In this document: piece by piece, positions 1 to 34,341 of the stretch
Numbering within the stretch: the stretch's first letter is position 1
How the letters are laid out: the number at the start of each line of letters is the position of its first letter
Source of the DNA: Candidatus Omnitrophota bacterium
GTDB lineage: Bacteria > Omnitrophota > Gorgyraeia > 2-01-FULL-45-10
Assembly (NCBI GenBank): GCA_016935115.1
Contig: JAFGRN010000060.1
Span: 1-34,341 of the forward strand
Length of the DNA stretch: 34,341 nucleotides
Direction: 5' to 3'
Made by a program: the position numbers and the translations under genes
The notes under the pieces: generated by a model
What the model saw: only the letters and a program-made list of their open reading frames with translations
Database searches by the model: none
Told to the model about the DNA's origin: nothing

Positions 1-1
1 T

Positions 2-303
2 AATCCCCCCGGCCCGAGAGGCGGCGCGGGAACCAACTGGGAGAACCCGGCAGGCCCGAGAGGTGGCCCCGGAGCAGGCCCCGACAGAAATTTCAGGCCA
101 AGAGCTGATAGAGATAATAATCCTCCCGGAGCCAGAGGCGGCGCCGGAACTAATTGGGAAAATCCTCGAGGCCCGAAAGGCGGCCCCGGCGCAAGTCCTA
201 ATGTAAGACGCGGAGGCGCTAATCCTCCAGGCCCGAAAGGCGGCGCAGGTGCCGGTAATCCTCCCGGCCCGAAAGGCGGCCGTGGCGCAGGCCCGAAGCG
301 CGG
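2..303 (+). repeat. In-frame protein repeat: 39-codon (117-bp) unit NPPGxRGGAGTNWENPxGP(R/K)GGPGA plus shorter NPPGPKGG units
   Basis: AAT of NPPG at 2 and again at 119; the two units differ mostly at synonymous positions. Confidence 0.7.
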
Positions 304-310
304 AAGGTAA
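2..310 (+). CDS. 3' end of a Gly/Pro/Arg-rich collagen-like low-complexity protein (truncated at window start)
   Basis: Open frame 2 from the window edge to TAA at 308-310: NPPGPRGGAGTNWENPAGPRGGPGAGPDRNFRPRADRDNNPPGARGGAGTNWENPRGPKGGPGA...NPPGPKGGRGAGPKRGR*. Not in the ORF list because it has no start inside the window. Confidence 0.75.
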   Translation, partial: NPPGPRGGAGTNWENPAGPRGGPGAGPDRNFRPRADRDNNPPGARGGAGTNWENPRGPKGGPGASPNVRRGGANPPGPKGGAGAGNPPGPKGGRGAGPKRGR

Positions 311-332
311 AAAAGAAAGATAGGTACAGATA

Positions 333-533
333 ATGGGAATTTCAAGATGCTGGCAGGAAAGCGTTGTTAATGGCTTCGGCAGGAGCAAGACGAGGAAGAC
401 TGTTGCCGAAAGAAAAAAAGCCAAGCGTATGCTGGTGCGCAAAATGGTGAAAGAGCTGAAGGCCGCCGGCAAACATGTAGACCTGCAGGCCATCAATGAG
501 GAAGCTGTATTTAAGTTAGGCCGGAAGAGATAG
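333..533 (+). CDS. Small basic hypothetical protein (66 aa)
   Basis: ORF with Lys/Arg-rich helical sequence, 22 nt after the preceding stop. Confidence 0.5.
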   Translation: MGISRCWQESVVNGFGRSKTRKTVAERKKAKRMLVRKMVKELKAAGKHVDLQAINEEAVFKLGRKR

Positions 534-591
534 GTAGTAATTAAGGCATGAAAGCCGCGGTTAAGTAAAACGCATACTTTGTTTACCATAG

Positions 592-627
592 AGCCGTAGG
601 GGAGACTTAGGCCTTCCCTACGGCTTT
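592..627 (+). terminator. Hairpin terminator-like structure
   Basis: AGCCGTAGGG (592-601) / CCCTACGGCT (616-625) followed by a short T run. Confidence 0.5.
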
Positions 628-710
628 GTCATTGCGAGGCGAAGCCGAAGCAATCTAAAGTCAAGATTGCCACGTCGGTCAGAGTGAGACAGTAACCTCC
701 TCGCAATGAC
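628..710. repeat. 83-bp dispersed-type inverted repeat (GTCATTGCGAGG...CCTCGCAATGAC)
   Basis: 12-bp perfect terminal inverted repeats at 628-639 and 699-710; noncoding interior. Confidence 0.65.
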
Positions 711-726
711 GCCTTAGTTTCCTCTA

Positions 727-754
727 TTGACGACGATGTATTTTGTGATATACT
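727..754 (+). promoter_or_regulatory. Sigma70-like promoter for the FadL-like gene
   Basis: TTGACG (727-732), N16, TATACT (749-754), about 67 bp upstream of the ATG. Confidence 0.5.
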
Positions 755-821
755 TATTCATCGGTTAAAAATTATTTATGATATTATTATAATATTATAA
801 CCAGTAAAAAAAGGGGTATTT

Positions 822-2081
822 ATGATAAGAAAAAGTCATAGCGGCCTGCCTGTCGGGGCCGCTGTTATCGCGGCCTGCCTCATTTTTACCGGAGACGCCT
901 ATGCCTCGAACGGCTCGCGCATGCTCGGTTTTAGCGCGAGAGATTCAGCCATGGCAGGGGCCACCACGGCTTCCAGCGAAGATACGGCGTGTCTTGTAAA
1001 GAACCCGGCAGGGTTGGTAAATATAGGCAATAGGGTGGACCTGGAGTATCAGAATATATTGCCGCATGATGTTACTGTATATACGGAAGGCCCGGGACTT
1101 ACAGCTTTATTAGGGCTGCCGCTGGTAAATCCCCGGTTTAAACAGGAGAGCACAGTCAGCTATATACCCGGGGGCGATTTTGGCGTAAGCTACGGCATCC
1201 CCGGAGAAGGCAAACATCCCGTCGCGATAGGATGCGGCGTATTTAATATCTCAGGGCTGTCCCTGAACCTCAGGTCATCGAGGTTGAATCCGCTTGTCCT
1301 CAATGATTATGATAAGATGATAGATTTAAAGAGCATGAGGATAGCTCCGGGAGCCGCGATAGGGATTACCGATAAATTATCCGTCGGCGCCGCCGCGAAT
1401 ATAGAAGTGCAGGCGCTCCGGACAGATATGGCCACGACGCCTAATTACTTCGAGACCGTCGGCGGAGGCAAGTGGTCCTTCGCGCCGGGCGCGGGGTTCA
1501 CGGTGGGGATGGAATACGAAATAAACAGGATATTTGCTATAGGCGCCTCTTACGAAAGCCATACATGGATGAGAAGGCATTACAGGTATAAGGACTGCCT
1601 GCCTTATATCGACGAGCCGCCTGTTATAAACGCGGGGCTTTCGTTTAAGCCGGCAAAACAGCTGGAGCTCACTTTTGACACGCGTTATATAAACTGGACC
1701 GATGTCAAGATAGCGCGCCTGGCCCCCGATAACGGCGGTTTCGGATGGCGCGACCAGTGGGTATTCGCTACAGGCGCGGAATACGGCTTATTTAAGGACA
1801 GGCTGAAATTGCGCCTCGGATATAATTACGGAAGATCCCAGATCCAGCCGCATGTCGCCTTCGCCAATTCGCTTCTACCGCTTATCATGGAGCATCATCT
1901 TACGAACGGTTTTTCTTACGCGTTGACCAAAAAACTGTCGGTCGATCTTACATGGGAACACCATTTCTTCAATTCCATGGCGGATAAAGGATGGGGAGAT
2001 ATCACCAGCCAGGCCGGCGCCGGTTCCAAGATAAGCGCGGCAGTTGATGTAATCAGCGTCGGGGCATCATACAAATATTAA
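822..2081 (+). CDS. OmpP1/FadL/TodX family outer-membrane transport protein
   Basis: Signal peptide, then SNGSRMLGFSARDSAMAGATTASSEDTACLVKNPAGL, typical FadL/OmpP1 N-terminus; beta-strand-rich remainder. Confidence 0.85.
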   Translation: MIRKSHSGLPVGAAVIAACLIFTGDAYASNGSRMLGFSARDSAMAGATTASSEDTACLVKNPAGLVNIGNRVDLEYQNILPHDVTVYTEGPGLTALLGLPLVNPRFKQESTVSYIPGGDFGVSYGIPGEGKHPVAIGCGVFNISGLSLNLRSSRLNPLVLNDYDKMIDLKSMRIAPGAAIGITDKLSVGAAANIEVQALRTDMATTPNYFETVGGGKWSFAPGAGFTVGMEYEINRIFAIGASYESHTWMRRHYRYKDCLPYIDEPPVINAGLSFKPAKQLELTFDTRYINWTDVKIARLAPDNGGFGWRDQWVFATGAEYGLFKDRLKLRLGYNYGRSQIQPHVAFANSLLPLIMEHHLTNGFSYALTKKLSVDLTWEHHFFNSMADKGWGDITSQAGAGSKISAAVDVISVGASYKY

Positions 2082-2090
2082 AAGAGGTCC

Positions 2091-2855
2091 ATGAGGTTTA
2101 TACTGTCGGTGTTGATATGGGCGCTCGGTGTGATCATCACCGCGGCCGCCTTCGCCGCAAGTTGGGCCATCAAGGTTTGGCCATTTCCTATAGCCGGAAG
2201 GCAGAGGCTTGTTCACGCGCAATGTTTCTGGTGGTCGGATGCCCTGATGGCGCTGAATCCATTCTGGAAGATAAGGGTGGAAGGGCTCGGGAATATTGAC
2301 TATAACCGCACGTACGTCATAGTAGCCAACCACCAGAGCCTCGCCGATATCATCATAATCTACCGTACGCATATGTACTTCAAATGGGTGGCTAAGGAAG
2401 AGCTTCTGAAAGTTCCTTTCATAGGCGGCCTTCTCCGCGTCAATGACCATGTCCTGCTCTCGAGGGAAGATTTAAGCAGTATTAAAGAAGTATACCGTAA
2501 AGCGGCCGAAAATCTGAGAAGCGGTATATCGATGCTGTTTTTCCCCGAAGGGACCCGTAGCAGCACGGATGAGATGGGAGAATTTAAGAACGGAGCCTTT
2601 AAGCTCGCCATAAAAGAAGGTATACCTGTCCTGCCGGTATTTATAGGCGGCACCAGGGAAGCGATCCCTAAAGGAGGGTTTGTATTCAAGGCCAAAGTAT
2701 CGGGCAGGGTCGTGGTCCTCCCCCCGATCGAGACGTCGGCTCTTAGTACAGCCGATTATTCAGCATTGAAAGACAAGGTCCGCGCGCAGCTTAAGGATGT
2801 TTCGGATTTTTTATTGCGCCGGCGGCACGCTGAGGGTAAAATAAAAAGCATATGA
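2091..2855 (+). CDS. plsC: 1-acyl-sn-glycerol-3-phosphate acyltransferase (PlsC family)
   Basis: NHQSLAD (NHX4D-like motif) and FPEGTRS motif; N-terminal TM segment. Confidence 0.88.
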   Translation: MRFILSVLIWALGVIITAAAFAASWAIKVWPFPIAGRQRLVHAQCFWWSDALMALNPFWKIRVEGLGNIDYNRTYVIVANHQSLADIIIIYRTHMYFKWVAKEELLKVPFIGGLLRVNDHVLLSREDLSSIKEVYRKAAENLRSGISMLFFPEGTRSSTDEMGEFKNGAFKLAIKEGIPVLPVFIGGTREAIPKGGFVFKAKVSGRVVVLPPIETSALSTADYSALKDKVRAQLKDVSDFLLRRRHAEGKIKSI

Positions 2856-3778
2856 GAAGAATATTTCTTTTGACCATAATAATAATATTCATAGCGATGG
2901 GCGCTTATGGTTTCGGTGTCATACAGAACTGCTTCAAACCCACCGAGGCTATATCGCCCTGCAAAGTGAATATAATGGTGCGGACCGCCAGGTGGAAAGA
3001 ACTGGAGAAGGAGATAAACAAGACCCTTAAGCGTTTTAACGGAACCGCGGGGGTCGTAATCAATGACCTTGACCTGAACTGGGAGATCGCCATAAATGAA
3101 GATAAGGTGATACCGTCTGCCAGCATGGTGAAGATCCCCATAATGATGGCCTACTACTGCGCTTCCCGCAACGGCCTGGTAGATCTTAATGCCAGGATAC
3201 GCCTGACCGATAAATTAAAAGCGCCCGGGTCCGGAACGCTGAAGAATGCGGCTTCCGGGACGGATCTCTCCGTTGAAGAGATGATGATCCTTATGATCAC
3301 CCAGAGCGACAATACAGCGGCCAATATCCTCATAGACTATCTCGGCATGGATAAGTTGAATTATTATTTCTCCGCTATGGGCCTGAAGAATACCAATCTG
3401 TCGCGAAAGATGATGGATTTTAAGTCGAGAAAAGCCGGGGTAGAGAATTACACTACTGCCCGGGATATCGCGTTTCTTCTTTATAAATTATACCGCAATA
3501 AATTTCTGGATAAGGCTATGTCCCAGAGATGCCTTAAGATACTGGCATGCCAGAAGGTCAATGACCGGATCCCGAAGAAACTGCCGGAGAAGGTCACGGT
3601 GGCGCATAAGACCGGGCTCGAGAGAGGCCTCTGCCACGACGCCGGCATTGTCTATACCGATAAAGGGAACTTTTTGATATGTGTGCTGGTAAACCACAAT
3701 GACAAGACCGCCGCGGCTGCGAAGAGCCTGATCTCCAGGATATCTTTGCTTACATATCTATATCATAACGGGGAGTGA
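2852..3778 (+). CDS. Class A beta-lactamase-like / penicillin-binding-type serine hydrolase, exported
   Basis: SMVK (SxxK), SDN and KTG motifs in correct order; N-terminal TM/signal; ATGA overlap with plsC. Confidence 0.8.
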   Translation: MRRIFLLTIIIIFIAMGAYGFGVIQNCFKPTEAISPCKVNIMVRTARWKELEKEINKTLKRFNGTAGVVINDLDLNWEIAINEDKVIPSASMVKIPIMMAYYCASRNGLVDLNARIRLTDKLKAPGSGTLKNAASGTDLSVEEMMILMITQSDNTAANILIDYLGMDKLNYYFSAMGLKNTNLSRKMMDFKSRKAGVENYTTARDIAFLLYKLYRNKFLDKAMSQRCLKILACQKVNDRIPKKLPEKVTVAHKTGLERGLCHDAGIVYTDKGNFLICVLVNHNDKTAAAAKSLISRISLLTYLYHNGE

Positions 3779-3781
3779 GGA

Positions 3782-4159
3782 TTGAAGACGATACTGGTGG
3801 TGGAAGACAATAAGGACCTGAGGGACATACTCAAGAAGAGGCTGGAATACGAGGGGTATCTTGTAAACCTGGCCGAGGACGGATATGTGCTTCTGGGCAG
3901 CCTGAGGTCCGGCAAAGAACCCGACGCCATCATCCTGGATCTTATGCTCCCCGGGCGCAGCGGCGTGGAGTTATTGGGCACACTCACTTCTACGTGGAAG
4001 ATGACGAAGATATATATATTTTCCGCCCATCCGGAATATCAGGAGCGGCACGGGCTTAAAAATTATGATATCGCCGGGTACTTCCTGAAATCCGACGGTA
4101 TAGATAATCTCATAACAACGATAAAAGAGGATCTCGAGGGGACAGAGTGGGAAAAGTAA
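3782..4159 (+). CDS. Response regulator receiver-domain protein (single domain)
   Basis: ILVVEDNKDLRDIL, DLMLPGRSG, FLKSDG; TTG start at 3782. Confidence 0.85.
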   Translation: MKTILVVEDNKDLRDILKKRLEYEGYLVNLAEDGYVLLGSLRSGKEPDAIILDLMLPGRSGVELLGTLTSTWKMTKIYIFSAHPEYQERHGLKNYDIAGYFLKSDGIDNLITTIKEDLEGTEWEK

Positions 4160-6033
4160 GGCTCTCGATAAACGTAAAGATAACCCTTCTCTTCCTTATG
4201 CTCTCCGTCCTACTGATCGGCACGATCGGATTTATCAACTATACATACAGCAAAGCCGACCTGGAGGAGAGGATACTGTCGGACCTGGCCGCTATCTCCA
4301 ATTCCAAGGCCACGGCCATAGGAATATTGCTGGAAGAAGACTATGAGGACCTGCTCGATGTCACGGGCAGGTCAATGATTAAGGGCGCATTACAGGCGAT
4401 TGAGGAGGGCTCAGGCGAGACGGCGAAGCTGAGGTCGAGGATCCTGGAGTCGGTCTCGACGGCTAAGGAAGCATCCAAGACCATCGAAGATATAACGATA
4501 ATAGGCATGGACGGAGTCGTGATAGCGTCGACCGATCCGGCGGCGTCGGGCACAGACCTCTCTGAAAGCATTTTTTTCATCAGCGGCAAACAGGGATTTC
4601 ATTTGAGCGCCCCTTATATGCGCAGGGGCGTTTTTGTTTATGAGATGTCAGCGCCGATAACCGGTCCGGGGAAAGGCAGCCGGGATATTGTCGGCGTGGC
4701 AAAGATGATAATAAATGAAACGAGATTATATGATATCCTGCGCGACTACTCCGGGCTGGGCTCTACGGGTGAAACCATACTGGGACAGCGTAAGGGGGGA
4801 GATATAGTATTTCTCGGGCCCATGCGCCACCGGCAAAATATGAGGATAAGGCTGCGTATTCCGTTAAAATCTATGTTTGCCCATCCTATGAAACTGGCCA
4901 TCGGCGGGAAGACCGGCTTTGCTACGGGCAGGGACTACCGCGGACAGGAAGTGTTTGCCGCCTATTACCATATTCCTTTAAGCGATTGGGGGCTTGTGGT
5001 AAAGATCGATAAGCAAGAAGCCTTTCAATCTATATATAACCTTCGCCTCCAGCTGATACTCTTCAGCGGCCTGCTTTTTCTTTTAAGCGCGCTGGCCATT
5101 ATGCAGCTGGCCCGTTATATTACCGATCCAATCGAGGTCCTGCACCAGGGGACGCGCATAATTGCTGACGGCAACCTGGGCTACCGCGTTAAAGTGAGCA
5201 CAAGCGATGAAATAGGCGAGCTGGCTTCGTCTTTTAATGATATGGCCGCGCATTTGCAGAAGATAACCGTTTCGGTAGACAGGCTCAATGAGGAGATAAA
5301 AGAGCGGAAGATCGCGGAAGAGAGACTGAACGAAGCGGTAAAGGTAAAGACAAATTTCATTTCTACAGTATCTCACGAGATCAGAACGCCTCTCGCCGCG
5401 GTAAAAGAAGGAATAAACATAGTCCTAGACGGTATCCTGGGGCCCGTGAATGACGAGCAAAAAGATTTTTTGGCGAGAACCAGGGCCAATGTGGACAGGC
5501 TGACACGGCTTATCAACGAGATACTCGATTTCCAGAAACTGGAGTCCGGCAGGATGGTGCTTTATAAGGAAGAGAACGATATCGTCAGGGTCGCGAAGGA
5601 AGTATATCATGTCATGGCTCCTCTGGCCAGGCAGAAGGGCGTGGCTTTTAAAATAATCCCGGAAGACCACCTGCCGAAGGCGGTTTTTGACAGGGACAGG
5701 ATCGCGCAGGTATTGACCAATCTTATCGATAATGCGGTAAAATTCACGGACAAGGGCGAGATATCCGTAAAGATTTCAAAAGGGCGGGATGACCTGCTCA
5801 TTACAGTAAGCGATACCGGACGCGGCATTTCGCAGGAAGACATGCCGCGCCTCTTCAAAAGTTTTGAGCAGCTGGGTAAGGTGAGGGACAGCAGGGGCGG
5901 CACAGGCCTGGGCCTTGTCATCTCGAGGGATATAGTCGAATTGCATGACGGCAGGATGTGGGCGGAATCCGAGCCCGGCAGAGGCTCGGAGTTCCATTTT
6001 ACATTACCCATTTCCACAGGAAACGTAAATTGA
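4147..6033 (+). CDS. Membrane sensor histidine kinase (extracytoplasmic Cache-like sensor, HAMP, HisKA, HATPase)
   Basis: FISTVSHEIRTPLAAVKEG H-box, NLIDNAVKFTDKG N-box, DTGRGIS and GTGLGLVIS G-boxes; two TMs flanking the sensor region; GTG start overlapping the RR gene. Confidence 0.92.
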   Translation: MGKVRLSINVKITLLFLMLSVLLIGTIGFINYTYSKADLEERILSDLAAISNSKATAIGILLEEDYEDLLDVTGRSMIKGALQAIEEGSGETAKLRSRILESVSTAKEASKTIEDITIIGMDGVVIASTDPAASGTDLSESIFFISGKQGFHLSAPYMRRGVFVYEMSAPITGPGKGSRDIVGVAKMIINETRLYDILRDYSGLGSTGETILGQRKGGDIVFLGPMRHRQNMRIRLRIPLKSMFAHPMKLAIGGKTGFATGRDYRGQEVFAAYYHIPLSDWGLVVKIDKQEAFQSIYNLRLQLILFSGLLFLLSALAIMQLARYITDPIEVLHQGTRIIADGNLGYRVKVSTSDEIGELASSFNDMAAHLQKITVSVDRLNEEIKERKIAEERLNEAVKVKTNFISTVSHEIRTPLAAVKEGINIVLDGILGPVNDEQKDFLARTRANVDRLTRLINEILDFQKLESGRMVLYKEENDIVRVAKEVYHVMAPLARQKGVAFKIIPEDHLPKAVFDRDRIAQVLTNLIDNAVKFTDKGEISVKISKGRDDLLITVSDTGRGISQEDMPRLFKSFEQLGKVRDSRGGTGLGLVISRDIVELHDGRMWAESEPGRGSEFHFTLPISTGNVN

Positions 6034-7199
6034 TAATATCGAAGCGCCATAAGAAGGTGCCTCTTAAGACGAGAGTCTTCAGGAGAGTGGAGGACACTCC
6101 GCCGGAGGCCTGGGAAAGGATATATCCCAGCGTATTGGAAGGGTATAATCTATTTAAGACCATAGATGAATCCGGGCTGGAACAATTCTCCCTGTATTAT
6201 ATACTGGCATATGACGGCAGGAAAGTAGTAGGTATCGCGCCGTGCTTCATGCTTAACTACTCGCTCGACACAAGCATCAACGGCCCTCTTCGGCGGTTGT
6301 CGAACGCGGTAAAAAAGATAAGGCCGAATGTTTTCAGCATAAAGGCTTTTACGTGCGGGATGCCCCTTGGCCCGGGCAAATTCGGCATATCCGGCGACAG
6401 GGACAGGGTGTTCCATGTCATATTAAGGCGCATGGAGCAGATCGCCAAAAAAGAGAAGTGCGCGGTCGTGGCATTCAAAGATTTCGACCATTCCTACGCG
6501 CAGGCGCTCGACCCTATCCAGCGGGAGGGTTATGCTAAATTCGACAGCCTGCCGACGACCGAGATGAACATATGGTTTAAGGACTTTGAGGATTATCTCA
6601 GGACGATAAGCGCCGCATCGAGATATGACCTGCGCAGGAAATTCAGGAAGGTGGACGGCCATGTGAAATTTGACATGAAGATCGTAGATACGCTCGATGA
6701 CCATACTCTGCGCGAGGTGTATAAGCTCTATCTCGACATAGTGGACAAGCACGATATGGGATTTGAGCTCCTTCCCATGGCATTCTTCAGGAACCTGTCC
6801 AGGAACATGCCAAAAGAGACTAAGTACTTTCTGTGGCATCTCGACGGGAAACTGGCGGCGTTTGTGCTCTGCCTTATATCGGAAGACCGCCTCATAGATT
6901 ATTATGTAGGCATGGACTATTCCGTAGCGCACAGATACCACCTGTATTTCATAAAGTTCCGAGATGTAATGAACTGGTGCATAAAGCACGGCATAAAGAC
7001 GTATGAGATGGGAGTTACCGGTTATGAGCCGAAAAGAAGGCTCGGTTTTGAATTCATACCCCTGTATATCTACGCCAAGCTGCGTAACAGGTGGATGAGG
7101 CCGATATTCAAATTCTTCTGCCAGTTCCTTAAATTCGAGAATTTCGATCCGGCGCTGAAAGAAGCCAGAAAGAAAATTTCGCAAAGGGGCCTTAAATGA
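6030..7199 (+). CDS. FemAB/BioF2-like GNAT-fold acyl/aminoacyl transferase
   Basis: ORF listed from 5958, but TTG at 6030 (TTGA overlap with the kinase stop) is the more plausible start. C-terminal WHLDGKLAAFVLCL...DRLIDYYVGMDY...IKTYEMGVTGYEPKRRLGF typical of Acetyltransf_6/BioF2-like proteins. Confidence 0.7.
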   Translation: MIISKRHKKVPLKTRVFRRVEDTPPEAWERIYPSVLEGYNLFKTIDESGLEQFSLYYILAYDGRKVVGIAPCFMLNYSLDTSINGPLRRLSNAVKKIRPNVFSIKAFTCGMPLGPGKFGISGDRDRVFHVILRRMEQIAKKEKCAVVAFKDFDHSYAQALDPIQREGYAKFDSLPTTEMNIWFKDFEDYLRTISAASRYDLRRKFRKVDGHVKFDMKIVDTLDDHTLREVYKLYLDIVDKHDMGFELLPMAFFRNLSRNMPKETKYFLWHLDGKLAAFVLCLISEDRLIDYYVGMDYSVAHRYHLYFIKFRDVMNWCIKHGIKTYEMGVTGYEPKRRLGFEFIPLYIYAKLRNRWMRPIFKFFCQFLKFENFDPALKEARKKISQRGLK

Positions 7200-7612
7200 G
7201 AACCGGCGGCCTTACATTAAAGATATTCCTGCTCATAGTGCTGAATGACATCGGAGATACAGTGGCCCAGCTTCTCATGAAGAAAGGGCTTCTTCATACA
7301 GGAATAGGCGATATTACGCCGGGTAATTTTACCGAGTTTGTGGCCGGTAATGCGGCGTCGCCGCTCGTTTGGGCGGGGATGGCCATATTTATCCTTAACT
7401 TTTTCATATGGATAGTCGTGCTATCCAGGGTGGATTTAAGCATCGCAATGCCCGTCGGAAGCACATCATATATATTCGTGCCTCTGGCGGCCATGTTCTT
7501 TCTGCATGAAGCTGTGAGCCCGTTAAGATGGGCAGGCATCATATTGATAGCAGTGGGCATACATTTCGTGTCGCAGAGCAAGAAGCCCGGGGAAGGGAAG
7601 GCTCCGGCATGA
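7196..7612 (+). CDS. SMR/EamA-type small membrane transporter (four-TM half)
   Basis: Four hydrophobic helices, DLSIAMPVGSTSYIFVPLAAMFFLHEAVSPLRWAGIILIAVGI; ATGA overlap with the upstream gene. Confidence 0.75.
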   Translation: MRTGGLTLKIFLLIVLNDIGDTVAQLLMKKGLLHTGIGDITPGNFTEFVAGNAASPLVWAGMAIFILNFFIWIVVLSRVDLSIAMPVGSTSYIFVPLAAMFFLHEAVSPLRWAGIILIAVGIHFVSQSKKPGEGKAPA

Positions 7613-7980
7613 TAAAAGTCCTCGTATTTGTCATAATATCCGAGATCTGGACCGCTATAGGGCAGGTGCTTTTTAAAAAGAGCGTCAATTCGTTAGGAGT
7701 TCACAGCCTTCGCGGGATAAGGAACCAGAAGCGCTTCCTGAAGAACGTGCTCACGCATCCGTCGATATGGATGGGCCTTTCATGCATGGTGGCGGGCATG
7801 CTCGTATGGCTGATGGCGCTGGCGCAGGGAGATCTCAGCCTGGTCTATTCGGCCGGAAGCATTCAGTATGTGATGATACTTTTCCTGGCCCATTATCTCC
7901 TGGGCGAGAAGATCGACAGGATGAAGTTCATCGGAACATTCCTGGTATTCTTCGGCATAATACTCATTACCATAAGCTGA
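7609..7980 (+). CDS. SMR/EamA-type small membrane transporter, second half of pair
   Basis: ORF listed from 7528; ATG at 7609 (ATGA overlap) fits better. GDLSLVYSAGSIQYVMILFLAHYLLGEKIDRMKFIGTFLVFFGIILI. Confidence 0.75.
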   Translation: MIKVLVFVIISEIWTAIGQVLFKKSVNSLGVHSLRGIRNQKRFLKNVLTHPSIWMGLSCMVAGMLVWLMALAQGDLSLVYSAGSIQYVMILFLAHYLLGEKIDRMKFIGTFLVFFGIILITIS

Positions 7981-8044
7981 TCCCGCCGCTCAACACAGCG
8001 GGCTTTAACCCGGAGATGGACGAAGCGGGATTTGCTCCGGATGA

Positions 8045-8080
8045 ATGAATACCACCGGCTTTCAGGCCGGGGAGCTTCAT
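8045..8080 (+). promoter_or_regulatory. Palindromic hairpin sequestering the Shine-Dalgarno of the AsmA-like gene
   Basis: ATGAA..CCGGC TTTCAG GCCGG..TTCAT; GGGGAG SD (8069-8074) lies in the 3' arm, 6 nt before ATG 8081. Confidence 0.5.
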
Positions 8081-10495
8081 ATGACGAAAAAACTGATACA
8101 TGTCCTCATAGCGCTTCTTTTGATCGTGGCAGGCGCCATATCTTATCTTGGCTCTGTTACGCTGCCGATAAAGATCCATACGATAGTTACGGAAGAGATA
8201 GAGAGGGCCACTGGCAAGAGAGTGTTTATCGATTCCGTACATTTCAATATCCTTAAGGGGCTTATACTCGACAGGGTCATCATCTACGACAGCCATTCGA
8301 TACTTATCTGGGCCAAAAGCATATCCTGCGGCGTGCCTTTTTCGGCGATATCCGGGCAGAAATTTGCGATCCCCTCGGTAACGGTCGAATCGCCGGCGGT
8401 ATATCTTGAGCGCCGGGCGGATAATTCATTTAACCTGGGTGAGCTTTTGCCCGGCAGCGGCGCCCATGCGGCGGCCCTCGCATTACACAGGATGGCCGTA
8501 AGGAATGCCCGGGTGATATTCATAGACCGCACAGTTGAGCCGGCTTTCATCGAACGGATCGATGATCTTGATATGAAGGTAAAGTTTTCCCAGCCCGATA
8601 CGGCGGCTCTCGAGCTTACGTGCGAAATCCCGCTGTCTGTCCCGGCCCGCCTGAAATTCTCCGGGGTATATCTGGTATCCCGGGGAAAACTTGCCGGCCG
8701 CGGCGAGGCTGAAAGGCTTTCCCTGAAAGAATTCAGGGACTATTATAAAGAGGCCGGCATCGATTTCCCGTCCGGCACGGTGGATGTCTCCGCGGACCTG
8801 CGCGCAGACGAAAAATGCCTGGAGATCGAACTTGACGGACGGCTTAAGAGCTTTTGTGCCGATATGGACGGATTTAAGGTGAAGATGGAATCCGGCATAA
8901 AAGCGATGGCTTCATATGATTTTAAGGAGAAGGCCCTCGAATACGCCGGTAAACTCGACGTCCGCTCAATGGACCTCGACGGCCTCGAGGCCATAGGGAA
9001 ACTGGAGAACCTTAAGGCGCATATCGAATTTACCGACTCCAGGATGTGGTCCGAAGATATTATCGTTGACGCTTACGGTATCAGATGGGATTCCAAAGTG
9101 AATATCGTTAACTTTGCCCGGCCCATTGTGGATATCTACGCGAGCGCCGGATCGCATTTAGGCGCTGTACAGAAGATGCTGAAGGACGAGTTCGGGATAA
9201 CACTGCCTACGGAGATCTCAGGGAAGGCGGATATCGCTCTCGCCATGCACTCCGAACCGGAAAAACCTTTTAAGATGAACGGATACCTGGCCTTCCGGGG
9301 CGCTACGATGAGCCTTGGCTCCGGGAACTTTCCTCTCGAGGCTTTAAACGGCGAAGCGCAATTCGACTTAAACGGCGCCAGGTGGTCGAAAGTAGCGCTT
9401 AAGTACCGTGAAGTTCCCTATACTGCCTCGGGTCGTTTATCCGATTTTTCGGCCCCTAAGATAGAGCTTGACGTCGCCTCTAAGGATCTCTCTTTTGCTT
9501 CTACCTTCTCTCCGAAGGAAAAGCAGATCACTCTATCCAGCCTCGAGGGGCGTTATTTCAATTCCACATTTTCTATTACGGGAGCCATAGACCTGGTGGA
9601 GCAGAATGCTATCGATGGTGATATTAAAGGTGAACTGAAGCTCCGGATGAGCGACCTGAGAAAGATGGTAAAAAGTTCCGCGGGATTGCAGAAGATGAAA
9701 CCTGAAGGCACGATAACCGCGACATTCGGATTAAAAGGCCAGATAAATGCCCTGAAGACTTGCGATGCCAAAATGAAGATTAAAAGCGACCATCTATCCA
9801 TACACGGGATAACAATGACGGATATGATAATGGATTATTCCCAGCAGGACGGAATGGGGCAGATAAAGTCGCTTAAGGCCGATTTCTACGGGGGCAGCCT
9901 CTTCGCGACCGGAAAGATCGACTGGACCGCCAGGGCCATGCCTTATGCCGTGAGTTTTGACGCCCTCGATGTAAAGCTTGAGGACCTGAAAGCGGACACG
10001 GATTTCAGGGACAGGGAGGTTTCGGGCAGGATGAAGATCCTGGCCCAGCTTTCAGGCACAATAAGGGATGCTTCGAGGTTCTCGGGCACGGGCCGAATAT
10101 CGATCGCCGACGGAAAATTATGGCAGCTAAATCTTTTTCAGGGCATAGGGACCCTGATATATTCGAGCGACTTCAGCGATATTGTCTTTACGCAGGGATC
10201 GCTCGATATGGAGATAGGCGGAAGAGAAATAAAGGTAAAAAATTTCATGCTGAAGAGCGATCTTCTCGATCTCTATGGCGCGGGCGTGATAGGATACGAT
10301 AGGTCCATTAGCGCGATTGTGCGGCCGGAAGTGAAGGAAGATGCCATAGGCGGGACCAAAGAACGCATTGCGAAGGCGGTGAGTGGGAACACCGCCATTA
10401 AGATAACAGGCACTCTCGAGAACCCCGAATACAAGGCCCAGGCCAATTTCGCGGACGTTGTGGGCGGTATCGCCGGCGCCATATTCAATCAGTAG
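8081..10495 (+). CDS. AsmA/TamB-like (DUF748/AsmA_2-like) envelope protein
   Basis: N-terminal TM, long beta-repeat region, AsmA-like C-terminal block (DGKLWQLNLFQGIGTLIYSSDFSDIVFTQGSLDMEIGGREIKVKNFMLKSDLLDLYGAGVIGYD). ATG 8081 preferred over 8045. Confidence 0.75.
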   Translation: MTKKLIHVLIALLLIVAGAISYLGSVTLPIKIHTIVTEEIERATGKRVFIDSVHFNILKGLILDRVIIYDSHSILIWAKSISCGVPFSAISGQKFAIPSVTVESPAVYLERRADNSFNLGELLPGSGAHAAALALHRMAVRNARVIFIDRTVEPAFIERIDDLDMKVKFSQPDTAALELTCEIPLSVPARLKFSGVYLVSRGKLAGRGEAERLSLKEFRDYYKEAGIDFPSGTVDVSADLRADEKCLEIELDGRLKSFCADMDGFKVKMESGIKAMASYDFKEKALEYAGKLDVRSMDLDGLEAIGKLENLKAHIEFTDSRMWSEDIIVDAYGIRWDSKVNIVNFARPIVDIYASAGSHLGAVQKMLKDEFGITLPTEISGKADIALAMHSEPEKPFKMNGYLAFRGATMSLGSGNFPLEALNGEAQFDLNGARWSKVALKYREVPYTASGRLSDFSAPKIELDVASKDLSFASTFSPKEKQITLSSLEGRYFNSTFSITGAIDLVEQNAIDGDIKGELKLRMSDLRKMVKSSAGLQKMKPEGTITATFGLKGQINALKTCDAKMKIKSDHLSIHGITMTDMIMDYSQQDGMGQIKSLKADFYGGSLFATGKIDWTARAMPYAVSFDALDVKLEDLKADTDFRDREVSGRMKILAQLSGTIRDASRFSGTGRISIADGKLWQLNLFQGIGTLIYSSDFSDIVFTQGSLDMEIGGREIKVKNFMLKSDLLDLYGAGVIGYDRSISAIVRPEVKEDAIGGTKERIAKAVSGNTAIKITGTLENPEYKAQANFADVVGGIAGAIFNQ

Positions 10496-11513
10496 ATGTG
10501 TTTCTGAACAAATCGGAAATCTGTTCCGGCGAGGGTAGCTCCTTTTTCAGGTCTTTAGGAAGTTTTGTTGTTAACCTGTAAGTTGCCACGCCTATGGGTC
10601 TTCTCATATCTCGAAGCGCGTATTCAACTATCGTTCTATTTTTGTCCTGGCAGAGAATGATACCGATCGATGGATTTTCATCGCGTATTTTTACCAGATC
10701 ATCCAATGCCGCGAGATAGAATTGCATCTTACCGGTATACTCAGGGATAAATTTTCCTGTCTTGAGCTCAATCGCCACGAGACATTTCAGATGGCGGTGG
10801 TATAAAAGAATATCTATAAAAAATTCATTCCCCTCTATTTCTAAACGGAATTGATTGCCCATGAACGCGAATACACCTCCCATCTCAACCAGGAAGCGGT
10901 TTATTTTGGCGAGTAATCCCCGCTCCAATTCGAATTCATTATGATCTTCTCCGAGTTCTAAAAAATCAAAGGCATATTCATCCTTGACTGCCAACTTTGC
11001 CTGATAGCGAATCTTATCCGGAAGAGCCTTATTAAAATTGGTCTGATTCAGAAGGGTCTTTTCGTATGACTGGTTCTCTATTTGAAGAGCAAGGACATTC
11101 TTTGTCCAGCCGAATTTACGGGTCATACGGATGTAAAATTCACGCTCCAAAGGGTCTTTACAGCGCTCCATAATAACGACATTATGAGTCCATCCTATTT
11201 CTGCAACCAGTGGTTGCAGTTTTGTATCCTTGTTGTAGAGCGTAAAGAAGGTACGCATATACCATATATTTCGTGAAGAGAACCCATGCATCCCCGGAAA
11301 TTCCTTTTGCAAGTCCTTAGCAAGATTCTCCACAACTGATTTACCCCAGCCGTATTTTTTTTGCTTTGCCATAATTAACGAGCCGATATCCCAATAGAGA
11401 GCTATCAGTTCCTTATTAACGGCCCTCAGGGCATCGTATTGAGCCTTGTGAATTCTTTCTTTGACTTCCTGCAGCAGGTTCTTATAATTCGTAACGTCCG
11501 AAGCTTTTCCCAT
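10485..11513 (-). CDS. PDDEXK nuclease domain protein, YhcG/DUF1016 family
   Basis: LIALYWDIGSLI, LAKDLQKEFPGMHGFSSRNIWYMRTFF, and FIDILLYHRHLKCLVAIELKTGKFIPEYTGKMQFYL (PD-D/ExK core). Confidence 0.9.
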   Translation of the reverse strand: MGKASDVTNYKNLLQEVKERIHKAQYDALRAVNKELIALYWDIGSLIMAKQKKYGWGKSVVENLAKDLQKEFPGMHGFSSRNIWYMRTFFTLYNKDTKLQPLVAEIGWTHNVVIMERCKDPLEREFYIRMTRKFGWTKNVLALQIENQSYEKTLLNQTNFNKALPDKIRYQAKLAVKDEYAFDFLELGEDHNEFELERGLLAKINRFLVEMGGVFAFMGNQFRLEIEGNEFFIDILLYHRHLKCLVAIELKTGKFIPEYTGKMQFYLAALDDLVKIRDENPSIGIILCQDKNRTIVEYALRDMRRPIGVATYRLTTKLPKDLKKELPSPEQISDLFRNTSTD

Positions 11514-11540
11514 AGATTTCTCCTTTTTTGTAATATGAGT

Positions 11541-11587
11541 AAAAACAAAAAATCCCGCCCGAATCTTTTTAAAGATTCAAGCAGGAT
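11541..11587 (-). terminator. Intrinsic terminator in the 5' leader of the DUF1016 gene (attenuator candidate)
   Basis: Minus strand ATCCTGCTTGAATCTTTAAAAAGATTCGGGCGGGATTTTTTGTTTTT: hairpin at 11552-11587 with U-tract encoded at 11541-11552. Confidence 0.6.
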
Positions 11588-11705
11588 ATAGTACCCTATT
11601 ACAAACGCAGACCCAATATACCATATTGTATGTTTCTGTCAAGAGGATTCTTCTGGGGGAATAGAATAGGATTGTTAGGCCATAAAAAATTAAGCTAATC
11701 TAGCC

Positions 11706-11733
11706 TTGTCGCTCATAATATTGATGATATACT
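11706..11733 (+). promoter_or_regulatory. Sigma70-like promoter for the giant ORF
   Basis: TTGTCG (11706-11711), N16, TATACT (11728-11733); the same TATACTTAT core precedes the FadL-like gene. Confidence 0.45.
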
Positions 11734-11775
11734 TATAATAGGATTGATTCAATGGGGATTTCTTTACGGAGTAAT

Positions 11776-11820
11776 ATGCAAGAAACAGGCGGAGGAATTT
11801 TTTTTGATTTGTTAATTTAA
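11776..11820 (+). CDS. Possible 14-codon leader ORF (MQETGGGIFFDLLI*)
   Basis: ATG 11776 preceded by ACGGAG SD; TAA 11818-11820 directly abuts the GTG start of the giant ORF. Confidence 0.3.
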   Translation: MQETGGGIFFDLLI

Positions 11821-14800
11821 GTGCTTAGAAAGATCTCCGAAAGAGATATTAATATGAATATAACCACCAGAGCTAATGGGATCTCGATTAAGAGCAAGCC
11901 ATTCAAGGTGATGGTATCGCTAGTCACCCTGGTGGCTTTTTTATGTAATATGGCATTACCCGACACGGCCCGGGCTATCGAGATACCCTCGCTTCTATCC
12001 GGTGCCGCTCCGGTGCCGGTAAAAGAACTGCGTGTGGATACTTTCACCCTGTCTGAATATCTGGGACATGTCAGCAGCTCGTGGCAGGCGACGGATGACA
12101 GCGGTTTGCCGGTTAACCGGTTAGCCAGTTCGCCGGTTCAAAACCGACAAACCGACAAACTGACAAACCGGCAAACTATCATTCACATTCAGGACGCCCA
12201 CTGCAACTACGCTGCCCAAAAGAGGATTTCCGATATAATCGGGTACCTCAACGAGGAGTATGGCATAGACACTGTAAATCTCGAAGGCGGCGCAAAGGGG
12301 TACGATCTTTCCGTATTCACGGATATAGCCGACAAGGCGGTCCGCGACAAAGTCTCCGACCATTTTGTCAAAGAGGGTCTCGTAAACGGCGCCGAATATT
12401 TCGCCGTGAATAATCCCGGTAAGGTCCGGCTGTGGGGCATAGAAGACGCGAAGCTCTATATGGAGAACCTGAAGATCTACAGAGACTCCCTCATGCATAA
12501 GGAAGAAGTGGACAGGCATCTTAAAACATTAAGCCTCATTCTCTCGAATCTTAAATCGAAGATCTATCCCAAGGATCTCCTCGATTTCGACATGAAGTAT
12601 GGCGCGTACAAGGCCGGCAATCTCGAATTTAAAGAGTACCTTAACTCTCTTATAGATATAGCGAAGGGTAAGGCTATAGACATAAAGGCCCTGCCGAACA
12701 TATATCTTCTGAATCAGACGCTCGAGGAAGAGGGCGGTATCGATTTCAAAAAAGCCAATAGAGAGCGCGACGAGTTGATCGACAGGATCCAGAAGAAACT
12801 CTCCAGGAATGCCCTCGAGGAGTTCGTGAAAAAGACGGTCGACTTCAGGTCCGAAAAACTCTCCCAAAAAGAGTTTTATTCCTATCTCATGGCAAAATTC
12901 GATGAGAGCGAGATTCTTCCCGCGGAATTCCGGGAGCTACGGAAGTACATCTCATACATCTCCATGTACGATGCAATAGGCAAAGATAAAATAATGGGAG
13001 AGATCGAGGCGCTCGAGAGCAAGATACGGGATGCGCTATGTCGCAATGACGAAGAGAGGCAGTTATGCGCGCTATCGAAGAACCTAATCTTATTGAGAAA
13101 AATCTTTGGCATCACTTTAACTAAGAGCGACTACAGTTATTATAAAGCGAACGAAGACGCTTTCGATATCCGCAGTTTCACCGCGTTCATAGACAGGAAT
13201 GCGCCGCTCTACGGCATAACCGCGAAACTCGATAACAATGCCGGCAACCTCGACCAATACCGAAGGGATATCGGGCGTTTCTACGAGTATTCTTTCAAGC
13301 GCGACGACGCGTTTATCAATAACATCACATTCCAAAACCGGCAAACCGGCAAACCGACCAACTGGCAAACTATATTGATAACCGGCGGTTTTCATACGGA
13401 GAATCTGCTGGAGCTCTTCAAGAAGCAGAATATCTCATACATCTCCATAATGCCCAACTTCAAAAATTACGACGGCTACAGCAGCCCGTATTTCAAGATC
13501 TTAAGCGGCGGATCGGTGGACGAGGTAGAGCAGGCCATCAGCCCTTACATATCTGCCATGCAGGTTCCGAGCCACCTGGCCCCCATAGAGGGGGCAGTGG
13601 ACGCGGCCGGGCTTAAGATGTTTGCGGTGAAAGTCGCCATTCAGCGTATTATGGCGGAGAAGAGCATCAATGGTGTCTCCATTGTGAAGGACGGCAAAGT
13701 GCTTGTCAAAGTCGGGGATCCGACGGATGCCGAGAAGAACTCCGTTGAACTGGATGAGCTTCTGAGTATGGCCAGGGCGAAGCCAGTGCCCGCCGCCGCA
13801 CCGGTTGCCGTGCCGGCCGAGCCGGGCAAGTCTGTCTCCGCGCCGGCTGCGTTGAAAGTCACAGATTTTGGAATAGCCAGTGATAATAGCGTAGGGGTGA
13901 CACGAACGCAGCACGTGGCATTTCATGAAGCTGGTCGTTTTCCCGATATTCTAAGCGATATCGCTGCCACTATGGGTGCGAAAACGCGGGCAGACGGAAA
14001 GTTTGACCTGCGAGAAACCGTGAGACAGGCAGGTGGTCGCATAACAACCGTATACGGAGAAGTATACATAACCGACGACGGGATATTGGTAGTAATTGAT
14101 AGCCGTTTTCAAAAAGACCATGCCGGCAGGGGTGAACAGGCTGTTTATGCTAGCACAAACGCGAAGGCGCAACACGAGATTGCCGAGTTACGGTTGTGGA
14201 AAGATTTTGCGCTGCAAAACGGTATTGCTACTTCCGAAGATATACAAAGTGGACTCCTGGGGATGAAATTGAGAGAGTGGATGAATGACAAATCCGTTGG
14301 CAATGCTGTATTGGCTGAAAGAGGGCGACTAATAGGAGAGAGGGCTAATGAGTTCCATAACAGAGGGTTGGCCGTCGAAGTAGAATATAATAAAGTCCTA
14401 CTCGGAAAACTGTACGTAAATAAAGGCGTCGTGGATATGCTCAAGGTTCTTATAGCGGGAGGGCTCCGGAAGGAATTAAGCCGGGAGGCATTGACAAAAT
14501 GGATCGAAGGCATAACCGTTTCATCGGCATCGTATATCTATAAAAATTGGGAAACCGCCGGTATTCTTTACCGTGGTACACTTCCAAATGGTAATGAGAT
14601 ATATATTTTAGTAAGAATGGAAAATGATAAAGTGAAAAGCGTTTCTATCAACATGGACCATATCCGTGGCCCTATGTATGCGGGAGCTCAATATCTGCAA
14701 GTACCCAACGCCTTGGCTGAGTCCGCGGCAAAAGCACTAGCGTCTAAGGGTATCCAGGTTTCCGCTGAGATTCAGGCAACCGGATTTGTAGTAATAAAAC

Positions 14801-17445
14801 CATTTATTGAGTCGGAAGATGACAAGGCGGATTTTGAGAAAGCACTCGACAACTATCCCATCATCAAGGAATTTTTGCTCATCATGATAGAACGAGGCAT
14901 AGGCCCTCACCTGACGCAAAGTTATGCTGTATTTAGGCAAGCAGGGGGCGCACACCAATGGCGCGGAAATATCTATAAAGGCACATATACTTCTCACCAT
15001 ATCAGCGAAATGATACATGAGTATATACATGCCGTTTACGACAAGCTCAGCGAAGACCAAAAAAGAGAGATTGAATTATATTTCAGACAGAATCATCCGG
15101 AGCTGGAAAATATATTTAAGAAGAGGTTATATAAAGGGCAAGACGTTAATTATGCAACAGAGGGCCTGGCCTATTATCTTCAGATGGCTTTGGATGGAAA
15201 GCGGGAAAATGCAGGATTTAAGACTGAAGATGGAAAAGTGTTCAGCCTAGTCCTGGCAAACGAAGATCTGGATTTCTTCGAAAAGCTCGGTCTGATTAAC
15301 GAGGGAATGAAAAATAAGATCAAATATCAACTTGCGGAGAAGCAAGGTGATATTGCTCAGCAGCGGATTATTGCGGAAGCTCTCCCCGAGAAAGTGGAAC
15401 AGGCCGCAGAAGTCGATTTCATCGTCGCCAGCGAAGGGCCTGCCGCCGCGCCTGTTATCGAGGTTACGCCGGCCCCGCTTGATGATTTTGTTAAAAATTC
15501 CACCGTATTTAAAAAGATAGCCGATGCCTTGCTCAAAGAAACCGCCGAGAAGGACAAAGAATTTAGTTTGGTTATAAATCCAGGAGATATAACTAATTCC
15601 GGTGCAGATGAGCTCACATCAAAAATAGTTGAGGGTGACTATAATGGGGCAAGAGGTAATAGAGATGCAAACATGGGAGGACTAGAGATTCATACACATC
15701 CTCTATCAGTATGTGCAATCCCAAGCGACGGCGATATTAATATTATGAAAACAAAAAAAGGTGTTGCACATATGATCCTTTGGAATGATGTCATCGTTTA
15801 TGTTAAAAACGCTGAAAACATTGACTATGACAAATATCTTAGCGGAGATATGATCGAACAGCTTCAAAAGAATGCGGTAACTAAAGTATTCAAGATTAAG
15901 CGCGACAGTAATGGCTCAATTATAGATATAAGCGACATAGCCCCCGAGCACTGGTTCTCTGCGATGTTAGGGATGGATGAAGAACAGGCACCATTACAGA
16001 GTAAAAACAGGCTTAAAGATGCTTCAGAAAGAGAAAGCAATCTTATTAAAGGCTATACCAGAGAAGAACTTTGTAAGGAATTTGAAAATATTACCCACGA
16101 AATAAAAAATGCCCATATAAATTTATCTTTAACTTTCAGGCCTTACAGATCAATGGTGGAAGCGAATGAAGCTCTTAAGCAGTTTATCGGTGGACAAGAA
16201 AACTCACGTCAGCTTCTATCCGCAGCGGAAAAATCTATGAAGCCAGGAGTTAAAAATATATCAGACCTTCAACGTATCACTGAAACGCTTAAAATTCTCC
16301 TTGTGAGGCGGTTAGTTATTGTAAAAAAACTGAAGGAAAATAACATTAGCATACCGACTTCCGAACCGGTAAAGGATGTTGCTACGCTTATCGTTATTGC
16401 ACAAAAAGAATACAACTATTTCCTAAAATACGAGATGGCATTGGCTCAGATTAATAACGATTTGGCTAATAATGATGTAGAATCTGCACTTAAGATTGCT
16501 CGGGAAATACTTGCTCAGCAGATACCAGTTTATATGTATATCTTGGGAGGAGGGTGGCAACATGTCGCATTCGAGCCTGCCGCCGCACCGGCGATACTCG
16601 GCGATATGCCGCAGATTGGCGCGGACCCGAGCCTCGAGGAAAGATTGGCGCTCGCGGCTTATGTGGACGGGAAGGCGAAAGAGGCAGGAGTCCGAAAAAC
16701 GCTCTCAGCGATTAAGTCGTCATTAACTGAGCGAAGTCGCGATGTCGAATTGGCGCTCGGAGCGGCGTTGGAGACAAAAGCCCTGGGTTATGTGACGCCC
16801 GAGGATATGAATGTCGTCACCCAATTTGTCGATCTGCGTAAGAGCAGTCCCGCTAATACCGCGACCAAAGAGATATCAAGCTATTTGCGCAAACCCGCCG
16901 GAAAATATAATGGGGCGAACTGTGAATCCGTAATAGGCAAGATAGGCATAGAAGAGAGTGAAAGTGATGCGGAGGAGATAATAAAGACGATTGATCGAAC
17001 GATAGATACTATGAATTCCGGTAAAGATCCCAGGGCTATATTTGAAGTGCCCTCGTGGATGGAAGATCGTTTTCTCGCTGCATGCCGCGCCAAGGGGCTA
17101 TTAAAAGAGAACACCAAAGGAGTCAGTATAATGCTGAATGATCCCAGGATGAGAGTCCAGATTTTGGCCCAGGAAGGAGACCCCGATGTCAGGACTCAAT
17201 TTAAGTTTGGCATCTCGGCGCTCGAATGGGTTCGCAGGGAAGAAAAAGGCATAGCTAGGGAAGATGCCGATAAAGCGCTATTAGACTTGATTGCATTTAT
17301 GGTTGACGGCGATCTGGGCCCTCGCGATCCCGGCTCAATTCTTAAAGATCTGTTATTCAAAGGTGTTATGAAACTTCGCAAGATAGACTGGAGTATCATG
17401 GACAAGGATCGTAAGGCTTGGGAAGCCGTTGCGCAGGCGCTGTAA
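11821..17445 (+). CDS. Giant (up to 1874 aa) exported mosaic protein: N-terminal EreA/ChaN/TIKI-like hydrolase-type module, HExxH metallopeptidase module, JAMM/MPN-type module, C-terminal unknown module
   Basis: Signal/TM segment; IIHIQDAHCNY...NLEGG...LWGIED...ILITGGFHTENL; HEYIH (15016-15030) plus downstream ATEGLAYYL; HTHP-x7-SDGD (15691-15735); Pro/Ala linkers separate modules. Start GTG 11821 or ATG 11854. Confidence 0.75.
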   Translation: MLRKISERDINMNITTRANGISIKSKPFKVMVSLVTLVAFLCNMALPDTARAIEIPSLLSGAAPVPVKELRVDTFTLSEYLGHVSSSWQATDDSGLPVNRLASSPVQNRQTDKLTNRQTIIHIQDAHCNYAAQKRISDIIGYLNEEYGIDTVNLEGGAKGYDLSVFTDIADKAVRDKVSDHFVKEGLVNGAEYFAVNNPGKVRLWGIEDAKLYMENLKIYRDSLMHKEEVDRHLKTLSLILSNLKSKIYPKDLLDFDMKYGAYKAGNLEFKEYLNSLIDIAKGKAIDIKALPNIYLLNQTLEEEGGIDFKKANRERDELIDRIQKKLSRNALEEFVKKTVDFRSEKLSQKEFYSYLMAKFDESEILPAEFRELRKYISYISMYDAIGKDKIMGEIEALESKIRDALCRNDEERQLCALSKNLILLRKIFGITLTKSDYSYYKANEDAFDIRSFTAFIDRNAPLYGITAKLDNNAGNLDQYRRDIGRFYEYSFKRDDAFINNITFQNRQTGKPTNWQTILITGGFHTENLLELFKKQNISYISIMPNFKNYDGYSSPYFKILSGGSVDEVEQAISPYISAMQVPSHLAPIEGAVDAAGLKMFAVKVAIQRIMAEKSINGVSIVKDGKVLVKVGDPTDAEKNSVELDELLSMARAKPVPAAAPVAVPAEPGKSVSAPAALKVTDFGIASDNSVGVTRTQHVAFHEAGRFPDILSDIAATMGAKTRADGKFDLRETVRQAGGRITTVYGEVYITDDGILVVIDSRFQKDHAGRGEQAVYASTNAKAQHEIAELRLWKDFALQNGIATSEDIQSGLLGMKLREWMNDKSVGNAVLAERGRLIGERANEFHNRGLAVEVEYNKVLLGKLYVNKGVVDMLKVLIAGGLRKELSREALTKWIEGITVSSASYIYKNWETAGILYRGTLPNGNEIYILVRMENDKVKSVSINMDHIRGPMYAGAQYLQVPNALAESAAKALASKGIQVSAEIQATGFVVIKPFIESEDDKADFEKALDNYPIIKEFLLIMIERGIGPHLTQSYAVFRQAGGAHQWRGNIYKGTYTSHHISEMIHEYIHAVYDKLSEDQKREIELYFRQNHPELENIFKKRLYKGQDVNYATEGLAYYLQMALDGKRENAGFKTEDGKVFSLVLANEDLDFFEKLGLINEGMKNKIKYQLAEKQGDIAQQRIIAEALPEKVEQAAEVDFIVASEGPAAAPVIEVTPAPLDDFVKNSTVFKKIADALLKETAEKDKEFSLVINPGDITNSGADELTSKIVEGDYNGARGNRDANMGGLEIHTHPLSVCAIPSDGDINIMKTKKGVAHMILWNDVIVYVKNAENIDYDKYLSGDMIEQLQKNAVTKVFKIKRDSNGSIIDISDIAPEHWFSAMLGMDEEQAPLQSKNRLKDASERESNLIKGYTREELCKEFENITHEIKNAHINLSLTFRPYRSMVEANEALKQFIGGQENSRQLLSAAEKSMKPGVKNISDLQRITETLKILLVRRLVIVKKLKENNISIPTSEPVKDVATLIVIAQKEYNYFLKYEMALAQINNDLANNDVESALKIAREILAQQIPVYMYILGGGWQHVAFEPAAAPAILGDMPQIGADPSLEERLALAAYVDGKAKEAGVRKTLSAIKSSLTERSRDVELALGAALETKALGYVTPEDMNVVTQFVDLRKSSPANTATKEISSYLRKPAGKYNGANCESVIGKIGIEESESDAEEIIKTIDRTIDTMNSGKDPRAIFEVPSWMEDRFLAACRAKGLLKENTKGVSIMLNDPRMRVQILAQEGDPDVRTQFKFGISALEWVRREEKGIAREDADKALLDLIAFMVDGDLGPRDPGSILKDLLFKGVMKLRKIDWSIMDKDRKAWEAVAQAL
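12104..12178 (+). repeat. In-frame repeat insertion, copy 1: inverted repeat plus 8-bp (CAAACCGA)n tandem
   Basis: GTTTGCCGGTT (12104-12114) / AACCGGCAAAC (12166-12176); (CAAACCGA)-type units ending CAAACTAT; encodes QNRQTDKLTNRQT. Confidence 0.75.
13331..13372 (+). repeat. In-frame repeat insertion, copy 2 of the same element
   Basis: CCAAAACCGGCAAACCGGCAAACCGACCAACTGGCAAACTAT aligns with copy 1 over about 41 bp with about 5 mismatches; encodes QNRQTGKPTNWQT in the same frame. Confidence 0.75.
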
Positions 17446-17449
17446 GCTG

Positions 17450-17504
17450 GGAGAGATTGCTTCTCCCGCCATCTGTCAACCGTGGGCGGGATCGCAATGA
17501 CGAT
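17450..17504. repeat. Degenerate relative of the CATTGCGAGG inverted-repeat family
   Basis: GAGATTGCTTCTCCCGCC...GGGCGGGATCGCAATGACG, sharing the ATTGCTTC / CGCAATGAC ends with 628-710. Confidence 0.4.
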
Positions 17505-17509
17505 GAGAT

Positions 17510-17570
17510 AAAAAATAGGGACAGTCCCCACCTCGGTAAGATAACCGTCCGGGGACAGTCCCTATTTTTT
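17510..17570. terminator. Bidirectional intrinsic terminator / GGGGACAGTCCC inverted repeat
   Basis: AAAAAATAGGGACAGTCCCC (17510-17529) / GGGGACAGTCCCTATTTTTT (17551-17570): 20-nt arms, one mismatch, A-tract and T-tract on either side. Confidence 0.75.
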
Positions 17571-17606
17571 ATTGCAAATCCGACCGGGATAAGATATAAC
17601 TATACC

Positions 17607-19148
17607 ATGCTTAAAAAGATACTGGCGTTTACTGCGGTATTATTGGTCCTCGTTGCGGCAGCCGCGCCGGCCAATGCCGGTGAAAAAGATGTTGCCAGGC
17701 TCATTTATTTTTATTCGCCCAGCTGTGAGCATTGCGCAAGGGTCAGGGCCAATGTAATTCCTCTCATAGAGAAGTATTACAGCGACAGCCTTGAAGTAGC
17801 CTACAGTGATATCAGCGAGCCCGAAAGTTACAAAGAGCTATTCGACCTTAAGCACAAGTACAGCGACGACGAGAAGACCGTATTTCCGGTGCTCTTCATG
17901 AACGGCCGTTTTATCGACCAGCGGGATATCGAAAGCGGGGGCGATAAGGCCATATTTTCATTCATAAAAGATTCGATAAATTCCCGCGCCGCCGAGAAGA
18001 AGGGCTTTGTCAAGGCGGACATTATCGAGTATTTCAAAAAGATCAAGCCTCTGGCTATTCTGGGAGCCGGCCTTGTAGACGGCGTAAACCCCTGCTCGTT
18101 TACAGTAATAGTATTTTTCCTGTCATTCCTCGCATTACAAAGATATGACCATAAGACGATAACGTGGGCGGGATCCGCATTCATCCTGGCATGTTTCATA
18201 ACATATGTTGCGATAGGGCTGGGTGTACTGGCGCCGCTCTATGCTTTCAAGGGATTCAGGACCGTTACACAGGCCATCAATTCGACTATCGGTGTTCTCA
18301 GCATTGCGTTAGGGGCCCTGTCTCTGTATGATGCTTTGAAATTTATGAAGACAAAGAATCCGGAGGACAGCATACTCCAGCTTCCCAAGAGGGTAAAAAA
18401 CAGTATCCATAGTATCATCGGCAGTGAATACCGGGTTACAAAAGAAGGGGGAGAACAAAAAATAGCGAGATCCTCATCGAAGATATTCTTCGGCGCGTTG
18501 GCGATAGGTTTTTCCGTATCGATACTCGAGTCGATCTGCACGGGGCAGTTATATCTGCCTACCATAATATTTGTCCTGAAGACATCTCCTTATAAGCTGC
18601 AGGCACTGGGCTATCTTTTTGCCTATAATCTTATGTTTATACTTCCGATCTGTGTAATATTCCTTTTTGCGCTGGCGGGAATGACGTCTCACGGTTTTGC
18701 TTCCATCATGAAAAAGTATTTCATCGTGATCAAACTGGCGATGGCGGCGCTCTTTATAGTGCTGGGCGCCTCGCTGGTATGGGCTGAAGAAGCGGACGCC
18801 CCGGCAGTTAACGCTCCGGCGCGGCAGAAGACCCATTCGAATGTTGTCATAGACCCGAACTCCTATGATTTCGGCAAGGTCAAGCAGGGTGAAGTGTTGA
18901 AACATGACTTTATGCTGAAAAATAATGAATCAGAAACCATCACTATTAAGGAAGTAAATACCTCGTGCGCGTGCGCTTCGCCCAAGGTGGACAAGAAGAC
19001 GATAGCTCCGGGGGAATCGGTGCCTGTAGGGATCGTATTTGATACAAGAGGATATTCCGGAATAAAGAAGCGGCAGTTATTCGTCCACACCGATTCCAAG
19101 AAGAACCCGCTCGTTATATTCGAGGTAGAGGCGGATATACAGTGGTGA
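17607..19148 (+). CDS. Thioredoxin-like / CcdA-DsbD-like membrane / DUF1573 fusion protein
   Basis: ATG 17607 preferred over the ORF start 17418 (which lies within the giant ORF and crosses the terminator). Signal peptide, YSPSCEHC (CxxC), VDGVNPCSF...ESICTGQLYLPT membrane Cys pair, C-terminal NSYDFGKVKQGEVLKHDFMLKNNESETITIKEVNTSCACA (DUF1573). Confidence 0.85.
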   Translation: MLKKILAFTAVLLVLVAAAAPANAGEKDVARLIYFYSPSCEHCARVRANVIPLIEKYYSDSLEVAYSDISEPESYKELFDLKHKYSDDEKTVFPVLFMNGRFIDQRDIESGGDKAIFSFIKDSINSRAAEKKGFVKADIIEYFKKIKPLAILGAGLVDGVNPCSFTVIVFFLSFLALQRYDHKTITWAGSAFILACFITYVAIGLGVLAPLYAFKGFRTVTQAINSTIGVLSIALGALSLYDALKFMKTKNPEDSILQLPKRVKNSIHSIIGSEYRVTKEGGEQKIARSSSKIFFGALAIGFSVSILESICTGQLYLPTIIFVLKTSPYKLQALGYLFAYNLMFILPICVIFLFALAGMTSHGFASIMKKYFIVIKLAMAALFIVLGASLVWAEEADAPAVNAPARQKTHSNVVIDPNSYDFGKVKQGEVLKHDFMLKNNESETITIKEVNTSCACASPKVDKKTIAPGESVPVGIVFDTRGYSGIKKRQLFVHTDSKKNPLVIFEVEADIQW

Positions 19149-19178
19149 TGAGGAGCTAACTTTTTTTAACAGAAAAAC

Positions 19179-19206
19179 TTGACAATTTCAAAATACGAGA
19201 TATATT
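19179..19206 (+). promoter_or_regulatory. Sigma70-like promoter for the Cys-rich PKD protein
   Basis: TTGACA (19179-19184), N16, TATATT (19201-19206). Confidence 0.55.
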
Positions 19207-19292
19207 AATATACAGCCTTTGAACACAGGTTTAGGGGCTTGTGATAATATAGGTAATACTATAGATAGTGTAGTGGAATGAAAGGAGGCAGT

Positions 19293-20978
19293 ATGAAGAA
19301 AGCGGTATTATGCATGGCATTGGTCGCGGCATTCGTGACTATGTTGTGCGGCGTCTCGTACTCCGCGTCTGATGCCGAGTGCGGACCGTGTAAAAAATTT
19401 ACAAAATGCATAGGTGAAACGTTCACCTTTGACGCGACAAAGTCCTGCGCCAATACATGCGGGCCTTGTGCTCCGAGACTGTGCTACAGGTGGGATTTTG
19501 GAGACGGTTGCACGGCTGAAGGCGCATGCGTGACTCATTGTTACGAGAATTCGGGTGAATATATGGTGAAACTGACCGTAACCGATGACTCGGGCCTGCC
19601 ATGTGACAGCGACTCCATTACTCAAATGGTAAAAGTAAACTGCCCCCCGAAAGCCATATTTACAGGACCGGATTGCGCTTGCTGTGGAATGGAAGTTACA
19701 TATGATGGTTCCGGTTCTTCAAGTGAGACTTCAAAAGTCTTGAATTATAACTGGTGCTTCAGTGATGGGGCGACTTACGATGGGCCGATTGCGAAGCATA
19801 CCTTTACATGCGGCGGCTGCCAGAAGGTTATGCTTACGGTTGATGACGGCTCATGCAGCAACTGCTGTGTGGATACCGCCTGCATGGACGTAAGGGTAAA
19901 TACCGCTCCTTGCGTGGATGCCGGAAATGATATATGCCTGACCTGCATACCTCAGGGCCAGGATTTCTGCGTAAATCTTAAAGCTTGCGGAAGTGACGCG
20001 GAAGGCGATTGCCTTACCTATATGTGGAATTTCGGCGATGGATCTTCTGCCGAAGGCCAGTGCGTAAGTCACACATATGCCGATCCCGGAAACTACAAAG
20101 TAACGGTGGTTGCCAGCGACGGCTGTAACTCCCCCTGCAGTACCGGTTCGGATTGCTTGACAGTATATTGTTCCAGGCAGCCGTGCGCGGAAGCGGGCGT
20201 AGAGCATGTGATATGCGTCAACACTCAAGCTGAGTTTGACGGCTCGAAGTCTGTAGCCGGTCCCGGAGCTAATTATATATGGGATTTTGGCGATGGCGAA
20301 AAGGCCAACGGCGTAAGGGCCTCGCACGCTTATGATGCGGGCGGACATTATGAAGTCACCCTTACCGTGGAAGACGGCGAATGTTGCTCATATGATTCCA
20401 CCTGCGTAAAGGTGAATGCCGGTCCGGTCGCGGCTCTCTGCGGCCCTGAAGAGGCTTGTACCGGTGAGAACATATCGTTTAATGCCACCGGTTCTTGCGA
20501 TCCTGATGGCGATTGCATAACCTATAATTGGGATTTTGGCGATGGTACGACTTGCGCCAATGGCGGTCCCAAAGTCTGCCATATGTACGAAAAGGGCGGA
20601 AAGTACACCATCACGGTTTCTGTGGATGATGGGATGGGGCTTCCTTGCTCTGCCCACTCGGCAAGCACCAGCGTGACGATAAATGGCCGTCCAACGGCTG
20701 TTATCGCTCCATGTGACGCTTGCTGTGTCGGCAAAGAGATCCTCTGGGATGGTTCGGCTTCGAGCGATCCGGATGGGGATGCGTTGAAGTATTCGTGGGA
20801 TTTCGGAGATGGAGCTACCGCTGAAGGCGCGAAAGCGACCCATGTCTATACCGCGAACGGTAACTACAAGGTCACGCTGAAAGTAGATGACGGCAAAGGC
20901 ACCCCGTGTTCGGTGAATTATTCGATGTATACAGCATGTATACACGAAGGCCCGAAAGCGGATCTTTGCGTTAATTAA
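19293..20978 (+). CDS. Secreted, very Cys-rich protein with about six PKD-like domains
   Basis: AAAGGAGG SD then ATG 19293 (ORF start 19278 lies on the SD); signal peptide; recurrent Y.WDFGDG..A.G....H.Y...G.Y.VTL.V.DG motifs; about 50 Cys in about 560 aa by hand count. Confidence 0.85.
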   Translation: MKKAVLCMALVAAFVTMLCGVSYSASDAECGPCKKFTKCIGETFTFDATKSCANTCGPCAPRLCYRWDFGDGCTAEGACVTHCYENSGEYMVKLTVTDDSGLPCDSDSITQMVKVNCPPKAIFTGPDCACCGMEVTYDGSGSSSETSKVLNYNWCFSDGATYDGPIAKHTFTCGGCQKVMLTVDDGSCSNCCVDTACMDVRVNTAPCVDAGNDICLTCIPQGQDFCVNLKACGSDAEGDCLTYMWNFGDGSSAEGQCVSHTYADPGNYKVTVVASDGCNSPCSTGSDCLTVYCSRQPCAEAGVEHVICVNTQAEFDGSKSVAGPGANYIWDFGDGEKANGVRASHAYDAGGHYEVTLTVEDGECCSYDSTCVKVNAGPVAALCGPEEACTGENISFNATGSCDPDGDCITYNWDFGDGTTCANGGPKVCHMYEKGGKYTITVSVDDGMGLPCSAHSASTSVTINGRPTAVIAPCDACCVGKEILWDGSASSDPDGDALKYSWDFGDGATAEGAKATHVYTANGNYKVTLKVDDGKGTPCSVNYSMYTACIHEGPKADLCVN

Positions 20979-20988
20979 GAAGATAATG

Positions 20989-21020
20989 CCCTCAAGGCCT
21001 GCTTATGCCGGCCTTGAGGG
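20989..21020 (+). terminator. Hairpin between the two Cys-rich genes (terminator or attenuator)
   Basis: CCCTCAAGGCC / GGCCTTGAGGG 11-bp perfect arms followed by TTGTAATTG. Confidence 0.5.
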
Positions 21021-21052
21021 TTGTAATTGTATTAAAACCATAGGAGGGAAGT

Positions 21053-21412
21053 ATGAGGAAAGTGATATTGACGGTCATGGCTATATTTGTGGCCGCGATG
21101 TTTGCGTCAGTAGCTGTTGCCGCTACTTCGAGTCCGTGTACTACATGCGCGAAACCGTGCAACACATGCGCGAAACCGTGCAACACATGCGCGACGCCAT
21201 GTAAGCCGCTTCCGAAAGTCTGTATCGATTGGAGATGGCCCAAAGTTACTCTTGATAAATGCGCCCCGTGCGCCCCGTGCGGACCGGTGTGCGTAATGTA
21301 TAAGAGAGACGCGCTTGGCCAGAAAGTCCCGGTTCAGTCGATGACAGCTGTCGGCGATGCGAACACGGACACGGCTACAAAGTACGAAAATACGCTTATA
21401 TCGGGGAATTAA
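21053..21412 (+). CDS. Small secreted Cys-rich protein with PCxTCAK repeats (119 aa)
   Basis: AGGAGGG SD, signal peptide MRKVILTVMAIFVAAMFASVAVA, then SPCTTCAKPCNTCAKPCNTCATPCKPLPKVC...CAPCAPCGPVC. Confidence 0.7.
   Translation: MRKVILTVMAIFVAAMFASVAVAATSSPCTTCAKPCNTCAKPCNTCATPCKPLPKVCIDWRWPKVTLDKCAPCAPCGPVCVMYKRDALGQKVPVQSMTAVGDANTDTATKYENTLISGN
21134..21196 (+). repeat. 21-bp tandem repeat, 3 copies (ccgtgcaacacatgcgcgaaa)
   Basis: Units at 21134-21154, 21155-21175, 21176-21196; encode PC(T/N)TCAK. Confidence 0.85.
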
Positions 21413-21441
21413 CATCTCTTAAAGCTAAGCGTTAGCTTACG

Positions 21442-21480
21442 ACGGGCAAGAGGCCTCGAAACCTCTTGCCCGTTGTTATT
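21442..21480 (+). terminator. Intrinsic terminator after the Cys-rich genes
   Basis: ACGGGCAAGAGG / CCTCTTGCCCGT then TGTTATT; preceded by a second small hairpin AAGCTAA/TTAGCTT (21422-21438). Confidence 0.7.
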
Positions 21481-21492
21481 GCGCGGAAATTC

Positions 21493-23076
21493 ATGAAAAA
21501 CAATTTCTTTATATTCAGGAGCTTCAGGGCGAGGATCACGTTCTTCCTTATACTTGCGATGATACTTGCCGGGGCCACTTCGAACTTTCTGGTATACCGC
21601 TATGCGCTTCATTTCCAGTTCGAACAGCTTCGCGAAAAACTCATGACTATAGCCCAGACGGCCGCCCTTACGGTAGACGCCGATGAACTTCAGGCTATCC
21701 CGCTTGAGAAAGGTGGGGTGGACAGCCTTCAGTTCAAGACGGTCTCCGGGAAATTGGCCAGGATAAGGAAAGCCATCCCTGCCATAAGGCATATCTACAT
21801 TCTCACCAGGACTGAAAAACCAGAAGTATTTAAGTTTATGGCGGATGCCGACGCCGGAAAGAGTAATGAGGGGCCGGTAACTTTTCCGGGAGATGAATAT
21901 GACGCTTCAAAGTTCCCGGAAATGATAAATGCGTTCAATGGGCCTTCGGCGGACAGGAAGCTGGACGAGGATGATTGGGGGGTATTTCTTTCCGGATATT
22001 CGCCTTTATATGACAGAGACGGTGCTGTTATCGCCGTGCTGGGTGTAGATATGAAGGCTCAGGATGTATATGATATGCAGAAGGATGTTCATAACAGGGC
22101 GTTAGCTGTACTTATTCTGGGCATTATCTTCTCGGTATTTTTGGGGGTGCTAATATCCGGAGGCGCTGCCGGGCAGATAAAAGAACTGATGAAGGGTGCA
22201 GAGCGTATCGCGAAAGGGGATCTCGAACACAGGGTGAAGATAAAGGGCGGCGACGAGCTGTCCCGCCTGGGAAACCTTTTTAACAGGATGTCGGTAAGCC
22301 TCAAGCATCATATGAAAGAGCTGGAGAGGACCACCGCGGAAAAAGAAAGGCTGGTGAAGGAGATAGAGATAGCCAGCGGCATCCAGAGGAGTTTTCTCCC
22401 GGATTTCGCTCCTAAGATACCCGGGTTGGAAATAGCGGCCCTAAGCCTGCCCGCGCGCGTTGTAGGCGGGGATTTTTATGATTTTATACCTCTTGCCAGC
22501 GGGAGGTGGGGGTTTGTCGTTGCCGATGTCTCCGGCAAAGGCGTGCCCGCCGCGCTCTTCATGGCCCTATCCAGGACATTGATGCGTTCGACGGCGGCGG
22601 GAGCGCTTACGCCGTCCGATGCGATAAACCATGCCAATAAGCTGATACTGCAGGACAGCAAGGCAAGCATGTTTGTTACGCTCTTCTACGCGATCGTGAA
22701 CGCGGGCACCATGGTATTTCAATATGCCAATGCCGGGCATAATCCGCCGCTTTATGTTACCGACGGAAAAGATAATATAGTGTTTCTTAAGGCGCAGGGC
22801 GTCCCGCTCGGGATATCATCCGATATAGAATCAGCTACAAACGATATAACTCTCAAGAAGGGGGATATGGTCCTCATATATACCGATGGTGTTACTGAGG
22901 CGGTCAACAGCCGTGGCGAGCAATTTGAGATGGAACGGCTGGAGAAGATAGCGAAAGGGGCCAGGCATCTGCCGGCCCAGGGGATCATGGACAGGGTGAT
23001 GGAAGGACTCAAGTCATTTGTAGGAACAGAACAGCAGTATGATGACATAACGATAATGGTATTGAAGGTGATGTGA
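21493..23076 (+). CDS. HAMP-domain serine phosphatase, RsbU/SpoIIE (PP2C) type
   Basis: ATG 21493 preferred (the listed TTG 21466 is in the terminator arm). HAMP region, IQRSFLPDFAP, VVGGDFYDFIPL, VADVSGKGVPAALFMAL, GHNPPLYV, YTDGVTEA, YDDITIMVLKV. Confidence 0.92.
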   Translation: MKNNFFIFRSFRARITFFLILAMILAGATSNFLVYRYALHFQFEQLREKLMTIAQTAALTVDADELQAIPLEKGGVDSLQFKTVSGKLARIRKAIPAIRHIYILTRTEKPEVFKFMADADAGKSNEGPVTFPGDEYDASKFPEMINAFNGPSADRKLDEDDWGVFLSGYSPLYDRDGAVIAVLGVDMKAQDVYDMQKDVHNRALAVLILGIIFSVFLGVLISGGAAGQIKELMKGAERIAKGDLEHRVKIKGGDELSRLGNLFNRMSVSLKHHMKELERTTAEKERLVKEIEIASGIQRSFLPDFAPKIPGLEIAALSLPARVVGGDFYDFIPLASGRWGFVVADVSGKGVPAALFMALSRTLMRSTAAGALTPSDAINHANKLILQDSKASMFVTLFYAIVNAGTMVFQYANAGHNPPLYVTDGKDNIVFLKAQGVPLGISSDIESATNDITLKKGDMVLIYTDGVTEAVNSRGEQFEMERLEKIAKGARHLPAQGIMDRVMEGLKSFVGTEQQYDDITIMVLKVM

Positions 23077-23615
23077 TGAAGTTTCATATTCTTATAGTAT
23101 TTATTACGCTTTTTGCGCTGGTCATGGGCGTTGAAAGCGGCCTCTCTGTAAATGTGGGGTATGACGAATATGATTACTGGGAAGGTACGAGGACTATAAG
23201 GGTCTGCAGGAAGTATGACAGTGAAGGCCGCCTGAGGCAGAAGATATTTTACTGGGGTGACGGATCGACACTGCAGCAGGACCAGAAGTTTGATGCCAAC
23301 GGAAATAAAGTGGAAGAGGTGCACTATAACGCGTCGGGCGCCCTGCAGGCCAATGTGGACGGGTGGGCGGCGATGAGGGCCCGTTATAATGATGATAAGC
23401 CGGTGCTCGAAAGTTTTTACGGCGATGACGGCCATATAATGGAACGTAAAATTTACAGCAGGTCCGGAAAACTTATTGCCAGGCAGATGATGGGGGATAA
23501 AGATTTCGACCCTTACGAGCAGTTCGAGGCAAGGCCTATATCGAACGAAAGGGTCTTATATTACGACAGGTCAGGGCAGCTTAAAGGCGCGGCAGGCGGG
23601 ACACAGAAAAAATAA
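23076..23615 (+). CDS. Exported hypothetical protein with YD-x-x-G-x-L type repeats
   Basis: Signal peptide; KYDSEGRLRQK, KFDANGNKVEE, YNASGALQ, YSRSGKLI, YYDRSGQLK repeats (MORN/YD-like). Confidence 0.55.
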   Translation: MKFHILIVFITLFALVMGVESGLSVNVGYDEYDYWEGTRTIRVCRKYDSEGRLRQKIFYWGDGSTLQQDQKFDANGNKVEEVHYNASGALQANVDGWAAMRARYNDDKPVLESFYGDDGHIMERKIYSRSGKLIARQMMGDKDFDPYEQFEARPISNERVLYYDRSGQLKGAAGGTQKK

Positions 23616-23622
23616 TTTTATT

Positions 23623-24924
23623 ATGTTTAAACATATATTCCGGACGTTGCGTTACCGCAATTTCCGGCTTTTCTTCGCGGGGCAGAACATATCGCTGACA
23701 GGCACATGGATACAGCAGGTAGCCATGGGCTGGCTCGTCTACAGGCTTACCAATTCCGCGCTCCTGCTGGGTATAGTGGGATTCTCCAGCCAGATACCGA
23801 CATTTGTCTTAAGCCCGCTGGGCGGTATAGTTGCCGACAGATTTGACCGGCGCAAGCTTCTGGTAATTACACAATCCTTATCCATGATACAGGCGCTGGT
23901 GCTTGCCGCGCTCGTCTTCAGCGGCATGGTGCGCGCATGGCATATAATAGCCCTGGGTTTTATGCTCGGATGCATAAATTCATTCGACATACCCGTGAGG
24001 CAGTCTTTTCTTATAGAGATGGTAGAGAAGAAAGAGAATATAGGCAATGCCATAGCCCTTAATTCACTTATGTTCAATGTTTCGCGCATGATAGGTCCCT
24101 CCCTAGCTGGCATAATACTGGCGCTTTTCGGCGAAGGAATCTGTTTTTTACTGAACGGCCTAAGTTTTATGGCGGTGATATGGTCGCTGTTAATTATGGA
24201 TATACCCGCATGGAAGAGGAAGGCGGGGCCCGTTGATATAGCGCTCGATATCAAAGAAGGCGTGAAGTACGCGTTCGGTTTTGAGCCGATAAGGTTTATA
24301 CTGATGCTGGTAAGCGTTATCAGTGTGGTAGGAATGTCTTATATAATACTGATGCCTGTATTTGCCAGGGATATCCTGAAGGGCGGGCCGCAGACTCTCG
24401 GCTTCTTGATGGCCGCAGGCGGGATTGGAGCCGCTGTGGCGACGGTCTATCTGGCTTCACGGCAGACTATAGTAGGGCTCGGCAGGTTAATACCGGTATC
24501 ATTAATCGTATTTGCGCTGGCGATAGTCCTGTTTTCGCTATCGCGCGCATTATGGATATCCGTGGCCCTGCTGGCCGCCGGCGGATTCGGGTTTATGGTG
24601 AGCATGGCCGCGTGCAATATAATACTCCAGACTATATCTGATGATGATAAGAGGGGAAGGGTGATGAGTTTTTATACTATGGCGTTCATGGGAATGGCGC
24701 CGATCGGAAGCCTGGCTTCAGGCGCGCTCGCCAACAGGATAGGCGTTACCGGCACTCTGATAATAGGAGCATTGGTGTGTATCATCGCTTCGATCTTATT
24801 TGCAGGGGCTATGCCAATTATCAGGAAGAGGATCCATCCTATATATAGGAAGATGGGCATTATACCCGAAGTTGCTTCCGGTATGAATATGGTCTCGGAG
24901 CTTACTATCCCGCCCGAGGATTGA
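23623..24924 (+). CDS. Major facilitator superfamily transporter (MFS_3/EntS-like)
   Basis: RYRNFRLFFAGQNISLTGTWIQQVAMGWLVYRLT and GGIVADRFDRRKLL motif, 12-TM pattern. Confidence 0.88.
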   Translation: MFKHIFRTLRYRNFRLFFAGQNISLTGTWIQQVAMGWLVYRLTNSALLLGIVGFSSQIPTFVLSPLGGIVADRFDRRKLLVITQSLSMIQALVLAALVFSGMVRAWHIIALGFMLGCINSFDIPVRQSFLIEMVEKKENIGNAIALNSLMFNVSRMIGPSLAGIILALFGEGICFLLNGLSFMAVIWSLLIMDIPAWKRKAGPVDIALDIKEGVKYAFGFEPIRFILMLVSVISVVGMSYIILMPVFARDILKGGPQTLGFLMAAGGIGAAVATVYLASRQTIVGLGRLIPVSLIVFALAIVLFSLSRALWISVALLAAGGFGFMVSMAACNIILQTISDDDKRGRVMSFYTMAFMGMAPIGSLASGALANRIGVTGTLIIGALVCIIASILFAGAMPIIRKRIHPIYRKMGIIPEVASGMNMVSELTIPPED

Positions 24925-24984
24925 TTTTCCGGAGATTAATTTCAATTGATTTAACACTTATCGTATGATATCTTATCTCTTGCC

Positions 24985-26667
24985 ATGAGTTACGTAGTCT
25001 TTGCACGCAAATACAGGCCCCGAGATTTCGACGAGATCATCGGACAATCACACATAACCACCACGCTGAAGAACGCGATAGCGCGCAACAGGGTAGCTCA
25101 CGCTTATCTCTTTGCCGGTCCGCGGGGAGTGGGCAAGACTACCACCGCCCGCATACTTGCCAAGGCGCTCAATTGCGAGAAGGGTCCCACTGCCGAACCG
25201 TGCGATAAGTGCGCATCCTGCCTTGAGATAAACTCCGGCTCGAGCCTCGATATTCTGGAGATAGACGGCGCGTCGAATACACATGTCGATAATATCAGAA
25301 ACCTCAGGGAAAATGCCAGGTTCGCTCCCGCAAACGGAAGATTCAAAGTATATATCATCGACGAAGTCCATATGCTGAGTGATTCGGCATTCAATGCGCT
25401 CCTGAAAACGCTTGAGGAGCCGCCGCAGCATGTCAAATTTATATTTGCGACGACCCATGCCCATAAGGTGCCGCCGACTATACTCTCGAGATGCCAAAGA
25501 TTCGATTTCAGGCGTATCCCGACGAAGGAGGTGCTGGATAACCTCAGGCGCATAGCGAAAGAAGAGAAGATCTCCGTTAGTGAAGACGCTCTCGGGCTCA
25601 TCGCGAAGTATGGCGACGGCAGCATGCGCGATTCGCAAGTAATACTCGACCAGATAGCGTCATTTGCGCGGGGCAAGGTGGGGGCTGAGGATGTGGTTAA
25701 GGTCTTAGGGGTAGTAGATGACGATATACTCTTTGCGCTCTCAGATGCGATATCGGGCAAGGATCCTCGCTCCGCTCTGGATACGGTCGATAGGCTGGTC
25801 AATGACGGCAAGGATGTGGCGCAGATCGCATCGGGACTTATAGAGCATTTCCGCAATGTGGTGGTTTCTAAAGTTACGGGAGGCGGCGCAGCTTTGATCG
25901 ATGCCGGGTCCGACAGGATAAAGCGCTATGCCGAAGACGCGGAAAAATACTCGATAGAGCAGGCGCTATATATCATATACACATTGGCAAATACTATGGC
26001 TATTATGAAGAAGACCGGCATGGCGAGGATCCCGTTTGAGGCCGTACTTGTTAAGTTGGCGCGGTGTTCGGAGGTTATGCCGGCAGCGGAGATAATGGAG
26101 AGGCTGAGGGCGTTGGAAGAGTCGAACGTCGGAAAACACGCCGTACTACCTGAGAAGCCATTAGCCGGTAACCCAAAAACCGCGCGGAATGCCACTACAG
26201 AAGTTTCATCGAAGATTTCAGAAGGCGCGCAGCAGCGGCCGCGCAGCCTGCCGGTTCTTGACGAGATACTGAGCTCATGGATGCGAGTGATAGGCTACAT
26301 CAGGAACAGGAAGATGTCAATTGCCTCGTACCTTCAGGAGGGGGATCCTGTAAAGCTTGAGGGTAATGTGCTGACGTTAAGTTTCGAGAAAGAAGTCAGG
26401 TTTCATAAAGAGGCGCTGGAATCTGTTGAAAATATAAAGCTTATCGAGAGCGCCCTGCGCGATACATTTGATGCGGAATTGCGTGTAGCGCTTGTTTTAA
26501 CGGAGACTGCGGCCAACAGAAATCAAGATGGTGGCGGAGATACGGCCGGGGCGGATAGCGAGGTCTCCGGCGCGGCGGCTTCTGATGAGGCCTATCCTAT
26601 AATTAAAAAAGCCCTTGAGATCTTCGGAGGCAAGCTGACCACAGGCGGTAAGGGAGGGTTGATATGA
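24985..26667 (+). CDS. dnaX: DNA polymerase III subunit gamma/tau
   Basis: YRPRDFDEIIGQSHITTTLKNAI, FAGPRGVGKTTTARILAKALNC, Cys zinc module CDKCASC, IIDEVHMLSDSAFNALLKTLEEPP. Confidence 0.97.
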   Translation: MSYVVFARKYRPRDFDEIIGQSHITTTLKNAIARNRVAHAYLFAGPRGVGKTTTARILAKALNCEKGPTAEPCDKCASCLEINSGSSLDILEIDGASNTHVDNIRNLRENARFAPANGRFKVYIIDEVHMLSDSAFNALLKTLEEPPQHVKFIFATTHAHKVPPTILSRCQRFDFRRIPTKEVLDNLRRIAKEEKISVSEDALGLIAKYGDGSMRDSQVILDQIASFARGKVGAEDVVKVLGVVDDDILFALSDAISGKDPRSALDTVDRLVNDGKDVAQIASGLIEHFRNVVVSKVTGGGAALIDAGSDRIKRYAEDAEKYSIEQALYIIYTLANTMAIMKKTGMARIPFEAVLVKLARCSEVMPAAEIMERLRALEESNVGKHAVLPEKPLAGNPKTARNATTEVSSKISEGAQQRPRSLPVLDEILSSWMRVIGYIRNRKMSIASYLQEGDPVKLEGNVLTLSFEKEVRFHKEALESVENIKLIESALRDTFDAELRVALVLTETAANRNQDGGGDTAGADSEVSGAAASDEAYPIIKKALEIFGGKLTTGGKGGLI

Positions 26668-27269
26668 GCGGATTCCCCGTATCGATGATGTCCCTCATAG
26701 AAGAATTTTCAAAGATGCCAGGCATAGGGCCCAAGAGCGCCCAACGCCTGGCCTTTTACATTCTTAGGTCATCAAAAGACGATGCCGGTGCCCTGGCAAG
26801 GTCGATTGTAAAGGTCAAGGAATCGGTCAGGTTTTGCAGGGTCTGTAATAATTTAAGCGACGAGGAAACCTGCGATATATGCAAGAGTCATTCGCGCGAC
26901 AGGTCGCTGCTTTGCGTGGTGGAAGAGCCGAATGATATCATTACCATAGAGCGCGCGGGCAATTTCAGCGGAGTCTATCATGTACTGCTTGGCTCACTAT
27001 CGCCTCTCGACGGGATAGGTCCTTCCGACCTTAAGATAAAAGAGCTTCTTGACAGAGTTAAGAAGGGGAAATTTAGGGAGATAATTATTGCTACGGATTT
27101 CAATACCGAAGGCGAAGCAACATCTCTTTATTTGTCCAAAGTATTAAAAGGATCGGGCGCGCGGCTGACAAGGGTAGCATATGGAATACCTGTTGGCGGG
27201 GATCTCCAATATGCTGATCAAGCGACAATAGTAAAAGCGTTTGAAGGCAGAAGGGAAACAAAAGCCTGA
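26664..27269 (+). CDS. recR: Recombination mediator RecR
   Basis: MPGIGPKSAQRLAFYIL, CRVCNNLSDEETCDIC zinc finger, VVEEPNDIITIE Toprim, YGIPVGGDLQYADQATI. Confidence 0.97.
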   Translation: MSGFPVSMMSLIEEFSKMPGIGPKSAQRLAFYILRSSKDDAGALARSIVKVKESVRFCRVCNNLSDEETCDICKSHSRDRSLLCVVEEPNDIITIERAGNFSGVYHVLLGSLSPLDGIGPSDLKIKELLDRVKKGKFREIIIATDFNTEGEATSLYLSKVLKGSGARLTRVAYGIPVGGDLQYADQATIVKAFEGRRETKA

Positions 27270-27278
27270 CGATTATTA

Positions 27279-27307
27279 TTGACCGCAGCATTTTATAAAT
27301 GTATAAT
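27279..27307 (+). promoter_or_regulatory. Sigma70-like promoter
   Basis: TTGACC (27279-27284), N17, TATAAT (27302-27307). Confidence 0.6.
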
Positions 27308-27337
27308 AGTACAAAATTTAAAATAGGGAGGATATCT

Positions 27338-28123
27338 ATGGGAGTTATAGAAGCGATCAGGAAGGGTTTTAGCGTGGCTGGCAAGGCGATGGCTCTTGTC
27401 GCGGTATTGTTTGTGTTTAATCTTTTGGGCAACCTGGCGAGCCTGCCTTTTGCGCCGGAACCGGGTGCTCCTGCGGCAGCCGAATCAATGCTTCCTCTCT
27501 TACTGGTCAGCATAGTGTTTATAATTCTAAGCGTGTTTATACAGGGTGGGTCGCTGGGCCTTATCAGGGATCTTATCAAAGAGGGTAAGATGAAACTGGC
27601 CGCCATGCTGCAGTATGGCGCCAGATATTTTATCCGCCTTCTGATACTCGGCATATTCATACTGGCCATAGTTTTGGTTGTGGCAATAATTGCCGCGATT
27701 CTCATAGCCCTAACGGCGCCGCTTAACATCCCTGTGATTACAGGTATTGCTGCGGTGATTGCCGTGGCTATCATTGTCGTTTCGGCTCTATATTTCTTCA
27801 TTCCGTTTATTCTTTCTCCATATGCCGTGGTTTGTGATGAGGTGGGTGTTATAGAGGCCCTGAAGAAGAGCATCCTGGTAGGGAGGAAGCCGTTTTCCAG
27901 AGTGTTAGCACTGGTACTCTTGATGCTGGTCCTTATTTTGATAGCGCTGGGAGTAGGTTTTTTAGTCGGACTGGTTATAGGGTTGGTATCTGCGCTGCTT
28001 CCGGCCGGAGCCGGCAGGATATTGATGATAGTGGTGTCGAGTGCTGTTAACAGTTACATAGGCGTAGTCGCGACATCGGCCTTTATGTCTTATTATCTGG
28101 TGAAAAAAGAGAGCGCTGTATAG
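27338..28123 (+). CDS. Multi-TM membrane protein of unknown function (DUF4013/YciC-like)
   Basis: ATG 27338 with GGGAGGA SD; ORF start 27299 overlaps the promoter. About 6 TMs, YAVVCDEVGVIEALKKSILVGRKPFSRVLALVLL. Confidence 0.6.
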   Translation: MGVIEAIRKGFSVAGKAMALVAVLFVFNLLGNLASLPFAPEPGAPAAAESMLPLLLVSIVFIILSVFIQGGSLGLIRDLIKEGKMKLAAMLQYGARYFIRLLILGIFILAIVLVVAIIAAILIALTAPLNIPVITGIAAVIAVAIIVVSALYFFIPFILSPYAVVCDEVGVIEALKKSILVGRKPFSRVLALVLLMLVLILIALGVGFLVGLVIGLVSALLPAGAGRILMIVVSSAVNSYIGVVATSAFMSYYLVKKESAV

Positions 28124-28130
28124 CAATAAA

Positions 28131-28709
28131 ATGAAAGAAATGACGGAAATTCGCTGGCATGGAAGGGGCGGCCAGGGGGCAAAGACGGCCGCCCTCCTGC
28201 TTGCTGATGCGGCACTCGCATCGGGAAAATATATACAGGCATTCCCGGAATATGGCCCGGAACGCATGGGCGCTCCTGTTACTTCATTTGACAGGATATC
28301 ATCCGGCCCGATAAGCCTGCATTCCGGGGTTATCAATCCGGACGTAGTGATAGTCCTCGATCCTACGCTAATGGACAGTGTGGATGTTACCGAAGGCATG
28401 TCATCAGGCGGCACACTCCTCGTCAATATCGAAAGATCTCCGGAAGAGGTAAAAAAGATATTTAATATCCCGGCGGAAGTCAGGATCTGCACTGTCGATG
28501 CGTCTAAAATTTCGAAAGAAACTATTGGCAGGGAAATCCCAAATACGCCCATGCTCGGCGCGCTGGTAAAAGCCACGGGCATTCTCGATTTCAAGGATAT
28601 GATCGAGGACATGAAGAAGAAACTGGAAAAGAAGTTTAAATCAAAACCGGAAGTGGTCGAAGGTAACCTTAAGGCCATAGAGCGGGCATATAAAGAGGTT
28701 AAATCATAA
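28131..28709 (+). CDS. porG: 2-ketoacid:ferredoxin oxidoreductase, gamma subunit
   Basis: IRWHGRGGQGAKTAALLLADAAL...YIQAFPEYGPERMGAPV. Confidence 0.88.
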   Translation: MKEMTEIRWHGRGGQGAKTAALLLADAALASGKYIQAFPEYGPERMGAPVTSFDRISSGPISLHSGVINPDVVIVLDPTLMDSVDVTEGMSSGGTLLVNIERSPEEVKKIFNIPAEVRICTVDASKISKETIGREIPNTPMLGALVKATGILDFKDMIEDMKKKLEKKFKSKPEVVEGNLKAIERAYKEVKS

Positions 28710-29036
28710 ATGTCAGCCCAGAAGAAAGCGGCAAAGCCAGGATGGAAAGAGCTTCCCGAAGGTGATTTGATAATAGGCGGCGGCACAGCGGCCGAATTTA
28801 AGACCGGTGACTGGAGGTCGATGAGGCCGATCCTGCTCAAGGATAAGTGCATCAACTGCCTGACTTGCTGGGTATATTGTCCGGATTCAGCGGTTATCGT
28901 GCAGGATGGGAAAGTGGTCGGTTATGATTATGAGCATTGCAAGGGTTGCGGCATCTGTTACAATGAGTGCCCTGTAAAAGGGAAAGCTATAGAGATGGTT
29001 TCAGAGAAAGCCGCAAAGGCCAAAGAGAAGAAGTAG
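28710..29036 (+). CDS. porD: 2-ketoacid:ferredoxin oxidoreductase, delta (ferredoxin) subunit
   Basis: Two 4Fe-4S motifs CINCLTCWVYCP and CKGCGICYNECP. Confidence 0.9.
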   Translation: MSAQKKAAKPGWKELPEGDLIIGGGTAAEFKTGDWRSMRPILLKDKCINCLTCWVYCPDSAVIVQDGKVVGYDYEHCKGCGICYNECPVKGKAIEMVSEKAAKAKEKK

Positions 29037-29042
29037 GATATA

Positions 29043-30221
29043 ATGGTAAATTCCAATATAGTAGCGAGGACGGGCAATGAGGCGATGGCAGAGGCCATGC
29101 GCCAGATCAATCCCGACGTAGTTGCGGCATATCCGATCACGCCGGCGACTGAGGTCGTCCAGATATTCGCCAGCTATGTGGCCGACGGTCTGGTGGATAC
29201 AGAGTTTGTGCCAGTCGAGAGCGAACACTCGGCGATGTCGGCATGCATCGGTTCTGCGGCCGCGGGCGGCAGGACGATGACAGGTACCTCCAGCCAGGGG
29301 CTCGCGCTCATGGCGGAGATGCTCTACATAGCGGCGGGCCTGAGGCTTCCTATAGTACTGGCTGATGTTAACAGGGCGTTGTCCAGCCCGATCAATATAC
29401 ACTGCGACCATTCCGACACCATGATGGTGAAGGAATCCGGCTGGGTGCAGATATTCTCGGAAAATTGCCAGGAAGCGTACGATAATATGCTACAGGCCAT
29501 CCGGATAGCGGAGACCGCGAAGATACCTGTCGTCGTCACTACCGATGGATTCATAATAAGCCACGGCATGGAGCGCATGGAGATGTTATCCGATGCCGAT
29601 GTCAAAAAATTTGTGGGTGAATACAAGCCGGAGAATTACCTTCTGAACCTGGAGAAGCCTATTACCATAGGGGCTCTCGACCTTACAGATTACTATTTCG
29701 AGCATAAGAGACAGCAGATAGAGGCGATTAGGAATTCGAAGAAAGTCATTCTCGATGTTGCCAAGGATTTTGCGGCAAAGACCGGGCGCTCGTACGGGCT
29801 TTTCGAGCAGTATAAGATGGACGGCGCCGAGATTGCCGTAATAGCGATGGGATCGACCGCGGGTACGGCTAAAGTCGTGGTCAACGCCCTTAGGAAGAAA
29901 GGCGTAAAGGCCGGGCTCATCAAACCGAGGGTATTCAGGCCCTTTCCGAAAGAAGAGCTCGCGGATGCGCTTGCCGGGCTCAAAGCCGTAGCGGTAATGG
30001 ACAGGTCCGATTCTATGAATGCGCATGAAGGGCCTCTCTGCGTGGAGATAAAGGCCGCGCTCTTCGATAAGGGTGTAAGCAAGACGGTGCTGAACTATGT
30101 GTATGGCCTGGGCGGGCGCGAGATAAAGCTCGAGGACATCGAGTTTGTTTTTGGCGAGCTTGCCGATGCGGCGAAGGGCAAGCCCGTATCCAGAGTATCG
30201 TACCTGGGCGTGAGGGAATAA
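29043..30221 (+). CDS. porA: 2-ketoacid:ferredoxin oxidoreductase, alpha subunit
   Basis: GNEAMAEAMRQINPDVVAAYPITPATEVVQIFA...EFVPVESEHSAMSACIGSAAAGGRTMTGTSSQGLALM. Confidence 0.93.
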   Translation: MVNSNIVARTGNEAMAEAMRQINPDVVAAYPITPATEVVQIFASYVADGLVDTEFVPVESEHSAMSACIGSAAAGGRTMTGTSSQGLALMAEMLYIAAGLRLPIVLADVNRALSSPINIHCDHSDTMMVKESGWVQIFSENCQEAYDNMLQAIRIAETAKIPVVVTTDGFIISHGMERMEMLSDADVKKFVGEYKPENYLLNLEKPITIGALDLTDYYFEHKRQQIEAIRNSKKVILDVAKDFAAKTGRSYGLFEQYKMDGAEIAVIAMGSTAGTAKVVVNALRKKGVKAGLIKPRVFRPFPKEELADALAGLKAVAVMDRSDSMNAHEGPLCVEIKAALFDKGVSKTVLNYVYGLGGREIKLEDIEFVFGELADAAKGKPVSRVSYLGVRE

Positions 30222-30222
30222 G

Positions 30223-31170
30223 ATGGCGAACCTGAAAGACCTATCCAAACAGAAAGTACTGTTCACCGGCGGGCACAGGGCATGCGCCGGATGCGGCGCG
30301 GCTATCGTAGCGCGCCAGGTTATGATGGCGGCGGGGCCTAATACCGTGGTAGTGAGCGCGACGGGATGCCTCGAAGTGGTCTCAACGATATTCCCTTATA
30401 CAGCGTGGGCAGGGCCATTTCTGCACAGCGCGTTCGAGAATGCCGCGGCGACCGTAAGCGGCGTAGAAGCTCTTTATAAATCATGGATCAGGCAGGGCAA
30501 ATATAATAAGAAGCTGAACTTCATAGCGTTTGGCGGTGACGGCGGCACTTATGATATCGGGCTGCAGTCCCTTTCGGGCGCGATGGAGCGCGGCCACAAT
30601 ATACTTTATGTCTGTTACAATAACGAAGCTTACATGAATACCGGGGTACAGCGCTCGGGCGCGACTCCGAAGGGAGCGGATACCACCACCGCCCCGGTGG
30701 GAAAGGTCAAGAAGGGTAAAGAGCAGTACAGGAAGGACCTCACCGCCATAATGGCGGCGCACAATATACCCTATGCTGCCCAGTCGGTAGTAGGCAACTG
30801 GCGCGACCTGACTTCCAAAGTAGAAAAGGCTCTGTCAATCGAAGGGCCGAAGTTTATAAATGTCTTCCAGCCTTGCAGGCTGGGCTGGTCGTACGATCCG
30901 GCCAAGACCTGTGAGATCGGTAGGCTGGCGGTAGAGACTTGCTCATGGCCGCTCTATGAAGTGATAGACGGGCAGTACAAAGTCTCGAAACCCAAAGAGA
31001 AGAAACCCGTGACGGAGTTTATTAAGATGCAGGGTAGATTCAGGCACCTGCTAAAGCCTGAGAATAAAGCGCTGCTTGACGATATACAGGCGATTATTGA
31101 TAAGAACTGGGAAAGCCTTCTGAAGAAAGAGACCTGTTTCGCGCAGGTTGTCTCGCCGAAACCGGCTTAA
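30223..31170 (+). CDS. porB: 2-ketoacid:ferredoxin oxidoreductase, beta subunit (TPP-binding)
   Basis: HRACAGCGAAIVARQV, GDGGTYDIGLQSLSGAMERGHNILYVCYNNEAYMNTGVQRSGATPKGA TPP-binding GDG..NN motif. Confidence 0.93.
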   Translation: MANLKDLSKQKVLFTGGHRACAGCGAAIVARQVMMAAGPNTVVVSATGCLEVVSTIFPYTAWAGPFLHSAFENAAATVSGVEALYKSWIRQGKYNKKLNFIAFGGDGGTYDIGLQSLSGAMERGHNILYVCYNNEAYMNTGVQRSGATPKGADTTTAPVGKVKKGKEQYRKDLTAIMAAHNIPYAAQSVVGNWRDLTSKVEKALSIEGPKFINVFQPCRLGWSYDPAKTCEIGRLAVETCSWPLYEVIDGQYKVSKPKEKKPVTEFIKMQGRFRHLLKPENKALLDDIQAIIDKNWESLLKKETCFAQVVSPKPA

Positions 31171-31841
31171 ATCCTGCGATAGCCGCAATCCTTACTGTTG
31201 CAAATTGCGCATTGAGATCCTGCCTTAGAGAACAATCCTTTAGGACCGATCCCGACAAGCCCCGAAATCGATTTTTTCGGCACCATCATTAGGCTTTCGG
31301 TAAGGCGTACGTTTATTTTGGAAAAATCGATTAATTTATCCAGTATTGATTGCTCCTGTATGGGCCAATCACAGTATCCGGGACTGAAGCGCATCGATAC
31401 GCTTTTGTTTTTTGCCCCGTATTCCTTCCTTAGGCGATCCTCCAGGTTTTCCGCAAGCGACTCGACGGCGAACGACCCCGTCCTGTCGAGCATATATCCT
31501 GACAGGGTATCGCCGCCGGCCATAAGGACGGAGGCTTCTTTTTCTATTGCCGGGCCTATTGTTACAAGAAAGAGAGAGATATATTCCGCTCCGTTGAGAA
31601 ATGCCGCGAGAGAGGAACCGCTTAAGGTTGCGCCGCCCTCGACTTTTATCGAACCATTGCCTATGGATACGATTTTTTTCAGTAATGTCATAGCTATAGG
31701 CAAGGCTATTTTACGGGCTTTCTTTATGGATGCTCCGGCTGCGGAAACGATCTCACTCCCGGAAGAGGGAAGTATCCTCTCTTTTTCGAGGACAGAATTT
31801 CTGACCCATGCCCAGTCGACGGTTAAATCGCGGATTATCAA
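31167..31841 (-). CDS. Stand-alone cobalamin-dependent methionine synthase activation-domain-like protein
   Basis: RFSPGYCDWPIQEQ (S-adenosylmethionine-binding RxSPGY-type motif) and C-terminal CAICNSKDCGYRR. Confidence 0.75.
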   Translation of the reverse strand: MIIRDLTVDWAWVRNSVLEKERILPSSGSEIVSAAGASIKKARKIALPIAMTLLKKIVSIGNGSIKVEGGATLSGSSLAAFLNGAEYISLFLVTIGPAIEKEASVLMAGGDTLSGYMLDRTGSFAVESLAENLEDRLRKEYGAKNKSVSMRFSPGYCDWPIQEQSILDKLIDFSKINVRLTESLMMVPKKSISGLVGIGPKGLFSKAGSQCAICNSKDCGYRRI

Positions 31842-33001
31842 CGGAGTACCCAGTAATCGGTGCCGTCCTTGAACTTCAATAAATAAAGACGGCGATTTGC
31901 GTTAGGGGATTTTCCGAGGATGCGCATGTAAAAGTCGTCATAGAATTCGGGGCTTTCGAGGTAGTAGCCATGGCCGTAAGATGCTTTGTTTATCGGAGTT
32001 ACATCGACCAGCGTTATCCTGTCGGGCTCAAGAGACTTTAGGTACAGGATATCTTTGGTTTCATCCATCTGATCCTGCTTTTTTTCTCTATGCCGGCCGA
32101 GCCTCTTTTCGCCGTTTATGAAACCGCTCATGAGCAGCGCGCCGTCGTTTGCCGATACGTATGTGGTAAGTTTCTTAGATAACGCGGCCAGTTCGTGCTT
32201 GAATTGCTCATCAAATTCTTTCTGGCCCACATCCGGGGCGGCGAGCACTACGTGATCTATCTCCGCCTCCGTGTCGGCGAGATCGGGGTCCTTATGCATG
32301 TGATCGAAGGCGTCACAGACGACCTGGCAGCCAAGACTCGACGCTACGACCCAGATCTTTTCTGGCTTTACCTGTTTGGCCACTTTAGTCAGCAGCTCTC
32401 CTAGATATGGGCCGGAGCTTTTGGCGTAATCGTGAGCCTTCTTATAGCCGCCAATGCTTACGGATTGGTCACCGGGCCAGTCAAATAGGAGGACCGGCGT
32501 ATTTACGTCCAGTAAATACGCGAAGTAGGAGGCCTTGATCGCCGTCGCTTCGAAGTTGTCCTTATATCCGAAGACCATTACGAGGAGGGACTTGTGCGGA
32601 GATGCCGCCACTGTTTCGGACAATTTTTTAATGAATTCCCCGTCATTCAATTTGCCGACTTCCTGTACGCCTATAGTGCCGCGTCTTTTGAGCCTATTGG
32701 GCAGCATCTTGCCGATGGTGACGTCGGGGTCGATCCTGACATTCAGCGTGCCGAACGTCATCTTATCCGCCAGCGCCCTGCCAAACGCCGGCGATTCTGC
32801 CGCCGCGTCTTCGATGTTCCTGTCGGTCGCGTAGAAGATGTCGATGACTCTGTAATGGCCTTCAGTTTTATACGGGATCCGCTTGTAGAGATCGGCGAAG
32901 TATGTCCTGGCGCTCTGTAATGGGAGAGAGGCGCATCCGGAAAGCAGGAATATGGCGCATGCGCACCCCGCAAGCCTTATATATGGGGATCGGTTCTTCA
33001 T
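31838..33001 (-). CDS. DUF900-type alpha/beta hydrolase lipoprotein
   Basis: Lipobox LSGC; IDIFYATDRN, KSLLVMVFGYKDNFE, FDWPGDQS, VVASSLGCQVVCDA nucleophile-elbow-like motif. Confidence 0.8.
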   Translation of the reverse strand: MKNRSPYIRLAGCACAIFLLSGCASLPLQSARTYFADLYKRIPYKTEGHYRVIDIFYATDRNIEDAAAESPAFGRALADKMTFGTLNVRIDPDVTIGKMLPNRLKRRGTIGVQEVGKLNDGEFIKKLSETVAASPHKSLLVMVFGYKDNFEATAIKASYFAYLLDVNTPVLLFDWPGDQSVSIGGYKKAHDYAKSSGPYLGELLTKVAKQVKPEKIWVVASSLGCQVVCDAFDHMHKDPDLADTEAEIDHVVLAAPDVGQKEFDEQFKHELAALSKKLTTYVSANDGALLMSGFINGEKRLGRHREKKQDQMDETKDILYLKSLEPDRITLVDVTPINKASYGHGYYLESPEFYDDFYMRILGKSPNANRRLYLLKFKDGTDYWVLR

Positions 33002-33026
33002 GGTGACGAGATTATACCATGAAGCG

Positions 33027-33839
33027 CTATTTGAGTGTTGTTAAAAACCAATCGGTCAATAATTTCTTCATCCGGTCGGGATCCCGCTGGACCAGCCTCT
33101 CCGCGTGGAGGCCGCCTTTTATGATTTCGAGCTTCTTATTGCCGTGAAAGGCATCGTAAAGCTTCTTTGAATGGCAGTCTTTTATGATCCAGTCATTATC
33201 GCCATGGACAAAGAGGATAGAGGTATTTTTTACCTCTCCTATGGTATCGATCGGGTCGTTCTTCTTTAGCAGGATGCTGCCCGCCCTGGCGCCTTTTCCT
33301 TCCCAGCCGCACGCGATATTGTCGAAGAGATCCGCCAGCATCCCCGGCTCCCAGAAGTGAAAGTTTATATTGTCGAATCTCGATGGACAGCTTATGAGGA
33401 CCATGCTTTCGATACCTCCCTGTTTCGCAGCGACATTTATGGCCGCTTCCGCGCCCATGGAGTAGGCTACTATGCCGAGATGTTTGTAGCCTTTGGATAA
33501 GGCGTAGTCGATGGCAGCCTCGAGGTCCATGGGCTCTTTGAGCGACCACGTGAATTTTCCGCCGCTCTCTCCGTGGCCCCTGAAGTCGAATATAAGGACA
33601 TCGTAGGTAGGGGTGAGGAGACGGACGGTTTTGCGCATCCAGCGGTTTTCCTTGCTGTTGTAGTAACCGGGGCAGACTATGACGCAGGTGTCGGAGCCAT
33701 TTTTGTAGCGGTCGTACGCGATCTCGACGCCGTCGGCGGTTCGTAATGTGCCGGACTCGATCTCTTCGGAGATGGCAAGCGCCGCCCGGATCGCCAGAAA
33801 CGCGAGGATCATGAATGCGGCAGGCATAAGTCTTTTCAT
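33027..33839 (-). CDS. Secreted alpha/beta hydrolase (serine aminopeptidase S33/dienelactone hydrolase type)
   Basis: Signal peptide; FDFRGHGESGG, IVAYSMGAEAAI (GxSxG-like AYSMGA), HGDNDWII, GGLHAE. Confidence 0.85.
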   Translation of the reverse strand: MKRLMPAAFMILAFLAIRAALAISEEIESGTLRTADGVEIAYDRYKNGSDTCVIVCPGYYNSKENRWMRKTVRLLTPTYDVLIFDFRGHGESGGKFTWSLKEPMDLEAAIDYALSKGYKHLGIVAYSMGAEAAINVAAKQGGIESMVLISCPSRFDNINFHFWEPGMLADLFDNIACGWEGKGARAGSILLKKNDPIDTIGEVKNTSILFVHGDNDWIIKDCHSKKLYDAFHGNKKLEIIKGGLHAERLVQRDPDRMKKLLTDWFLTTLK

Positions 33840-33893
33840 ATGCTAACTTCGGATTTTACCCTAAAGATCCTCTCTTCGCAATCGGAAAAACAA

Positions 33894-33932
33894 GGGACGT
33901 TTGTACCCATATTTAACCTTGAAACTGTCCCC
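33894..33932. repeat. Imperfect GGGAC...GTCCC inverted repeat, related to the 17510-17570 element
   Basis: GGGACGTTTG...GAAACTGTCCCC; same GGGGACAGT core as 17551. Confidence 0.35.
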
Positions 33933-33947
33933 GGCATGTGCTATATT
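33919..33947 (+). promoter_or_regulatory. Sigma70-like promoter for tRNA-Asn
   Basis: TTGAAA (33919-33924), N17, TATATT (33942-33947), about 36 nt before the tRNA. Confidence 0.5.
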
Positions 33948-33982
33948 CACTATCGCGCGATTTTGTTCTTTGAACATTCCGC

Positions 33983-34341
33983 TCCCCTGTAGCTCAGTCG
34001 GTAGAGCATCTGGCTGTGCACGAGGCGCGAAGCGCCGAGTGCAAGACTCGGCGCACAGCGTCTAAAGTTAGCAGCCTCCGGTGGAAATGCCGGAGTGAAA
34101 AGCGAGTAAATTCAGGGAACGCCCGAAGAAGCTCCATCGGGTCAATCCTGAGCCAAGTCCCGAGCAAAGCCGTAAGGCCGCGCCGAGGGAAAGGTGCAGA
34201 GACTAGAGACTCGCTGCCTAAGGTCTATGGTTCGACAGACTCACCATTAAGACTATGGCAATGGTATAGTCCGACTCTCCGAGTAATCGGAGTCAGATCG
34301 TAACCAGAGTGTCCGAGGTTCGAGTCCTCGCGGGGGAGCCA
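33983..34341 (+). tRNA. tRNA-Asn(GUU), split gene: exon 1 33983-34017, exon 2 34301-34341 (encoded CCA)
   Basis: Acceptor TCCCCTG/CGGGGGA, D-arm GCTC AGTCGGTA GAGC, anticodon stem TCTGG/CCAGA, joined loop CTGTTAA (GUU), T-arm CGAGG TTCGAGT CCTCG, discriminator G, CCA. Joined exons give a perfect 76-nt tRNA with U1-A72 and G73 as in bacterial tRNA-Asn. Confidence 0.93.
34018..34300 (+). ncRNA. Group I intron (IC3/tRNA-Leu-intron-like), 283 nt, no endonuclease ORF
   Basis: IGS GTTAGCAGCC (34067-34076) pairs with the exon junction GGCUGU|UAAC with G-U at the splice site; P3 AGCGAGT (34101-34107)/ACTCGCT (34209-34215); P4 TCAGG (34112-34116)/CCTGA (34147-34151); R element GGTGCAGAGACTAGA; P7 GACTA (34201-34205)/TAGTC (34267-34271); last intron base G34300. 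Confidence 0.93.

Follow-up and report, generated by a model that had tools for sequence, protein, structure and literature searches.

Introduction

Group I introns have been reported in the bacterial tRNA genes for Leu(UAA), fMet, Ile(CAU), Arg(CCU) and Arg(UCU) (PMC3984707; PMC8450103; PMC7717549; PMC4853749), and the tRNA-Arg(CCU) intron self-splices both in vitro and in vivo (PMC7717549). A 2014 review of group I introns makes no mention of an Asn host, and the phage group I introns known at the time of that review were all located in protein genes, despite the many tRNA genes found in phages (PMC3984707). In archaea, all 39 group I introns of the survey by Nawrocki et al. (2018) reside in rRNA, some of them with homing endonucleases (PMC6125680). 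It was also remarked, in general terms, that some tRNAs of CPR and other closed genomes contain group I introns (PMC8172020). The 22-49-nt 'group I introns' described in cyanobacterial tRNAs (PMC5733544) fall below the size of a group I intron and were kept separate from the family presented here. A previous sequence-only reading of the DNA under study had proposed a group I intron in a tRNA-Asn(GUU) gene and was not aware of this tRNA as a standard host; in agreement, we found no earlier report, in the open-access literature, of a group I intron in tRNA-Asn, be it from bacteria, archaea or phages.

The tRNA-Asn(GUU) gene is split within its anticodon

The window, i.e., the whole stretch of DNA analyzed (34,341 nucleotides), corresponds to the entire contig C10 of a metagenome-assembled, Omnitrophota-like draft of 1.40 Mb in 79 contigs (81.87% complete). 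At its 3' end, on the + strand, lie the 5' exon of a tRNA-Asn(GUU) gene (33983-34017; tRNA positions 1-35, ending in CUGU), a 283-nt group I intron with a terminal G (34018-34300), and the 3' exon (34301-34341; positions 36-76, CCA encoded), which continues in contig C66. The exons were identified by ARAGORN on the joined sequence and the intron by its match to the Rfam model RF00028 and by homologues that are split at the same bond. Once 33983-34017 and 34301-34341 are joined, ARAGORN types the product as a 76-nt tRNA-Asn(gtt) with a canonical cloverleaf and the loop CUGUUAA, and the insertion point falls between U35 and U36. The coordinates of the interruption, its 35/36 site and the perfect tRNA left by its removal are those of the sequence-only reading. 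This reading had also anticipated a blind spot of conventional tRNA finders, and ARAGORN in default mode called no tRNA anywhere in the window.

A candidate promoter, proposed from its match to the consensus, was located 35 nt upstream of the tRNA (TTGAAA-17-TATATT with TG; 33919-33947, + strand). This site has 10/12 matches, and two sites were counted in the region on both strands versus 0.1 expected. The end of the window at the encoded CCA is an assembly break: C66 overlaps 34257-34341 with 85 identical bases and reaches a terminator-like hairpin beyond this overlap. C66 (L312) also contains, about 180 bp past the end of tRNA-Asn, an exact 20-21-nt copy of the 3' end of this tRNA (GAGTCCTCGCGGGGGAGCCA), which resembles what integration at a tRNA leaves behind. 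In several relatives, tRNA-Asn likewise lies near contig ends. Elsewhere in the window, an ORF of 1874 aa (11821-17445, + strand) has no Pfam match.

Structure of the group I ribozyme

In the 34-kb window, cmscan returned a single Rfam match above the gathering cut-off, RF00028 at 34052-34293 (73.5 bits for a cut-off of 50 bits, E = 5e-17), and this match spans the full model (1-253). The comparison with RF00028 proposed in the sequence-only reading was thus positive. Elements P, Q, R and S were found where the sequence-only reading had placed them, and the intron ends with G34300, also as claimed. Its anatomy comprises P1 with a U·G wobble at the splice site, P2 to P9, and the terminal G. In P1, the exon strand GGCUGU (34012-34017), with U35 at the splice site, is predicted to pair with the internal guide sequence GCAGCC (34071-34076), U35 forming the wobble with G. 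This pairing is the minimum-energy structure of 34009-34099 (z = -5.1), and the same fold also stacks hairpins within the P1 loop and forms the adjoining P2 hairpin (34077-34094). A GCAG-type guide is also present in the homologues inspected. Another P1 candidate, GCUGUGC with the upstream GCACAGC in the P1 loop, was rejected: it would put a U-A pair at the splice site and is absent from the predicted fold, which uses GCAGCC.

We then aligned 43 homologous cores over seven explicitly named helices (P3, P4, P5, P6, P7, P8 and P9), representing 1366 cells. Standard pairs occupied 96.4% of the cells versus 77.3% after shuffling (none of the 500 shuffles was as high), and at most 48.7% of the cells were paired when the 3' strands were slid. 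Overall, 21 of the 32 core pairs change on both sides. These changes concern, among others, four of the six pairs of P3 (GCGAGU, 34102-34107, with ACUCGC, 34209-34214), two of the five pairs of P4 (UCAGG of element P, 34112-34116, with CCUGA of element Q, 34147-34151; 98.6% of cells paired), three of the four pairs of P8 (34215-34218 with 34257-34260) and all six pairs of the P9 hairpin (CUCCGA-GUAA-UCGGAG, 34277-34292). P7 (GACUA of element R, 34201-34205, with UAGUC of element S, 34267-34271) is paired in 43/43 cores and invariant, as expected for the guanosine site, and therefore gives no covariation evidence either way. The pairing of P3, P4 and P7 put forward in the sequence-only reading holds in this alignment. 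Within tRNA-Asn, covariation of P1 carries no information, as the exon hardly varies. By every test run, the element of the window is a group I intron.

The split gene is the sole tRNA-Asn found in the genome

The tRNA scan of the window's own genome gave 31 tRNA matches with no other Asn among the typed ones, and BLAST of the joined tRNA against the same genome recovered only the two halves, the C66 overlap and weaker matches to other tRNAs. The C66 match was rejected as a second tRNA-Asn, as the 85-bp overlap with the window end is the same gene. Whether this is the only tRNA-Asn gene of the genome had been raised from the sequence, and neither the scan nor BLAST found an intact copy in this 82%-complete draft.

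By pattern, an intact tRNA-Asn was absent from 45 of 47 intron-bearing genomes, a search that would miss a strongly divergent second copy. With a strict pattern applied to 97 relatives, the interrupted gene was found in 29, the intact gene in 23 and both in one genome (p = 0.001); the patterns miss tRNA-Asn in about half of these relatives, and the interrupted and intact counts are therefore lower bounds. The single-contig Omnitrophota genome G050 gave 39 tRNA matches, with no intact Asn among the typed ones or by pattern. Two genomes of the same genus (G001 and G003, ~99% complete) showed no tRNA-Asn, intact or interrupted, by pattern or BLAST.

To compare the two halves of the gene, we used 84 distinct exon pairs, in which the 5' exons had been picked by their D-arm sequence alone with no pairing criterion. 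The anticodon stem was paired at 97.9% and the acceptor stem at 99.8%. When the 3' halves were re-dealt, means dropped to 74% and 75%, with maxima of 78.6% and 78.7%, respectively. The stems being far above the re-dealt values, the halves, which lie 185-900 nt apart, therefore evolve as one tRNA.

These results bear on the reading of the locus as a dead relic, i.e., a pseudogene whose intron has ceased to splice, a further tRNA-Asn being located in the 18% of the genome that the draft lacks. Such a relic would agree with the incompleteness of the draft, from which several isoacceptors are missing, and with the position of the gene at a contig end. However, both exons and all the core helices are intact, and compensatory changes keep the stems of the exon halves complementary across phyla. 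The scarcity of intact copies by pattern among the intron-bearing genomes and the single-contig genome without an intact tRNA-Asn also stand against a relic, which we consider very unlikely.

The interrupted tRNA is of Asn identity

In intron mode, ARAGORN prints the gene as a tRNA-Thr(CGU) because the same 283-nt intron can slide by 2 nt, and this output is what favors a tRNA-Thr(CGU) as the interrupted gene. We rejected this register: the intron would then end in U and not in G, the acceptor pair U1-A72 and G73 correspond to Asn, the U-G wobble of P1 falls at U35, and the 84 distinct homologous exon pairs all read CTGT/TAA (the slash marks the insertion point here and below). In addition, intact Thr genes (CGU, GGU and UGU) are present elsewhere in the genome, and the split gene is therefore not needed as a Thr. 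The Asn register is the only one combining an intron-terminal G and a P1 U·G wobble at the splice site; in homologues, the terminal G is demanded by the detection pattern and is therefore not independent. Taken together, these points make a tRNA-Thr(CGU) extremely improbable.

The tRNA-Asn intron is widespread in bacteria and present in archaea

We searched one genome per bacterial or archaeal species with a pattern combining the S element and the tRNA-Asn 3' half. At least 119 loci were recovered, of which at least 105 resolve to tRNA-Asn(gtt) split as CUGU/...G/UAA. Among the matches listed, these split genes come from about 14 phyla of bacteria and from three archaea. The bacterial taxon labels are Omnitrophota, Patescibacteria (many classes), Cyanobacteria, Nitrospirota, Deltaproteobacteria, Betaproteobacteria, Elusimicrobia, Methylomirabilota, Bacteroidetes, Margulisbacteria, Planctomycetales, Chloroflexi, Cloacimonadota and Bipolaricaulota. 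Labels of metagenome bins can be wrong, and the 861-base contig L086, labelled Patescibacteria, is almost certainly from Omnitrophota, judging by its exons. The tRNA-Asn intron is a widespread family and not an isolated case, and the sequence-only reading had undersold it.

The archaeal cases are three Pacearchaeota tRNA-Asn introns (L063:1918-2176, L066:928-1351 and L151:5283-5773), two of them with HNH ORFs, and they look genuine. The tRNA-Asn has the archaeal G1-C72 pair, all three genes are downstream of a KRR1/PNO1-type KH gene, and TYW3 is found on one of the three contigs. The RF00028 scores were 83.1 bits for the L063 intron and 72.6 bits for that of L151.

Other tRNA genes were also concerned in related Omnitrophota. 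Their tRNA-Tyr(GUA) is split by a group I intron at the same U35 bond in L032, L034-L036, L038, L039, L043 and L053, tRNA-Lys and fMet genes are interrupted too, and at least one group I intron was found in 65/97 relatives.

The tree of intron cores, obtained from a short alignment and with moderate support, clusters by phylum, yet 23 changes of phylum label are needed. On the same short alignment, the archaeal introns fall beside the Omnitrophota clade of the window (SH-aLRT 94). The Omnitrophota tRNA-Tyr introns, inserted at the same U35 site, fall among the Asn introns, again with moderate support on a short alignment.

Split tRNA-Asn genes in viral sequences

In IMG/VR, matches were obtained on 35 contigs (L336-L370); 26 resolve to tRNA-Asn and 3 to tRNA-Lys (L336, L357 and L358). 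The RF00028 cut-off was passed by 7 of the 11 viral introns tested, and L348 was above it when searched alone (69.4 bits). Some of the viral interrupted tRNA-Asn genes sit within large tRNA arrays. On the 298-kb contig L339, the interrupted Asn gene lies inside the array (3863-4146), and the stretch read holds 25 intact tRNAs, none of them for Asn. The L339 intron reached only 36.4 bits against RF00028 (E = 8e-8).

The HNH endonuclease gene and its loss

Among the matches listed, 39 of 106 introns are longer than 400 nt, and most of these long introns contain in the P1 loop an ORF of ~110 aa with the motif CxxCGY...HH...CANCHRE. This ORF is an HNH protein by PHROG_2255 (E 1.5e-26 and 4e-29) and the PHROG HNH families; its match to Pfam HNH is weak, with the proteins of the family below or near the cut-off. 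The HNH ORF is present in the close relatives L086, L187, L190 and L200. In L086 (155-710), the HNH frame extends across both the guide sequence and P2, with its stop immediately ahead of element P; the C-terminus is therefore also ribozyme sequence. An 898-nt tRNA-Asn intron of an uncultured cyanobacterium (L166) carries a LAGLIDADG_2 in place of the HNH, at the same insertion site.

The window intron contains no endonuclease gene and no transposase ORF. A 95-aa ORF across the intron (34016-34303) was rejected as an endonuclease, its translation having no HNH motif. The first 44 nt of the intron (34018-34061, + strand) form the hairpin segment of the P1 loop that precedes the HNH gene in relatives. 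In L187, which belongs to the window's own family, the same 44-nt segment, with one mismatch, lies ahead of a ribosome-binding site and a full-length HNH ORF, and in L203, of the same genus, the C-terminal piece of the HNH alone remains. The endonuclease thus forms a series, complete in L187, a remnant in L203 and absent from the window. An IStron or other mobile chimera, moved by a transposase and not by homing, has a negligible probability: group I cores do exist in IStrons (PMC4227781), but the window intron lacks a transposase ORF, the typable ORFs of the long homologues are nearly all of one HNH type, plus one LAGLIDADG, and the host site is one fixed bond in one tRNA.

Discussion

We conclude with high confidence that this locus is the cell's tRNA-Asn(GUU) gene, split by a group I ribozyme of a CUGU/N homing lineage, which has lost its HNH and is kept by splicing. 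This reading draws on the anatomy, homology and covariation observed for the intron, on exon co-evolution, on the lack of an intact copy in our searches and on the endonuclease loss series. From these data, we infer the splicing chemistry, the endonuclease target and the mobility of the tRNA-Asn intron. Upon folding of the pre-tRNA, the 5' strand of the anticodon stem and U35 (GGCUGU) would pair with the guide GCAGCC, and a guanosine bound in P7 would attack after U35. The freed 3'-OH of U35 would then attack after G34300, so that U35 is ligated to U36 and the anticodon again reads GUU. The intron would be a member of a homing lineage specialised on the CUGU/N anticodon loop, whose complete copies encode a putative HNH homing endonuclease in the P1 loop; the window copy would have lost this endonuclease and be kept only by splicing.

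To a broader proposal we give about an even chance of being right. A single mobile lineage would use the CUGU anticodon loop of tRNA-Asn, with side branches to Tyr, as a near-universal homing site, and would have passed from one bacterial phylum to another, into archaea and into phage tRNA arrays that could carry it. In many lineages, the intron would occupy the sole tRNA-Asn, and the decoding of every Asn codon would then depend on ribozyme splicing.

The split tRNA-Asn escapes standard annotation, since the default mode of ARAGORN detects no gene and its intron mode reports a Thr, and many genomes therefore appear to lack tRNA-Asn. This apparent absence is an artefact touching completeness checks as well as tRNA inventories. 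With this family come a further host tRNA and site for bacterial group I introns and what are apparently, within the open-access literature, the first group I introns in archaeal tRNA and in phage tRNA. It also provides dozens of natural substrates to address why a tRNA that is essential and single-copy should so often depend on a ribozyme, and the stages of endonuclease loss seen in a single family offer a case of the gain-decay-loss cycle of homing introns.

Comparison with known group I introns

Side by side with the cyanobacterial tRNA-Leu(UAA) intron (L326), the window intron has near-identical P and Q elements and similar R and S elements, which bears out the likeness to the tRNA-Leu(UAA) core noticed from the sequence. 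Both introns are small, lie within the anticodon loop and end in G. By this resemblance of P, Q, R and S to L326, the intron would be placed in subgroup IC3 (tRNA-Leu-type). In contrast, the host is Asn with insertion after U35, versus Leu with insertion after U34, P7 is GACUA/UAGUC in the Asn intron versus GACUC/GAGUC in the tRNA-Leu(UAA) intron, and the longer Asn copies have an HNH gene in the P1 loop, unlike the tRNA-Leu(UAA) intron. The cyanobacterial genome of L326 also has a tRNA-Asn intron (L331).

The fMet, Ile(CAU), Arg(CCU) and Arg(UCU) introns are in host tRNAs other than Asn. The fMet, Ile(CAU) and Arg introns insert after U36 of CAU or CCU, and the enzyme of the Synechocystis fMet intron is not known to be HNH. 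The three Pacearchaeota introns are group I introns in archaea like those of archaeal rRNA and differ from them by their tRNA-Asn hosts (PMC6125680). Likewise, the 26 IMG/VR viral contigs with an interrupted tRNA-Asn are unlike the phage introns reviewed (PMC3984707). Overall, the mechanism and class of this intron (group I, tRNA-Leu(UAA)-like) are known, and its tRNA-Asn host and 35/36 site, its occurrence in archaeal and phage tRNAs and the HNH partner are apparently new with regard to the open-access literature.
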